From NCBI GenBank assembly GCA_902602185.1, contig CACKPV010000003.1, positions 62,001-126,000 of the forward strand: a DNA stretch of 64,000 nt, written 5' to 3'. This DNA is from an uncultured SAR86 cluster bacterium (GTDB taxonomy: Bacteria; Pseudomonadota; Gammaproteobacteria; Magnimaribacterales; D2472). Positions 1 through 64,000 of this stretch are shown piece after piece. The notes below the pieces were generated by a model. That model searched no databases and was not told where the DNA came from. It saw nothing but the letters and a program-made list of their open reading frames with translations. Numbering within the stretch: the first letter of the stretch is position 1; each line of letters opens with the position of its first letter. A program made the translations under genes and the position numbers.

Positions 1-317
1 TCATTTATTTCTGGACCTAAATGCCAAAACTCTTTCATGTCAGCAACCTTTTCACCTAAAGCTGTTTCTTTACCAAAAGGTGTGTAACCCCTCGCACCTC
101 CTAACTCTGGTCGGGCATATTGATTTTTAGTTTCTTCAGGCAAATCAAAAAATATTTTAGCTTGCTTATAACTTTCCTTTAGTAAATCTGTTTCAATGTC
201 ATGGTCGACAATTGAGAAAAAACCATGAGAGTGCAGTGCATCATTGAGAAGTAATAGATCACTTTCCTTTTGTTCAAGTAAAGATTGCAATGAGATTGCA
301 GGAATTGAAGAACTCAT
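1..317 (-). CDS. 2-oxoglutarate/Fe(II)-dependent oxygenase, isopenicillin N synthase-like (3' truncated by window)
   Basis: The reading frame opens at an ATG at 317 and runs leftwards off the window, so only the first 105 residues are visible. The fragment matches the N-terminal (DIOX_N) part of the isopenicillin N synthase/flavonol synthase superfamily: a segment around HGFFSIVDHDI, the IFFDLPEETKNQYARPE stretch, then GYTPFGKETALG and DMKEFWHLG. Members are soluble oxygenases that use 2-oxoglutarate and Fe(II). The HxD...H metal triad lies in the missing half, so the substrate and catalytic competence cannot be judged. It sits just beyond the 3' end of a TonB-dependent receptor, on the same strand, separated by a terminator, so it is probably a separate transcript. 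Confidence 0.8.
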   Translation of the reverse strand, partial: MSSSIPAISLQSLLEQKESDLLLLNDALHSHGFFSIVDHDIETDLLKESYKQAKIFFDLPEETKNQYARPELGGARGYTPFGKETALGEKVADMKEFWHLGPEIN

Positions 318-330
318 AAGTTTAGTTTAA

Positions 331-364
331 CAAAAAAAAAGGGCAGTATAACTGCCCTTTTTTA
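331..364 (-). terminator. Intrinsic terminator of the Oar-like receptor gene
   Basis: A perfect 7-bp stem (GGGCAGT at 341-347 with ACTGCCC at 351-357, loop ATA) is flanked by A- and T-runs. Read on the minus strand it is followed by nine T residues (332-340), so it ends the TonB receptor message before the oxygenase gene. Confidence 0.85.
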
Positions 365-376
365 ATCAATTCAAAC

Positions 377-3300
377 TTAGAATTCGTAAGAAAAACCAAG
401 TTGCCATCTGTAAGATGAATCATCATAATCAATAAATGATCTATCATCATTTATACCGGTGATAATATATCTTCCTTGATCATCCCAACCATCAATCTCA
501 AGAACTCCTTGATCAGAATATTTAAATCTTCTAATGCCTCTATCTTCTTCGAAAAGATTAAGAACATTCATTACATCCAGATAAAGAATAAATTTATCAT
601 TTTCCATGAATCCAGGAAAATCTTGAGAAAGTCTTAAATCAAGATTTCTGTAATATGGTGCTCTTCCTTGTCTTTTTGGAACAGTGCTTCCAGCAAAACC
701 ACTTAAACCAAGATCAGCTATGTGATTAAGAACCTCGATTTCAGAAATTCCGTCATAAACAACATTTGGATCATTTGGTCCAGGAACATAAATTAGAACA
801 TTGTAATCTCTATCAAATAACTCAGGACCATCATTGTAAGTATGGCTGTAAGGTCTGCCTGAGTAAGCACTATAAAATAAGGATAGTGTTGTATCATAAC
901 CACTTCCTTCATTCCAAGTATAATCAGCTCCAGCTATCAATCTGTGCTCTTGAGCCCATTTGCTTGGACCCATAACTGGTTCAAGAGCACTTGGTCTTGA
1001 CTCTCCTCTATAATTAGATCTCATTTGTGATGATGTACTATCATATAAGGATTCTGCAGTTAAATTTGTGTAAGAAATAAATGCATTTATGCCGTTATCA
1101 AAATCTTTATCGGCTGATAATGTTATTGAAGTCGAGCCTCCTTTAGAGGTATTTCTTGTATATAAATTATCAGAAAACCCATTATTATAAATTGGTCGGC
1201 CATCGGCAGCATAAAAATCAACTCCAGCTTGAGCAGTTCCAGCATCATAGTAATCAAATGCGTCAATATTATTGGTTTTTGTTAAACCTGCTTTTAATCT
1301 AGCACCATTCGATGTGTAGATGGTTAAATCCATAGCAAATCTTAGGTCATTTGGAACTGTTAAACCCGGAGCAAAGGCATTAGCTGCACCACCACGCATT
1401 GTTGATAGGTCTAGCAATGTATGTAATTGGGTACCGTCATAATAATCTCTCCAATCGAAACCATTTTCACCGGTAACATAATCACCTAACATCCAATGAC
1501 CCACAAAAACAGTTGACATTCCATTAGCAGATCCAAAAGGAGCAAGATACCAAACTTGAGGAACTCTTCCTTGGAAAACTCCAACTCCACCAGAAAGTTC
1601 AGCACCATCAATCCAAGAGGCTTCACTGAAAATTTTAGCTCCACTCATGTCAAGCTGATATCCAAAACGTGGTTGAATTACTTCTGAATCAATTCCTAAA
1701 TTATTATCAAAACCTGCAATAGCAGCATAATTTGGGTTTAGAGGAATTTCACTATTTGTAACCATTGTGTCAACTCTGACACCAAAATTAATTGTAAGAA
1801 TGTCACTAACATCCACTACATCTTCAACATAAAATGATTCAATTTCAATTTCAGCACCTGCAGCAGCAGTGGCAAGATTGTTATCCCAAGGTTTGATAAA
1901 TCTCATATATGTCATATTTCCAGTAAGAAAATCGTCAACACTATTCCATCTCCATCTTCCATTCTCATATGGTATGAATAAATTATAGGCAAATCTGTCG
2001 ATCAACTCATACCCAAAGGTCAATGTATGATTTCCTGCAAGATAAGTTGCCTTTATTTGGGTTTGTTCATCATTAATAACAACTTCGTTTGCACTTCTAT
2101 ATTGATCGCCAGTTGGGTAAGCATAAGCACCACTTGAAAGTCTTACTCTATGGTGACCAAAATCTTCTCCACCAAGTGAATCATTATCATTGTAGTAATC
2201 AACAGTAGTGAACTTAGCTTCAACTGAAAGCTGATCTGAAAGATCTCCATAATAAGAAAGGGTTGCCTTTTCTCTATCGATTGGATACTGATAGTAGGAA
2301 GCTTGAAAGTTATAATTTGTTGAATCTCTTCCAATACCACTCCTTATGTTTAAGTCAGCAGTTTCTTGGTAGGTATACTCAAATCTATTATTTTCATTGA
2401 GGGTATAGTCAAGTTTTATTAAAGTATCTTCATAAGTCTCGGCAGGCAAACTAAAACCTAATCCACCGGTATCGTAACTATATCTTGACATTAAAAAGTC
2501 AGAAATTTGTTGCAATTCAGCAGCATCTGCCGCATCAACTGGACGAGCATTTAAAGGAGCAAGTCTCTCAGATTCCTCATAACCCACAAAAAAGAATAAT
2601 TTATCTTTGATGATTGGACCACCAAAAATAAAACCAAATGTTTCATCAGAAAATTGATTTACTGGTTCTCCATCAACATCTCCAACTTGAGACTCATCAA
2701 AGTCATAAGCATAAACTTTACCTTTGAATTCGTTGGTACCAGATTTGGTTACAGCGCTTATATTAACTCCGCTTGAATTACCTTTTGTCACTGAAAAAGG
2801 GGCAAAATCTAGCCTTATCTGTGCAATTGTCTCAAGACTAATTGGGTTTCTAACCGATGCAAATCCATTATCGGCAAGACCCATTGGGTCATTTGCTGCA
2901 ACACCATCAATAGTGAAGTTATTAAATCTCGGGTTAACTCCTAGAGCAGAGATTTCGGTATCTCTGAAACTACCCTGTACAGCAATTCTAGAATCTCTTT
3001 TCAGGACATCACCAAAACTTCTTTCAATTGAGGCAATTGCTTCTAGATCATCACTGGTAATTGTTGAACCAGGTCCGATTTCAAGAATGCCACTTCTTGT
3101 TCCCACTACAGTCACATCTTCGACTGTATCTGAGCCAACAAGTGTTACCCGAAAAGTAGCTGTATCTTCCAAGACAAGATAAACATTGCTAAGTGTCTCG
3201 GTTTGAAAACCAGTGTTTGAAACAGTTATGGTGTATGGACCACCCGGTCTCAATCCACTAAAATTAAAATTTCCAGAATCATTAGTAACTGATGTTTTGG

Positions 3301-3439
3301 TTGAACCAGTAGGCTCATGTTCCACAACAACAGTAGCACCTGCAACATTTACTGAACCGGCTACAGACGATGTAGTTGATTGGGCATACGCAGCAGAAAT
3401 AATGAAGACTGAAAGGAAGGATAAGATAAACTTTTTCAT
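377..3439 (-). CDS. TonB-dependent receptor, Oar-like, with N-terminal carboxypeptidase-regulatory-like domain
   Basis: A 1020-residue outer-membrane protein. Residues 1-19 form a signal peptide ending in AYA. Residues about 22-110 form a carboxypeptidase-regulatory-like (Ig-type) domain with the typical NDSGNFNFSGLRPG stretch. A plug domain follows (about 110-240, containing NNFTIDGVAANDP and GNSSGVNISAVTKSGTNEFKG), then a long beta-barrel ending in an aromatic C-terminus (SYEF). This architecture is that of Oar/OmpA-related TonB-dependent transporters, which import large or scarce ligands using TonB energy. The start is supported by a strong AAGAGGAG ribosome site upstream. No SusD partner or ligand-processing enzyme is adjacent, so the ligand is unknown. 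Confidence 0.9.
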   Translation of the reverse strand: MKKFILSFLSVFIISAAYAQSTTSSVAGSVNVAGATVVVEHEPTGSTKTSVTNDSGNFNFSGLRPGGPYTITVSNTGFQTETLSNVYLVLEDTATFRVTLVGSDTVEDVTVVGTRSGILEIGPGSTITSDDLEAIASIERSFGDVLKRDSRIAVQGSFRDTEISALGVNPRFNNFTIDGVAANDPMGLADNGFASVRNPISLETIAQIRLDFAPFSVTKGNSSGVNISAVTKSGTNEFKGKVYAYDFDESQVGDVDGEPVNQFSDETFGFIFGGPIIKDKLFFFVGYEESERLAPLNARPVDAADAAELQQISDFLMSRYSYDTGGLGFSLPAETYEDTLIKLDYTLNENNRFEYTYQETADLNIRSGIGRDSTNYNFQASYYQYPIDREKATLSYYGDLSDQLSVEAKFTTVDYYNDNDSLGGEDFGHHRVRLSSGAYAYPTGDQYRSANEVVINDEQTQIKATYLAGNHTLTFGYELIDRFAYNLFIPYENGRWRWNSVDDFLTGNMTYMRFIKPWDNNLATAAAGAEIEIESFYVEDVVDVSDILTINFGVRVDTMVTNSEIPLNPNYAAIAGFDNNLGIDSEVIQPRFGYQLDMSGAKIFSEASWIDGAELSGGVGVFQGRVPQVWYLAPFGSANGMSTVFVGHWMLGDYVTGENGFDWRDYYDGTQLHTLLDLSTMRGGAANAFAPGLTVPNDLRFAMDLTIYTSNGARLKAGLTKTNNIDAFDYYDAGTAQAGVDFYAADGRPIYNNGFSDNLYTRNTSKGGSTSITLSADKDFDNGINAFISYTNLTAESLYDSTSSQMRSNYRGESRPSALEPVMGPSKWAQEHRLIAGADYTWNEGSGYDTTLSLFYSAYSGRPYSHTYNDGPELFDRDYNVLIYVPGPNDPNVVYDGISEIEVLNHIADLGLSGFAGSTVPKRQGRAPYYRNLDLRLSQDFPGFMENDKFILYLDVMNVLNLFEEDRGIRRFKYSDQGVLEIDGWDDQGRYIITGINDDRSFIDYDDSSYRWQLGFSYEF

Positions 3440-3532
3440 AATACTCCTCTTAAGTACAATAAGTTATGTATTATTTTATACCCTTTTGAGATGGGTTCAA
3501 CATAATTAATTAAACAATCTTGTTACAATTTT

Positions 3533-4780
3533 TCAAACACAGTGAATAAAAGGCTTTTTAAAGAACTGTTGAAGAGCTTTTGGGATCAAAATTTTTGATT
3601 TTCCATCAAAATGATTCTCTATAATTGCAATTAAAGTCCTGCCAACTGCTAAGGCAGAGCCATTTATAGTATGAGCAAATATACTCCCTTCAGAAGTTTT
3701 AATTTTTATTTTTGATCGGCGAGCTTGAAAATCAGTAAAATTAGAGCAGGATGAGATTTCCCTATAACATTCTTGACTGGGCAACCAGACTTCAATGTCG
3801 TAAGTTTTTGCTGCAGAAAAACCTAAATCTCCACCACACAACTCAACTACTTGATAAGGTAGCTCTAGCAAAGTTAATACTTCTTCAGCATTAGTTAACA
3901 AGTCTTCAAGGGCTTCATTAGACTTGGTGGGATGAACCACCTGAACAAGCTCAACCTTTTCAAATTGATGTTGTCTAATCAATCCTCTAGTATCTTTTCC
4001 ATAACTTCCTGCTTCTGATCTGAAACATGGAGTATGTGCAGTCGATTTTATTGGAAGCAAGTTCTCATCAATTATAGATTCTCTCAGCAAATTTGTTAGG
4101 GGAACCTCAGCAGTGGGAATTAAATACATATCGTTATCGACCTTGAATAAATCTTCTTCAAATTTGGGTAACTGTCCTGTTCCTTCAAGATTTTCAGTAT
4201 TGGCAAGAAAAGGAACATAATATTCGTCGTATCCATTTTTTTCAGCAAGTTCAAGCATGAAATTAATTAGTGCCCTATGCAATTTAGCAACATCATTTTT
4301 AAGGACTGAAAACCTTGAACCTGCAAGTTTAGTAGCAATTTCCAAATCAATATCCCTAGAAATTTCTAAGTGGTCTTGTGATTGAAGAACTTTAATCTTT
4401 CCGCATTTTTTTATAAGTTTATTATCATCTTCAGAATCCCCCCTAGGAATAGTTAGATCAGGGATATTTGGAATATCCATTAAGATCTCATCTAAACTTT
4501 TTTTAACGACTTTAAGAGTAGTTTCGAAACTATCTAAATTAGTTTTAATCTTTTCAATTTCTTCAGAGATTTCATCAGTCGGTAGTTTGTTTTTTTTCAA
4601 CTCCCCAAATTTTTTAGATAAGATATTTATTTGCTGTTGATGTTCTTCGACTTGGATTTGAGACTCTTTCCTCTGTCTTTCAAGAGATAAAAATAATTCG
4701 ACATCAAGATCATAGTTTTTAACAGATAATCTTTCTTTAACTGCCTCAATATCTTCTCTTAAAATTTTAATATCAATCAT
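3533..4780 (-). CDS. serS: Seryl-tRNA synthetase
   Basis: This class II aminoacyl-tRNA synthetase charges tRNA-Ser (and tRNA-Sec) with serine in the cytosol. The 415 residues comprise an N-terminal coiled-coil arm (about 27-105, rich in K, E and Q) that binds the tRNA long variable arm, then the catalytic domain with TAEVPLTN, class II motif 2 (FRSEAGSYGKDTRGLIRQHQ) and motif 3 (NGSALAVGRTLIAIIEN). Length is normal for the family. The gene lies downstream of ftsK-lolA-crcB with an 8-nt overlap with crcB, matching the conserved gammaproteobacterial order, except that rarA, often found between lolA and serS, is absent. Confidence 0.97.
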   Translation of the reverse strand: MIDIKILREDIEAVKERLSVKNYDLDVELFLSLERQRKESQIQVEEHQQQINILSKKFGELKKNKLPTDEISEEIEKIKTNLDSFETTLKVVKKSLDEILMDIPNIPDLTIPRGDSEDDNKLIKKCGKIKVLQSQDHLEISRDIDLEIATKLAGSRFSVLKNDVAKLHRALINFMLELAEKNGYDEYYVPFLANTENLEGTGQLPKFEEDLFKVDNDMYLIPTAEVPLTNLLRESIIDENLLPIKSTAHTPCFRSEAGSYGKDTRGLIRQHQFEKVELVQVVHPTKSNEALEDLLTNAEEVLTLLELPYQVVELCGGDLGFSAAKTYDIEVWLPSQECYREISSCSNFTDFQARRSKIKIKTSEGSIFAHTINGSALAVGRTLIAIIENHFDGKSKILIPKALQQFFKKPFIHCV

Positions 4781-5132
4781 GAGAAAAAATTTGCCATCCT
4801 ACATAAGTTGCAACAATTGTAAGGGTAAAAGTTAAAATAATATAGATTAATCCTAAAACATTATTGCCTTGATAGAGCTCCATTGTTTGTAACGAGAAAG
4901 CAGACATGGTGGTAAAAGAGCCCAGAAAACCAATAACAAAAAACAGGTATAAGTCTGTGACCTTTGTCCCAAAAAAACCCACAACACAGCCTGCAGCAAA
5001 GCAGCCTAATATATTTACAATTAATGTTCCCAAAGGCAGCTGGTAATACAAAAGATTGTCTGAAAAAGATGTAATTAAATATCTTGTTATAGCCCCCATT
5101 GCTCCACCAAGCGCAACCAAAAGAATATTCAT
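4773..5132 (-). CDS. crcB: Fluoride efflux channel CrcB/Fluc
   Basis: A 119-residue, four-helix inner-membrane protein of the CrcB/Fluc family, which exports fluoride as a dual-topology dimer. Family signatures are visible: the N-terminal GGAMGAITRYLI, NILGCFAAG in helix 2 and GFLGSFTTMSAFS in helix 3. It overlaps serS downstream and its start overlaps the lolA stop (ATGA), so it is translationally coupled within the ftsK-lolA-crcB-serS operon. No fluoride riboswitch is visible, and the operon position suggests constitutive expression. Confidence 0.93.
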   Translation of the reverse strand: MNILLVALGGAMGAITRYLITSFSDNLLYYQLPLGTLIVNILGCFAAGCVVGFFGTKVTDLYLFFVIGFLGSFTTMSAFSLQTMELYQGNNVLGLIYIILTFTLTIVATYVGWQIFSHD

Positions 5133-5626
5133 AATATTTTAATTAAGTTAACCGAATTACTGATTCCATAATTATCGTTAAATTGAATTTCAAGAGTTTG
5201 GTCATCTTTTAAATGCAGAAAAAAAGATTGTTGATTGTTTTTATCGGTTATTAGAACTCCGTCTTCCTTCAAAGTAATGACTCTAATGTCAGGAGATTCA
5301 ATTATATTTTTTGACGCAATCAATCTTATTAAAGGAAAGTCATCATAGTCATATTCAAAGGTTTGTTGTTGTGAGAAATCATGATCAATATAAGTTACAA
5401 AATTATTATTAATAATGTAGCTCTCTCGGTAGGGACTTTCAATTTTTAAAATGATGTCTTGATTGCCAAGTACTAAAGTTCCACTGACTATGTCTTCTGA
5501 TAAGTTATTTATTTGCATATAGTCAAACTTTTTCGCTTCTAAAAAAATATTAATTCTGTCTGTGTAACTATCGGAATAGATGTTTAAAGTCAGGGAGGAA
5601 AATAAAAGTAAGGCAATAAATTTCAT
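5129..5626 (-). CDS. lolA: Periplasmic outer-membrane lipoprotein carrier LolA
   Basis: A 165-residue protein with a signal peptide (about residues 1-18). LolA accepts lipoproteins from LolCDE and carries them to LolB. Sequence conservation in this family is low and the protein is somewhat shorter than the usual 180-200 residues. Support comes from the pattern IILKIESPYRESYIINNN followed by YIDHDFSQQQTFEYDYDDFPL, which corresponds to the LolA stretch with a dehydrated 'no xOxx, QV' style hinge, and from its place directly after ftsK (start adjacent to the ftsK stop) and before crcB-serS. The operon order is the stronger argument. Confidence 0.85.
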   Translation of the reverse strand: MKFIALLLFSSLTLNIYSDSYTDRINIFLEAKKFDYMQINNLSEDIVSGTLVLGNQDIILKIESPYRESYIINNNFVTYIDHDFSQQQTFEYDYDDFPLIRLIASKNIIESPDIRVITLKEDGVLITDKNNQQSFFLHLKDDQTLEIQFNDNYGISNSVNLIKIL

Positions 5627-7879
5627 CTAGTTTCTTTTGGGGACTAAAACTTCTCTCGATCCATTTGAACTCATTTCAGAAACCAAACCAGCAGATTCCA
5701 TAGATTCAATTAATCTTGCAGCTCGATTGTATCCAATCCTAAACTTTCTCTGTACTGCAGAGATTGATGCTCTTCTCGATTCAATAACAAAATTTACTGC
5801 CTCATCGTATAGTTCATCATCCTCTTCACCAGTCGAGTTATTGGCTGATGTCCAACCAGGTATTGGTCCAGTATCTTGTAAATCAGATGTAATTTCATCA
5901 ACATAATCTGGTTGCCCTCTTTTTTTCCAATCTTTAACTACTCGATGAACCTCATCATCTCCAACAAAAGCCCCGTGCACCCGCATGGGAACACCTTGAC
6001 CGGCAGGCAAATAAAGCATGTCACCATAACCTAATAACTGCTCTGCTCCTCCTTGATCTAAAATTGTTCTTGAATCGATCTTTGTTGATACTTGAAAGGC
6101 AATTCTTGTTGGGATATTTGCTTTGATCAATCCCGTTATAACATCTACAGAGGGTCTTTGCGTGGCTAAAACAAGATGAATACCAGCTGCCCTTGCTTTT
6201 TGGGCAATTCTAGCAATGAGATGCTCAACTTTTTTACCAACAAGCATCATCATGTCAGCAAATTCATCAACGACTACCACGATTGAAGGAAGCTCTTCTA
6301 GAATTTCCTCCTCATCTTCATCGAGCGGGTTAAAAATTGGTTTGCCTGTTTTTTTTGCATCTTGAATAGCAGCATTATATCCAGAGAGGCCCCTCACCCC
6401 CATGAATGACATGAGTTTGTATCTTCTATCCATTTCAGCTACGCACCATCGCAAACCATTGGATGCATCTGACATATCCGTAATTACTGGTGTTAATAAG
6501 TGAGGAATACCGTCATAAACTGATAATTCAAGCATTTTAGGATCAATTAAAATAAGTCGCACCTGCTCTGGTTCAGATTTAAAAAGCAAGCTTAGTAGCA
6601 TTGCATTAATACCAACAGATTTTCCTGATCCTGTGGTGCCAGCAACCAGGAGATGTGGCATCTTTTCAAGGTTAACAACTACCGGTTTACCTGCAATATC
6701 TTTCCCTAAAGCAAGAGACAAATGTGATTTGGAATTGCTAAAAGTATCGTTGGAAAGAATCTCCTTAAGGCGAACCATTTTTCTATTGGTATTAGGTATC
6801 TCTATGCCAACTACTGATTTACCCTCAATTACTTCAACAACGCGCACACTACTTACAGCAAGTGATCTTGCAATATCTTGAGCAATATTGGTAATTTTAC
6901 TTGCTTTGGTTCCGGGTGCAGGTTGAATTTCAAATCTTGTTACAACTGGACCAGGAAGAATTGAAACAACATTAGCCTCAATGCCAAATTCCTCTAATTT
7001 AATTTCAAGGAGTTCAGACAAAGATTCGAGATCAGCTTTACTTAATGAGTCGCCATCATCCAAAGCTTTATCAAGAAGCTCTGTACTTGGCATCGGAGTT
7101 AAATCCTCTGAATTATTCTCATAAGTGTCATCTTGATTATCAGAGTTTTGATATAACTTTTTAGCAGGCTCCTCTGTCTTGGTAATTGTTTTAACTTTTT
7201 TTGTAATTTTCTTTTCAACTTTTGGTTCAACAATAGTTGTTTGTTTTTTTGTACTAATTTTATGTATAAAATCTTTGGTCATTAAATATAAATGTTTAAT
7301 GCTATCTGCTAGAAATGTTATAACCTTTTTGAAAACATCTTTAGTACGGTTAAAACATATAATTAGGAAAGAGCCAGTCGAAGAAAAAATTTTAATCCAA
7401 GACAAATTAAGAGTGACTGTAAATGAAGGGATCAAAAAAATAAATAAAAACACTAGGCTGCCAATTAGCCCAAAGAACATTACAAGCTGATTAAAGATTA
7501 ATTTGCCAATTGCACCACCTGCTGAACCTTGCGGAAAACTTTGCCCATTGATATAAAACTCCTGCAGAGCAATGAAACATACAAGTGCAATAATTCCTGC
7601 AATAAAGCGAATCCAAAAACGCGGTTTGTTATAACTAAAAATATCTGGGGCAATAACTTCAAAAGACCATAACGTAACTATAAACAAAATTAGATATGAT
7701 CCGTTTCCAAAAACTGAGAGGAAAAAGTCAGAAATCTGTGCACCTATTGGGCCACCCAAGTTTAAAATCTCAGAATTATTATTAGTGTAAAAATATGCAG
7801 GATCAGATGGGTTCCATGAAAGAAGTGATAACAATATATAAAGGGAAAAACCAATGAGACCAAATCCTAAAAAATTCAT
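5627..7879 (-). CDS. ftsK: DNA translocase FtsK
   Basis: A septal ATPase that pumps chromosomal DNA and activates XerCD at dif during division. The 750 residues have an N-terminal domain with four membrane segments (about 1-170) and SWNPSDPAY after the first, a short K/E-rich linker (about 205-260), and the motor with Walker [10 protein letters not shown] near residue 415 and Walker [15 protein letters not shown]-terminal winged-helix gamma domain ([25 protein letters not shown]) reads KOPS sites. The linker is much shorter than in E. coli. The start is uncertain: ATG at 7879 and the adjacent TTG at 7882 lack a ribosome site and leave no cytosolic leader. The frame stays open to an ATT at 7927 with GGAG six nt upstream, which would give [16 protein letters not shown] before helix 1. 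Confidence 0.95.
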
Positions 7880-7986
7880 CAAAATTTTTAGGGTTTGTGG
7901 CTCGATTTGCTGCTTTTTTTTGCTAATCGTAATCTCCGAAATACCAATTATATTAGTTCTTTAATATAATTGAATCATAATAGCAC

Positions 7987-9060
<1,074 letters not shown>

Positions 9061-9064
<4 letters not shown>

Positions 9065-10080
9065 TGATCATCTCCATGTTTAATTACAACTCTGCCAAGT
9101 TGACCACCTTCAAGAATTGTTGTGATTTCTTCCTGTAACTCATCAAGAGTAATTACTTTTGTTTGAGATTGTAAATCAAGATTCCAATCTGCAGCTAATT
9201 TATCCCAAAAATTTTGTTTTTTTTGAAGTGGTGAATCTTGCGAGTCGATTCCTACCAGAGAAATGCCTCTAAGAATAAATGGGAACACAGAAGATTTAAA
9301 GGAGCCACCAGCAACATTTCCACAACATGAAACTACTCCTTTAGGTTCTACTTGTGACAATATTTTTGATAAAAACTCACCTCCCACAGTGTCAATACCT
9401 GCCGAAAAATTAGCTTTATCCAAGGGACGGACTCCTTCACCTAGAAATGTTTCAGTATCAATAACAGATAGATTGTTTTCGTGTCTGCCTGCGAGCAGTT
9501 TAAAAAAATCAATGCCCTCTTTCGAAGTTCCTTTTGTAGAGATTGCAGTTACTTTAAATCCTAGTTTTAAAAGAATTCCAACAGCAATGGACCCAACTCC
9601 TCCGGAAGCACCTGAAACGACAATTGGCTTAGCATTTTGATCCAAATTTTCCATAATTGCTTCAATGCAAGCAGCAGAGGTTAATCCTGCAACTCCATAA
9701 CTCATTGCGCTCAATGAATCCATGTTAGTTGGACAATTTACAATCCAAGTCTCGGGTACACAAATATAATTTCCAAACCCACCATAAACACTCATTCCTA
9801 AATTATAGCCAGAGCAAATTACTCGATCTCCTTTTGAAAAATCTTTACTAAAAGATTCCTGAACAATGCCAACCGCATCAATTCCAGGAACAAAAGGATA
9901 ACTTGCTGCAACCCCTTTCACTCCAGTAGCACAAAGAGCATCTTTATAATTTAAAGATGAGTATTCAACCTTTATCAAAACCTCATTTTCTTGTGGTTGT
10001 GGTTTTTCAAGCTCAGTTATAGAACTGGAAAATTTTCCTTCTGATTCTTCAACTAGGAATGCTCTGTACTGGGCTGTCAT
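9061..10080 (-). CDS. acuI: NADPH-dependent acryloyl-CoA reductase / YhdH-family quinone oxidoreductase
   Basis: A 339-residue zinc-free medium-chain reductase. It starts MTAQYRAFLVEE, has the SSLNYKDALCATG segment near residue 50, VPGIDAVGIV, the dinucleotide-binding VVSGASGGVGSIAVGIL, and NFWDKLAADW followed by LGRVVIKHGD at the end. This is the AcuI/YhdH group, whose characterised members reduce acryloyl-CoA to propionyl-CoA, a detoxification step in DMSP and acrylate use. It overlaps an SDR dehydrogenase upstream (ATGA) and a 43-residue membrane protein downstream. No DMSP lyase or demethylase is in the window, so the acrylate role is inferred from family only. Confidence 0.85.
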
Positions 10081-10847
10081 CTCGGTTGCATTCTCATGCC
10101 AGAATCCAGTCTAATTGTTTCTCCATTTAAATAAGTATTACTCACAATGTGAAGAACAAGCTCTGCAAACTCACTCGGTTTTCCAAATCTGTGAGGAAAC
10201 TGAGTTGATTCAAGTAAAGGGTCACGGACTTTGTCGGGAGCTAATTGCATTAAAGGAGTGTCAAAGATTCCCGGTGCAATGGTGCAAACTCTTATAGAAT
10301 GTCTTGCTAAATCTCTGGCAGCAGTGATGGTTAAACCTATAACCCCTGCCTTAGATGCACTATAAGCAGATTGACCAATTTGACCTTCGTAACCAGCCAC
10401 AGACGCAGTATTGACTATAACTCCTTTGTCTCCACTCGTTCCAGGCTCATTTTTATCCATCAGTTCGGCAGCAATTCTCATCACATTAAAAGTACCAACA
10501 AGATTTAAATTTATAATTAATTTAAAAGCATCTAAAGGATGCGGAGCTTCCCTACCGAGTATTCTGCCAGGATAACCCGTGCCTGCGCAATTGACTGCAA
10601 CATGAAGAGCACCAAATTTCTCTTGTATTTCATTGATTGCATTCACTACAGGCTCCTCTTCCATAATATTTGTGGAAATAAATGAAACTTTATCTTCTCC
10701 TAATTCATCGATAAGTTTAGTTGCATTGATTTCATTGATGTCCAGAATTACTGCATTGCCTCCACCAGCAATAACAGCTTCAACCGTTGCTTGACCAAGT
10801 CCAGATGCACCACCTGTTACTAAAACTGTTTTATTTTTGATATCCAT
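10077..10847 (-). CDS. SDR-family 3-hydroxyacyl-CoA dehydrogenase (type II / HSD10-like)
   Basis: A 256-residue short-chain dehydrogenase. It has the cofactor motif TGGASGLG at residues 11-18, acidic DINE after beta-2 (NAD preference), NCAGTGYPG, the catalytic Ser in NTASVAGYEGQIGQ, then YSASKAG, and a C-terminal YLNGETIRLDSGMRM. The sequence style is that of type II 3-hydroxyacyl-CoA dehydrogenases, which oxidise short or branched 3-hydroxyacyl-CoAs in beta-oxidation. It is the first gene of a three-gene overlapping unit with the acuI-like reductase and a small membrane protein, so the unit plausibly handles short acyl-CoA intermediates. Confidence 0.82.
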   Translation of the reverse strand: MDIKNKTVLVTGGASGLGQATVEAVIAGGGNAVILDINEINATKLIDELGEDKVSFISTNIMEEEPVVNAINEIQEKFGALHVAVNCAGTGYPGRILGREAPHPLDAFKLIINLNLVGTFNVMRIAAELMDKNEPGTSGDKGVIVNTASVAGYEGQIGQSAYSASKAGVIGLTITAARDLARHSIRVCTIAPGIFDTPLMQLAPDKVRDPLLESTQFPHRFGKPSEFAELVLHIVSNTYLNGETIRLDSGMRMQPR

Positions 10848-11010
10848 AATATTATTAAAAAATTGTAAAGATACATTTTAAAACATCTATCTATAAAAAT
10901 CCGAAGAAAAAGCCACACTTTGTTACAAATATGTGACAAAGGAGAGTTTTTATTGTTTTAAATTATTGAAAAATGTAACTTAAAGATGCATTTTGATTTT
11001 GCACCATACT

Positions 11011-11041
11011 CCATGGTTAAAAAGGAGCCCATTTAACATGG
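11011..11041 (+). other. Long hairpin just upstream of the tandem riboswitch
   Basis: CCAT plus GTTAAA (11011-11021, one bulged G at 11015) pairs with TTTAACATGG (11032-11041) around a ten-base loop AAGGAGCCCA, giving a 10-bp stem. An alternative short pairing CCCAT/ATGGG uses the loop. It ends 12 nt before the first aptamer. It could be a 5' element of the leader or a terminator remnant; its role is unknown. Confidence 0.4.
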
Positions 11042-11053
11042 GTTAAAAGTTAG

Positions 11054-11107
11054 ATCGTTCATCTTCTTCGGAAGACGGAAGTAAACAGGAATGTTGAAGG
11101 AACGCGG
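11054..11107 (+). promoter_or_regulatory. glnA-type glutamine riboswitch, aptamer 1
   Basis: The conserved frame of the glnA RNA motif is visible. P1 pairs CGTTC (11056-11060) with GAACG (11100-11104). P2 is TCTTC/GAAGA closed by a C-TTCG-G tetraloop (11062-11075). The conserved strand CGGAAGTA follows (11076-11083). P3 pairs AACA with TGTT (11084-11087/11092-11095), and GAAGGAACGC closes (11096-11105). The glnA motif is established as a glutamine-binding riboswitch, reported mainly from cyanobacteria and marine metagenomes upstream of nitrogen genes. It precedes a second copy and the porin-glnK-amtB operon. Confidence 0.85.
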
Positions 11108-11127
11108 CGTTAACAGGAAAACGTAAA

Positions 11128-11188
11128 ATCGTTCATTCACTCTAAATGTAGCAGTGAACGGAAGTAGGCAGTAGCCGAAGGAACGCAA
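11128..11188 (+). promoter_or_regulatory. glnA-type glutamine riboswitch, aptamer 2
   Basis: This second aptamer lies 20 nt after the first. P1 again pairs CGTTC (11130-11134) with GAACG (11181-11185). P2 is TTCACT/AGTGAA (11136-11141/11153-11158) with an 11-base loop. The conserved strand CGGAAGTAGG follows, P3 is GGC/GCC (11167-11169/11174-11176), and CGAAGGAACGC closes. P2 and P3 differ completely in sequence from aptamer 1 while pairing is kept, which supports structure rather than simple duplication. Downstream, GCGTT at 11237-11241 is complementary to AACGC in this P1, a possible switching partner. Confidence 0.88.
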
Positions 11189-11251
11189 CCCGTTAAATTC
11201 AGTCGAGTTTGACTCTTGATCCTGCAGATAAAAGATGCGTTAAATTAATTA

Positions 11252-11295
11252 GAGCAAACTTTGTTTGCATAATTCTGTGTTGGCACAGTTTGTTC
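11252..11295 (+). promoter_or_regulatory. Candidate expression platform: mutually exclusive hairpins before the porin start
   Basis: GCAAAC (11254-11259) pairs with GTTTGC (11263-11268) in a tight hairpin, and CTGTG/CACAG (11275-11279/11284-11288) forms a second. Alternatively GAGCAAAC (11252-11259) pairs over eight positions (one G-U) with GTTTGTTC (11288-11295). The two folds exclude each other and end ten nt before the GGAG ribosome site of the porin gene, so they could control termination or ribosome access. This is inferred from complementarity only. Confidence 0.45.
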
Positions 11296-11314
11296 TGCTT
11301 TATTGGAGAAAATT

Positions 11315-11920
11315 ATGAAAAGATTTTTATTATTTTCATTAATTTCTGCTCTGACACTGCCATCTTTTGCAAGTGTTAGTGCGAATGTTACTTTTGCTAC
11401 AGACTATATCTGGAGGGGAATGACACAAACTGGTGGTGATCCAGCTGTTTCAGGTGGATTTGACTACGCAGCAGATTCTGGTTTTTATGCCGGTATCTGG
11501 GGTTCTAATGTTAATTTCAATATCGATGGTGCTGGTAGTGAATTAGATGTTTACTTTGGCTATGCTTTTGAAACCGAAGGTGGTCTGGGTGTTGATATTA
11601 ACTATGTTGACTTTACTTATCCTGGAGATTCGAGCCTTGATTTTCAAGAAATCGGAGTTGGGTTAAGTTATGGAGACTTTGGTTTTGGTTATTACTCTGG
11701 CCAAGATGGTGCTGCTGATTATATGGATTTCTCATATGGTTTGGGGGATTTTTCATTTTATTACGGTGACTATGATACCTATGGAACTAACTTTGCTTTA
11801 GGATATGGATTTGCTTGCGGATCTTATGATTGTGGATTAGCTTATACTGATTTTAGTTCTGATTCTGTTGATTTAATGGATGAAGATGCAGTTGTTTTTT
11901 CAGTATCAGCAAGTTTTTAA
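11315..11920 (+). CDS. TorF-family putative porin
   Basis: A 201-residue outer-membrane protein. It has a signal peptide ending PSFA-S and a barrel of alternating aromatic strands rich in YxGxYxxxD, starting with ANVTFATDYIWRGMTQTGGD, the hallmark of this family, and ending in a C-terminal Phe. Start ATG at 11315 is chosen over the in-frame TTG at 11303 because GGAG at 11305-11308 lies six nt before it. It is the first gene after the tandem glutamine riboswitch and is followed by glnK and amtB, an arrangement seen in other proteobacteria, so it is likely the outer-membrane route for ammonium or another small nitrogen source. The substrate is inference. Confidence 0.85.
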   Translation: MKRFLLFSLISALTLPSFASVSANVTFATDYIWRGMTQTGGDPAVSGGFDYAADSGFYAGIWGSNVNFNIDGAGSELDVYFGYAFETEGGLGVDINYVDFTYPGDSSLDFQEIGVGLSYGDFGFGYYSGQDGAADYMDFSYGLGDFSFYYGDYDTYGTNFALGYGFACGSYDCGLAYTDFSSDSVDLMDEDAVVFSVSASF

Positions 11921-11930
11921 ATAAATCTTA

Positions 11931-12269
11931 ATGAAATTAGTGACTGCAATTATTCAACCCTCGATGTTAATAAAGGTTAGAGAAGCTCTTGTTTCCAATG
12001 AGATAATTGGTCTTACAGTTACTCAAGTAAACGGGTATGGTCGACAAACTGGGCAAACTAAAGTTTACAAGGGTGCTGAATATAGAGTTGATACTCTGCC
12101 AAAAATTAAAATTGAATGTTTGGTTGATGATGCAGACTTAGATTTTGTAGTACAAACAATTACAAGTTCTGTCCATACAGGAAACTATGGGGACGGAAAA
12201 ATCTTTGTCACTAATATTGAGGAAATAAAAAGAATCAGAACCGGAGAAACTGGCTCTGATGCTATTTAA
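11931..12269 (+). CDS. glnK: Nitrogen regulatory PII protein (GlnK type)
   Basis: A 112-residue trimeric signalling protein that senses ATP/ADP and 2-oxoglutarate and, in the GlnK role, plugs AmtB. It begins MKLVTAIIQPSMLIKVREAL. The T-loop carries Gln39 and the uridylylation site Tyr51 (KVYKGAEYRVD), followed by the TGNYGDGKIFV B-loop and a C-terminal RIRTGETGSDAI. All main functional residues are present, so it should be regulated both by effectors and by GlnD. It is linked 14 nt before amtB, the conserved glnK-amtB pair, and lies 10 nt after the porin gene in the riboswitch-controlled operon. Confidence 0.96.
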   Translation: MKLVTAIIQPSMLIKVREALVSNEIIGLTVTQVNGYGRQTGQTKVYKGAEYRVDTLPKIKIECLVDDADLDFVVQTITSSVHTGNYGDGKIFVTNIEEIKRIRTGETGSDAI

Positions 12270-12283
12270 TTAAAGGAGAAAAA

Positions 12284-13534
12284 ATGGATTTTTTTGAAGT
12301 TCAATTTGCGTTAGACACCTTCTATGCCGTAATGGCTGGTGCACTTGTGATGTGGATGGCAGCTGGTTTTACTATGCTTGAAGCAGGAATGGTTCGTGCA
12401 AAAAATGCATCTGAGATTGTAACTAAGAATCTCGGGTTGTATTCAATAGCATGTATCATGTATTTAACATGTGGTTTTTACCTCATGTACTCATCAGGAG
12501 ATCATTTGAATGGACTCTTGCCAAAAATAGGTTCTCATTGGTCTCTTGCTGTACCTGAAGATACTGTTGCTGCAATGCAATATCAGGCTGAAGATGGTGT
12601 CGGATATTATGCTGAACAAGCAGATTTCTTTTTCCAAGTTGTCTTTGTTGCAACCGCAATGTCGATTGTTTCAGGTGCTGTTGCTGGAAGAATGAAAATG
12701 TTACCTTTCTTTCTATTTGCTGTTGTTTTAACTGGTTTCATTTATCCAATTCAAGGATATTGGAACTGGGGTGAAGGTTTCCTTAACCAAAATGGTTATT
12801 CTGACTATGCAGGTTCTGGAACTGTTCATCTATGTGGTGCTGCTGCTGCCCTAGCTGTGGTAACCGTTTTAGGTGCTCGAAATGGAAAGTATAATTCAGA
12901 TGGAAGTGCAAACTTAATTCCGGGTTCAAATATCCCTATGGCAGCATTGGGTGTATGGATTTTATGGCTGGGTTGGTTTGGATTTAATGGAGGATCTGAA
13001 CTTAAAGTATCTACTGGTGGCAGTGCAATTGCTGTTGCTCAAGTATTTATGAACACTAACCTAGCTGCTACTGGTGGTGTAGTCGCAACACTATTAACTA
13101 GTTTGATAAAAACCGGGAAAATGGATATTACCATGGCTATGAATGGTGCAATTGCAGGTCTTGTTGCTATTACGGCAGGACCAAGTGCTCCTTCAGGTGG
13201 TGAAGCAGTCATCATTGGTGCCGTTGGTGGTGTTATTGTTTATTTTTCAATCTTGTTTTTTGAAAGAACATTAAAGGTTGATGATCCCGTTGGAGCAATT
13301 TCAGCCCACGGAACAGTCGGAATTTATGGTGTCATGGTTGTCCCCCTTACCAGTGATGCTACTTTCGGCGCACAGCTTCTTGGTGTTGTTTTAATAGCAG
13401 GATTTACCTATGGCATGAGCTTGTTAACTATTTATGTAATTAACTTATTCATGCCAATTAGAGCAAGTGATACCGAACAAGAGGTAGGACTTGACTTAAC
13501 GGAGACAGGAGTAGAAGCCTACCCTGACTTTTAA
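12284..13534 (+). CDS. amtB: Ammonium transporter AmtB
   Basis: A 416-residue, eleven-helix inner-membrane ammonium channel/transporter. It has the N-terminal GFTMLEAGMVRAKNASEI, the pore twin-histidine pair in GTVHLCGAAAA (about residue 181) and ISAHGTVGIYG (about residue 341), and GVWILWLGWFGFNGGS between them. There is no N-terminal signal peptide, unlike E. coli AmtB, which is common in other lineages. It follows glnK by 14 nt behind an AAAGGAG ribosome site. Expression should follow the upstream glutamine riboswitch; activity should follow GlnK docking. Confidence 0.97.
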   Translation: MDFFEVQFALDTFYAVMAGALVMWMAAGFTMLEAGMVRAKNASEIVTKNLGLYSIACIMYLTCGFYLMYSSGDHLNGLLPKIGSHWSLAVPEDTVAAMQYQAEDGVGYYAEQADFFFQVVFVATAMSIVSGAVAGRMKMLPFFLFAVVLTGFIYPIQGYWNWGEGFLNQNGYSDYAGSGTVHLCGAAAALAVVTVLGARNGKYNSDGSANLIPGSNIPMAALGVWILWLGWFGFNGGSELKVSTGGSAIAVAQVFMNTNLAATGGVVATLLTSLIKTGKMDITMAMNGAIAGLVAITAGPSAPSGGEAVIIGAVGGVIVYFSILFFERTLKVDDPVGAISAHGTVGIYGVMVVPLTSDATFGAQLLGVVLIAGFTYGMSLLTIYVINLFMPIRASDTEQEVGLDLTETGVEAYPDF

Positions 13535-13538
13535 GAAG

Positions 13539-13606
13539 AACTATTAACTTATTACTCCCTCAAAGTTAATAGTTTGAAAAAGGCCGGTTCTGCCGGCCTT
13601 TTTTTT
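13539..13606 (+). terminator. Tandem hairpins and intrinsic terminator after amtB
   Basis: A 12-bp perfect inverted repeat (AACTATTAACTT at 13539-13550 with AAGTTAATAGTT at 13563-13574) is followed by a GC-rich terminator stem AAGGCCGG/CCGGCCTT (13580-13587/13593-13600) and eight T residues in total at its end. The second hairpin is a textbook terminator for the porin-glnK-amtB operon. Confidence 0.92.
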
Positions 13607-13621
13607 ACACTTTAAAAAGAC

Positions 13622-13843
13622 AAAAAAAAACAGAGCAAATGCTCTGTCTTTTCATTCGAGTTCCTCAGGTGTCTAAAGTGAGATTTCTCTTTAGCTCCTT
13701 GGATGCTATCTCTCCATCCTTGGTGGGTTATAAAGCTATTTTTTATCGTTAACTCTTTATAACGCTTTCACCCTGAGGGCTCTTCCTTCGCTTTCTCTCC
13801 AGTTCTCCGTCTGCAGTTGGTCCCTGGTCGGTCGTCGATAGGT
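13622..13843 (-). ncRNA. Structured small RNA gene of unknown family (RNA A)
   Basis: A non-coding stretch of about 220 nt with its own promoter and terminator, downstream of malate synthase on the same strand. Predicted helices nest as a multibranch fold: an outer 7-bp helix (13663-13669 with 13772-13778) encloses helices of 9 bp (13727-13735/13755-13763), 5 bp (13701-13705/13715-13719) and 6 bp (13673-13678/13689-13694). It ends with stem CAGAGC/GCTCTG, nine U and GUCUUUUU. It is visibly more GC-rich than its flanks and carries eight GGA trinucleotides, one within GAAGGAAGAG, also found in RNA B at 41.7 kb. I do not recognise it as RNase P, 6S, SRP, tmRNA or a known riboswitch. The short frame at 13757-13969 does not look coding. 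Confidence 0.72.
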
Positions 13844-13850
13844 AAAGTTA

Positions 13851-13878
13851 ATATTACTCCTCTTATCAAAAGTGTCAA
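13851..13878 (-). promoter_or_regulatory. Promoter of RNA A
   Basis: On the minus strand a perfect -35 TTGACA (13878-13873), a 16-nt spacer and -10 TAATAT (13856-13851) are followed by TAACTTT and a predicted start near 13843. The block TAATATTAACTTT matches the corresponding block of RNA B at 12 of 13 positions. Confidence 0.7.
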
Positions 13879-13907
13879 CACCTTTAAGAAAAAAAATTAC
13901 ACTTTTT

Positions 13908-16067
13908 TTAAGGGGTAGATTTTTTGGATTCCAAACGCCATTTATGAAGCAGAGGTTCTGTATATCCACTGGGCTGATTTGCTCCTTTTAAAGCTAAATC
14001 TAAAGAAGCTTGAAATGCAAAACCTGAAAAGTTTGAACCCATTTTTTGATAATTAGGGTCATCTTTATTTTGTTCATCAACGATCAAAGCCATTTCTTTA
14101 AAAATATCGATTATTTCCTCTTCTGAGCAAATACCATGATAAAGCCAATTTGAAATATGCTGACTTGAAATCCTGCAAGTTGCTCTATCCTCCATAAGAC
14201 CTACATTATTAATGTCTGGAACTTTTGAGCAGCCAATACCTTGATCAATCCATCTGACTACATACCCAAGAATCCCCTGCGCACTATTTGCTATCTCATT
14301 CCTTATTAAATCTTTATCTAATTCTTCTTTTAGGAGAGGTATTGTTAAGATCTTATCTATATCTGCTAATTGCCGAGAAGAAAGTTCATCTTGTCTAGTT
14401 AACACATCAACTTCATGGTAATGCATTGCATGAAGGGTTGCAGCTGTAGGTGATGGTACCCAAGCACATGTTGCACCAGATAATGGGTGAACTATTTTAT
14501 TCATTAACATTTCTTTCATTTCATCTGGCATTGCCCACATCCCTTTTCCAATTTGAGCTTTACCATTTAACCCGCAACTAATTCCAATATCTACATTCCA
14601 ATCTTCGTAAGCATTAATCCATGCTTGAGATTTCATCTCAGATTTAGGAACCATGGCACCTGCTTCCATGCTTGTATGGATTTCATCACCAGTTCTATCT
14701 AAGAAACCGGTATTTATAAAAATTATTCTTTCTTTAGCCTTTTCAATACAGGATTTAAGATTAATCGTAGTTCTTCTTTCCTCATCCATAATTCCGACTT
14801 TTACAGTATTCTTTTCTAAATTAAAAATCTGTTCAATAGCTTCAAATAAGTCACATGTGAAAGCAACCTCTTCGGAGCCATGCATTTTTGGCTTGACGAT
14901 ATACATACTTTTATTTTTTGAGTTCGATAATGTATTTAGGTTTTTCAAATCATATAGTGAAATACAAATTGTAAACATTGCATCTAAAATACCCTCATAT
15001 ACTTCATCACCATTTTCTAAAATTACTGATGGGTTTTGCATTAAATGTCCTACATTTCTAATAAGCAGAAGGCTTCTCCCAGGAAGAGAAAAAGTATTAC
15101 CTTCAATATCTTTATACTCTCTGTCATCTTTTAAAACTCGTGTTATTTGTTTTCCATTCTTTTTAAATGACTCGGAAAGATCACCCCTCATTAAACCTAA
15201 CCAATTTCTATAGGCAATTACCTTATCTTCTGCATCAACAGCAGCCACAGAATCCTCACAATCTTGAATTGTTGATACAGCAGACTCCAAAATAATATCT
15301 TTAATGTTAGCTTTATCACTCTTACCAACTGGATGATTTGGATCTATTTGAATTTCTACATGAAGTCTATTATTAACTAGGAGTATGCCAGATGGATTAT
15401 CAACATCTCCATTAAATCCTTTAAATTGTTTTTCATCTTCTAAATAAGTGTTTTGATTTTGCTCTGTACGAAAAAGCAATCTTTGATCTTTAATAGAAAT
15501 ATTCGCAATTTCTCCATAACTGAATTCCTTGAGTGGGAAACAGTCATCTAGAAATTGTTTTGAAAAATTAATAACCTTATCCCCTCTTATTTCATTATAT
15601 GGACCCTCTCTCGAAGCTCCTCCATCTTCTGAAATAACATTTGTTCCATAAAGAGCATCATAAAGACTTCCCCATCTTGCATTCGTTGCATTCAGGGCAA
15701 ATCTTGCATTCATAATCGGAACAACAAGCTGAGGACCTGGAATACTCGAGATTTCAGGGTCTGTATTATTAGTTGTAACTGTAAAGTCATCAGGTACTTC
15801 TTCGAGGTATCCTATCTCTTGTAAAAACTTTTTGTATTCATTTAAATCAAAATCATTATTCCTATGCCAAGAAGAAATGTGATCTTGTAACAAAGATCTT
15901 TTAACTAATAAATCTTTATTTCTTTGATGGAATTCCTTTAAAAGATCTTCAAACTTTTCCCAGAACTCATCTAATTTTAGATCAAGTCCTGGTAGCACCT
16001 CGTCTTTAAGAAACTTATCTAAAACAGAATGAATATTGAGACTTCCGCGTTTAATGTAGTTTTTCAT
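13908..16067 (-). CDS. glcB: Malate synthase G
   Basis: A glyoxylate-shunt and glycolate-pathway enzyme that condenses glyoxylate with acetyl-CoA to malate. At 719 residues it has the G-isoform length. Landmarks are ARFALNATNARWGSLYDALYG (about residues 120-140, partial), the VAAVDAEDKVIAYRNWLGL region, GSLLLIRNVGHLM-like RSLLLIRNVGHLM, MKSQAWINAYEDWN, IGKGMWAMPDEM and AWVPSPTAATLHAMHYHEV near the catalytic loop. No isocitrate lyase is in the window. It is followed by a thioesterase gene upstream on the same strand and by RNA A downstream; the RNA lies after the stop codon, so it is not a leader of this gene. Confidence 0.96.
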   Translation of the reverse strand: MKNYIKRGSLNIHSVLDKFLKDEVLPGLDLKLDEFWEKFEDLLKEFHQRNKDLLVKRSLLQDHISSWHRNNDFDLNEYKKFLQEIGYLEEVPDDFTVTTNNTDPEISSIPGPQLVVPIMNARFALNATNARWGSLYDALYGTNVISEDGGASREGPYNEIRGDKVINFSKQFLDDCFPLKEFSYGEIANISIKDQRLLFRTEQNQNTYLEDEKQFKGFNGDVDNPSGILLVNNRLHVEIQIDPNHPVGKSDKANIKDIILESAVSTIQDCEDSVAAVDAEDKVIAYRNWLGLMRGDLSESFKKNGKQITRVLKDDREYKDIEGNTFSLPGRSLLLIRNVGHLMQNPSVILENGDEVYEGILDAMFTICISLYDLKNLNTLSNSKNKSMYIVKPKMHGSEEVAFTCDLFEAIEQIFNLEKNTVKVGIMDEERRTTINLKSCIEKAKERIIFINTGFLDRTGDEIHTSMEAGAMVPKSEMKSQAWINAYEDWNVDIGISCGLNGKAQIGKGMWAMPDEMKEMLMNKIVHPLSGATCAWVPSPTAATLHAMHYHEVDVLTRQDELSSRQLADIDKILTIPLLKEELDKDLIRNEIANSAQGILGYVVRWIDQGIGCSKVPDINNVGLMEDRATCRISSQHISNWLYHGICSEEEIIDIFKEMALIVDEQNKDDPNYQKMGSNFSGFAFQASLDLALKGANQPSGYTEPLLHKWRLESKKSTP

Positions 16068-16088
16068 ATTAATATTTTATCAAAGGTG

Positions 16089-16565
16089 TTAAACGCTTTC
16101 TTTAACTGATAACCTCAAATTAAAAGGAATCCTTCCAAGATTATCATGACTCTGTTTTAAAAATGCTATTGAATTAAAAAAAGAAGTATCCATTTCGATA
16201 ATCTTGCGTAAATTCAAATCAATATGGCCCAATACAGTCTCATAGACAGTGGAAATATTATTTTCTGAATCTAAAAGGCATCCTAATATATGAATACATT
16301 TTTTATTTAAACCAACAATTCTAAAAGAGGGGTATATAAAATCACCTTCAAGAAACTCTTTAAAGTATTTCAAATTTTCTTCTAATGTAAATGAAGAATA
16401 TCCTTTATCAAAATATTCATTATCAAAGCCCATATCTGTATACATTTGACCCCAACACCCATCAAAACATCTGGTGTATGATCCAGTATTCATATGACCG
16501 TTGTAATCACACATTTCTTGAGTAACTAATATTTTTTCACCGTGGTAAGGAAATAAATCTTTCAT
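16089..16565 (-). CDS. Hotdog-fold acyl-CoA thioesterase (4-hydroxybenzoyl-CoA thioesterase-like)
   Basis: A 158-residue soluble protein with the hotdog active-site signature CDYNGHMNTGSYTRCFD at residues about 19-35 (D-x-x-GHMN), followed by a beta-rich segment containing LEENLKYFKEFLEGDFIYPS and ILGCLLDSEN. This layout fits the YbgC/4HBT and carnitine-operon thioesterase groups, which hydrolyse acyl-CoA thioesters. It sits 21 nt upstream of glcB on the same strand and probably shares its transcript. The natural substrate cannot be inferred from sequence. Confidence 0.75.
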   Translation of the reverse strand: MKDLFPYHGEKILVTQEMCDYNGHMNTGSYTRCFDGCWGQMYTDMGFDNEYFDKGYSSFTLEENLKYFKEFLEGDFIYPSFRIVGLNKKCIHILGCLLDSENNISTVYETVLGHIDLNLRKIIEMDTSFFNSIAFLKQSHDNLGRIPFNLRLSVKESV

Positions 16566-16650
16566 CTATCTAAATTTCATCAAACTATAGAGGGTTCTTT
16601 TTAAAATAATTCTTTATTTGTTTTATTAAAGACACCAAAACTCCATGAAT

Positions 16651-16726
16651 TGGAGCGGGAAACGAGGATCGAACTCGCGACCTCAACCTTGGCAAGGTTG
16701 CGCTCTACCAGCTGAGCTATTCCCGC
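16651..16726 (-). tRNA. tRNA-Gly (GCC)
   Basis: A 76-nt cloverleaf on the minus strand: acceptor GCGGGAA/TTCCCGC, D-arm AGCTCAGCTGGTAGAGC, anticodon arm AACCTTGCCAAGGTT with anticodon GCC, and T-arm GCGAGTTCGATCCTCGT. The CCA tail is encoded (16651-16653). Confidence 0.97.
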
Positions 16727-16783
16727 ACAAACGAAGGATTTATTCTAACCTTAAAGGTTGATGAGATAAAGGTAAAATATTTG

Positions 16784-17164
16784 TTAATCATCCCAATCTT
16801 TTTCATCAGATGTATCCTTTCTTGTAATAATTTGCTCGCCTGAAGATTTAGAAATCTTAACAGCATATCTGGATCCTCCCTCACTCTCACTTCCTGACAT
16901 TGTGGAATCTATGAGAGCATCTTTGAAAGGATATTTGCTATCTGCCATCAACTGTTCAAAAAATATCCAAGCATCTTCACAACTCCATCGTCCTGAAAAT
17001 ATTGCTTCAATATATGGAAGACCGTCTATTTCACCTTCCATTATGTCAACTGGACCACCATAACTAAAACATCTGGTTTTTTCTTTGATTTGTGTTTTTA
17101 AGTCAGTTAACAGATCGGAGTTTTTAGAATTGATACAAATATAACCATCTGCAATATTTGCCAT
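16784..17164 (-). CDS. Hypothetical protein, 126 residues
   Basis: A soluble, acidic protein with no signal peptide and no family I recognise. It contains a CFSYGGPVDIMEGEIDGLPY segment and an aromatic stretch SGRWSCEDAWIFFEQLM, and ends in the charged tail DTSDEKDWDD. The ATG follows the upstream stop by one base, so it is co-translated with the signal-peptide protein and the M64 peptidase gene before it. It lies 57 nt upstream of tRNA-Gly on the same strand. Confidence 0.65.
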   Translation of the reverse strand: MANIADGYICINSKNSDLLTDLKTQIKEKTRCFSYGGPVDIMEGEIDGLPYIEAIFSGRWSCEDAWIFFEQLMADSKYPFKDALIDSTMSGSESEGGSRYAVKISKSSGEQIITRKDTSDEKDWDD

Positions 17165-17165
17165 A

Positions 17166-17624
17166 TTACTTAGAGACTCCTCTAAGTCTTTGAATTGCTA
17201 TCTCGTTACTGCCATCCAGCTGGATAACATCTACAAACTTAAATTGCAGGTCATGGGGAATATTGACAGAAAATATGGAGTTTTTATCCAGTCCAAAAAA
17301 ATACCTACTATTTTCAAAACCATGATGTTGAGCCCTTACAAACAGAGGATTACCAATATTTTTTTGGTAAATTTCTTCATTATTATCATCCTTAAAAACA
17401 AGTAGAAAGGATGTTTCAGAAGCATTGTAATTAGGCTGTCGATATTTTAAATTTGGTTGATTTGTTTTTATAGCATCAATCCTAAAGTTACCGTCTTCAA
17501 CTATAAAAGTAATCAGATCAAAGACTGCACCCTTTTGAGATTGTAATATGTATTGTTTTTCATCAAGAGGTTGACTTATAACAACTCCTGAAATTAATAC
17601 CGTTAAAAATAAAAGTTTTTTCAT
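17166..17624 (-). CDS. Exported protein of unknown function, 152 residues
   Basis: It begins MKKLLFLTVLISGVVISQPL, a clear Sec signal peptide, followed by a small beta-rich domain. The ATG at 17624 overlaps the TGA of the M64-type peptidase gene as ATGA; the in-frame TTG at 17639 is less likely. The body contains ENSRYFFGLDKNSIFSVNIP and ends VIQLDGSNEIAIQRLRG. The sequence resembles no family I can name. Its coupling to a secreted metallopeptidase suggests a periplasmic partner or accessory, which is inference. Confidence 0.65.
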   Translation of the reverse strand: MKKLLFLTVLISGVVISQPLDEKQYILQSQKGAVFDLITFIVEDGNFRIDAIKTNQPNLKYRQPNYNASETSFLLVFKDDNNEEIYQKNIGNPLFVRAQHHGFENSRYFFGLDKNSIFSVNIPHDLQFKFVDVIQLDGSNEIAIQRLRGVSK

Positions 17625-19618
17625 TGTACTTTGTCCCAATTTATCCCTATTGTTCCGCTAACCGTTCCATCAATGTACCCTATTGCATAGTCGCTGTAGG
17701 TGCTTGGATCTGGATTTGTAGTGTAGCTACCACTCCAGTCAATATTAGGATTCCATACATAATCTGAATTGTAGAAACCTTCATAGTTATCATTTGGATC
17801 AAGCAAATTATCATCTACAGTGATATATCCATCGGTATCCATTGCTCGATATGAGTAATGAACTACTCCACCACCCTCCGGTCTTGTAAAAATTGGATTG
17901 GTTTCATTGGTAAGTTCCTCTTGGAGAATACCATCAATATACCAATTTAACTCAATGTTACTTTCATTAAAATACTTATCAATCTGGTATCCAATAGACT
18001 GATAGGAAACATTTTGTTGAAGATTATTAATGCTGATTTCATTTCCACTGGTATCAGTGAAGTAGATCTGATTCCAAACATCTGTGCATGAAGATGTGTT
18101 GCCGTACTGTTTAAGGCAAGTTCCAGCAATTGTTTCGGTAACAAAAGCTTCAGCATTGATTTCACCGTAATTAAGAACTCCTGAAACCATTATAGTGCGG
18201 TATTTTGGTCTCCATGAATATTCAGTTGAGTAGTAAGTACCCTGAAAAAGCCCTACCCCTTCCTGTGAAGCACCCTCAGTGTAACCAGGCACATTTGTTT
18301 TATCAACAATCCAGTGTGACCACTTGACTTGGTAAGGATCGTTGACAGTTGTAGTATTTGGAGACGAGTCAGCATATACACTCATGTCATAGCCCCTATC
18401 ATCTGAGGTAGTATATTCATCTCCTAAATTTGCATGACTATGTCCAGCTTCATGCATAACAATTTCACTAGAACGACTACTTATTGGTTGACAGTTTACA
18501 CTGCCTCTTGCAACTCCCCTGCCATAAAAACCAGCAAGAATGGAAATTGTATCTACGCTAATGCCGGGCAAAGCTGTGGCAACAGTTTGATTGAGTACAT
18601 TCCAATCCCAACAATAAATCGAAGTATCCCAATCTAGACAACCAGTATACAGACCCGTAAGAGACTGATTATCTGGATCTGCTCCTTCTACTACATAAAT
18701 ATTAAAATAATCTTTAACAAAATCTGAAACATCAGAATCTTCTTCCAAATTTCTTACTGATTCAGTTAAACGATAATGAAACTGATCAATATGAGAATTA
18801 AAAGAGGACTCACCTTCGTTATCATTTATTGAGTCCCCAATAAAAAGATAATTCGTTCTTCCAGTTGAGTTACCCTCTGTTCTGACAACAACATCATCTG
18901 TGGATTTAAGAACATAAGATCGAAAACCGTCAGCTACCACAACCTCTCTTGCAACATAAGTTCGAATAATGCCAATTCCATCAGTCTCTCCATCATTGAC
19001 TAAAATCTCAAAAGTTGTAAGACCAGCCTTCTTTAGGTTTGTAATATCTACCTCAACACCAAACGGATAAGGATTCTCAGGAATCGTTACATCATAAAGG
19101 GTTGTGGGATATTCAACTCCATTCACAAGCACTCTGACATTGACTTCACTTAAGTCATCATCAACATCACTGGTATCAAAACCAAACACTGGTTTATTAT
19201 CAAAAAGAATTGAAAATTCATTGAGAGAGTCTTGCACGACAACTACAGGAGCATCATTAACAGAATTAATCGTTAAACTTACAGTTGCTACATTAGAATA
19301 CGTATTTTTTTCCGATGAAAAAGCTCTAAACTGGAATGAATCACTACCACTAAAATCTAAATTTGGAGTGTAATTGAATCTTCCATCAGGATTTAAAGCA
19401 ATAGATCCATTGCTTGGTCCCGATTGCAGTTCAAAGGTAATGCTGGTTGGAATCGATGGAGTAGCATCAACATTATCAATTAGTGAAGTATCTTCATTAA
19501 TAGTAAAAGAGGCAGAAAGTGCTTCTATTGTGAAAGGAGACGAGCCTCCACCTCCACCACATGCTGCAAGCAGCAGTAATGATGATGAGGAAATCACAAA
19601 CTTTTTGAAAATGTTCAT
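17621..19618 (-). CDS. Lipoprotein with M64-type zinc metallopeptidase domain
   Basis: A 665-residue lipoprotein with a signal ending LLLLAAC followed by a glycine tract. A cadherin-like/tandem-repeat domain follows (about 20-120, with SGPSNGSIALNPDGRFNYT and SGSDSFQFRAFS), then a second beta domain. The peptidase region near residue 395 carries HEAGHSHANLGDEYT, matching the zinc motif HExxHxxxxxGDEY of M64 (IgA-peptidase-like) enzymes. FLFIGDSINDNEGE-like NYLFIGDSIN precedes it, as in that family. The C-terminal half has Ig-like segments. ATG at 19618 is preferred to the upstream TTG at 19636. It should be a surface or periplasmic protease; two unknown genes follow in the operon and a TonB receptor precedes it. 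Confidence 0.82.
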   Translation of the reverse strand: MNIFKKFVISSSSLLLLAACGGGGGSSPFTIEALSASFTINEDTSLIDNVDATPSIPTSITFELQSGPSNGSIALNPDGRFNYTPNLDFSGSDSFQFRAFSSEKNTYSNVATVSLTINSVNDAPVVVVQDSLNEFSILFDNKPVFGFDTSDVDDDLSEVNVRVLVNGVEYPTTLYDVTIPENPYPFGVEVDITNLKKAGLTTFEILVNDGETDGIGIIRTYVAREVVVADGFRSYVLKSTDDVVVRTEGNSTGRTNYLFIGDSINDNEGESSFNSHIDQFHYRLTESVRNLEEDSDVSDFVKDYFNIYVVEGADPDNQSLTGLYTGCLDWDTSIYCWDWNVLNQTVATALPGISVDTISILAGFYGRGVARGSVNCQPISSRSSEIVMHEAGHSHANLGDEYTTSDDRGYDMSVYADSSPNTTTVNDPYQVKWSHWIVDKTNVPGYTEGASQEGVGLFQGTYYSTEYSWRPKYRTIMVSGVLNYGEINAEAFVTETIAGTCLKQYGNTSSCTDVWNQIYFTDTSGNEISINNLQQNVSYQSIGYQIDKYFNESNIELNWYIDGILQEELTNETNPIFTRPEGGGVVHYSYRAMDTDGYITVDDNLLDPNDNYEGFYNSDYVWNPNIDWSGSYTTNPDPSTYSDYAIGYIDGTVSGTIGINWDKVQ

Positions 19619-19634
19619 AAGATTATATTTTAAC

Positions 19635-19664
19635 AAAAAAAAGAGGGGAAAAATCCCCTCTTTT
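19635..19664 (-). terminator. Intrinsic terminator of the second TonB receptor gene
   Basis: Stem AAAGAGGGG/CCCCTCTTT (19640-19648/19655-19663) with loop AAAAAT. Read on the minus strand it ends in a run of T (19635-19642), separating the receptor message from the peptidase gene. Confidence 0.88.
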
Positions 19665-19681
19665 TAACATTTATAAAAGAT

Positions 19682-22600
19682 TTAGAAATCTTTTTGGAAT
19701 CTTACTCCATAAGCAATTGGAGGAGCATACATAGCTTTTACAAATCCAGCATTTGCAGGATATGCATCAGTTTTAATAAGCTCATCTGTTGCATTATGAA
19801 CATATAATTCAAGACCCCAAGATTTTGCTTCATTGATAAAAACCATAGAAGTGTTGACAGTTGTTAACTCCTCTCGTCCACTATGAAAAGGAGCAACATC
19901 ATAATTAGATTCATTAAAGAACATCTCTCCAACGTAATTAACATTCACAACATTCATGATCCTCATTCCTGATTTAGTGTAAGTATTATGTTCAAATTGA
20001 AGATTCCAGGACATCTCAGGTGACCAAGTTAAGTGTTTCCCACTTAAATCAATTGTTCCGTCAGCTGCACATGGATCTACACCGACAAGAGTTCTTTCTA
20101 AGCAAAGATATCCGTCCTGTGTAGCTTCTGCATTACCGGCAGCACCGTTTTCAGTTTCAAGTAAAGAAACCCAACCAAAGACTCGACCTGTTTCATATGG
20201 TGTCCAGTCAAACTCAAGTTCAACACCTTGAATGGTTGTCTGTGGAACATTTTTGGTCATTAAAGTATAAATGGCTTGACCATCTAATTCACGGTAGCCG
20301 ACAAAACCAAACAAGGTTCTTTGCATATCTTCATAATCACTGTAGAAAACATTACCAAGTAATTTTAAATCACCATCTAAATGCATAGATTTGAAACCAA
20401 GTTCGTAAGTGGTATTAAATTCTGGTTCGTATGGGAAATTAATAAAGACTCCATCACCTCGATCGACATTATCACCAAATCCACCAGCCTTGTAACCAGT
20501 TGAAATTGATCCATAGACAAATAAGTCTTCACTTGCAACATAATCTGCACCTAGTTTCCACGTACCTTGATCCCACTCAGCTTTGTAATCGTTATAAGCA
20601 TTTACTTGGAAAGCAGAAAGATCATCACTTCCAGAAATACCCATATTACTAGTAAGGTCATCGGACTGATAATAAGCACTCCATGGGGCAAATGTGAAAA
20701 TTCCACCGGCATCACTTACAAGTTGTGTATCTCCCACAAAATCATAACTCTCAAACCAAAAACACTCAGCAGTTCCTGCGGCACTATTACAATAAGCATT
20801 TGCATTATCAAAATATCCATAAGTTTTATATGTTGCACCACCAACATCTTCTTTTTCATCCCAAGTGTGACGATATCCGACAGTAAGATTTAAACCCTCA
20901 ACATCGGTTTGGTAATCGAGCTGACCAAATAATGCATAGGAGTCTGTTGTTCTGCTTGGCTGAAGATAGACTTCATGTAATGGACGAATAATGGGTCCCA
21001 AGAAAGGCATCTCAACATCAAATCTTGTGTAGTTATCTTCAGTCATTAAGAACATACCTCCAACCCATTGAAGATCATCATCATCATCAGATTTGAACTG
21101 AAGTTCAATTACAGTTGAATCATTGTTTTGAATTGTTCTATACAACTCATCAAACCACATAGGTTTCACAGAGTTGTTAAGAATTGCTGCTGCACTTCCA
21201 GCTTGTAATCCCAATGCTCCTGCTACAGCATCTAAATCTGACATCCAGTAGGAATACTGACATCCATATGCGAAAGAGGATTCAACTGAACCTCCCCAAC
21301 CCATTTGACAATTATCATAACCCATATCCCAAGCAGTATTTTGGAAGTAGGCATCATTGTTAAACCCTGTTCCATTTGAACCTTCAACTCTAGGACCCCA
21401 TCCATACTGAGTTCCATAAATGCCCCCAAAGTGCCCTCTTAGAGCATTCCAGTTGAGCATCATTGAATCAGGATGATTTCTTACAAATCCGTATGCAGGG
21501 TGAGTTGGAGAAGTATGAAAACCACCGTCTCCATCATATATTTGGAAACGATCGTGATCAGCTCTTGCAATTCGAAGTTCACCCACAGCATCTTCCGTTA
21601 CTCTGAATTTCATTTCAGATCTTATAGTGTCTATATTCAATTCTAAAACACCCGGATTATTGATTGCAGCATTGAAAGGATTATCTGGTCCTTGAGCACA
21701 TGAAAAGTCATATGCCATTCCTCTAGATAGTTCAGCTTGCTCACAATCCTTTAGATATACTGATCCAGCACCATTATCTTCAAAAGAATCATAAGATAAG
21801 AACCATTCAAACTCTCTGTCAACAGGAGCATATAAAATACTAAATCTAGCTGCTGAATTATCAATATTATAATAAGCTTCATCCGGACCAACATTTCTTG
21901 CTCTTCTTTGGTCGACATTTGGTATACCATCAGCAACGATATCTCTTGCATCGCCCCAATCAACTTGACCACTCACCGGCGTTCCGGTGGGTGCAGCAGA
22001 GGTATTTACACCTATTTGCCCATTACGGTTATAGTCTAGTGACCAATCATATGTATCAACAGTTTGATTAATGAAAGAATCAGCAGCAGCAGTTTTAAAG
22101 GATGCACGAACTGCGATTTCATCATTTATAGGAATGTTAAAGAAGCCATCGACTTCATTCATGTTTCTTCCGTCTGCAGAAACTCTAACACCCATTCTTC
22201 CTGTCACAGAGTCACCAAATTTTGGTCGTGCAGAAATAACATTAATTGCACCAGATGTTGAATTTCTTCCGAATAAAGTTCCTTGAGGTCCTCTTAATAC
22301 CTCAATTCTTTCAACATCATGTGCCAGCGCTAGAGCAGCTTGTGGTCTTGGTGAGTACATTCCATCAACATGAACAGAAACAGTTGGATCTCCTAATTCA
22401 GTGTAATTATTTGAACTGACTCCCCTGATAGCAATAGAAACTCCAGAATCTACACCACTCTCTCCAACAATCATGTTTGGAACTAGAGAAGATAAATCAG
22501 AAATTCTTGAAAGCCCCTGCAAAGTGAGTTGATCTTGTGATACTACTGAAACAGCAATGGGTGTTTCCATCAAACTGGTTTCTCTTTTTGTTGCAGTAAC

Positions 22601-22705
22601 TATAACTTCTTCAACATCAGCAGATTCTTCAGAATCTTGTGCAAATAGAAAAAAAGGTGTTAAAAAAAACACCATACCTGATAGTAAATAATAACGAATG
22701 TTCAT
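19682..22705 (-). CDS. TonB-dependent receptor
   Basis: A 1007-residue outer-membrane transporter. A signal peptide (about 1-22, ending LFAQ) is followed by an acidic linker and TonB box VEEVIVTATKR at residues 30-40. The plug (about 45-165) shows VERIEVLRGPQGTLFGRNST and SGAINVISARP. The barrel ends with the consensus aromatic C-terminus VRFQKDF. This is the classical TonB receptor family that includes many SAR86-type receptors. Ligand specificity cannot be read from sequence. The gene has its own terminator and stands alone between a patatin gene and an M64-type peptidase operon. Confidence 0.93.
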   Translation of the reverse strand: MNIRYYLLSGMVFFLTPFFLFAQDSEESADVEEVIVTATKRETSLMETPIAVSVVSQDQLTLQGLSRISDLSSLVPNMIVGESGVDSGVSIAIRGVSSNNYTELGDPTVSVHVDGMYSPRPQAALALAHDVERIEVLRGPQGTLFGRNSTSGAINVISARPKFGDSVTGRMGVRVSADGRNMNEVDGFFNIPINDEIAVRASFKTAAADSFINQTVDTYDWSLDYNRNGQIGVNTSAAPTGTPVSGQVDWGDARDIVADGIPNVDQRRARNVGPDEAYYNIDNSAARFSILYAPVDREFEWFLSYDSFEDNGAGSVYLKDCEQAELSRGMAYDFSCAQGPDNPFNAAINNPGVLELNIDTIRSEMKFRVTEDAVGELRIARADHDRFQIYDGDGGFHTSPTHPAYGFVRNHPDSMMLNWNALRGHFGGIYGTQYGWGPRVEGSNGTGFNNDAYFQNTAWDMGYDNCQMGWGGSVESSFAYGCQYSYWMSDLDAVAGALGLQAGSAAAILNNSVKPMWFDELYRTIQNNDSTVIELQFKSDDDDDLQWVGGMFLMTEDNYTRFDVEMPFLGPIIRPLHEVYLQPSRTTDSYALFGQLDYQTDVEGLNLTVGYRHTWDEKEDVGGATYKTYGYFDNANAYCNSAAGTAECFWFESYDFVGDTQLVSDAGGIFTFAPWSAYYQSDDLTSNMGISGSDDLSAFQVNAYNDYKAEWDQGTWKLGADYVASEDLFVYGSISTGYKAGGFGDNVDRGDGVFINFPYEPEFNTTYELGFKSMHLDGDLKLLGNVFYSDYEDMQRTLFGFVGYRELDGQAIYTLMTKNVPQTTIQGVELEFDWTPYETGRVFGWVSLLETENGAAGNAEATQDGYLCLERTLVGVDPCAADGTIDLSGKHLTWSPEMSWNLQFEHNTYTKSGMRIMNVVNVNYVGEMFFNESNYDVAPFHSGREELTTVNTSMVFINEAKSWGLELYVHNATDELIKTDAYPANAGFVKAMYAPPIAYGVRFQKDF

Positions 22706-22790
22706 GAATTCCCCTAAATTGTTTTAAAACTATGGTAATTGAATAAAAATAAGTAGGTTATGTCAAGTTTCAGACTATTTTTGGACCTTG

Positions 22791-23678
22791 CTACTTATTA
22801 AAAAAATACTTGATTAAATCTTTGTTATCAGCCCACCAAAACTCTCCAAGTGTTTTGATTTTTTCAATATTTTTAGCTGAATAATCATCCATGCGCCGAT
22901 TCACTTTGTTTAATGGAGAGTTTATTCGTAAATAATCATCATTTATCAAATCTTTAAGCACTTCATGTTGCAAACTTGACTCAACCATAATCCCGAGAAT
23001 ATCGTTCTTCAGCCACCCTATTGCTCCCCAGTCCTTTGAACGTATCCCATCAATTTTTCGTCTATTTAGTCCTGTTCCAATTGCAAAAACCTTTATTTGC
23101 TCTCCTTTAAATAATTTCTTTGCTTCCACATATGCTAATAATGCTGGATTATTCGCAGCAATACCTCCGTCAATTAACCATGAATTATTTCTCATGCTTG
23201 CAGTTGGAAAATAAATCGGTGCTGCACTTGTTGCATTGGCAGCTTCGACAATAAGTGTTTCTGGTTGCTCGTAACTTTTTAACAAAATAGGTTTTCTCAG
23301 TTCAACATCATACGCAGTAACAAAAACTGGTTTTAAAACTTCCCCCATTGTTTTCGTGCCAAAAAATTTTTGGAAGACTTTTCGCTTGCCGCCATTAGAA
23401 TATTTTGGCCGTAATTGAAGAAAGGAAGTTTTATCAACTAGATTTTGTGTCATGATGGTGCGCAAATTCTCTTGAGACCAAAATTTCTCTAAATTGCTTG
23501 AGTTGGCACTAATTGTAGCTATTAGTAATGCATTTGTTGCGCCTGCGCTTGTGCCTGCAAATAGATCAAACTGATTAAAGATGTTGATATTTAGTTCTTG
23601 CTCAATCTTTTTAAGCAAAACAACCTGCGCAATTGCGCGCACACCTCCTCCATCAAACGATAAAATATAACGACACAT
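22791..23678 (-). CDS. Patatin-like phospholipase
   Basis: A 295-residue acyl hydrolase with a catalytic Ser-Asp dyad: the oxyanion GGGVRA in ILSFDGGGVRAIAQ (residues about 5-18), nucleophile Ser in FAGTSAGATNALL (GxSxG) and Asp in WLIDGGIAANNPALL. This is the CapV/FabD-like bacterial patatin layout with no signal peptide, so it acts in the cytosol or at the inner membrane face on phospholipids. Start is ATG at 23678 (MCRYILSFDGG), although a TTG at 23687 is in frame. No CBASS cyclase or ubiquitin-like genes are adjacent, so I see no defence context. Confidence 0.9.
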   Translation of the reverse strand: MCRYILSFDGGGVRAIAQVVLLKKIEQELNINIFNQFDLFAGTSAGATNALLIATISANSSNLEKFWSQENLRTIMTQNLVDKTSFLQLRPKYSNGGKRKVFQKFFGTKTMGEVLKPVFVTAYDVELRKPILLKSYEQPETLIVEAANATSAAPIYFPTASMRNNSWLIDGGIAANNPALLAYVEAKKLFKGEQIKVFAIGTGLNRRKIDGIRSKDWGAIGWLKNDILGIMVESSLQHEVLKDLINDDYLRINSPLNKVNRRMDDYSAKNIEKIKTLGEFWWADNKDLIKYFFNK

Positions 23679-23707
23679 TTTTTTCAAATAACTATAATAG
23701 ATATATT

Positions 23708-24196
23708 ATGCGAATTCATATTCTTATCTTATCCCTATCCATTCTGTTTTTAAATATGAATATTTTTGCAAATGATTCAGCGTTTGGCTATTGGTTGACT
23801 TCTGCTTCGATAGTAAAAATCGAAAATTGCGACAATAGTTTGTGTGCAACTATACAAATAGTCTTCGTGCCTGAGGGAGTCGATCCAGAGAGTGTTTTGG
23901 ATAAAAATAATAGAAATAAAGATTTGCGATCAAGAACGCTAATGGGTTTAAATTTACTGGAAGATTTTCCTGTTACTGATCAAATGCAAACCAATTTTGA
24001 GGGTGGAAAGATTTATGATCCAAATAGTGGAAGGAGCTATAAATCAAAGATATTTTTAAAAGAAAATGGAGATTTACGTGTCGAAGGCTGCTTAGCATTT
24101 GTTTGTGATGGTGAAGACTGGAAAGCACTCCAAGTTACCATCTCTGATGATGGAAGCAAACACGCAGTGCTTAAAAATGCCTCTCAAAAAAATTAA
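23708..24196 (+). CDS. DUF2147 exported protein
   Basis: A 162-residue periplasmic protein with a signal peptide (MRIHILILSLSILFLNMNIFA). The mature part matches DUF2147: FGYWLTSASIVKIENCDNSLC at the start, then LDKNNRNKDLRSRTLMGL, GGKIYDPNSGRSYKSKI and a final EGCLAFVCDGEDWKAL. These are small beta-barrel proteins of unknown function, often with conserved cysteines. ATG at 23708 is chosen because it opens the signal peptide. Its last 26 bases overlap the 3' end of aceF in convergent orientation. Confidence 0.85.
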   Translation: MRIHILILSLSILFLNMNIFANDSAFGYWLTSASIVKIENCDNSLCATIQIVFVPEGVDPESVLDKNNRNKDLRSRTLMGLNLLEDFPVTDQMQTNFEGGKIYDPNSGRSYKSKIFLKENGDLRVEGCLAFVCDGEDWKALQVTISDDGSKHAVLKNASQKN

Positions 24197-25421
24197 GGTC
24201 TTTCAGGATTTCACAGAATCTCGTCGTAAATTGAACTCCTTCAACTCCGTTGATAATTCTATGATCGTACGAGAGTGAAATAGGCAAATATGTATCTAAT
24301 TTAGAGTAGTCCTCTAAAGAATATTGTTGAAAGGTTTTAGAAATACCCAATATCGCAACTTCCGGAGGATTGATGATGGGAGTAAAAAACTTTCCCCCAA
24401 AACTTCCAAGTGAGCTTATTGTAAAAGTCGCACCCTTTAGGTCATCCACTTTAACCTTCCGAGATTTAGATAACTCAGCTAACCTAACAATGTCATCTGA
24501 AATTTCACGAATTGATTTAGTGTTGGCAGCTTTAATATTGGGTACGATTAAGCCTTGAGGTGTATCTACTGCAATTCCAAGATTGATAAAGTTCTTATGA
24601 ATTAATTTCATAGTTTGCATATCTATCGAACTGTTAAAACTTGGAAACTCTTCGAGCAAAGAACTTACAGCTTTTGCAAAAAATGCTAAAGGAGAAACTT
24701 TTACTTTAAATTTTTTGGTAAGTTTTTGTCTCAGTTCCAACAAAGGTCCAACAGATGATTCGTCATGTTGGGTTACATGAGGAATGGTGATCCAAGATTG
24801 TTGTAAATTGATTGCAGCAGTTTTTTGAAATTTAGATAAATCTATTTCTTCAACATCACCAAATTGTGAAAAATCAATGGATGGAATCTTTGGAAGTTCA
24901 AATGTTGTTTTCTCTAACTTCCCTTTGACAAAGCTATGAAGATCCTCTTTGAGAATTCTATTTCTTGGTCCAGTGGGCTGAACTAAAACAAGGTTAATCC
25001 CAAATTCTCTTGCTAACTTTCTTACAGCAGGACCAGCATAAATTCCTTTTGCAGAGTGAGAGTCCTCACCAATATTCTCAACAGGCAAATCTTTTATAAC
25101 TGTCTCATTTATAACTTCATCTTGCGAAGAATCCTCACTTTCAACCTCTGTTGCTTTTTCTTCTTTAGGCTCCTCAGCAGACATTTCATGAACATCAATT
25201 TCTAAAAAATTGTCTCCTTCTTTAACTTCATCACCAAGTTTCACGAGGACTTTTTTTACAACACCGGCTTTAGATGCAGGAACATCCATTGCAGCCTTCT
25301 CTGATTCTAGGACAACTACTGAGTCATCTGAAGTTACAATATCACCAGGTTTTACACATATTTCTATAACTTCAGTATTTTCTGCATCTCCTAAACTAGG
25401 TATTTTTATTATTTCAGACAT
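24171..25421 (-). CDS. aceF: Pyruvate dehydrogenase E2, dihydrolipoamide acetyltransferase
   Basis: The core of the pyruvate dehydrogenase complex, moving acetyl groups to CoA. Its 416 residues hold one lipoyl domain (about 1-75; lipoyl Lys in VLESEKAAMDVPAS), an acidic linker, an E1/E3-binding domain (AGPAVRKLAREFGINL then GPRNRILKEDL) and the catalytic domain ending LSYDHRIINGVEG with the active His. Many gammaproteobacterial E2 proteins have two or three lipoyl domains, so the single one is compact. The ATG at 25421 overlaps the aceE stop by one base (TAATG). No lpd gene follows, so E3 must be elsewhere. Confidence 0.95.
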   Translation of the reverse strand: MSEIIKIPSLGDAENTEVIEICVKPGDIVTSDDSVVVLESEKAAMDVPASKAGVVKKVLVKLGDEVKEGDNFLEIDVHEMSAEEPKEEKATEVESEDSSQDEVINETVIKDLPVENIGEDSHSAKGIYAGPAVRKLAREFGINLVLVQPTGPRNRILKEDLHSFVKGKLEKTTFELPKIPSIDFSQFGDVEEIDLSKFQKTAAINLQQSWITIPHVTQHDESSVGPLLELRQKLTKKFKVKVSPLAFFAKAVSSLLEEFPSFNSSIDMQTMKLIHKNFINLGIAVDTPQGLIVPNIKAANTKSIREISDDIVRLAELSKSRKVKVDDLKGATFTISSLGSFGGKFFTPIINPPEVAILGISKTFQQYSLEDYSKLDTYLPISLSYDHRIINGVEGVQFTTRFCEILKDLNFFERHF

Positions 25422-28066
25422 TACTGCACCCAAGGGGATGATTTATCTTTATTAATTCCCAATTTCTCGTAAATTTTACCGACCTGTTTTTTATCTATTG
25501 TTTGATCTTGCAATAAAGCATAAGCAGCCGTTGCTGCAATATTATTGGCATCAACCTCAAAATACTCCCGTAATTTTTTTCGACTGTCACTTCTACCAAA
25601 CCCATCAGTACCCAAGGTAAAGTAAGTTCCTTTTACAAAAGGGCGAATTTGTTCGGCGTAAGCCCGCATGTAATCGGTAGCTGCTACTGCAGGTATATTT
25701 TCATGGGCAAATGATTGCTCGACATAGCTTGCTTTAGGAGTCTGTGAGGGATTTTTTAAATTCACATTTTCAATCTCCATTCCATCTTTTCTTAACATAT
25801 TAAAACTAGTTACACTCCAAACTTCTGAAGTAATATCAAATTGCTTCAAAATCTCATGTGCCTTTAAACATTCGTTTAAAATAGCACCTGAACCTAAAAG
25901 CCTAATCATAGGTCTAGAGACAGACAGAAACTTATACATCCCTTTAATAATTTGTTCTTCAACTTTTTTTATTTTAGGTTTTTGGGGTTGAAGGTAGCGC
26001 TCATTGGTGACAGTTAAATAATAAAAGAAATTTTGTTTTTCTTCGTACATTTCTTTAATACCATGTTGAATGATTACTGCTAATTCGAAGCCAAATGCTG
26101 GATCATATGATTTGCAATTGGGAATAGTGGAAGACAAAATATGACTGTGGCCGTCTTGGTGCTGCAAGCCTTCACCATTGAGAGTTGTTCTACCCGAAGT
26201 TGCTCCTATTAAGAAACCTTTTGCTTGTGCGTCACCAGCAGCCCAAGCTAAATCATGAATTCTCTGAAATCCAAACATGGAATAAAAAATATAAAAGGGG
26301 ATCATGGTGAGATTATGATTGGAATATGAGGTTGCCAAAGCTGTCCAAGCTGCAAAAGATCCTGCTTCAGTGATGCCCTCTTCAAGCATGACTCCTGTTT
26401 TTGATTCTTTATACCACATCACTTGATCAGCATCCTCAGGTTCGTACTTTTGCCCCTCGGAAGAATAAATGCCAATTTGTTTAAACATCCCTTCCATACC
26501 AAATGTACGAGCTTCGTCCGGCACTATCGGCACCACTCGCTCACCTAAATTTTTATCTTTAATTAAATTATTGATTGCTCTTACGCAATGAGTAGTAGTT
26601 GACACTGGTCTCTCTCCGCTCCCCTTCAAGATAGAACTAAATATTTTGGAATCAGCTAATTTTAGAGATTCATCATGTTGTCTTCTCCTTGGAATAAATC
26701 CTCCTAAGTTTTTTCTGGTGTTTTTAAGATACTGTATTTCGGGTGAATCTTCAGCTGGTCTCACATATGGTAATTGTTCAATTTCTTTGTCTGTAACAGG
26801 GATATCAAACCTATCTCTGAAACTTTTGATATTCTCCAGTGATAATTTCTTAACTTGGTGAGTTGTATTATCAGCTTCACGTGAACCAACACCATATCCT
26901 TTAGTGGTCAATGCAAGAATAACTGTAGGTGACCCTTTATGATTCACAGCTTGATGGTAAGCTGCATACACTTTATATGGATCATGACCTCCTCTATTAA
27001 GTTTGTAAATCTCATCATCGGTTAAGCCCTTTACCAATTTTAAGGCTTCAGGATGTTTGCCGAAAAAGTTTTCTCTTGTATAAGCACCGCCTTTGGCTTT
27101 GAAATTTTGCATTTCTCCGTCAACCACTTCATCCATAATTTTTTGTAAGTGGCCTTTTTTGTCTTTTGCCAAAATAGGATCCCAGAGTCTTCCCCATACT
27201 ACTTTAATAACATTCCAACCCGACCCACGAAATTGTCTTTCTAGTTCCTGGATCACTTTACTATTTCCTCGAACTGGTCCATCTAATCTTTGTAAATTAC
27301 AATTGATTACAAAAACTAGGTTATCCAATTTTTCTCTTGCTGCCAGACCGATTGCACCTAAAGATTCAGGTTCATCCATTTCACCATCACCCCAAAATCC
27401 CCAAATCTTCCTGTCACCAAGCTCTTTTAAGCCTCTCGCATCAAGATACTTCATTACATGTGCCTGATAAATAGCAGAAATTGGCCCCAAACCCATTGAT
27501 ACAGAAGGAAATTGCCAATAATCTGACATCAACCAGGGATGAGGATATGAGGATAAGCCGGGGGATTCTACCTCACGACGAAAATTATCTAGATCTTCTT
27601 CATTTAACCTTCCTTCTAAAAAACTTCGAGCATAAATACCTGGAGAGCAATGACCTTGGAAGTAAATTAAGTCCTCATCTTTACTATCTTGTCCTCGAAA
27701 AAAATAGTTAAACCCTATGTCATACAGCATGGCAGCAGATGAAAATGTAGCAATATGTCCACCCAGCTCGTCCTCATTTTTATTTGCCCTCAAAACCGTA
27801 ACAAGAGCATTCCATCGAATAAGTGATCGAATTCGTCGCTCCATAAAGAGATCTCCGGGCATCATTGCCTCATTTTCAGGAGCAATTGTATTTTTAAATG
27901 GGGTAGTTAAGTTATAGGATGGCACTGCACCCTTGTCCATGAGGTGTTTAGCCAATTCATTTAAAAGAAATGAAGCACGATCAGTGCCCTGATCATCAAT
28001 TACATCATCAAGAGATTCAATCCATTCTCTGGTTTCGATTGGATCGAAGTCTTTACCAGATTTCAT
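25421..28066 (-). CDS. aceE: Pyruvate dehydrogenase E1, homodimeric AceE type
   Basis: Decarboxylates pyruvate with thiamine diphosphate and acetylates the E2 lipoyl group. At 881 residues it is of normal length. It shows IRWNALVTVLRANKN, the diphosphate-binding GDGEMDEPESLGAIGLAARE with NCNLQRLDGPVRGN, GHSHILSSTIPNC and a C-terminal YFTLGTDGFGRSDSRKKLR. It leads the aceEF operon with a one-base stop/start overlap. No PdhR gene is nearby and no operator is recognisable in the short gap to the amidase gene. Confidence 0.97.
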   Translation of the reverse strand: MKSGKDFDPIETREWIESLDDVIDDQGTDRASFLLNELAKHLMDKGAVPSYNLTTPFKNTIAPENEAMMPGDLFMERRIRSLIRWNALVTVLRANKNEDELGGHIATFSSAAMLYDIGFNYFFRGQDSKDEDLIYFQGHCSPGIYARSFLEGRLNEEDLDNFRREVESPGLSSYPHPWLMSDYWQFPSVSMGLGPISAIYQAHVMKYLDARGLKELGDRKIWGFWGDGEMDEPESLGAIGLAAREKLDNLVFVINCNLQRLDGPVRGNSKVIQELERQFRGSGWNVIKVVWGRLWDPILAKDKKGHLQKIMDEVVDGEMQNFKAKGGAYTRENFFGKHPEALKLVKGLTDDEIYKLNRGGHDPYKVYAAYHQAVNHKGSPTVILALTTKGYGVGSREADNTTHQVKKLSLENIKSFRDRFDIPVTDKEIEQLPYVRPAEDSPEIQYLKNTRKNLGGFIPRRRQHDESLKLADSKIFSSILKGSGERPVSTTTHCVRAINNLIKDKNLGERVVPIVPDEARTFGMEGMFKQIGIYSSEGQKYEPEDADQVMWYKESKTGVMLEEGITEAGSFAAWTALATSYSNHNLTMIPFYIFYSMFGFQRIHDLAWAAGDAQAKGFLIGATSGRTTLNGEGLQHQDGHSHILSSTIPNCKSYDPAFGFELAVIIQHGIKEMYEEKQNFFYYLTVTNERYLQPQKPKIKKVEEQIIKGMYKFLSVSRPMIRLLGSGAILNECLKAHEILKQFDITSEVWSVTSFNMLRKDGMEIENVNLKNPSQTPKASYVEQSFAHENIPAVAATDYMRAYAEQIRPFVKGTYFTLGTDGFGRSDSRKKLREYFEVDANNIAATAAYALLQDQTIDKKQVGKIYEKLGINKDKSSPWVQ

Positions 28067-28096
28067 GGGGGCATTCTACCATACGGATTACCAACT

Positions 28097-29806
28097 TTAA
28101 TTGGCAAGTTTTAAAATTTTTCTATCTAAGATATTGGAAGCTTGTTCAATACTCCCAAGATTTTCAACGTTTTGATAACCTAAATCTTTTAAGATCAATT
28201 CAGCTCGTCCGGCACGACCTCCACTTCGGCAATATAAGTAAATTTGCTGATCTTTGGAAGATGTCACGGTATCAATTGAATCTGCAATCTGAGTCCACTC
28301 AATATGAACTGAGTCTTGCAATTGCCCCTCTAAAACTTCAGCATCTGACCTTACATCAATAATCAAAAAAGAAGACTTAATCGGAGTATTTTCCATAGCA
28401 ATAAAATCCTTGCCATCATAGTTTGTAAACTCACGTTCGAGGGCTGCTCCCAGTTCCAAGATCCTCTTATCGCTCCAAGGCAGTCCAATAAAAGAAACCC
28501 CGATTGGAAATTGGTCCATTTGAAAAAAAGGAACCGTAAGGTGAGGCAATCCCGATATTGCAGCAAAACCTCCCATGCTAAATGATGGAACATCATCCAT
28601 AGCTTTATCATCACCACCCTCATAATTGATTTTCCATGCAGGACCTCTGGTCAAACCAACAAATGCGTCTAACTTATTACTTTTTAAAAAAGCAATGGTT
28701 TCTGCTTTGGTTTTCTGAGTCGCATCGATTGCTCGTTGGTATTGCTCGATTAAATTTTCTGTTTCAAGAGATTCCAATAATATTTCTTGTCCAAAAAAAG
28801 GCATAACAGTTTCCGCATTTTGTTCGTTAAAATAAATAATCTCCTCCAGAGTTTTTTTAGATTCAGTTGCATTCAAAAGATAATCTTCTAATCCGGTTTT
28901 AAACTCATATTTCAACAAAAAATACTCGTCCTCATAGGGGTATGCTCTTTGATCATTGAGTAAAACAACCTCAGCCCCTGCCTGCTCAAGAATGGTCTGT
29001 AACTTGTTTAGAAGTTCATTGGCATGTCTATCAGAAAGATCCGATTGCAACACACCTAATCTTTTGCCCTTTAAAGAACTTTGCTTAAGGTTTTCCAGAA
29101 AATTAAAATCAAAATTTTGGGGGATTTCGGCAGTCGCACTATCTTTGGGGTCATATCCAGCTATTGCCTCAAGGGTTCTTGCAACGATAGTAACATTCTT
29201 ACCCATTGGTCCTGCCGTATCTTGACTAACTGAAATTGGTATAATTCCTGTTCGACTAACTAATCCAACTGTTGGTTTCATGCCTACAATACCATTAACT
29301 GATGAAGGGCAAGAAATTGATCCATTGGTTTCAGTGCCTATTGCTACATCCACAATGCCAACTGCTACAGCAACAGCCGAGCCCGAGCTGGACCCACAAG
29401 GATTAAAGTCCAACCCAACAATGTTATAAGTTTGCCCACCTATGCTCGACCAACCACTCACTGAATAATAAGATCTGAAATTTGCCCATTCAGATAAATT
29501 TGCTTTTCCGGCAATATGGAAATTATTGTCTAATAACTTTTGCACTAGATAAGCATTATCTTCGGCAATATTATCTTCCAAAGCAAGTGATCCGGCAGTA
29601 GTTGGCCTCCCTTTGATGTCAATATTATCTTTGATTACTATATTTATTTTGCTGGGATGAAAATCATACTCTTCAATCAAAGAGTTGAAAGTCTGTGCAT
29701 CATGTTCTTGCTCAATCTGATCTGAACATGACACCAAAAAAAATATTAGAATGAAGAAAATTAAATTCACTTTAAAAATATTTTCTTGCCAATAAACGAG
29801 CTTCAT
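28097..29806 (-). CDS. Lipoprotein amidase fused to a C-terminal rhodanese domain
   Basis: A single 569-residue frame joining two domains. The N-terminus is a lipoprotein signal (FFLVSC, Cys27). Residues about 50-465 form an amidase-signature enzyme with the Lys-Ser-Ser triad: Lys59 in INIVIKDNIDIKG, then CGSSSGSAVAVAVG and TETNGSISCPSSVNGIVG. Such enzymes hydrolyse amides or C-N bonds. Residues about 470-565 are a rhodanese-like domain (FLIIDVRSDAEVLEG, then active-site loop YLYCRSGGRAGRA with the nucleophilic Cys). The frame is uninterrupted across the junction. The combination suggests a membrane-anchored, probably periplasmic enzyme linking amide hydrolysis to sulfur transfer or redox, but the role is unknown. 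Confidence 0.85.
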   Translation of the reverse strand: MKLVYWQENIFKVNLIFFILIFFLVSCSDQIEQEHDAQTFNSLIEEYDFHPSKINIVIKDNIDIKGRPTTAGSLALEDNIAEDNAYLVQKLLDNNFHIAGKANLSEWANFRSYYSVSGWSSIGGQTYNIVGLDFNPCGSSSGSAVAVAVGIVDVAIGTETNGSISCPSSVNGIVGMKPTVGLVSRTGIIPISVSQDTAGPMGKNVTIVARTLEAIAGYDPKDSATAEIPQNFDFNFLENLKQSSLKGKRLGVLQSDLSDRHANELLNKLQTILEQAGAEVVLLNDQRAYPYEDEYFLLKYEFKTGLEDYLLNATESKKTLEEIIYFNEQNAETVMPFFGQEILLESLETENLIEQYQRAIDATQKTKAETIAFLKSNKLDAFVGLTRGPAWKINYEGGDDKAMDDVPSFSMGGFAAISGLPHLTVPFFQMDQFPIGVSFIGLPWSDKRILELGAALEREFTNYDGKDFIAMENTPIKSSFLIIDVRSDAEVLEGQLQDSVHIEWTQIADSIDTVTSSKDQQIYLYCRSGGRAGRAELILKDLGYQNVENLGSIEQASNILDRKILKLAN

Positions 29807-29842
29807 AAATCAGTTACATTATAATTTGTTGAAACAAAAAAA

Positions 29843-30811
29843 CTAAGGGTTGCCCATTGCAATTTCTTTAACTAGGTATTTTGGTTCAATTACCTTAACC
29901 TTGACTCCAAAACCTAAAATCCATCTTCTTAAAGTTTCTGTATCATGAATAGTAGCTTTAACTAAAAGATTTTTACCATCATTTGTGATCTCAATTTCTT
30001 GACTTGGGTCAATAGGAGTTTCAAATAGATGTTGTCCTGCCTCATGTGTAAATTGAAGTTTTAGTTGTATATCTTTTTGATACAAATACTCAATTTGCCC
30101 TGCCTCTAGATATTGTTCAAGATCAAAGTTATCTGGTAGACAGATATCATCTTTTAAAGGTTGACATGACTGAAACCGATGAAGAGGAAGATGCAATATT
30201 GTATCAATATTAGTTTTTCTATAGCAGATTAACCTCTGAGATACTCCATGACTCACCAATCCCAAAGGGTTGTAAATATGTTTAGAAAGACCGTTGCGAG
30301 AACGGTACTCTCCCTCAAATTGTTTGTCATCAAGTAAACATTCTATAATACTCGAACTGATCTCTGATTCTACCTTTGGACGCATATAATTCATAAAAGC
30401 CGGTTTGATTTTAATTTTGTTTTTCCAACCATGTATTTTTTCATGATTATTAGCATTGAGTACTTTGGTTGCTCGATTAAACATTAAATTCATTCTCGGT
30501 AATTGCTCTAGAGGAATAATCTCATGTAAATGATCTCTGACTAGCATTAACAGTAAAGCTTCATTCTCATCAATTTCAGCAATATCACCACGGCGAGCAA
30601 CTTGACTAAATGACCATCCAAACGGGATGCTTCTGTCATCGCAAATTAAACCAAATGGTGTCTCTAATTTTTTTAAATCTCTTTGAATCGTTCTGTCTGA
30701 AACCTTGTAACCACATGCATTTAAATGGTCCCTAATTTCTGAAAGTGATTTTTTTCTAGGATATCTTGGTAGAAACTGGAGCATCTCTAAATATCTTATA
30801 GTTGTATCCAT
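29843..30811 (-). CDS. HTH-WYL transcriptional regulator
   Basis: A 322-residue protein with an N-terminal winged helix-turn-helix (about 1-65, including SEIRDHLNACGYKVSDRTIQ RDLKKL), a central WYL domain (about 130-215, KHIYNPLGLVSHGVSQRLICY) and a C-terminal WCX-like extension ending GFGVKVKVIEPKYLV. WYL proteins bind nucleic acid or nucleotide ligands and often repress neighbouring genes; the BrxR/CapW members control phage-defence loci. It is divergent from a MORN-like gene, with two palindromes in the gap between them. Confidence 0.85.
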   Translation of the reverse strand: MDTTIRYLEMLQFLPRYPRKKSLSEIRDHLNACGYKVSDRTIQRDLKKLETPFGLICDDRSIPFGWSFSQVARRGDIAEIDENEALLLMLVRDHLHEIIPLEQLPRMNLMFNRATKVLNANNHEKIHGWKNKIKIKPAFMNYMRPKVESEISSSIIECLLDDKQFEGEYRSRNGLSKHIYNPLGLVSHGVSQRLICYRKTNIDTILHLPLHRFQSCQPLKDDICLPDNFDLEQYLEAGQIEYLYQKDIQLKLQFTHEAGQHLFETPIDPSQEIEITNDGKNLLVKATIHDTETLRRWILGFGVKVKVIEPKYLVKEIAMGNP

Positions 30812-30830
30812 CTCTAAAAACCTTTGTTAA

Positions 30831-30860
30831 GACATTATATGTCGCATAAGTATTATATGC
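30831..30860. promoter_or_regulatory. Adjacent palindromes, candidate WYL-regulator operator
   Basis: GACAT-TAT-ATGTC (30831-30843) is a perfect palindrome around three bases, immediately followed by GCATA-N7-TATGC (30844-30860). They occupy the 56-bp gap between the WYL gene and its divergent neighbour, ending 7 nt before the latter's ATG. Position and symmetry suggest an operator; binding is untested. Confidence 0.5.
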
Positions 30861-30867
30861 TATTACT

Positions 30868-31440
30868 ATGAATAAAGTTGTTAGTCTTCTGCCATACATT
30901 AATGCTAAACGAAAAAACAATGAGCAAGAGTGTTTGCGTGATTATATTGCAGAATTCGAAGATTTGTCTTTCGAAATTGAGCTGGAATTTGATAAAGATT
31001 TTTACAGTAATGAAAATGAGCTAGGGTTTGTTTTAAGAAAGAAAGCTGAACCTTATTTGATTTCCGATAATGGTTTATATTGCACTGCAAATATTGAAAA
31101 TTCTAAATTATGTATAAAGCCCTATTCTGGGTTATATCAAGGGTTCTACCCAAGTGGGAGCATCTGGGTTAGAGCACATTTTCTCAACGGAAGGTTAAAT
31201 GGTAATTTTTCAAATTTTTATGAAAATTTTAACAAGCAAAGCTCAATCAATTTTTGCTCAGGCTACAAGGATGGGACAGCAAAGTACTATGATGAGACAG
31301 GCAAACTAGCTTCGGTTACAGATTGGATACATGGGCAACGTCAGGGGGAAAAGACAGTTTTTTTTCAAGACGGAACAATCGATAAATATTTTTATAATGG
31401 AGGAACTTTAATTGCAAAAAATGATGAAGAAAAATATTAA
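30868..31440 (+). CDS. MORN-repeat (YwqK-like) protein, function unknown
   Basis: A 190-residue soluble protein. The N-terminal half is acidic and unrecognised. The C-terminal half (about 95-185) has repeats of the MORN_2/YwqK type: YQGFYPSGSIWVRAHFLNG, LNGNFSNFYENFNKQ, GYKDGTAKYYDETGKLASV and QRQGEKTVFFQDGTIDKYFY. Such repeats form beta-hairpin ribbons used in binding. It is divergent from the WYL regulator and its 3' end overlaps the next small gene, suggesting a short operon under WYL control. Function cannot be assigned. Confidence 0.7.
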   Translation: MNKVVSLLPYINAKRKNNEQECLRDYIAEFEDLSFEIELEFDKDFYSNENELGFVLRKKAEPYLISDNGLYCTANIENSKLCIKPYSGLYQGFYPSGSIWVRAHFLNGRLNGNFSNFYENFNKQSSINFCSGYKDGTAKYYDETGKLASVTDWIHGQRQGEKTVFFQDGTIDKYFYNGGTLIAKNDEEKY

Positions 31441-31657
31441 ATCAATGGGAAGAAGTGCAACATTTCTAAAAAATGAAGTGCTCAGTATTTGCTCAGAAGA
31501 TCCTATGATAATTTGTGAAGTGTTAGTGAAGATGAGTGAAACTATTCAGCAGCTTGCATCCAAAGAAAATAATTGTGAAAAGGGCTTCAAACAAAAAATT
31601 CAAGCCATGAACTATGCCACTGCCCTTCTCACTAAAACCAAAATAGAAAACTTGTAG
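31421..31657 (+). CDS. Small basic protein, 78 residues, unknown
   Basis: It starts MMKKNIKSMGRSATFLKNEV, overlaps the MORN gene by 20 nt, and is predicted mainly helical (AMNYATALLTKTKIENL at the end). A GGAGG motif lies 17-21 nt upstream of the ATG at 31421, somewhat far, so a start at 31445 is also possible. I recognise no family. It sits between the MORN gene and a GxxExxY nuclease-fold gene. Confidence 0.5.
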   Translation: MMKKNIKSMGRSATFLKNEVLSICSEDPMIICEVLVKMSETIQQLASKENNCEKGFKQKIQAMNYATALLTKTKIENL

Positions 31658-31686
31658 ACTTAGAATATAATTTAAAGGAGATAAAA

Positions 31687-32193
31687 ATGATTAAATTTTA
31701 TAAGCATATGGAAAAAATTGTAAAACGAATTCAAAAACAACTTGGGGCAAGATTTCCTGAAAGGGTATTACAAAATGCTCTAGCAAAAGAATTCATGGAT
31801 TCAAATATACAATACGAAAAGGAGTTAAATTTAGATATCTTGTACAAAAAAAATCGAGTAGGATACATTACTGCTGATTTTTACATACCCAAACAGAAAG
31901 TTTTTAACATCAGTGAAGATATTGTGATTGAAACAAAACAAAGCTCATTACAGATGCGAACAGATTACTTAAGTCAACTAAAAATGTATTTAAGAACTAG
32001 AAGAAATCAAAATATTCAAAACCCTGTTTCTAAAGCAATTCTGATTTGTTGGGAAAATAAAGATACGCTCAATGAAGATGAAACTGAGTTACGATTTTCT
32101 AATGATGTAAGAGTTGAAGTATGGGAGTTAGCAGATAAAGGGGACACTTTAAAAAAAATTTGGGGATCAAAAAATCATTCAATCAAAAACTAG
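31687..32193 (+). CDS. GxxExxY protein, PD-(D/E)XK nuclease fold
   Basis: A 168-residue protein behind a good AAAGGAG ribosome site. It matches the GxxExxY family: LGARFPERVLQNALAKEF, then NIQYEKELNLDILYK, and the PD-(D/E)XK core RVGYITADFYIP and DIVIETKQSS, where Asp, Glu and Lys would hold the metal. The family is widespread, small and uncharacterised; nuclease activity is inferred from fold. It has an extended C-terminus (ILICWENKDTLNEDE and beyond) compared with the usual 125-130 residues. It is downstream of the MORN and small-protein genes. Confidence 0.82.
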   Translation: MIKFYKHMEKIVKRIQKQLGARFPERVLQNALAKEFMDSNIQYEKELNLDILYKKNRVGYITADFYIPKQKVFNISEDIVIETKQSSLQMRTDYLSQLKMYLRTRRNQNIQNPVSKAILICWENKDTLNEDETELRFSNDVRVEVWELADKGDTLKKIWGSKNHSIKN

Positions 32194-32198
32194 TACTT

Positions 32199-32492
32199 AT
32201 GAACAGGTTTAAAAACATAAATGAGGAATCCCCGAAGTTAGAGATGCTAGACACCAATTCATTCCAAATACTTTTTAAAAATAATTATATTTGTTTAATT
32301 AAAAAGACTGATGGTGGTATCTGGAATTGCAAAATTCACATACATGAGAGTGATATAAGTTCCGGAACAATAGAAAACTTTGTAAAAAATTTTTGTAATG
32401 ATTTTGATAATGTTAGCTATGAAAAAGGTTTTTTAAAAGAACTTAATGACCCACAACTACAACACGTCCTTGAGTCAGTTCAAAGATTTTAA
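32199..32492 (+). CDS. Hypothetical protein, 97 residues
   Basis: It starts at ATG 32199 (MNRFKNINEESPKLEML), five nt after the GxxExxY stop, and ends with ELNDPQLQHVLESVQRF. The body has beta-strand-like FQILFKNNYICLIKKTDGG. No family recognised. It is the last gene of the plus-strand unit and converges on the GIY-YIG frame 17 nt away. Confidence 0.5.
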   Translation: MNRFKNINEESPKLEMLDTNSFQILFKNNYICLIKKTDGGIWNCKIHIHESDISSGTIENFVKNFCNDFDNVSYEKGFLKELNDPQLQHVLESVQRF

Positions 32493-32509
32493 ATTTTAAG
32501 AAAATAAAC

Positions 32510-32977
32510 TTATCCTCCTTTTGTTTTATTGAGTGATGGGGGTTTTCCATCATGCTTTGTGAGATATGCTATTAAATCTTCCTCATCAGCTCCATAAACT
32601 GAAAATGAATTTTTTACTTTTTCATTCAAAATATTCATATACGTTATTACTTCTGAATTACTCTGTTTGCCCCACCAATAAATTTCATTTTTTCTCGTTA
32701 GTTGTTCATGAATATATTTTGCATTTTTTTTACCAGTTGAATTTTTTTTAAAACCTTGTTTATGTTGTCCCCATCTTGTTTTTATTGTGTGTTTATATTT
32801 ACCAACATAAACAACTTCTTCGGTTTTCTTTTGATTATCAATGAGAATCCAACAATATACACCCGAACCAATATCATTAGCACTCGCATTGAGAACAGCA
32901 TCTACATTGCCTGATTCAACTATAAATGACCCTACTTCTTTGAAACCTAATTTTTTAAGTTCTTTTGAATTGATTAT
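32510..32977 (-). CDS. GIY-YIG-like nuclease domain protein with no canonical start codon
   Basis: This frame translates into a convincing GIY-YIG-like protein: INSKELKKLGFKEVGSFIVE at the start, then VYCWILIDNQKKTEEVVYVG (the VYC...VYVG strands), KYKHTIKTRWGQHKQGFK with the conserved Arg, and EIYWWGKQ. The frame is open from 32995 after an in-frame TGA, but contains no ATG, GTG or TTG before the domain. Candidate starts are ATA at 32977 or ATC at 32974, preceded by GGAAGGTGG, itself the 3' end of the upstream gene. Either a rare AUA/AUC start or a -1 frameshift with the upstream gene is needed. A sequencing or assembly error is also possible. Confidence 0.6.
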   Translation of the reverse strand: MINSKELKKLGFKEVGSFIVESGNVDAVLNASANDIGSGVYCWILIDNQKKTEEVVYVGKYKHTIKTRWGQHKQGFKKNSTGKKNAKYIHEQLTRKNEIYWWGKQSNSEVITYMNILNEKVKNSFSVYGADEEDLIAYLTKHDGKPPSLNKTKGG

Positions 32978-33321
32978 CCGCCACCTTCCATACGATCAGC
33001 AGCATACTCAATAAAGCCTTTAGCTAAATCTAGGTAAGATTCGTCAATACCATGAAGTTGAAGGTCTTCAGCATCTAAAGTACTTGCCAGATTTTGTAAA
33101 AATGCAAGTTGTTTTGTGACAATGTCATCATCCTCAAATAAATCATGGGGGTCATCAGAAGGTGAACATTCTTCATACAGGCTGAATACATAATCATCAG
33201 CTATTGTTTCACCATAGTCCCAAATTTGAGGGCCTATAGTTTCATGTGCGGGAACGCCTCCTCCAATTACGTGCTGACTAAAAGCATCTAAAACAAATGT
33301 TGTAGTTAAGTCGTTATTCAT
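32974..33321 (-). CDS. Hypothetical acidic protein, 115 residues
   Basis: It starts MNNDLTTTFVLDAFSQHVIG behind CGGAGA and is strongly acidic (LFEDDDIVTKQ, STLDAEDLQLHGIDESYLD). No transmembrane segment or known domain is visible. The ATG at 33321 is preferred to an upstream in-frame codon at 33375 because of the ribosome site. Its last codons overlap the GIY-YIG frame (offset by one base), so the two are coupled or were once one gene. Confidence 0.55.
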   Translation of the reverse strand: MNNDLTTTFVLDAFSQHVIGGGVPAHETIGPQIWDYGETIADDYVFSLYEECSPSDDPHDLFEDDDIVTKQLAFLQNLASTLDAEDLQLHGIDESYLDLAKGFIEYAADRMEGGG

Positions 33322-33413
33322 AAAAATCTCCGTTTGCAAGTGGATTATTTTATAATTTTTGAAAATATTTTCCAATGGAAAATTAGTTAATACTCATTTT
33401 GATAGTAATAAAC

Positions 33414-33854
33414 TCAACCCTCGAAATCATCCAGAAACTCTTCCCAATAAGGGCTATATCTTGGATCGTAAAGGGGCTGATCATCAATTAATGTTCCATT
33501 ATCAGATTGAAAATATTGTTCGATTACTTGCAGCTCAATCACATCATTTGCATCAGTAGTTTTCTCCCAAACTAAATCAATTTTAATATTCATTTCAGCT
33601 TGCATATGCAAATAATAGCTTGAATTTATAATTTCTCGTGTTGCCTTCTCTGAGCTTCCCCCCGGTAAATTTAGTTCAATATTTTCTGTTTTTATAATCT
33701 CGTGAGTTAAGACTTCTAAGGAGCAATCATTACCAAATTCTTTTATGGAATTTATAGCAAGTAATTCGTCATCACTAAGTGCATTTTCAACAATAGTATC
33801 AAAGAAAAACTCTAGATCTTGATCATCGATTTGAAATAAATTTAATCGTTCCAT
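33414..33854 (-). CDS. Hypothetical acidic protein, 146 residues
   Basis: It starts MERLNLFQIDDQDLEFFFDT and ends DPRYSPYWEEFLDDFEG. Acidic and soluble, with no family I can name. A longer version from an ATG at 33884 would begin right at the T-run of the tRNA-Glu terminator, so the inner ATG with GAGAAA just upstream is preferred. It lies between tRNA-Glu and the 115-residue acidic gene, on the same strand. Confidence 0.5.
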   Translation of the reverse strand: MERLNLFQIDDQDLEFFFDTIVENALSDDELLAINSIKEFGNDCSLEVLTHEIIKTENIELNLPGGSSEKATREIINSSYYLHMQAEMNIKIDLVWEKTTDANDVIELQVIEQYFQSDNGTLIDDQPLYDPRYSPYWEEFLDDFEG

Positions 33855-33883
33855 TTTCTCTAATTTGGGGGTTAATCCTAACA

Positions 33884-33909
33884 TAAAAAAAGCCCACCTA
33901 AGTGGGCTT
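33884..33909 (-). terminator. Intrinsic terminator of tRNA-Glu
   Basis: Stem AAGCCCAC/GTGGGCTT (33890-33897/33902-33909), loop CTAA, followed on the minus strand by seven T. It lies just downstream of the tRNA on the same strand. Confidence 0.88.
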
Positions 33910-33917
33910 ATAAAAAT

Positions 33918-33993
<76 letters not shown>

Positions 33994-34038
33994 AGGAGCC
34001 GTAATTATAATCATTTAGATGGGGGTTTCAAATAGAAA

Positions 34039-34761
34039 TTATTTGATTTTTTTATTCACCCGAGTCAAAAAACCTCGTAAAAAATTTCCTTCCATAGTAT
34101 CTGGCTTTAACCTACGAAACATTCGCATAATACGTACTTGAATTTTTTTTGCATTCTCCTCATCGAATAACTGCAAGGCATAACTTGTTTTAATAAAGTG
34201 ATCAATCAACTGTTGCAGCTGATCAGCATTGAGCTCAGGAAAATCTTGCCAGTCATTATCAACATCAACTGCAGATTGAAAAAATAATTCATAAGCAATT
34301 ATTTGCACGGACATTGCAAGATTTAATACAGGATAATCTGGGTTTGCAGGAATGATGATTTGATAATTTGCCAATTGTAACTCATCATTCGTAAGCCCCC
34401 TATCCTCTCTTCCAAAGACAATTGCAATCTCTTTTTTTTGGTGAATTTGAGTATGTATTTGCTCTGCTGCAATTCGAGCATCATATGTTGGCCATGCAAT
34501 TGTTCGCTCTCTTGCGGAAGCAGCATAGACATCTATGCATGAAGCAATTGCTAATTGTAGGCTGGAAAATATTTCAGCATTTGCAAGGACATCAGTAGCA
34601 TTTCCAGCCATTGCCATTGCTTGAGGATCAGGAAATTTTTTGGGATTAACTAAGACAAGCTTTTCAAGCCCCATAGTCTTCATTGCTCTGGCAACTGAAC
34701 CAATATTTCCTGGGTGAGAAGTTTCAACTAAAACAATTCGTAAATTTTTAGAGTTCGTCAT
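34039..34761 (-). CDS. trmJ: tRNA (cytidine/uridine-2'-O-)-methyltransferase TrmJ
   Basis: A SPOUT-class enzyme that 2'-O-methylates position 32 of tRNAs using SAM. The 240 residues show the N-terminal RIVLVETSHPGNIGSVARAM, MAGNATDVL, the SAM-site VFGREDRGLTNDEL and the trefoil-knot NLAMSVQIIAYEL, then a helical C-terminus (RIMRMFRRLKPD). Start ATG at 34761 is chosen over an in-frame codon at 34806, which would run into the divergent suhB start. In many gammaproteobacteria trmJ and suhB are likewise divergent neighbours. Confidence 0.94.
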   Translation of the reverse strand: MTNSKNLRIVLVETSHPGNIGSVARAMKTMGLEKLVLVNPKKFPDPQAMAMAGNATDVLANAEIFSSLQLAIASCIDVYAASARERTIAWPTYDARIAAEQIHTQIHQKKEIAIVFGREDRGLTNDELQLANYQIIIPANPDYPVLNLAMSVQIIAYELFFQSAVDVDNDWQDFPELNADQLQQLIDHFIKTSYALQLFDEENAKKIQVRIMRMFRRLKPDTMEGNFLRGFLTRVNKKIK

Positions 34762-34797
34762 ACACCTATTATGAATATTTCCATTACAATATGCGAG

Positions 34798-35592
34798 ATG
34801 AACCAACCAGCACTATTAAATATTGGGTTAATTGCAGCTCGAAAAGGAGCTGTTGAATTAGAATTTGCTGCCAAAAAACTACATAAGCTTAATGTTGAAA
34901 AAAAAGGCAAAAGTGACTATGTCACTGACGTTGACCGCCAAGTAGAGCAAATCATTTTTGATGAAATCAGAAAATTTTATCCTGAACACAATTTCCTTGG
35001 TGAAGAATCTGGCCATGAGATCAATAATTCTGATGTAACTTGGATTCTTGATCCTATCGATGGAACGACAAATTTTATTAAAGGTTTTCCTCACTATTGT
35101 GTTTCACTGTGTGCCTCGGTCGACAATGTGCTCATGCATGGTGTAATCATTGATCCCTCTACTAAAGAAGAGTTTGCAGCATCCAAAGGGAAAGGGGCTC
35201 AACTCAATGGACAAAAAATTCGTGTAAGCAAACAACCTTATCTCAATGACGCCCTGCTTAGTTGCAGTTCTCGACAAACACCAGAGCAATCCTACTCCTA
35301 TAATTTATTAGGAACTTTTCAGGAGTTATACAAACATGAAATTACAGTCCGAAGAACTGGTTGTTCTGCCCTAGATTTAGCTTATGTTGCAACGGGACGA
35401 CTTGATGGGTTTTGGGGCAATGGTTTAAAAACTTGGGATATGGCGGCTGGGGTAGTTATTGCTGAAGAGGCAGGTGCCTTGATTTCTGACTTTTCAGGAA
35501 GTCCAAATTATCATCAAAGTGAAAATATTGTGTGTGCCACTCCTAAATGTTTCAAACCAATTTTACAAGCTGTCAAAAAAAATTTAGATTAA
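34798..35592 (+). CDS. suhB: Inositol-1-monophosphatase family protein SuhB
   Basis: A Mg-dependent phosphatase, also an rRNA-transcription antitermination factor in E. coli. The 264 residues show NFLGEESGHE (metal Glu), the signature WILDPIDGTTNFI and the second signature WDMAAGVVIAEEAG. ATG at 34798 gives the usual N-terminus; an ATG at 34771 would add nine residues. It is divergent from trmJ with about 36 nt between starts, and its stop overlaps the secF stop by four bases in convergent orientation. Confidence 0.95.
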   Translation: MNQPALLNIGLIAARKGAVELEFAAKKLHKLNVEKKGKSDYVTDVDRQVEQIIFDEIRKFYPEHNFLGEESGHEINNSDVTWILDPIDGTTNFIKGFPHYCVSLCASVDNVLMHGVIIDPSTKEEFAASKGKGAQLNGQKIRVSKQPYLNDALLSCSSRQTPEQSYSYNLLGTFQELYKHEITVRRTGCSALDLAYVATGRLDGFWGNGLKTWDMAAGVVIAEEAGALISDFSGSPNYHQSENIVCATPKCFKPILQAVKKNLD

Positions 35593-36497
35593 GGCATATC
35601 ATCAAAGTCAGCACCTTCAACTTCTGGAACTACCATATCATCTTGAGACAACCCTAATTGAATCAGAATTGAGGTTACGATGTAGAGTGAAGAATAAGTA
35701 CCAATAATCACTCCAATAATTAGTCCCAAACTAAACCCCTTTACAGTTTCTCCTCCAAAAAAGAATAAAGCAAACAAAACTAACAAAGTTGTCAGTGATG
35801 TAATGATTGTTCTACTAAGTGTTTGATTAAGAGACAAATTTAATAGTTCTATTGAAGAAAGAGCTCGTTCAGATCTAAAGTTTTCTCGAATCCTGTCTGA
35901 AACAACAATCGAATCATTTAAAGAATAACCAATTACCGCAAGTAAAGCAGCTAAAACTGACAAATCAAAATCCCACCTAAAAAATGAGAATAAACCTAAA
36001 ATAATGACAACATCATGACCGAGAGCACCAACCGCGCCAAGTGCAAATTTATATTGGAAACGAAAGGCAACGTACAGTAAGATCATTCCCAGTGCAACTA
36101 GCATGCCGAGTCCTCCCTGATCACGTAATTCTGAACCTATTTGTGGCCCTACAAATTCATTTCTTTGTAATTCACCATTCAGTCCCGCAGCAGTCAGAGT
36201 ATTAAAAACTTCATCTCCCACTGAACTACCGGCAGATTGTTCAGCAATTTTAATTAATACATCAAGATTGGATCCAAAATTTACTACCTGATAATCTTCA
36301 AAGCCACTCTCCTCAAGTACACTTCGAATGGTCTCTAATGCAACTGGTTCTGGATATTTAATTTCAACTAAGGATCCACCACTGAAGTCTAAACCAAGAT
36401 TAAAGCCACGAAGAGTGATAGAAGTAAGAGCACCTACAAACAAAAATGCAGACACCAAAAGCAAAATTTTACGAAAACGCATGAAATCAATATGCAT
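35589..36497 (-). CDS. secF: Protein translocase subunit SecF
   Basis: An inner-membrane RND-type subunit that, with SecD, uses proton motive force to pull proteins through SecYEG. The 302 residues have six membrane segments, the N-terminal LDFSGGSLVEIKYP, the periplasmic domain GPQIGSELRDQGGL and the signature IGYSLNDSIVVSDRIREN. The ATG overlaps the secD stop by one base, and the 3' end overlaps suhB. Confidence 0.96.
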   Translation of the reverse strand: MHIDFMRFRKILLLVSAFLFVGALTSITLRGFNLGLDFSGGSLVEIKYPEPVALETIRSVLEESGFEDYQVVNFGSNLDVLIKIAEQSAGSSVGDEVFNTLTAAGLNGELQRNEFVGPQIGSELRDQGGLGMLVALGMILLYVAFRFQYKFALGAVGALGHDVVIILGLFSFFRWDFDLSVLAALLAVIGYSLNDSIVVSDRIRENFRSERALSSIELLNLSLNQTLSRTIITSLTTLLVLFALFFFGGETVKGFSLGLIIGVIIGTYSSLYIVTSILIQLGLSQDDMVVPEVEGADFDDMP

Positions 36498-38356
36498 TAG
36501 ATTTTTAACTCCCTCAGACTTCGATTACCATACATCAATTGCACGATGGCACGGGTTCCCATAATTGCAGTAAACATTGAAGTTAAGATACCAATAGACA
36601 ATGTCACCGCAAATCCTTTGATTGGTCCGGTACCGATGGCATATAAAATTAATGCAGCAATTAGAGTTGTTACATTTGCATCAAAAATTGTAATAAACGC
36701 TCTGGAAAATCCATCTTGAATTGCTAAGTGAGGATTTTTTCCAGCTTTTAACTCTTCTCTAATTCTTGAAAAAATCAGAACGTTGGCATCAACTGCCATA
36801 CCTACAGTCAAAACAATGCCTGCTATACCAGGCAATGTGAGTGTAGCACCAAGTAATGACATAAAGCCAGTAATGAGGATTAAATTCGAGGTTAAAGCTA
36901 AATTTGCTGCCAATCCAAAAAACTTGTAATAAATAAACATAAATAAAATGACTAATGCAAAACCAGCAATGATAGATTGCATACCTAATTTAATATTTTC
37001 TTTACCAAGACTGGGGCCCACGGTACGCTCTTCAACGAATTTCATTGGTGCTGCAAGAGCACCCGCTCTTAATAACAGGGCTAATTCACTTGCTTCTTGG
37101 GGGGTACCAACTCCTGTAATACGAAAATTTGTGCCTAACACTGCTTGTACCGTAGCTAAACTTATTATATTTTTCTCCACATAAGAAGTTTGAGCAATTA
37201 CTTCTTGCCCAGTTTCATCGACACTCAAAGATGAGCTACTTTTTTGCTCAACAAATAGTACTCCAAGACGACGACCAATATTGCCATCTGTTGCGCGTTG
37301 CATTGCTCTGCCACCTTGCATATCTAGGGTTATATTTACTTGAGCTTGACCATTTTCATCGAATCCAGTGCTTGCATTTGTAACTCTGTCTCCAGTTACA
37401 ATCACATCATTTTCGAGGTAAGCAGAACCAAAATTGCTATTCTTGAAACCAAACTCAGTTTTTCTCAACCTTGAAGTTTCTGATCTAGCTTCTAAACGAA
37501 ACTCTAAATTAGCTGTTTTTCCAATAATTTTTTTTGCAGAAGTTGTATCCTGTACTCCTGGAAGTTCCACTACAATTCGATTTGCACCTTGCCTTTGAAC
37601 AACTGGCTCTGATACACCTAATTCGTTAACACGATTACGGAGTGTCATTAGATTTTGTTGGACTGCATAATCCCGAAGTTCTTTGATGGCAAGATCAGAA
37701 TAAGCAAGCTTTAGAGTTTGTGTACTTGCAGATTCTTCTAAATCATACTGCAAGCCAGTTGCAGTAAACGAATCATCAAAAAACATATCTTTGGCTCTCG
37801 AAAAACTATCTTGATCACGAAAAACAAAAATCAGCTGTTTATCAATTACCTGAGATTGTGAATAAGAAATTTTTTCAGTGCGAAATTTTTTTCGATAAGA
37901 GTTGAGCAATCCATCAGTTTTGTCGTTGAGAGCTGTCTCAACATCAACTTCAAGTAAGAAATGCACACCACCGGATAAATCTAAACCAAGCTTTAAAGGT
38001 TGACCACCTAGGTTAGCTAACCAATCAGGTGTGGTAGGTTCTAATTTTAGTGCAACGATTATTTGATCAAGAAGAGTTTTTTGTAACAATGATTTTGCAA
38101 GTAATTGATCATCAAGTGACTGAAACCGCACTACGATATTATTATTTTTCAAGGATAGATCTTCTGTGATGATGCCAGCATCAAAAAGTTCCGATTGAAT
38201 AATAGATAAAAGTTTTTGATCAGCACTCTTTGCCGAATCGGTATAAGTAACCTGAATAGCAGGTTGTGCGGGATACAAATTTGGTAATGCATATAAAATA
38301 CCAACACCAAGCACAATGAGTAAAAGTGCATAACGCCATGCTGGATATTTTTTCAT
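36497..38356 (-). CDS. secD: Protein translocase subunit SecD
   Basis: The larger Sec accessory subunit, 619 residues. One N-terminal membrane segment is followed by a large periplasmic region beginning LKLGLDLSGGVHFLLEVD and containing NRVNELGVSEPVVQRQG, then five membrane helices with the conserved TVGMAVDANVLIFSRIREEL. Length and motifs are those of gammaproteobacterial SecD. It lies 3 nt after yajC and overlaps secF, in the order queA-tgt-yajC-secD-secF. Confidence 0.97.
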   Translation of the reverse strand: MKKYPAWRYALLLIVLGVGILYALPNLYPAQPAIQVTYTDSAKSADQKLLSIIQSELFDAGIITEDLSLKNNNIVVRFQSLDDQLLAKSLLQKTLLDQIIVALKLEPTTPDWLANLGGQPLKLGLDLSGGVHFLLEVDVETALNDKTDGLLNSYRKKFRTEKISYSQSQVIDKQLIFVFRDQDSFSRAKDMFFDDSFTATGLQYDLEESASTQTLKLAYSDLAIKELRDYAVQQNLMTLRNRVNELGVSEPVVQRQGANRIVVELPGVQDTTSAKKIIGKTANLEFRLEARSETSRLRKTEFGFKNSNFGSAYLENDVIVTGDRVTNASTGFDENGQAQVNITLDMQGGRAMQRATDGNIGRRLGVLFVEQKSSSSLSVDETGQEVIAQTSYVEKNIISLATVQAVLGTNFRITGVGTPQEASELALLLRAGALAAPMKFVEERTVGPSLGKENIKLGMQSIIAGFALVILFMFIYYKFFGLAANLALTSNLILITGFMSLLGATLTLPGIAGIVLTVGMAVDANVLIFSRIREELKAGKNPHLAIQDGFSRAFITIFDANVTTLIAALILYAIGTGPIKGFAVTLSIGILTSMFTAIMGTRAIVQLMYGNRSLRELKI

Positions 38357-38359
38357 ACT

Positions 38360-38644
38360 TTATGGTCGATTGATGGAATCAAGTGTCCCTTTTGGCAAAG
38401 TATTGGAGATGGATGTTTTTTGAATCTTAAAGGTAATGTTTTCGCTAACCTCTATAGCCACATAATCTCCTTTAATTTTCTTAACTTTTCCTAAAATGCC
38501 ACCTGCTGTTGATATTTCATCACCTAACTCAAGAGCATCTAACATATTTTGAATTTCTTTTGCTCGTTTTTGTTGAGGACGAATAGTGGTTATCCAAAGC
38601 AGAAACATTAAAAAAACAAGAAAAATAAGTGGAAAATATTCCAT
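38360..38644 (-). CDS. yajC: Sec translocon accessory protein YajC
   Basis: A 94-residue, single-pass membrane protein. An N-terminal hydrophobic helix is followed by TTIRPQQKRAKEIQNML and the beta-rich LELGDEISTAGGILGKVKKI, the standard YajC pattern. It associates with SecDF. The gene lies 3 nt from both tgt and secD within the operon. Confidence 0.95.
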   Translation of the reverse strand: MEYFPLIFLVFLMFLLWITTIRPQQKRAKEIQNMLDALELGDEISTAGGILGKVKKIKGDYVAIEVSENITFKIQKTSISNTLPKGTLDSINRP

Positions 38645-38647
38645 GAG

Positions 38648-40787
<2,140 letters not shown>

Positions 40788-40835
40788 GAGAGAATTTTAA
40801 AAGAAGTAATGGATTGCTACAATATCGATCGCAGC

Positions 40836-40918
40836 CCCATTGGCGGAATTGGTAGACGCGCGCGACTCAAAATCGCGTTCCCTCGGGAGTATCTGTTCGA
40901 CTCAGATATGGGGCACCA
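40836..40918 (+). tRNA. tRNA-Leu (CAA)
   Basis: An 83-nt class II tRNA: acceptor GCCCCAT/ATGGGGC, D-arm GGCGGAATTGGTAGACGC, anticodon arm CGCGACTCAAAATCGCG with anticodon CAA, a short variable arm and T-arm ATCTGTTCGACTCAGAT. CCA is encoded. A TACAAT at 40820-40825 is a plausible -10. It lies divergent from queA and beside a gene of unknown function. Confidence 0.96.
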
Positions 40919-40929
40919 GTTTTTTTGGA

Positions 40930-41559
40930 TTATTGATGGCCTACCCAAAAGGATTCGATTTTCCATAATCCATTTTGATTTCTTGAAGATATAAATTTTT
41001 TCATCAAATTAACTATACCTTTATACTCATTTTCATTAATCTCTGTCCATTTTGGAATCTTTTGGGCACTTATGTTTTTAAATATTTTGCTTTTGAAGGT
41101 GAATAATTCATTATCCTCTTTTTTCAATGCTTTCAATAGAAGAGCATCCACAGGGGGATGAATAAAATCTGCAAACTCCTGATTTCCAAAAAATTCCAAG
41201 AAAAAAACCTTCAAATAGCAGTTTAAGATTTTTGCTGCTATGCCATATGAATAATGCTTTTGAAGCTTATTATGCTCATCTAGTAACTCCCTTAATTTGT
41301 TACTATCAGATCTCATATTTTTAATTGTTTGATGGTGCCAAGAGTCGAAATCATCTTGGGTATTAAAATGTTTTATTTGTTTAATGTACTCTGTAAAATT
41401 CTCATCATTGGTTGCACTGCCTTTTTCTCCTAATAACAGCAGCTCAGCACCTAATTTAACTTTAAATTTAAAGTTCTTACTTTGAGAGGCAGCTCTTGAC
41501 GCTGCCCACCTAGCAAGAATGTGTTTATGTAAATCTAAATTATATGAAGAAATGTTCAC
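40930..41559 (-). CDS. Hypothetical protein, 209 residues
   Basis: A soluble, mostly helical protein with a basic start (LHKHILARWAASRAASQS), a central FIHPPVDALLLKALKKED and a C-terminal NQNGLWKIESFWVGHQ. The HPPVDALLL and LWKIESFW segments look conserved-domain-like, but I cannot name the family. It lies between tRNA-Leu (opposite strand, 11 nt away) and the terminator of RNA B, about 72 nt upstream. No mobile-element genes or tRNA fragments are visible around it. Confidence 0.6.
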   Translation of the reverse strand: MNISSYNLDLHKHILARWAASRAASQSKNFKFKVKLGAELLLLGEKGSATNDENFTEYIKQIKHFNTQDDFDSWHHQTIKNMRSDSNKLRELLDEHNKLQKHYSYGIAAKILNCYLKVFFLEFFGNQEFADFIHPPVDALLLKALKKEDNELFTFKSKIFKNISAQKIPKWTEINENEYKGIVNLMKKFISSRNQNGLWKIESFWVGHQ

Positions 41560-41631
41560 TAGTTAATTGGAAGGTACTTTAAACGTCATACTTGATATTA
41601 TGCAATTTAAACTGATAGAAAAAGAAAAAGA

Positions 41632-41768
41632 CAAAAAAAAAGGACGTTCTTTTTGGCAAGCCACAAACAACGTCCCGTTGTGGAAACCTTCTTTGCTAAA
41701 AAGCACTCTTCCTTCAGGTTTCCTTGGAAACTATCTTTGCTAAAAAGCACTCTTCCTTCAAGTTTCCG
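41632..41768 (-). ncRNA. Small RNA gene of tandem 42-nt hairpins, unknown family (RNA B)
   Basis: A non-coding transcript of about 137 nt. It holds two 42-nt units (41726-41767 and 41682-41723, two nt apart) identical at 39 positions. Each is a stem (GGAAACT/AGTTTCC in unit 1, GGAAACCT/AGGTTTCC in unit 2) capped by a TGCT-TTTT-AGCA hairpin and separated by a purine-rich internal loop GAAGGAAGAG opposite AAGA. A T-A pair in unit 1 is C-G in unit 2, a compensatory change. The 3' end is stem GGACGTT/AACGTCC with inner GGCTTGCC, then nine U and GUCUUUUU, the same 17-nt tail as RNA A. I know no matching family. Confidence 0.75.
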
Positions 41769-41775
41769 AAAGTTA

Positions 41776-41805
41776 ATAGTAGCGGAAAAATTTGATATGT
41801 GTCAA
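41776..41805 (-). promoter_or_regulatory. Promoter of RNA B
   Basis: Perfect -35 TTGACA (41805-41800), 18-nt spacer and -10 TACTAT (41781-41776), followed by TAACTTT and a start near 41768. The block TACTATTAACTTT matches that of RNA A at 12 of 13 positions. Confidence 0.68.
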
Positions 41806-41813
41806 TAATTTTT

Positions 41814-42449
41814 TTAATGTTTTTTATATACATCGTATCTGACTGACTTACCTTTTACTTGATAATTAATTTGATGATGTAAAGGTTCACTTTTAATGGG
41901 TCTTTTCACTATAATTTTTTTATAATTTTTTTTTCTTAAGTCTGAGAAGACACAGGAGCTTGTGTCACCTAGTTTTTCTATTTCAAGTACTTTGGTGATC
42001 TTCTGTAACACTCCAGACCTTTTTAGTTTCTTTTTTGTACCAGCAAACATAGGATCAAAATAGAAAATGTCCGATTCACTAAATCGATTAATAACATCTG
42101 CTGAATTTGCATTCAAAAATGTAAGTTTCTCTAGAAAATCATATTCTTTTTTAGCTCTTTCAACAGCATCTTTAACTAGCATGAATAAAATCTTACTTTG
42201 TTCACAAGCAACAACCTCGTGTCCAAGTCTTAAAAAAATAAAAGTGTCGACCAATGATCCACCTGTCGCATCAAAAATTTTTAATGCATTAGAATGTTTA
42301 CCAATGGCTTTTTTAATTAATATTTCTTGTTCTACTTTTTGCAAACGATGAAAAAAATTACCTTCTAAAAAATCAAAACTTAAAAATTGACTGCTATTAA
42401 TTTTGAAATGGAGAATACCATCTTGATAAAAAAATCTATTATTTATCAC
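41814..42449 (-). CDS. rsmJ: 16S rRNA (guanine-N2)-methyltransferase RsmJ
   Basis: Methylates G1516 of 16S rRNA with SAM. The 211 residues show the divergent SAM site IFDATGGSLVDTFIFLRLG followed by VVACEQS, the catalytic-pocket DIFYFDPMFAG with KKKLKRSGVLQK, and a C-terminal IIVKRPIKSEPLHHQ and VKGKSVRYDVY, as in RsmJ. It is shorter than E. coli RsmJ (about 250). Its start overlaps the uppP stop by four bases. The downstream RNA B -35 box lies within 10 nt of its stop. Confidence 0.88.
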   Translation of the reverse strand: MINNRFFYQDGILHFKINSSQFLSFDFLEGNFFHRLQKVEQEILIKKAIGKHSNALKIFDATGGSLVDTFIFLRLGHEVVACEQSKILFMLVKDAVERAKKEYDFLEKLTFLNANSADVINRFSESDIFYFDPMFAGTKKKLKRSGVLQKITKVLEIEKLGDTSSCVFSDLRKKNYKKIIVKRPIKSEPLHHQINYQVKGKSVRYDVYKKH

Positions 42450-43246
42450 AACAATATCAGCAGAACTCCTAGAAGCATTCGATATATAAAAAATGGAATC
42501 AGACCAACAATTTCAACAAATTTTAAAAAATATTTAATTGTAAAGAAGGCTACTAATCCCGAAATTACAAAACCCAAAACCAGCTCGAATCTAAACAGAC
42601 TAAGATTTGATGCAATTGAATCTCCAATCAAAAAAACTAATGCTCCTAAAATAGTAGGTATAGCTAGTAAAAAAGAAAACTTTGAGGCATCCCTCAAATT
42701 TAAACCCAAAAATAAGCCGGCCATTATGACAACACCAGACCTCGAAGCCCCTGGAATCAATGCAAAAATTTGAATACCACCAATTAAGAAACTCATTAAC
42801 ATTGTCAATTGAAATATGTTTTGATGTTTTTTTGTAGTTGATTTAGAAAAATAAAAGCTCCCTAAAAGTAAACTGGCAAAAATTATATTTGAACAAGCAA
42901 TTATTTCTTTGGTTATTAATCTTTGTGAAATAAGATCATTGAAAAAACCTCCAATTAGGACAATGGGTATTGTGGCAATAATTAAATTTATAGCTACTTT
43001 TTTATTGGGATTATCCTTTTCAGAAACATTTAGAACCGAAACAGCATATTGTTTCAAATCTCCCCAAAAAAAATATATAACTGCGCACAAAGTCCCAGCA
43101 TGCACAGCAATATCAAACTCTAAACCTAAATCTTTTGTGCCTAATAAAAGAGATGGAAGGAGTAGATGTGCCGAACTCGATATTGGTAAAAACTCTGTAA
43201 TACCTTGAATGACAGCTAAAAAGAAGGCTAGAACAATGTCATTCAT
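42446..43246 (-). CDS. uppP: Undecaprenyl-diphosphatase UppP (BacA)
   Basis: Regenerates undecaprenyl phosphate for peptidoglycan and other envelope polymers. The 266-residue polytopic membrane protein shows the active-site motif VIQGITEFLPISSSAHLLLP near the start and LIPGASRSGVVIMAG, both diagnostic. ATG at 43246 is preferred over the frame's earlier codon at 43285, which lies inside the upstream gene. Overlap with the preceding tsaB-like gene is eight bases. Confidence 0.95.
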   Translation of the reverse strand: MNDIVLAFFLAVIQGITEFLPISSSAHLLLPSLLLGTKDLGLEFDIAVHAGTLCAVIYFFWGDLKQYAVSVLNVSEKDNPNKKVAINLIIATIPIVLIGGFFNDLISQRLITKEIIACSNIIFASLLLGSFYFSKSTTKKHQNIFQLTMLMSFLIGGIQIFALIPGASRSGVVIMAGLFLGLNLRDASKFSFLLAIPTILGALVFLIGDSIASNLSLFRFELVLGFVISGLVAFFTIKYFLKFVEIVGLIPFFIYRMLLGVLLILL

Positions 43247-43688
43247 GAGACTTGCTAGGATCCTGAAAATTATCCTCATGACCATACTCTGGATTTACAG
43301 TTTCAGGCTTTAACGATAAATGTCTTGCAACATCTCTTTGAATGTACCGAATCATTGCTTCAGCTCCATTTCCTAAACCTTTACGGTTCCCTTCTAACAT
43401 TTCTGAGGAAATACCTGATAGGGGTTTATTCAGTGCATGAGCCAGAGCCTTAAAAAAAGTCACAGAGGCCCGAATAGCAGTATATGATTTTCCTGGACCA
43501 ATATTGACAGCAAATAGATCAAATGAACTTAACTCAGAAGTTTTTACATTTAAAGCTTGAAGACCTTCATCCCAGGCAGGTCGTGAATTTTTGGCATGAG
43601 GTATGTTAATGGTTGTTACAGTTTCGTTGGCAAACACTCCAAGCCATGCCTCCCCTTGAGATGATGCATCATAAACTAAAATTTTCAT
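43239..43688 (-). CDS. tsaB: Short TsaB-like tRNA t6A biosynthesis protein
   Basis: A 149-residue protein starting MKILVYDASSQGEAWLGVF with FDLFAVNIGPGKSYTAIRAS (the TsaB GPGSFTGLR region, here altered) and LNKPLSGISSEML. The C-terminal part AEAMIRYIQRDVARHLSLK resembles the end of TsaB, so the usual middle section of some 70-80 residues is missing; TsaB is normally about 220-230. In canonical TsaB the N-terminal lobe binds TsaD, so the t6A scaffold role may persist. Adjacent adk and uppP fit no diagnostic operon. Assignment is moderate. Confidence 0.7.
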   Translation of the reverse strand: MKILVYDASSQGEAWLGVFANETVTTINIPHAKNSRPAWDEGLQALNVKTSELSSFDLFAVNIGPGKSYTAIRASVTFFKALAHALNKPLSGISSEMLEGNRKGLGNGAEAMIRYIQRDVARHLSLKPETVNPEYGHEDNFQDPSKSHE

Positions 43689-43689
43689 G

Positions 43690-44334
43690 CTAGAGAATAG
43701 CTTTAATTTCTGCAAATACTTTATCAACTCTCTGATTACCATCGACAGAAATGTATTCTAAATTTTGTTGATTTGCTTTGGCAGTGTAGAAATCAATGAG
43801 AGGGTGAGTTTGGTCATGATAGACTTGCAACCTTTTTAAAACAGTTTCTGGCAGATCGTCTTCCCTTTGAATAAGAGGTTCTCCTGTTACATCATCAACT
43901 CCCTCTTGCTTGGGAGGATTAAAATTAATGTGATAGCTTCGTCCAGATTCGATATGAAAACGTCTTCCAGACATTCTCTCGACAATCACATCATCGGGTA
44001 AATCAATCTGGATCACCCCATCAATTCCTATATTACTTTGATCAAAAAGTTCTGCTTGTCCAAGAGTCCTAGGCACTCCATCAAATAAATACCCAATAGC
44101 ACAATCATCGGCCAACAATCGATCATTAATTAATTCTATGATCACATCATCAGAAACTAATGCACCTGAGCTTAAAATATTTTCAACCTTTTTACCAAGG
44201 GAGCTCTGAGAGGCAATTGCTGCTCGAAGCATGTCACCAGTACTGATTTTTGGAATATCTAGAACCTCACAAATTAAATCTGCTTGCGTTCCCTTTCCGG
44301 CCCCCGGAGGCCCAAGAAGAATTATCTTTTTCAT
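43690..44334 (-). CDS. adk: Adenylate kinase
   Basis: Interconverts 2 ADP with ATP and AMP. The 214 residues show the P-loop LLGPPGAGKGTQAD, ISTGDMLRAAI, GYLFDGVPRTLGQAE (GFPRT variant with Val for Phe) and a long-form LID with RRFHIESGRSYHINFNPPK and DDLPETVLKRL. Length is that of the long type. It lies between acpS (4-nt overlap) and tsaB. Confidence 0.97.
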   Translation of the reverse strand: MKKIILLGPPGAGKGTQADLICEVLDIPKISTGDMLRAAIASQSSLGKKVENILSSGALVSDDVIIELINDRLLADDCAIGYLFDGVPRTLGQAELFDQSNIGIDGVIQIDLPDDVIVERMSGRRFHIESGRSYHINFNPPKQEGVDDVTGEPLIQREDDLPETVLKRLQVYHDQTHPLIDFYTAKANQQNLEYISVDGNQRVDKVFAEIKAIL

Positions 44335-44705
44335 ATTTCTAATATAACAAAAGCAATCACATGTGATGCAGTATCTGAAAGACTAACATGGGATTTCTTT
44401 ATGCCCAAATCTTCAATTAAAGAAGCAGCATCCTCTCTATATGAAATTTGGGGTTTTCCTTTTTCGTCAGAAGATACTTTAAAGTTTTTAGCATGAAATG
44501 GTTTACGAAATCCTGTTCCAAGTGCTTTAACAAGAGCCTCTTTGATAGCCCATTTTTTTGCTAATGTATAGGACGCCTTCGAATGAGAAATCTCAAATTG
44601 GATTAACTCTTCAGGATGTAATATTTTGGTGGCAAGTTGCAAAAGATTTTTTTGGTCTTCAAACCGATGAATTTCAACTAAATCAACACCTATTCCAAAT
44701 ATCAT
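44331..44705 (-). CDS. acpS: Holo-[acyl-carrier-protein] synthase
   Basis: Transfers 4'-phosphopantetheine from CoA to apo-ACP. The 124 residues show MIFGIGVDLVEIHRFE, ILHPEEL, KWAIKEALVKALGTGF and the C-terminal SLSDTASHVIAFVIL. It overlaps recO upstream by four bases. The usual pdxJ between recO and acpS is absent here. Confidence 0.95.
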   Translation of the reverse strand: MIFGIGVDLVEIHRFEDQKNLLQLATKILHPEELIQFEISHSKASYTLAKKWAIKEALVKALGTGFRKPFHAKNFKVSSDEKGKPQISYREDAASLIEDLGIKKSHVSLSDTASHVIAFVILEI

Positions 44706-45391
44706 GAACCTATACTCTTAAATATTTTTTTGCTTCGTAACTGTGCATTCAAACTGAAACTTAAAGCAGTTTGTGTTAAATGTTTAAATAATTCTTTGTT
44801 AATGGAACCATAATCATCTTTAGAAATCGCAATAATATCTTGACCAGTAAAATTACCATCATCCATTTGTTTAAAACCAAATTCAGGGACAAAATCATAA
44901 CGAAGACTTGCTCTGATAGGCTGATTTGAATTAGCTTCGGTCTTCAAATTTATTCCGTATCCCAAAATAGAGAGTAATTCAAGTTCAAAGGCACGCAAGA
45001 TATGATCTAATTGAAAGGATTGATGAATCTGCTCCATCAAATTTTCATATAAATTGAAAAGTTCAGCAGCAATTGCTTGTTGAGGAAGGATTTGCATCAT
45101 AATTTCATTCACATATAACAAACTGAAAGAGTGTGTAGAGAGGGATTCACTAAAATGATAATTATCTCTTTCAATATGAGTTAAAGTTTTTAAATCTGAC
45201 CGTCCTGAAACCATTATCTTGAGTTTTGAAAAAGGTGTTAAATAGCCAAAGAATTTTGATTTAGGGTTCTTTGCACCTCTTGCTAAAACAGAGACTCTTC
45301 CATAATTACGAGTGAAAACTTCTGCAATAACACTGGTATTTCCATAAGGCCTTTGGTGCAAAATAAATGCTTCTTGCCACTCCCTAATCAT
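44702..45391 (-). CDS. recO: DNA repair protein RecO
   Basis: Loads RecA with RecR onto SSB-coated DNA. The 229 residues show the N-terminal OB fold (EAFILHQRPYGNTSVIAEVFTR-type start and ARGAKNPKSKFFGYLTPF) and LELLSILGYGINL. Context era-recO-acpS is conserved in gammaproteobacteria. Start and stop overlap its neighbours by four bases on each side. Confidence 0.93.
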   Translation of the reverse strand: MIREWQEAFILHQRPYGNTSVIAEVFTRNYGRVSVLARGAKNPKSKFFGYLTPFSKLKIMVSGRSDLKTLTHIERDNYHFSESLSTHSFSLLYVNEIMMQILPQQAIAAELFNLYENLMEQIHQSFQLDHILRAFELELLSILGYGINLKTEANSNQPIRASLRYDFVPEFGFKQMDDGNFTGQDIIAISKDDYGSINKELFKHLTQTALSFSLNAQLRSKKIFKSIGS

Positions 45392-46278
45392 GAACTCCCT
45401 ATCCCCAATGATGCTATAAAATTTTGATCATTGTTCCAATTTTTTTTTACCTTCACCCATGATTCAAGAAAAACCTTTTGTCCAAAAAATTCCTCTAAAT
45501 CAATGCGAGCTTGTTGTCCTATTTTTTTTAAAGTTGCACCCCCTTTGCCAACTACAATTCCCTTTTGAGATTGTTTAGCAACAAAAATTTCAACAAAAAC
45601 TCCAATAGTTTTTTGTGTTTTATCTATTTTGCTAACCTGTACAAAAGTTTCATGAGGTAATTCATCTCCCAAGCATCTAATAATCTTCTCTCTGACAATC
45701 TCAGCAACATAAAAATTTTCAGAAATTTGCACTATGTCTTTCTCACTATAGAAAAATGGATTTTGGGGAAGATACTGACAAATAAGAGATTCAAGTTCAC
45801 CAACTTTTTGTCCTGTTTTTGCAGAGACTGGAATAATCTCAACAAAATTCAAATGATCTTTTAACTGTTTGATCAAAGGTAGTAATTTATCTTTACTACT
45901 AACTTGATCTAATTTGTTTATTACACAGATGACAGGGCTTTTTACAGTTTGCAAACTATGCATGATCTTAATATCAAGTTCGTTGATTGAATCCCTTTGC
46001 ACAAGAAATAAAATTACATCAGCATCCTCAATTGTCATATTAGCTGATCGATTGAGAATTTTGTTCAATGTCTTCTTTGAAGTTGTATGAATTCCAGGAG
46101 TATCAATAAAAACCATTTGATGTTTTTCCAGTGTCTTTATTCCAGTAATGTTATTTCTGGTAGTTTGAGATTTTCTGGAGGTGATTGAGACTTTCCTTCC
46201 CAAAATATAATTTAATAAAGTAGACTTCCCAACATTTGGTTTTCCAACTATGGCAATCAATCCACTTGAGGTGCTCAT
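45388..46278 (-). CDS. era: GTPase Era
   Basis: A ribosome-assembly GTPase that binds 16S rRNA 3' end. The 296 residues show G1 IVGKPNVGKSTLLNY, G3 FIDTPGIH, G4 CVINKLDQ and the C-terminal KH domain with KGIVVGKGGATLKKIG. It lies in the rnc-era-recO unit, overlapping both neighbours. Confidence 0.97.
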   Translation of the reverse strand: MSTSSGLIAIVGKPNVGKSTLLNYILGRKVSITSRKSQTTRNNITGIKTLEKHQMVFIDTPGIHTTSKKTLNKILNRSANMTIEDADVILFLVQRDSINELDIKIMHSLQTVKSPVICVINKLDQVSSKDKLLPLIKQLKDHLNFVEIIPVSAKTGQKVGELESLICQYLPQNPFFYSEKDIVQISENFYVAEIVREKIIRCLGDELPHETFVQVSKIDKTQKTIGVFVEIFVAKQSQKGIVVGKGGATLKKIGQQARIDLEEFFGQKVFLESWVKVKKNWNNDQNFIASLGIGSS

Positions 46279-46934
46279 CGGTCTAAAGCTCTTAAGATTT
46301 TTTGGGCAACTTTCATTTGAGCAGTTTTTTTTGAATTACCATATGCTTGGAACTCAAATCCATCAAATATCGCAGAACATGAAAAATTTTTTTTACCCTT
46401 AGTAGTAATTTTTTTACAATTATATTGCGTTGGCCTCTCTCCTTTTGCTTGTAAAAATTCCTGTAGTATTGATTTTGGATCTTTAAATGAGTCAGATTTG
46501 TCAATACTGCAAAAGTCTATCTCATACAGACCTAATATTACTTTTCTTACTTTTAACCAAGAACTATCGAGATAAATAGCACCCAGCAAGGCTTCGAAAA
46601 CAGTAGAAAAAATTGAGGAATCATTCAAATTTTTCAAATTTTTAGCTGCTTTAGAAGCTTTAACATATTTAGGCAATTGCAGAAGTTTACTTTTTTCCCT
46701 TAATGTGGATCCTTTAACGAGAGAGGCTCGTATTCTGGTCATTTGTCCTTCAGTTATGTCCGGAAATTTTAGAAACAACTCTTCAGCAATAACTGCTCCA
46801 AGGATGGCATCTCCCAAAAATTCTAGCCTTTCATTGTTATCCTTGCTACCTAAACTTTTATGACTGAGGGCTAATTCTAACAATGAGATGTCTTCAAATT
46901 TATAATTCAAGACTTTGAAAAGACTCTGATACAT
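46275..46934 (-). CDS. rnc: Ribonuclease III
   Basis: Cleaves double-stranded RNA in rRNA and mRNA processing. The 219 residues show the catalytic signature NNERLEFLGDAILGAVIAE, the second acidic site VFEALLGAIYLD and a C-terminal dsRNA-binding domain (DPKSILQEFLQAKGERPTQY). ATG at 46934 shares one base with the lepB stop (TAATG); longer in-frame starts would lie inside lepB. Confidence 0.96.
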   Translation of the reverse strand: MYQSLFKVLNYKFEDISLLELALSHKSLGSKDNNERLEFLGDAILGAVIAEELFLKFPDITEGQMTRIRASLVKGSTLREKSKLLQLPKYVKASKAAKNLKNLNDSSIFSTVFEALLGAIYLDSSWLKVRKVILGLYEIDFCSIDKSDSFKDPKSILQEFLQAKGERPTQYNCKKITTKGKKNFSCSAIFDGFEFQAYGNSKKTAQMKVAQKILRALDR

Positions 46935-47866
46935 TACTGAATTACTCCAGATCTTGAAAAAGAAGGAAAGCATAACCAACACTTCCAACTCATAAAAATG
47001 TATGCAGCTGTTCCGACAAAATGTTCTTCTGGAACAAACCCCCAATATCTACTGTCGGCAGAATTATCTCTATTATCTCCCATCACAAAATAGAACCCAG
47101 GAGGAACTTCTGGCAACTGCTCAATTTTCATAATCTTATCCCTTCTACTTTCCATATTTTGTGAAATAAATGTTTTAGATCCCAATCTTTCTGTATACAA
47201 AGTGCATTGTGTTTGCCTTTGGTAAGCAGTATCAAAGCATTCTATTACCTGTATTTTTTCCCGACTGATCTCTTTATTATTAAGAATATATCTATCGTCA
47301 ATTATGGTAATTTTATCTCCAGGTTTACCAACAAGTCTCTTTACAAAAGGTCGAGGATCATGAGGAGGAATAAATACCACAACATCACCATATTCAGGAG
47401 TATCAGCAAGAGCAAATGGCGATGAAGTTCTGTCAATCTTGAGTCCGTAAGTAAATTTCTCAACGAGGATAAAATCACCAACTTGTAATCCCGGAACCAT
47501 TGACTCTGACGGAATTTGATAGGGCTCATATAAAAAATTTCTTACGACAAAGATTAAAAAGAATGGGATAAACCATCCCCGAGCAGCTCGAAATATTTTT
47601 TTTGATTGATCAATAAAATAACCAAGAATCATTAGAGTAAAACTTACTACTGAGCCAATCAAAAGGAGTATGCCAAGATCTCCTGAAGTAACAAAAACCC
47701 GCCACAAGATAAATAAAGCAAAAATAGTTCCTGAAGTGGAAAGGATTTTTTCAATTTTGTTTGTATCTTGTTGTTTATAAATCAACCCTATAGATATCAA
47801 CACCCAAACAAAAACCAAACTTAAGATGCCAATAATGCCAGCAATCAAATATAAATCTTTGAACAT
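46934..47866 (-). CDS. lepB: Signal peptidase I
   Basis: Cleaves Sec and Tat signal peptides at the outer face of the inner membrane. The 310 residues show several N-terminal membrane segments, the catalytic Ser in EPYQIPSESMVPGLQVGDF, the catalytic Lys in DPRPFVKRLVGKPGD and the C-terminal FYFVMGDNRDNSADSRYWG. It is long at the N-terminus, with about four predicted hydrophobic segments. It follows lepA by a one-base overlap and precedes rnc. Confidence 0.96.
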   Translation of the reverse strand: MFKDLYLIAGIIGILSLVFVWVLISIGLIYKQQDTNKIEKILSTSGTIFALFILWRVFVTSGDLGILLLIGSVVSFTLMILGYFIDQSKKIFRAARGWFIPFFLIFVVRNFLYEPYQIPSESMVPGLQVGDFILVEKFTYGLKIDRTSSPFALADTPEYGDVVVFIPPHDPRPFVKRLVGKPGDKITIIDDRYILNNKEISREKIQVIECFDTAYQRQTQCTLYTERLGSKTFISQNMESRRDKIMKIEQLPEVPPGFYFVMGDNRDNSADSRYWGFVPEEHFVGTAAYIFMSWKCWLCFPSFSRSGVIQ

Positions 47867-49659
47867 CAGTTATCTCCTCCACTGAAATAATTTAAGAATG
47901 CCTCTTGAGGGATGGCCACATTACCAAGTTGTTTCATTTTCTTTTTTCCCTCTTTTTGTTTTTCTAATAGTTTCTTCTTTCGTGTCACATCTCCACCATA
48001 GAGCTTAGCAGTCACATTCTTTCGATAGGCTTTAACCGTTTCCCTCGATATGATTTTTGATCCCAGTGTAACTTGAATCGGAACATCGAACATCTGACGG
48101 GGAATAAGTTTTTGTAGGTTTTTAGCAATTTCTCTTGCTTTGCGATTCGAAAATGATTTATGAACTATCATGGATAATGCATCAATTTTATTATTATTTA
48201 TTAGTACATCTATTTTGGTTAGGTCTGAAACTTGAAATCCGACCATTGAGTGTTCAACTGATGCGAACCCTTTTGTGATTGATTTAATTTGATCAAAAAA
48301 ATCAATAATGACCCCACCTAATGGCAATTCAAATACAATTGATACTTGATTTCCAAAATATTGCATATCTTTTTGTACACCTCTATTTGCATTACACAGA
48401 GTTATCACTGGACCAACATAGTCATTCGGTGTGAGGATATTAGTTTTTACTATTGGTTCTCTTATTTCTTCAATAAAGTTTGGTTCAGGTAACTGAGAGG
48501 GATTATCACAGATATGAATTGTTCCATCTGTTTTAAGTACCTCATATTGAACTGATGGTGCAGTTGAAATTAATTCTAGATCATACTCTCTCTCGAGTCT
48601 TTCCCTTACAACCTCCATATGCAAAGTTCCAAGAAAGCCGCATCGAAACCCAAAACCAAGGGCATCTGATACTTCTGGTTGATAGACTAAAGAGGAATCA
48701 TTGAGTGCAAGTTTTGATAAAGCATCTCTGAATTTTTCATAATCATCAGAATCAATCGTAAAAAGTGATGAAAAAACATTCGGAGTGACCTTTTTGAAAC
48801 CTGGTAAAGCTTCAGTTGTAGGTTTGTCTGCTGAAATCAAAGTATCACCAACTGGAGCACCTTTAATATCTTTTATGCCCGAGACTAAATAGCCAACTTC
48901 ACCCGTTGAGAGTTTATCCTTTATGAGTTTTTTGGGAGAAAAAATTCCTAGCTCATCAACTTTGTATGATTGTCCCGAAGTATGGACTCTAAATTTCTCA
49001 CCAGTCTTTAGGGACCCATTTATAATCCTTATCAAAGCAACTACACCTAAATAAGCATCAAACCAAGAATCAATTATTAAAGCTTGAAGATCTCCATTTG
49101 GATTTCCTTTTGGAGGTGGTATTTTCTTTACAAGCATTTCAAGGAGATCTTCGATGCCTTTTCCAGACTTTGCACTGACTAGGGGTGCCTGATCAGAATC
49201 TAATCCAATCATGTCCTCAATTTCTTTTTTGACCCTATCCGGCTCACTTTGAGAGAGATCTATCTTGTTAATTACAGGAATTACTTCTAATCCTTGGTCA
49301 ACAGCAGTATAGCAATTAGCTAAAGTTTGAGCTTCCACTCCCTGAGAGCCATCAACTAAAAGCAATGCTCCTTCACATGCTGACAAAGATCTCGAAACTT
49401 CATATGAAAAATCAACATGTCCAGGAGTATCAATGAAATTAAGTTGATAAATGTCACCATTTTTATCTTTATAATCTAGAGAAACAGCTTGTGCCTTAAT
49501 GGTGATTCCCCGCTCTTGTTCAATATCCATTGAGTCAAGGATTTGACTCGACATTTCTCTTGCTGTGAGACCACCACAAAACTCAATCAAACGATCAGAT
49601 AAAGTTGATTTACCGTGATCTATGTGAGCAATAATAGAAAAATTTCTAATGTTCTTCAT
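47866..49659 (-). CDS. lepA: Elongation factor 4 (LepA)
   Basis: A ribosomal GTPase that back-translocates or aids subunit assembly. The 597 residues show [80 protein letters not shown] and the C-terminal signature [19 protein letters not shown]. Length is standard. It lies in the mucD-lepA-lepB-rnc-era order. Confidence 0.98.
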
Positions 49660-49704
49660 AAATCGAGTATTTTAAAGCAAAAGCTGCAGGATTATGGAAA
49701 TCTT

Positions 49705-51081
49705 CTACTTTACTGTGATGGGAACAATGAACCTCGAATTGTCTCGATAACCGAAAATTGCAATCTTATCCCCTGTTTCAAACTTCTTAATAATCTCATT
49801 AAAGTCTTTTGCATCCTCAACTTTGAATCTTTGAAAACCTGCTTGAATATCAGTAATAATATCTCCCTCGAAAATTTTCCCTGAAGATGCTGAATCAGAA
49901 TCTACTGTACTAACAGCAACACCATGATCTATTTCGTCAGTTGCATCGGATAAATTCTCAACTTGAAGGCCAATTGGATTGTTGGAAGTTTCGGATTTAG
50001 CTGGAGTGAATGAGGCTTGTGCATTCTCCAATTTTCCTAATGTAAAGTCGAGAGTAATCTCTTTGCCATTTCTTATGATCTGAGCATTTGCTTGGGAGCC
50101 AGGCTCTAATCTGCCAACAATATGAGGAAGATCACCAGCAAATTTTACTTCTTCACCATTAAATTCAATAATGACATCGCCTGCCTTAAGATCAGCATTA
50201 TCAGCAGATTGATCTTTTTCAATGCTATTAATAAGAGCCCCATAGGGTTTTTCCATACCTAAAGCCTGAGCAAGATCTGAATCAACCTCGGACATCCGAA
50301 CTCCTAAATATCCTCTACTTACTTCACCTTTATTAATAATTTGTTCAGCAACTTCAATTGCCACATCAATTGGAATAGCAAAAGAAACACCCTGATATGC
50401 CCCACTTCTAGAATAAATCTGAGAATTAATTCCAACTACTTCACCGTCAAGATTAAAAAGTGGACCCCCAGAATTACCTGGATTAATTGCAACATCTGTT
50501 TGTATAAAGGGAACATAATTTCCAATATTTTGATTCTGAATACTTCTTCCTTTTGCAGAAACAATACCTGCAGTAACACTGAAGTCAAAACTGAATGGCG
50601 AGCCAATTGCTATAACAGACTCTCCAACTTTAAGTCGTTTACTTTTGCCCATTCTCAAACTTGGCAACTTATCACCTTCAATTTTTAGAACCGCAATATC
50701 AGATAACATGTCAACACCTACAACTTCTGCAACAAATTCTCTTCTATCATTTAAAGATACAATCACCTCAGTTGCATCATTCACAACGTGGTAATTAGTT
50801 AATAAAAAATTGTCTTTATAAAAAAAACCTGATCCGTAGGCAACTGACTCCCTTGTACGAGGCTCAGGATTAAAGTCTCTTGGTATACCAAAAAACCTTT
50901 CAAATTCTTCTGGAATTCCTCGGAAATAATTATTTGCTCCCAAAGATACCTCTCTTTTGGAGGTAATATTCACAACTGCTGGTGCAGTATCTTCTACAAG
51001 TTCAGTAACATCATTATTGCCATGCAATGGACTCTGAAAAAATAACGTAATTAAACTTAAAAAGAATAAAGAATTTCTCAT
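49705..51081 (-). CDS. mucD: Periplasmic serine protease of the Do/MucD family
   Basis: A DegP-like envelope protease and chaperone. The 458 residues have a signal peptide (about 1-21), a trypsin-like domain with His in FLLTNYHVVNDATE, Asp in LSDIAVLKIE and Ser in NPGNSGGPLFNLDG, then two PDZ domains (about 250-345 and 365-455). Position directly after rpoE and rseA-like genes matches MucD of Pseudomonas, where it degrades misfolded envelope proteins and restrains the sigma-E response. Confidence 0.93.
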   Translation of the reverse strand: MRNSLFFLSLITLFFQSPLHGNNDVTELVEDTAPAVVNITSKREVSLGANNYFRGIPEEFERFFGIPRDFNPEPRTRESVAYGSGFFYKDNFLLTNYHVVNDATEVIVSLNDRREFVAEVVGVDMLSDIAVLKIEGDKLPSLRMGKSKRLKVGESVIAIGSPFSFDFSVTAGIVSAKGRSIQNQNIGNYVPFIQTDVAINPGNSGGPLFNLDGEVVGINSQIYSRSGAYQGVSFAIPIDVAIEVAEQIINKGEVSRGYLGVRMSEVDSDLAQALGMEKPYGALINSIEKDQSADNADLKAGDVIIEFNGEEVKFAGDLPHIVGRLEPGSQANAQIIRNGKEITLDFTLGKLENAQASFTPAKSETSNNPIGLQVENLSDATDEIDHGVAVSTVDSDSASSGKIFEGDIITDIQAGFQRFKVEDAKDFNEIIKKFETGDKIAIFGYRDNSRFIVPITVK

Positions 51082-51083
51082 GA

Positions 51084-51749
51084 TTAGTTAATTAGGACTT
51101 TTATAATTTTTTCAACTTCATCCTGACTCAAATCTCCTGAAACAGAGACGATCTTGTCGTCAAGTGGATATAAGTAAACTGTTGTATGCCCATAGTCAAA
51201 AAAACGGATTTCATTGAGTCCACTCTGATTATTGGTAATTCGGATGCGAACTTTCTTTTTACCTTTTTGGAAAGTATCTGGGCTTCCTTTAATTTGATTG
51301 TATCCAACTGGGGATAGATCTATCGAACTCATTGGTTGGTAATTATTATCCAAGGAAATTAAATGGCGAATCTCATTTTGCATTACGTTATTGGAAATAA
51401 TTGCAGCCTCTTCACTGGCCACAGCATCACGTATTTGCCTTGATTGTTCCGATGATTCAGCTAATCTGTTTGCTTCGGGATCATATAAAAATAAAACCGT
51501 AAGAAATATCGTAGCAGCAGCTGTTAATCCATTACCTACCAATCTATTTGAAAGAACTTTTTTGGCAAAATCAACAAAAGTAACTTTTTCTGCGGGGCTT
51601 GAACTTAGCATATCAGAGATAAGCCCGTATGATGTATATTTTTTCTGAAGCTGTAAATTTGAATTAAGATTTTTTAAAACATCATCCAGTTGATCTTGAT
51701 TAAGTTCATTGTCGTAAAGTTGTGACAGTTTTGAATTTATATCATCCAT
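51084..51749 (-). CDS. rseA: Anti-sigma-E factor, RseA-like
   Basis: A 221-residue protein with a cytosolic N-terminal segment starting MDDINSKLSQLYDNELNQDQ, as in RseA/MucA (the D/E-rich sigma-binding region), a membrane helix (about residues 70-90, NGLTAAATIFLTVLFLYDP) and a periplasmic domain ending EVEKIIKVLIN with RIRITNNQSGLNEIRFFDYG. It overlaps rpoE by eight bases. The periplasmic part also recalls MucB/RseB C-terminal sequence, so a shortened fusion of both roles is possible. No separate rseB gene is present. Confidence 0.82.
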   Translation of the reverse strand: MDDINSKLSQLYDNELNQDQLDDVLKNLNSNLQLQKKYTSYGLISDMLSSSPAEKVTFVDFAKKVLSNRLVGNGLTAAATIFLTVLFLYDPEANRLAESSEQSRQIRDAVASEEAAIISNNVMQNEIRHLISLDNNYQPMSSIDLSPVGYNQIKGSPDTFQKGKKKVRIRITNNQSGLNEIRFFDYGHTTVYLYPLDDKIVSVSGDLSQDEVEKIIKVLIN

Positions 51750-52311
51750 TTCTTATTTCATCCTCAAAAAAATTTAATATTTCTTCTCTAGCTCTAAAAA
51801 TCCTTGATCTGACAGTACCTATCGGGCAATCGGTTGCTCTTGAAATTTCTTCATAACTTTTACCCTCTTCCTCTCTCATCAAAAAAGCAGTACGAAGAGA
51901 TTCTGGAAGTTTGGCAATAAAACTTTTTAGTCGAAACTTCAATTGTTCGCGCTCCAATTCATGTAATGGATTCAAATCAACTGAAAACTCAATTTCATTT
52001 TGTTCTGAAGATATATTTTTAGAAGAATTCACAACTGAAGACTTTTTTAAATGATTCTTTGCGAGATTGATTGCAATTCTATAAATCCATGTATAAAAAG
52101 AGCTTTCACCTCTGAATTTATTTATATTTTGCCAACCTTTCACAAACGCTTGCTGCATCAAGTCCTCTGCATCTTGTGGGGATTTTAAAAACCCCAATAG
52201 AGTGCTGTAAATTCTGTTTTGGTACTTAAGTATCATCACATTGTAAGCAGAGTTATCTCCATTTTGAATTTTCTTAATAATGTCAGATTCATTTTTTGAT
52301 CCTTCGTTCAT
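51742..52311 (-). CDS. rpoE: Extracytoplasmic-function sigma factor, sigma-E (RpoE/AlgU)
   Basis: A 189-residue ECF sigma factor. Region 2 shows LLGFLKSPQDAEDLMQQAFVKGW and FYTWIYRIAINLAKNHLKK; region 4 shows LPESLRTAFLMREEEGKSYEEI and CPIGTVRSRIFRAREEI. With rseA and mucD downstream it forms the envelope-stress operon. An AT-rich gap with no clear sigma-E auto-promoter motif precedes it. Confidence 0.95.
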   Translation of the reverse strand: MNEGSKNESDIIKKIQNGDNSAYNVMILKYQNRIYSTLLGFLKSPQDAEDLMQQAFVKGWQNINKFRGESSFYTWIYRIAINLAKNHLKKSSVVNSSKNISSEQNEIEFSVDLNPLHELEREQLKFRLKSFIAKLPESLRTAFLMREEEGKSYEEISRATDCPIGTVRSRIFRAREEILNFFEDEIRNG

Positions 52312-52351
52312 TTAAATACCTTCATTAAGACAACAATGTACATAGAAAGTT

Positions 52352-52588
52352 CTATTTTTTTAATATTTTTTTTAAAAAAATCTCATGCTCTACTGACTGA
52401 AGTTTCATATTTTTGAAAATAAAATCATACAAAGATTGATCATCATAATCTAAAATCTCATCAAAGAGCATTAGATCTTTGTCATTAAAATCTGCGATAT
52501 CATTTGTTATGATTGGCCTAAATAATAAATCTAGTTCTCTCATTCCTCTTCTCGATTTCCATTTAATTCTATTTATTTCTTGTGTCAT
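52352..52588 (-). CDS. sdhE: Succinate dehydrogenase flavinylation factor SdhE
   Basis: A 78-residue protein aiding covalent FAD attachment to SdhA and FrdA. The key motif RRGMRELD at residues 13-20 is present, followed by FNDKDLMLFDEILDYDDQSL. It is divergent from ygfZ, the classical arrangement. It lies 40 nt upstream of rpoE on the same strand. Confidence 0.93.
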   Translation of the reverse strand: MTQEINRIKWKSRRGMRELDLLFRPIITNDIADFNDKDLMLFDEILDYDDQSLYDFIFKNMKLQSVEHEIFLKKILKK

Positions 52589-52680
52589 TAGATAAAATAA
52601 GGTTTTAGGCTATTTATTTTATTAAAAATTTAATCAAAACAACTTCAAATTATTTCAAGGTTGGAAACTTAACCAAAGAA

Positions 52681-53358
52681 ATGTCGTGCATATCTTTTGA
52701 AGGTAAATTAGAAAATGTTTTTGATCTCCTTCAAGGTCAAATTACTGCCGATCTGAAAAAACTTGAAAATACTGACTTTATTTTATCATGCTTATGCAAT
52801 GAAAAAGGTTATATTTTATGTGATTTCTTGGTTACTTTATCAAAAAAAAATAATTTTCAAATAATGATAAAAAAATCATTAAGTGATGCTTTTGAGTCTG
52901 AGATTCTCAAATTTTTGCCTTTTTATAATCTTTCCATAGTTAAAGAACAGATAGATTTAGTATTTGTTTTCAATAATTCACCATTACTTAAAAATAGAAT
53001 TTTTTCAAAAAATGGATTGGGTTTAGCTGTTACAAAAAAAGAGGGACGTTTTGAAACCTTGGATGAAAAACAGGCTCAAATTAACTTAAGTCTAATGTCA
53101 TTCTTCAATTTTACAAATGCAACTTCAAAAAAAAGGCCTCATGATGTTGGTTTTAACAAAACACATGTTTCCTTTGATAAAGGTTGTTTCAGAGGACAAG
53201 AGATTATCGCAAGAACTAATTATTTAAGTAAATCTTCGAAGCAAATTTTTCCAATTTTTCTGGATTTTGATGAGTTTCTAGATCCTAAATATAAGGAATT
53301 GCAAAGAAATCAGGTTGATGACGGTTATATTCTTCTGGTATCAGAAAAAATTAATTAA
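52681..53358 (+). CDS. ygfZ: tRNA-modifying/Fe-S repair protein YgfZ (folate-binding GCVT-like)
   Basis: A 225-residue folate-binding protein required for the activity of some Fe-S enzymes such as MiaB. It starts MSCISFEGKLENVFDLLQGQ and carries the diagnostic KGCFRGQEIIAR motif near residue 175 with the catalytic Cys. It is shorter than E. coli YgfZ (326) mainly at the C-terminus. Convergent with ung, overlapping by four bases. Confidence 0.88.
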   Translation: MSCISFEGKLENVFDLLQGQITADLKKLENTDFILSCLCNEKGYILCDFLVTLSKKNNFQIMIKKSLSDAFESEILKFLPFYNLSIVKEQIDLVFVFNNSPLLKNRIFSKNGLGLAVTKKEGRFETLDEKQAQINLSLMSFFNFTNATSKKRPHDVGFNKTHVSFDKGCFRGQEIIARTNYLSKSSKQIFPIFLDFDEFLDPKYKELQRNQVDDGYILLVSEKIN

Positions 53359-54038
53359 CTTTTAGGTATCCAATTTATTATTTCTTGGTTGTTATCTTGA
53401 AGAAAAGCATTAGTTTTTGAAAAATGTTGACAACCAAAAAACCCTCTGTGAGCAGATAATGGTGAAGGATGTGGAGCACACAATACTAAATTGTTTTTAT
53501 TTCTTAAAAGGATTTTTTTTTGTTGAGCATCTGCTCCCCATAATAAAAATACGATAGAATTCTTTTTATCAGTAGCTTGGATTATTGTATTAGTAAATTT
53601 TTGCCAACCAATGTCTGAATGTGATTTGGGCTTTCCTTGTTCAACAGTTAATGAGCTATTCAAAAGGAGAACACCTTGCTTAGCCCAAAAAGATAAGTCA
53701 CCAAAATAATTAAATGATTCATCAAGGTCACTCGAAATCTCTTTATGAATATTTAAAAGGGATGGTGGTATTTTCTGATTGGATGAAACTGAAAATGCTA
53801 ATCCATCTGCTTGATTGGGACCGTGATATGGATCTTGACCAATAATGACTACTTTTAAATTATCAAAACTGGTTAATTCCAATGCACGGAAAATTTTTTC
53901 TGCAGGAGGAAAAATTGTTTTTTTTAAATTCACAAGTTCTATCAACTTACTCTTAATTATTTGCAAGGATCCCTTCTCAACAAAAGTCTCTAAATGGGGT
54001 TTCCAAGATGGATGCATTCCAAAATACAAAGTAGTCAT
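53355..54038 (-). CDS. ung: Uracil-DNA glycosylase
   Basis: Removes uracil from DNA. The 227 residues show the catalytic VIIGQDPYHGPNQADGLAFS (Asp) and the C-terminal CAPHPSPLSAHRGFFGC with the His. Length is normal. Its ATG immediately abuts the 15-bp inverted repeat and DnaA-box cluster at 54039-54144, so its transcription may be influenced by DnaA. Confidence 0.97.
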   Translation of the reverse strand: MTTLYFGMHPSWKPHLETFVEKGSLQIIKSKLIELVNLKKTIFPPAEKIFRALELTSFDNLKVVIIGQDPYHGPNQADGLAFSVSSNQKIPPSLLNIHKEISSDLDESFNYFGDLSFWAKQGVLLLNSSLTVEQGKPKSHSDIGWQKFTNTIIQATDKKNSIVFLLWGADAQQKKILLRNKNNLVLCAPHPSPLSAHRGFFGCQHFSKTNAFLQDNNQEIINWIPKS

Positions 54039-54144
54039 TTTTGATCAATTCTTATCCACAGAAACTGTGGATAAAGTTATGGATAACTTTAACATAGTGA
54101 TATAAAAAGCTTTAAAACTAAGGTAAATAAAGAATTGATCAAAA
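54039..54144. promoter_or_regulatory. DnaA-box cluster within a 15-bp inverted repeat (origin-like or ung regulator)
   Basis: TTTTGATCAATTCTT (54039-54053) and its exact reverse complement (54130-54144) flank about 76 bp. Inside lie two perfect DnaA boxes, TTATCCACA at 54052-54060 (one base overlapping the repeat) and TGTGGATAA at 54066-54074, and a near-perfect inverted one TATGGATAA at 54078-54086. The region is AT-rich and carries two TGATCA sites inside the arms. The cluster resembles an oriC, but the window holds no dnaA, dnaN or mnmG gene, so it may instead be a DnaA-controlled promoter of ung or a DnaA-titration site. Confidence 0.6.
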
Positions 54145-54173
54145 TTTGCACAGTTAAATAAAATAACACCTTA

Positions 54174-54186
54174 TATCAATGCTTTA
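54174..54186 (+). promoter_or_regulatory. Consensus IHF-binding site
   Basis: TATCAATGCTTTA matches WATCAANNNNTTR exactly, 30 nt beyond the inverted-repeat arm. IHF sites commonly accompany DnaA boxes in origins and DnaA-regulated loci. In AT-rich DNA this match could be chance. The rest of the gap to 54333 is AT-rich, holds a third TGATCA near 54220, and shows no gene. Confidence 0.4.
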
Positions 54187-54333
54187 AATAAATTAAGGTA
54201 GAAATTTATATTATGTAAATGATCAATTATTCATGAAACTAATAGTAGATGAAAAAGATGTGGGCAAATTTAAGATTTTTTTGTTTTAAAAGTTTTAGGA
54301 TTTCCAGTTAAATCAAAGCTTTTTGGAGGTTTT

Positions 54334-55506
54334 CTAGCAAGATCTTACTGATAATATATGTTCAATCTTTTTGATTTCTTTCTCAATTTGAATGTTTGGT
54401 TTGGTATCAAGATCTATAAGGTTTATTGCGATTCCATCTCTACTTTTGTTAACCATATCACTAATATTCAGTTGATGACTTGCAAGACAATCTGCTATCT
54501 TTCCTATTAACCCGGGCTCATTCTTATTTATTACTACCAAACGGTAATCTGTAGATCGACCCAGGCGGATTCTCGGAAAATTAACTGAATTAATAATGTT
54601 CCCATTTAAAATAAAATCTTTTGTCTGATTTGCAGCCATCACAGCACAATTGATTTCTGCTTCACTTGTGCTTGCACCTAAATGGGGAAGCAAAATTACA
54701 TCTCCAAACTTCTTCGAGCGATTGACAAGTTCCTGTGTTGGAAAATCAGTAACGAATCTATCAATAACTCCCTCTTTTAATGCATTAATCACATCATCGT
54801 TATTGATAATTGGGCCGCGAGACAAATTTATAAGTTTTGATCCCTTTTTAAAATATTTCAAAATATTTTCATTAATCATTTCTTTTGTATCATCGACCAA
54901 TGGAACATGCACTGAAATAAAATCCGCACTTCCAACCAGTTCTTCAATAGAGTCAGCTTTTACAACCTCTTTTGGAAGTCTCCATGCTGAATCAATTGAT
55001 ATGAATGGATCAAATCCTATTATATTCATTCCAAGGTTGTGAGCAGATTGAGCAACAAGAGATCCTATTGCTCCTAATCCTATGATACCCAATGTCTTAC
55101 CTTGCAGTTCAAAACCTTTAAACTCCTTTTTTTTACTTTCAACTTCGGTATTTAGTTCATTTGAATCCTTTGTACTAATAGAATTTAAAAAATTATATCC
55201 TTGAAGAATACCGCGTGATGAGAGAAGCATGCCACACAAAACTAATTCTTTGACAGCATTAGCATTTGCTCCAGGTGTATTAAAGACAACTATCCCAGCT
55301 TTTGTTGCTTCTTTAATTGGGATGTTATTGATTCCTGCTCCTGCCCTTGCTATGCAAAGTAATTCAGAGTTAAAAGATTCTGGTTTTAAAATTTCACTCC
55401 TCAGCATTATTGCATCTGGATTTTCATCAGTAACAACAAAATTACTCTCACGAAGAATGTGCAATCCGTTTTCTGCAATATTATTAAAAATTTTTAATTT
55501 ATACAT
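54334..55506 (-). CDS. serA: D-3-phosphoglycerate dehydrogenase
   Basis: First step of serine synthesis, oxidising 3-phosphoglycerate with NAD. The 390 residues show the NAD motif TLGIIGLGAIGSLVAQ, VHVPLVDDTKEM, LINLSRGPIINNDD and the catalytic LLPHLGASTSEAE, and end in an ACT domain (RLVVINKNEPGLIGKIADCL) for serine feedback. The proteobacterial short type is about 400 residues. It is divergent from an ABC ATPase gene. Confidence 0.96.
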   Translation of the reverse strand: MYKLKIFNNIAENGLHILRESNFVVTDENPDAIMLRSEILKPESFNSELLCIARAGAGINNIPIKEATKAGIVVFNTPGANANAVKELVLCGMLLSSRGILQGYNFLNSISTKDSNELNTEVESKKKEFKGFELQGKTLGIIGLGAIGSLVAQSAHNLGMNIIGFDPFISIDSAWRLPKEVVKADSIEELVGSADFISVHVPLVDDTKEMINENILKYFKKGSKLINLSRGPIINNDDVINALKEGVIDRFVTDFPTQELVNRSKKFGDVILLPHLGASTSEAEINCAVMAANQTKDFILNGNIINSVNFPRIRLGRSTDYRLVVINKNEPGLIGKIADCLASHQLNISDMVNKSRDGIAINLIDLDTKPNIQIEKEIKKIEHILSVRSC

Positions 55507-55569
55507 GTTTTTTTAGAGGCAATAAGCAAAGTAGTTTATCATAAGACTATATCTTATTAGTGCCCTATA

Positions 55570-56214
55570 GTGAGTCTGCATATTAAATCATTGAGTTTTT
55601 CTTATGATAAAAAAATTATTTTTTCTGATGTAAATTTAAAGTTAGATTCTGGAAAAATTTATTGCTTAAAGGGGGCAAATGGAGAGGGAAAAACTAGTTT
55701 TCTTAATCTAATTGCAGGTTTGGAAAAGCCTCGTAAAGGAGAAATTTCATTTGGAAAAGTAAAATTTGTAAGTGATTCTGATTTTGTGCCTTCAAACCGA
55801 AGAAAAGTTGGGTATGTTTTTCAAGAATTGAATCTTTTCCCCCATTTAACAAATGCGCAAAATATTCACTTTGCTAAACCTGGGTTACCAAAAGAAGAAG
55901 TTGAAGAATTAGTTACAGAATTAAATCTTACGGAGCACCTTCAAACTTATCCACATCTTATTTCTGGTGGTCAACAGCAGCGCATTGCTATTGCGAGATC
56001 ACTGGCAGCCAAGCCGCAAATTCTTTTAATGGATGAACCATTCTCTAATCAAGATAAAGAAAATATCGATAAGATTTCAAAGCTTATCGTAGATGCTGCA
56101 CTTGAGAAAAATTTACTTGTAATTGTTGCATCACATCAGCAAGTTTCTTTTCCATTAGAAAAAATCAATATGATTAAAATCAAGAACAAAGGTATTAGTC
56201 TTGAATTGAAATAA
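55570..56214 (+). CDS. ABC transporter ATP-binding protein, orphan
   Basis: A 214-residue nucleotide-binding subunit with Walker A LKGANGEGKTSFLNL, Q-loop GYVFQELNLFPHL, signature ISGGQQQRIAIARSLA and Walker B ILLMDEPFSNQD. Start is GTG at 55570. The signature and single-domain length resemble the CbiO/ThiQ-like import ATPases, but no permease or binding protein is next to it, so the partner is elsewhere. Its 3' end overlaps glpK by 20 nt in convergent orientation. Confidence 0.9.
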   Translation: MSLHIKSLSFSYDKKIIFSDVNLKLDSGKIYCLKGANGEGKTSFLNLIAGLEKPRKGEISFGKVKFVSDSDFVPSNRRKVGYVFQELNLFPHLTNAQNIHFAKPGLPKEEVEELVTELNLTEHLQTYPHLISGGQQQRIAIARSLAAKPQILLMDEPFSNQDKENIDKISKLIVDAALEKNLLVIVASHQQVSFPLEKINMIKIKNKGISLELK

Positions 56215-57658
56215 GGTTTTTTAAGTTCTTTTTCCAGTCTTTATACTCAATATCCATAAAAATAACCCTTTCTTGATTTGGGCTGGTTATTGAATAGGAC
56301 TTTTGGCCCTCAAGAGAAATTTTAGATCCAACACATGCCATTTTATAAGCACCCAAAGCAGTAGATTCAACAAAATTTGGGATAATAATTTCTTTATTTA
56401 GGGTATCTGAAAGCATTTGAAGAAAAAGGTTATTTTTTATCATTCCACCATCAACCCTATACTTGTTAACCTCAATACCGTCTATGATTAATGCTTCAAC
56501 AATCTCTCGTGTTTGAAAACATATTGATTTAAATACAGATGTAACAAGATCATTTATGCTTGTATCCCTTTGGATGCCTTGAAAACTTGCTCGTATGCTC
56601 GAGTTCCAATGTGGTGCTCCAAGACCAGTGAATGCTGGTACAAATTTTACTCCACCTGAATCGAAGTTAGAGTTAATAAAATTCTCACTGTGTTTAGTGT
56701 TATCAAATACCTTCAAACCATCTCTTAACCATTGTATTGCTGAACCAGCCGAATAAATACTTCCTTCAACTGAAAATGTGGATTCTTTATTGCTTCCAAT
56801 TTGATAACCAACTGTGGTAAGTAAATTTGATTTAGAGTATACAATTTCTTTTAGAGTATTAACCATTAAAAAGCAACCAGTACCAAAAGTTATCTTCATG
56901 TCCCCTAAGGAAAGACAGTCTTGGCCAAATAAAGCACTTTGTTGATCGCCTATTACACCTGTAATTGGAAAAGAGTGATTAGATTTTATTGTGCCGAAAT
57001 TGTAATCATTATTTTTTATTTCAGGAAGCATGCTTTCTGGTATGTCAAACTCTCTGAGTAATTCTTGATCCCATTGGCAACTTCTAATGTCCATAAGCAT
57101 TGTTCTTGATGCATTTGTTACATCCGTAAGATGATTATTTTCTTCAGTTAAGTGCCAGACTAGAAAACTATCAATCGTTCCACAACATAGGTCTCCTTTT
57201 TGAGCTAATTTCATCGCACCTGAAACATTTTTTAGAATCCATTGAATTTTTGTTGCTGAAAAATATGGATCAAGTAAAAGCCCAGTTTTCTGTCTGAGTT
57301 GTTTCTCAAATTTTGGCTTCTTTAATGCGAGACTCCGACAAAACTCATTTGTCCTTCTATCTTGCCAAATTATCGCAGGGTAAACTTCTTCACCAGTGTG
57401 TTTATTCCATACAACAACCGACTCGCGTTGATTTGTAATGCCACAACATGCAACCTTGACTCCTGTTGTTGTCAGCACTTCATTTATGACCTCTTTCACT
57501 GTGTCCAATATAGTTCTGGGATTTGCTTCAACCCAACCATCTTTTGGGTATGAAAGCTCGTACTCTCTTTGTGATTCTGCAATAACTTTCTGATTTTCAT
57601 CAAAAATTATTGCTCTCGAGCTTGTTGTTCCCTGATCGACCGATAGAATATATTTCAT
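56195..57658 (-). CDS. glpK: Glycerol kinase
   Basis: Phosphorylates glycerol to glycerol-3-phosphate. The 487 residues show MKYILSVDQGTTSSRAIIFD, the ribokinase-fold YPAIIWQDRRTNEFC, ITFGTGCFLMVNT, FTGLGAPHWN and DGGMIKNNLFLQML. ATG at 57658 gives the usual start; an upstream in-frame codon at 57682 is unlikely. No glpF or glpD gene is beside it. Confidence 0.96.
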   Translation of the reverse strand: MKYILSVDQGTTSSRAIIFDENQKVIAESQREYELSYPKDGWVEANPRTILDTVKEVINEVLTTTGVKVACCGITNQRESVVVWNKHTGEEVYPAIIWQDRRTNEFCRSLALKKPKFEKQLRQKTGLLLDPYFSATKIQWILKNVSGAMKLAQKGDLCCGTIDSFLVWHLTEENNHLTDVTNASRTMLMDIRSCQWDQELLREFDIPESMLPEIKNNDYNFGTIKSNHSFPITGVIGDQQSALFGQDCLSLGDMKITFGTGCFLMVNTLKEIVYSKSNLLTTVGYQIGSNKESTFSVEGSIYSAGSAIQWLRDGLKVFDNTKHSENFINSNFDSGGVKFVPAFTGLGAPHWNSSIRASFQGIQRDTSINDLVTSVFKSICFQTREIVEALIIDGIEVNKYRVDGGMIKNNLFLQMLSDTLNKEIIIPNFVESTALGAYKMACVGSKISLEGQKSYSITSPNQERVIFMDIEYKDWKKNLKNLISIQD

Positions 57659-57674
57659 TGTCACATTGTTACAT

Positions 57675-57683
57675 TTATCCACA
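57675..57683 (+). promoter_or_regulatory. DnaA box between glpK and nrdA, copy 1
   Basis: Perfect TTATCCACA. A second copy lies at 57786-57794. In E. coli DnaA regulates nrdAB, so two boxes here fit that logic. Confidence 0.5.
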
Positions 57684-57722
57684 TCTTATCAACTATTTTT
57701 TTACACTGCCCTAACACCGTAT

Positions 57723-57738
57723 ACACAGCATATAGTGC
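57723..57738. promoter_or_regulatory. NrdR box 1 upstream of nrdA
   Basis: ACACAGCATATAGTGC agrees with the NrdR consensus at 13 of 16 positions. Its centre lies 31 bp from that of box 2, the typical three-turn spacing of tandem NrdR sites. Confidence 0.72.
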
Positions 57739-57753
57739 ATAAATAGAAAAAAT

Positions 57754-57769
57754 TCACAATATATTGTGT
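57754..57769. promoter_or_regulatory. NrdR box 2 upstream of nrdA
   Basis: TCACAATATATTGTGT agrees with the consensus at 15 of 16 positions and is a near-perfect palindrome. NrdR represses ribonucleotide reductase genes when (d)ATP is high. Confidence 0.82.
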
Positions 57770-57785
57770 TTTTTTGCTTGATTTC

Positions 57786-57794
57786 TTATCCACA
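57786..57794 (+). promoter_or_regulatory. DnaA box between glpK and nrdA, copy 2
   Basis: Perfect TTATCCACA, 17 bp downstream of NrdR box 2 and about 93 bp before the nrdA ATG. Together with copy 1 it brackets the two NrdR boxes. Confidence 0.5.
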
Positions 57795-57886
57795 TTGATT
57801 ATCATGGTTTCAGGTTATAGAAAAACAACAAAAAACTTAACCTCACCCCAGATAAGAAAAAGTTCCTTAATTGGAAGAGAAGAAGT

Positions 57887-60769
57887 ATGGAAAAAAACGA
57901 AGTAAAAGAGGAAAAAACAATAAATATGCCAGCAGAACAAAGTGAAGATCTGAGTATATTTGCACCAGGAAAGTTAAGAGTTGTAAAAAGGAATGGTAAA
58001 AATGTTCCTTTCGAAAAAGAGAAGATTGAAATTGCAATTACTAAAGCATTCTTAGCAGCAGAATCAGGAAATGCAGCAAGTAGTGAACGAATACATGAAA
58101 AAGTCCAAGAGCTTACAGAGGGCATTGTGGAGATATACCAAGAAAGAATGCCGTCAGGAGGAACACTATTCATAGAAGAAATTCAAGATCAGGTTGAATT
58201 ACAGTTAATGAGAAGAGAAGAACACTCAGTTGCAAAAAGATATATTTTATATAGAGAAGAAAGAGCAAAAAAAAGAGGTCCGGTTGAAAAACCAACGATA
58301 TCAATCGAAACAGAGACAGATCTAAAAGTCACAAAAAAAGATGGAACAACAGTACCATTAGATATCAAAAGACTTGCAAAAATAATTACTGATTCTTGCG
58401 AAGGTCTTGATGATGTTGACCCCAAGGAAGTTTTAGAACAATCATTAGGCAACCTCTACGACGGAGTTTCTGTTTCTGACATGAGAACTAGCCTAATAAT
58501 GACTGCCAGAACCAAAGTAGAAAAAGAACCAAACTACTCATTCGTTACAGCACGTATACTCATGGATCAAATTAGAAACGAGGCATTGGAATTTCTAGGT
58601 ATTGCAGAAGAAGCAACATATGCAGATATGGAAAATTACTATCCTGAAGCACTTGTTAAATACATTGATAAGGGTATTGAACTTGAGATTCTAGATCCAG
58701 AATTGAAGAACTATGATCTCAAACAACTCGGGCAAGCTATCGATCATACAAGAGACAACCAATTCACATATTTAGGAATACAAACGCTTTACGATAGATA
58801 TTTCATTCACTCTAACAAAATAAGATATGAACTACCTCAAGTATTTTTCATGCGTGTTGCAATGGGTCTTGCTATAGAAGAAAAAGAAAGAGAGAAAAGA
58901 ACGATTGAATTCTATAACCTCTTGTCAGGCTTTGATTATATGAGTTCTACACCTACCCTATTTAATTCAGGAACAAAACGACCACAGCTTTCATCTTGCT
59001 ATCTCTCTACTGTGCCCGATAACCTCAGGGGTATTTTCTCTGCCTATGGTGATATGGCAATGCTTTCAAAATGGGCTGGTGGTTTGGGATATGACTGGAC
59101 TCCGGTCAGAGCATTGGGGTCATATATCAAAGGAACAAATGGTGAGAGTCAAGGCATTGTTCCCTTTTTAAAAGTTGCAAATGACACAGCTGTAGCAGTA
59201 AACCAAGGGGGCAAAAGAAAAGGTGCAATGTGCTCTTACCTTGAAACCTGGCATCTAGATATAGAAGAGTTTCTTGAACTGAAGAAAAATACTGGTGATG
59301 ACAGAAGGAGAGTTCATGATACAAATACAGCAAATTGGATTCCTGACCTTTTTATGAAAAGAGTTCAAAATGATGAAGATTGGACATTGTTCTCACCCGG
59401 AGAAACACCCGATCTTCATGATTTAGTTGGTAAAGAATTTGAAGAAAGATATCTTGCCTACGAAGTAATGGCAGCCGAACAAAAATTAAACCAATATAAA
59501 ACAGTAAAGGCATCTGACTTGTGGAGAAAAATGCTTACAATGCTCTTTGAAACAGGTCATCCGTGGATGACATTTAAAGATCCATGCAATTTAAGATCAC
59601 CCCAGCAACATACAGGGGTAGTTCATTCATCTAACCTTTGTACTGAAATAACACTTAACACCGTTGCTGGAGAAGAGATTGCTGTTTGTAATCTAGGTTC
59701 AGTAAACCTCAAACAGCATATGTTAGATGGAAAGTTAGACGAGGAGAAAATAAAAGCAACTGTAACAACGGCTATTCGCATGCTTGATAATGTAATTAAT
59801 ATTAATTACTACTCTGTCGATACCTCAGAGAACTCAAATCTTCAGCACAGACCTATTGGACTCGGACTCATGGGATTCCAAGATACTTTGTACATGCAAG
59901 GTATTTCTTATAACTCCGAAGAAGCTATAGAATTTGCTGATAGAAGCATGGAGCTTATTAGTTACTATGCCATCAATGCCTCATCTGACTTAGCAAAAGA
60001 GAGAGGTTCGTACAAAACTTATGAAGGTTCTCTTTGGAGTCAAGGTATCTTGCCTAAAGACTCAATCAAAATACTAAAAGAACAAAGGGGTGAAGACTAT
60101 CTTAAGGTTGATGAATCAGAAACACTTGACTGGGAAACACTAAGAAAGAAAGTCTTAAACCAAGGCATGAGAAATTCAAATGTAATGGCAATAGCACCGA
60201 CAGCAACAATATCAAACATTACAGGAGTAACTCAGTCCATTGAGCCTACCTATCAAAATCTTTATGTAAAATCCAACTTGTCAGGAGAATTCACCATCGT
60301 TAATCCTCACTTAGTCAACACACTGAAAGAGCAGAATCTGTGGGACGATGTCATGATTAATGACCTGAAATATAGAGATGGAAGTCTGCAACAAATTGGT
60401 CGAATTCCAGATGATATAAAAGAAATGTTTAAAACAGCTTTTGAGGTTGAACCAAAATACATTGTGGAAGCAGCAAGCAGAAGGCAAAAATGGATAGATC
60501 AAGCACAGTCCTTAAACTTATATATTTCTAATGTAAGTGGGAAAAAATTAGATATTACCTACAGGATGGCATGGTTATTAGGTCTCAAAACAACCTACTA
60601 TTTAAGGTCTATGGGTGCTACATCCACAGAGAAATCAACAATCGAAAACAGAGCACTCAACAAAGTGGAAGCTAAAATCGGTGATGCTAATGCACAAAGT
60701 ATGGGAGAACCTGCTCCTGTGCCATCTGCATGCTCATTAGATGATCCAGATTGTGAGGCATGTCAATAA
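57887..60769 (+). CDS. nrdA: Class Ia ribonucleoside-diphosphate reductase, alpha subunit
   Basis: Reduces NDPs to dNDPs. The 960 residues begin with two ATP-cone domains (about 25-115, KLRVVKRNGKNVPFEKEKIE, and about 140-225, LKVTKKDGTTVPLDIKRL), as in the long NrdA of Pseudomonas relatives. The barrel follows with PTLFNSGTKRPQLSSCYL (active Cys), NLCTEITL (Asn-Cys-Glu), the conserved Cys at MRNSNVMAIAPTATIS and a C-terminal CEAC redox pair (DDPDCEACQ). Tandem NrdR boxes and DnaA boxes precede it; nrdB follows 19 nt later. Confidence 0.97.
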   Translation: MEKNEVKEEKTINMPAEQSEDLSIFAPGKLRVVKRNGKNVPFEKEKIEIAITKAFLAAESGNAASSERIHEKVQELTEGIVEIYQERMPSGGTLFIEEIQDQVELQLMRREEHSVAKRYILYREERAKKRGPVEKPTISIETETDLKVTKKDGTTVPLDIKRLAKIITDSCEGLDDVDPKEVLEQSLGNLYDGVSVSDMRTSLIMTARTKVEKEPNYSFVTARILMDQIRNEALEFLGIAEEATYADMENYYPEALVKYIDKGIELEILDPELKNYDLKQLGQAIDHTRDNQFTYLGIQTLYDRYFIHSNKIRYELPQVFFMRVAMGLAIEEKEREKRTIEFYNLLSGFDYMSSTPTLFNSGTKRPQLSSCYLSTVPDNLRGIFSAYGDMAMLSKWAGGLGYDWTPVRALGSYIKGTNGESQGIVPFLKVANDTAVAVNQGGKRKGAMCSYLETWHLDIEEFLELKKNTGDDRRRVHDTNTANWIPDLFMKRVQNDEDWTLFSPGETPDLHDLVGKEFEERYLAYEVMAAEQKLNQYKTVKASDLWRKMLTMLFETGHPWMTFKDPCNLRSPQQHTGVVHSSNLCTEITLNTVAGEEIAVCNLGSVNLKQHMLDGKLDEEKIKATVTTAIRMLDNVININYYSVDTSENSNLQHRPIGLGLMGFQDTLYMQGISYNSEEAIEFADRSMELISYYAINASSDLAKERGSYKTYEGSLWSQGILPKDSIKILKEQRGEDYLKVDESETLDWETLRKKVLNQGMRNSNVMAIAPTATISNITGVTQSIEPTYQNLYVKSNLSGEFTIVNPHLVNTLKEQNLWDDVMINDLKYRDGSLQQIGRIPDDIKEMFKTAFEVEPKYIVEAASRRQKWIDQAQSLNLYISNVSGKKLDITYRMAWLLGLKTTYYLRSMGATSTEKSTIENRALNKVEAKIGDANAQSMGEPAPVPSACSLDDPDCEACQ

Positions 60770-60788
60770 AAATTTGAAGGAGTAAAAA

Positions 60789-62030
60789 ATGTTAAATTGG
60801 GATGATTTTAATGAAACAGAAACCAAGGTTAAAAAACCAGAGGTTTCAAAAGAAATTGAAAAGAAAGTTGTTGAATCAATTAAAGAGGAAGTACAACCTC
60901 AACAGCCAGCCCAACCAAAGGCAAAATTAGAGGCAGGAAGTCGGGCAGAGGCAGCCCGTAAGTCACTTGATGCATTAGATACTACTGCTGGAGAAGAAGA
61001 ACTTGAAGGGATGGCAGGAAGAGTTGAGGTTGATGAAAAAGCCCTAATTAATTGTCGTGCAGATTTAAATCAACTAGTTCCCATGAAATATGATTGGGCT
61101 TGGGGTAAATACCTTGACGGTAGTGCAAATCATTGGATGCCACAAGAGGTTAACATGACTAGCGATATTGCCTTGTGGAAATCTGAAGAAGGGCTTACAG
61201 ATGATGAGCGAAGAATTGTTAAAAGAAATCTTGGTTTCTTTTCAACAGCAGATTCACTTGTTGCAAATAATCTTGTTCTTGCTCTTTATAGATTAATAAC
61301 CAATCCTGAATGCCGGCAGTATATCCTCCGTCAAGCATTCGAAGAAGCAATACACACCCATGCTTATCAATATGTTATTGAATCACTATCTATGGATGAA
61401 GGTGAAATATTTAATATGTACCGTGAGATACCAAGTGTAGCTAAAAAGGCTGCATGGGGGCTAAAGTATACAAAAGAGATTGAAGATCCTAAATTTACAA
61501 CAGGGACAGAAGAAACTGATAAATTGCTATTAAAGAATTTAATTGCGTTTTATTGTGTTCTTGAGGGTATTTTCTTTTACTGTGGATTCACTCAAATTCT
61601 TTCAATGGGAAATCGGAATAAGATGACTGGAACCGCAGAGCAGTTTCAATATATCTTAAGAGATGAGTCAATGCATGTTAATTTTGGTATTGATCTCATT
61701 AATGCAATTAAAATTGAAAACCCACATCTTTGGGATGAAGAAATGCAAGCTGAGGCAGCAAAAATGATTCTTGAAGGTACCCTTCTTGAAATAGATTATG
61801 CAAGGGACACTATGCCTCGAGGTGTTCTGGGTATGAATGCAAAACAAATGGAAGAGTACCTACAATTCATTGCCAACAGAAGATTAGTTCAAATTGGTCT
61901 AGAGCCAGAGTTTGCAGGAGTAACAAATCCTTTTCCTTGGATGTCAGAAATCATGGACTTAAGGAAAGAGAAAAACTTTTTTGAAACCAGAGTGACTGAA
62001 TACCAAGTTGGTGGTGGTTTGGAATTCTAG
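60789..62030 (+). CDS. nrdB: Class Ia ribonucleotide reductase, beta subunit
   Basis: The diiron-tyrosyl radical partner of NrdA. The 413 residues have a K/E/P-rich leader (1-70) and a four-helix ferritin-like core with [33 protein letters not shown] (Glu-Glu-His ligands), [14 protein letters not shown] and [14 protein letters not shown]. The C-terminal tail ends GGGLEF, which docks on NrdA. It lies 19 nt after nrdA behind an AAGGAG ribosome site and ends 3 nt before a convergent SDR gene. Confidence 0.97.
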
Positions 62031-62033
62031 ATC

Positions 62034-62939
62034 CTATTCACTTTTATTGAGTAACTCAAAAATCTTTAATGACTGTTCTGGCCCACTATTGAGGGCCTGA
62101 GCACCTTCCATATCTGAAATTTCTTCCCAATTTAATGCAATATTCTCAGGAGTCATGTCACTTCCCATTCCAAGTGAAAGACCTTTAGTTTCATGAATGA
62201 AGATTCTAGAAAACACACCAGCTCCAGCTGAAATAATTGCACCATTAGGAGCATCTTCACTTGCAAGAAAGATAACTGCTGGAGTGACATACTCCGGTTG
62301 AAGATTTTTGCCTATGTCTGCAGGTATTAAACCATCAGTCATGCGGGTGAATGCAACGGGAGTTATGGCATTTGAATGAATATTATATTTCTGACCCTCG
62401 ATTTTAAGGGTATTCATTAATCCAATCATAGCCATTTTTGCCGATCCATAATTCGATTGACCAAAGTTACCAAATACACCACTAGATGAACTTGTAAAAA
62501 TGATCCTTCCAAATGCCTGCTCTCTCATGACAGGAAAGACAGTATGTGTACAGTTTAGAGTGCCCTCAAAATGTACTTGCATGACTAAATTGAAGTCTTC
62601 TACAGACATCTTATGAAAACTCTTGTCTCTTAAAATACCTGCATTATTCACCAAAATATCTACTCTACCCCACGTTTCTAGAGTCTCTGCAATCATAGCT
62701 TTTACTGCACTTAGATCAGTGACACTAGCTCCACTTGCAAATGCCTCACCTCCTTGGGATTTGATCAACTCAACCACTTCGTTTGCAGAGTCACTTGCTC
62801 CACTTCCATCAACAGATCCACCAAGATCATTTACTACAACTTTTGCACCCCTTTTTGCAAACTCAAGAGCATGTTCCTTTCCAAGACCTCCACCGGCACC
62901 TGTTACTATTACAACTTTTTCGTCGAATCTTATAGACAT
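62034..62939 (-). CDS. SDR-family dehydrogenase, MFE-2 (3-hydroxyacyl-CoA dehydrogenase)-like
   Basis: A 301-residue short-chain dehydrogenase. It has VTGAGGGLGKEHALEFAKRG at residues about 11-30 and VVVNDLGGSVDGSG, typical of the peroxisomal multifunctional enzyme 2 group, then the catalytic Ser in FTSSSSGVFGNFGQ and NYGSAKMAMIGL. The C-terminal extension (PNGAIISAGAGVFSRIFI) also fits this group. It probably acts on a 3-hydroxyacyl-CoA or similar. It follows the IDO-family gene by 11 nt, so the two are likely co-transcribed. Confidence 0.82.
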   Translation of the reverse strand: MSIRFDEKVVIVTGAGGGLGKEHALEFAKRGAKVVVNDLGGSVDGSGASDSANEVVELIKSQGGEAFASGASVTDLSAVKAMIAETLETWGRVDILVNNAGILRDKSFHKMSVEDFNLVMQVHFEGTLNCTHTVFPVMREQAFGRIIFTSSSSGVFGNFGQSNYGSAKMAMIGLMNTLKIEGQKYNIHSNAITPVAFTRMTDGLIPADIGKNLQPEYVTPAVIFLASEDAPNGAIISAGAGVFSRIFIHETKGLSLGMGSDMTPENIALNWEEISDMEGAQALNSGPEQSLKIFELLNKSE

Positions 62940-62950
62940 AATTCTCCTAC

Positions 62951-64000
62951 CTAATTTTTAATTGATTCTCTTGTTTCATCTCTATGCTTCCTAAGATACC
63001 TCATAAATGGAGTACCGCCAGTCCCCCTAATAGTTGATCCTCCTGATGAAAAATATTTAGGATTCCTCGATTGTGCATGAATATAGTCATTGGCATACTT
63101 AATGTGTTGCGAGCGAAACTTGGTCATCTCATCCAAGCATTCATTCATTTTGTTCCTAATAGGTTTTGAAGAATTAGAATATTCTAAAATCTTCGAATCT
63201 TTTTTCACAGATGCAATCAATTCTCGGTGAGATGGGGGCATGTATAGTAGCATTTCTTCAAGATAATCCCTTAACGAATCTTTTTTATGTTTGACAGCAA
63301 ATAAAGCATCCAAAAGAGGTATGATTGAACTTTGTGCTCCAGTCTCACCCCTAAATTGTTGCGGTTTACCATTAAAAAACCCCTTGTAAATAAGTCCTTT
63401 AGGTAAATCAGGGTTATTTTTCCAACCAAAAATATAAGGCCTTACTCTGTGATAATAGATATATGGATCACATTTTTCAGACATTCTATCAAAAATTTCA
63501 TTCATTTTTTTTAAGGAAGTCTGAATAATTTTAAGATGTTGCAAAATATTTGTTTCATTTGTTTCCGATACTATTTCAAAAGCTGATTTTACTGCTGGAG
63601 CTGCGGCATCTTCGATACATACATGAATGGTGACAAACCAGTCTTCATCAACACCACCCAAGAAATTATTAATCAAAGCAACATTGTCAAGTGAAATTGG
63701 TTGCTTTGAATCTAATAAATACCAATTATCAAGACAGTAACTTGCATAACTCAATACTGGAGGTCTCCCTAGATACTTAGAAACTTTTATCCATGGAGAA
63801 GAAATTGATCTAGGTAAAATACTTTTTGGTTTATTTTCGGAGTAAATATACCCATGAGCAATAAAAGAAAGTTTTGAATTAAGGCAACGTAATTTCTCTT
63901 CTTCATTTGCACTAATAAGATCTGAAAAATCAAAGAAGTTTTTTGGGATTTTTTCAATAGTCTTTGCAAGTGAACCTGTCAGTAAGAGTTTTGGTAATTC
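62951..64000 (-). CDS. Indoleamine 2,3-dioxygenase family protein (5' end outside window)
   Basis: The frame is open to the window edge (350 residues visible, no start). It begins ELPKLLLTGSLAKTIEK and contains the IDO pattern KYLGRPPVLSYASYCLDNW, the VRPYIFGWKNNPDLPKGLIY loop, FRGETGAQSSIIPLLDALF, and YMPPSHRELI with the proximal haem His. It ends in a glycine-rich GSTIRGTGGTPFMRYL segment, which is also characteristic. Family enzymes open the indole ring of tryptophan with O2 to give N-formylkynurenine. Bacterial members may have other substrates. No kynurenine-pathway gene is adjacent; the SDR gene follows. Confidence 0.88.
   Translation of the reverse strand, partial: ELPKLLLTGSLAKTIEKIPKNFFDFSDLISANEEEKLRCLNSKLSFIAHGYIYSENKPKSILPRSISSPWIKVSKYLGRPPVLSYASYCLDNWYLLDSKQPISLDNVALINNFLGGVDEDWFVTIHVCIEDAAAPAVKSAFEIVSETNETNILQHLKIIQTSLKKMNEIFDRMSEKCDPYIYYHRVRPYIFGWKNNPDLPKGLIYKGFFNGKPQQFRGETGAQSSIIPLLDALFAVKHKKDSLRDYLEEMLLYMPPSHRELIASVKKDSKILEYSNSSKPIRNKMNECLDEMTKFRSQHIKYANDYIHAQSRNPKYFSSGGSTIRGTGGTPFMRYLRKHRDETRESIKN

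Follow-up and report, generated by a model that had tools for sequence, protein, structure and literature searches.

A tandem glutamine riboswitch leader ahead of porin-glnK-amtB in SAR86, probably part of a nitrogen-sensing RNA regulon

In the 64,000-nucleotide stretch of SAR86 DNA analysed here (the window), two glutamine-I riboswitch aptamers stand in tandem ahead of a porin-glnK-amtB operon. We consider it probable that this leader controls the operon by glutamine, most likely with glutamine as the OFF signal, and that it belongs to a regulon that is the main nitrogen sensor in two SAR86 lineages, here called genus g1 (that of the window) and family f2. The two aptamers would set porin-glnK-amtB expression by the glutamine level of the cell. 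Glutamine synthetase (glnA), porin-amtB and a TonB receptor operon would form a regulon under such riboswitches, which would act as the chief nitrogen sensor of lineages where PII, and in g1 also GlnD and sigma-54, is gone or nearly gone. SAR86 bacteria are numerous in surface seawater and mostly uncultured. The regulon bears on how streamlined marine bacteria that have no PII, GlnD or NtrC can sense their nitrogen status. The leader and the operon contain the following features.

10987..11003, + strand: 5' end of a conserved leader block (TGCATTTTGATTTTGCA), also present in front of this genome's glnA and in relatives
11003..11027, + strand: companion RNA element ACCAT-A-CTCC-ATGGT-TAAAAA-GGAG (ACCATACTCCATGGTTAAAAAGGAG), from pattern search and covariation
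11028..11042, + strand: hairpin CCCAT/ATGGG, from folding and relatives, among which its sequence varies
11054..11108, + strand: glutamine riboswitch aptamer 1 (RF01739, 61.9 bits)
11108..11123, + strand: hairpin CGTT-AACAGGAA-AACG in the inter-aptamer linker; relatives with long linkers (22-25 nt) have counterparts
11128..11189, + strand: glutamine riboswitch aptamer 2 (RF01739, 62.8 bits)
11192..11239, + strand: putative expression platform, a hairpin GTTAAATTC/GAGTTTGAC followed by conserved TCCTGCAG...ATGC, from an 18-row alignment and from consensus and window folds
11250..11296, + strand: predicted long hairpin right before the porin ribosome-binding site, with the terminator-like CTGTGTTGGCACAG-TTTGTT, from folding and a terminator-like scan
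11305..11308, + strand: ribosome-binding site GGAG of the porin gene, read from the sequence
11315..11920, + strand: TorF family putative outer-membrane porin (TIGR02001, 97.8 bits, cut-off 47)
11931..12269, + strand: glnK (PII), T-loop GAEYRVD with the Tyr kept (PF00543, 93.6 bits)
12284..13534, + strand: amtB, ammonium transporter of the 'marine subtype' (TIGR03644, 553 bits, cut-off 514)

Both aptamers match RF01739 along the whole model (positions 1-53 of 53 in cmscan; E 2.9e-11 for the first and 1.6e-11 for the second), well above the gathering score of 35 bits. This covariance-model search had been proposed together with the original prediction of the glnA-motif class, and it is significant for both copies. 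The predicted coordinates, 11054-11188, give the right location and end 1 nt short, as the second match runs to 11189. The glutamine-II model (RF01704) reached 16.6 bits against a threshold of 33, for aptamer 1 only. The two RF01739 matches are separated by 19 nt and the P1 helices by 25 nt. Inspection of the sequence together with the RF01739 matches confirmed the predicted tandem anatomy: the two copies share the same P1 (CGTTC/GAACG), CGGAAGTA and GAAGGAACGC, and P2 and P3 differ in sequence with pairing kept. Among 18 aligned related leaders, 3 of 3 consensus pairs in P3 and 4 of 4 in P2 change on both sides and still pair, so that the window aptamers form a three-helix junction of P1, P2 and P3 with compensatory change. 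P1 is invariant in this alignment and therefore uninformative for covariation, and neither the C that follows P1 nor the CGG within CGGAAGTA varies. In the crystal structure, C1:G59, G22 and C58 contact glutamine or close the bound state (PMC6698751), and G23 pairs with C60 in the ligand-bound aptamer (PMC5393176). These ligand-site nucleotides (C1:G59, G2:C58, G22 and G23-C60 in crystal numbering) are kept in both window copies as CGTTC..CGG..GAACGC. Both copies would be expected to bind glutamine, and their tandem arrangement may give a steeper response. A 38-nt segment of aptamer 2 (11130-11167, with its unusual long P2 loop) is identical to part of the first aptamer at two loci of another SAR86 family, where the riboswitches stand ahead of small-protein genes; judged by sequence, this hints at exchange among copies of the riboswitch.

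The source genome is a 1.09-Mb draft, 82% complete. As its 16S gene (RF00177) contains a perfect match to the SAR86-1245 probe site (PMC8701031), the gammaproteobacterial owner that had been predicted is SAR86. The probe site was found in 9 of the 10 genomes of the genus, in many of the family and in none of the sister families. RF01739 occurs in 50 of the 107 family genomes and in 95 of the 203 genomes of the order. A class sample of 369 genomes yielded four with RF01739, namely the window's own, two others of the order (one of them scoring below the RF01739 cut-off) and a single genome among about 365 from outside the order, where the riboswitch lies ahead of gltB and gltD. None of the 397 other genomes in a phylum sample contained RF01739. 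By sequence inspection, glutamine riboswitches head glutamate synthase genes at two loci: gltB and gltD at L241, from a gammaproteobacterium with a small genome that lies outside the order, and gltB at L207, from another SAR86 family. Scanning named genomes for a tandem pattern gave mostly chance matches; among the matches listed, a core-motif check left three real tandems, all in marine alphaproteobacteria, one of which is labelled SAR116. The SAR116 tandem copy lies directly ahead of that bacterium's own ammonium transporter and is an independent case. Of the other two, one is flanked by a glnK and a glnA-like gene, and one precedes an ATP-grasp-like gene.

Matches to TIGR02001, PF00543 and TIGR03644 place the tandem aptamers ahead of porin-glnK-amtB, as predicted. 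Just beyond the 3' end of amtB, convergent with the operon, lies an IMES-1 marine RNA (RF02034, 190.5 bits; 13647-13837, - strand), and malate synthase G (13908-16067, - strand) adjoins the operon on the opposite strand. Ammonium uptake had been thought to be controlled rather than glutamine synthetase. This opposition does not hold, because a third, single RF01739 copy lies directly ahead of glnA in the source genome, and most relatives in g1 have tandem copies there. The riboswitches are thus found in the 5' leaders of nitrogen-metabolism genes at both sites. The glnA of the source genome is short and type-II-like, and a close homologue matches the Pfam Gln-synt domains. In g1, porin-amtB is preceded by two or three aptamers and the TonB receptor operon by two. 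AmtB was found in 5 of the 10 genomes of the genus, and all four with a complete locus have two or three aptamers ahead of it. Family f2 has single or tandem copies ahead of glnA, and single copies ahead of a porin-amtB operon that lacks glnK. The aptamers are conserved among relatives whose porin and AmtB proteins are only 50-80% identical to those of the window. Riboswitch-led glnA proteins are 76-91% identical between g1 and f2. In one g1 genome, glnA is up to 89% identical to some f2 proteins, compared with 84-85% to its own genus; as it is nearer to f2 than to its own genus, this suggests that leader and glnA moved together.

Profile searches with positive E. coli controls found sigma-54 (RpoN, PF04552) and GlnD (PF08335) in 0 of 10 g1 genomes each, the one genus in which these two were sought. 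PII (PF00543) was found in 1 of the 10, the window's own genome, and its glnK is the sole PII gene found in the genus. In the order as a whole, 164 of 202 genomes have PII, and in f2 it was found in 0 of 21. As the genomes are drafts, these absences rest on groups of genomes. Within the order, only g1 and f2, the lineages without or nearly without PII, were found to have aptamers ahead of glnA and porin-amtB. This pattern represents two lineages and not 31 independent cases, and because of the probable lateral transfer between them, g1 and f2 are not fully independent. The riboswitch had been envisaged as a second layer over PII/AmtB control, which fits poorly with a genus that lacks PII in nine of ten genomes and GlnD and sigma-54 in all ten. 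With these proteins gone or nearly gone, the riboswitch is more likely the main nitrogen sensor. In enterobacteria, the PII/GlnD/NtrBC-sigma-54 cascade adjusts glnA and glnK-amtB to the glutamine status of the cell. The targets and the signal would be alike in SAR86, whereas the enterobacterial cascade is protein-based, and the sigma-54 and GlnD on which it relies were sought in g1 and not found. With its glnA, ammonium-uptake and TonB riboswitch regulon, PII-less SAR86 offers a direct test of whether RNA has replaced a protein cascade.

The leader also contains the companion element, upstream of the aptamers. Its pattern occurred at 13 sites in 41 genomes, each time just 5' of an RF01739 aptamer, with 0 expected by chance in the window, and some porin leaders contain it twice. 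Its helices are paired in 97.8% of alignment cells, with one pair per helix showing a compensatory change, and in two leaders one companion helix turns into an ordinary hairpin. The element may form an H-type pseudoknot (ACCAU:AUGGU and CUCC:GGAG) or two competing hairpins, and a search against Rfam gave no family up to E 5. Control by NtrC and sigma-54 through the palindrome ACCAT-N5-ATGGT was considered and rejected, as sigma-54 was not found in the genus; the spacing also differs from that of what we take to be the NtrC site. Tentatively, and with low probability, the companion (ACCAT-(A)-YTCC-ATGGT-TAAAAA-GGRG) could be a second, undescribed regulatory RNA that acts jointly with the glutamine aptamers, giving a composite two-input leader that replaces PII at SAR86 nitrogen genes. 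Such an RNA would perhaps be a small pseudoknot or two-state hairpin that senses another signal or binds a protein.

Downstream of the last aptamer, the putative platform reads CGTTAAA-n-YCGAGTTTRRYTTC...CTGCA...ATGCA, with GTTAAA and CGAGTTT invariant in the 18-row alignment. This conserved type is common to the glnA, TonB and g1 porin-amtB leaders, and among the leaders read it is found only in g1 and f2. The f2 porin-amtB operons have a glutamine aptamer with a platform unlike the glnA leader type. Under glutamine, the bound aptamers would hold the 3' strand of P1, the platform hairpin (11192-11213) would then form, and translation would start less often. In ten f2 glnA leaders, base-pairing is possible between the end of the platform and the ribosome-binding site (z -2.8 to -6.0), through helices that differ by genome (CUUCUAAA:UUUAGGAG, CUUCUAUAG:CUAUAGGAG and CUCCU:AGGAG). 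As the pairing is kept by way of different helices, it supports translational repression in these leaders. At the window leader, the same pairing was tried as the mechanism and discarded, being no better than in shuffled sequences (p 0.47). This leader has the extra long hairpin before the ribosome-binding site; folding of 11190-11330 gave z -2.16, and constrained folding with the aptamers forced or forbidden barely changed the predicted exposure of the ribosome-binding site (0.40 and 0.45). A sigma-70 scan of the leader gave nothing beyond chance, and no promoter was identified.

Glutamine could instead switch the operon off by transcription termination or through Rho, rather than at translation. 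The terminator-like stem CTGTGTTGGCACAG-TTTGTT (11275-11288) lies just 5' of the ribosome-binding site, the region has 3 terminator-like sites where 0.3 are expected, and in the f2 porin leaders a hairpin is followed by a T-rich stretch. However, the window stem has only 5 pairs, is predicted to fold within a longer hairpin and is outside the platform common to the glnA and TonB leaders, which makes termination unlikely.

As the genes led by these aptamers serve nitrogen assimilation, glutamine is likely to act as an OFF signal, a direction that the ability of the f2 glnA platform to pair with the ribosome-binding site supports. In cyanobacteria, those glutamine riboswitches that have been tested are switched on by glutamine (PMC6316151, PMC6698751), and the same aptamers could switch the window operon on, as at cyanobacterial gifB. 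Ammonium uptake and glutamine synthetase would then rise when glutamine is already high, and the leader type of the assimilation genes differs from the GCATCT:AGGAGATG type found with small proteins elsewhere in the order, so that we regard an ON switch here as quite unlikely. In most of those small-protein leaders, which belong to other SAR86 genera, GCATCT after P1 pairs with AGGAGATG at the ribosome-binding site. Ligand binding should weaken this hairpin, following an ON logic, because the same C pairs with G23 in the bound aptamer (PMC5393176). As the leader types differ, the assimilation-gene and small-protein groups may well have opposite logic. That the window copies are degenerate relics, aptamer-like and without function at the porin operon, is very improbable: their function is read from sequence, but the RF01739 scores, the covariation and the conservation ahead of porin-amtB despite diverged proteins all argue against decay.

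Tandem copies of the glnA motif and its association with ammonium-transporter, PII and glutamine-synthetase genes were reported in 2010 (PMC2864571), and 157 doublets and 4 triplets have been counted (PMC9481103). As these marine associations were already known, the window aptamers are ordinary new members of the glutamine-I class, like it in fold, conserved nucleotides, tandem arrangement and nitrogen-gene associations in cyanobacteria and marine metagenomes. A 2018 review restricted the class to cyanobacteria, with those gene associations seen only in uncultured environmental sequences (PMC6316151), a view that the SAR86 copies contradict. In a search that fell short of the whole literature, we found no paper naming SAR86 and the glutamine riboswitch together. 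Unlike glutamine-I riboswitches as known, those described here have a SAR86 owner, occur in lineages without or almost without PII and are set in a composite leader with an upstream companion and a platform common to three operon types. What is new is an owner, SAR86, for part of the unassigned marine glnA-motif DNA, the regulon, the lineage pattern, and the companion element and common platform.

In cyanobacteria, the DUF4278 domain is linked with glutamine-synthetase inactivation. The gifB/DUF4278 riboswitches there (types 1 and 2) share the ligand class with the window copies, but lead the glutamine-synthetase inactivator or its relatives as ON switches, whereas the window copies and the third copy of the genome lead uptake and synthesis genes and would act as OFF switches. 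In other SAR86 genera, three loci have tandem glutamine riboswitches ahead of DUF4278-like small proteins; against a cut-off of 25.3, one of these proteins scored 29.3 bits and another, slightly below, 23.0 bits. At ten further loci, including the two that share the 38-nt segment, tandem riboswitches lead basic proteins of 43-54 aa, several ending in FFPYYL or NPFYP and with no convincing family match; these are candidates for glutamine-synthetase inactivators. Six loci have a glutamine riboswitch ahead of a circularly permuted ATP-grasp/Alpha-E operon (family matches tested on one of them), together with a divergent gene resembling the Anbu peptidase. The ATP-grasp-like gene behind the alphaproteobacterial tandem copy at locus L110 resembles that of this operon. 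Anbu rises in nitrogen-limited P. putida (PMC5666114), and the riboswitch ahead of the ATP-grasp/Alpha-E operon ties an unexplained peptide system to nitrogen status.
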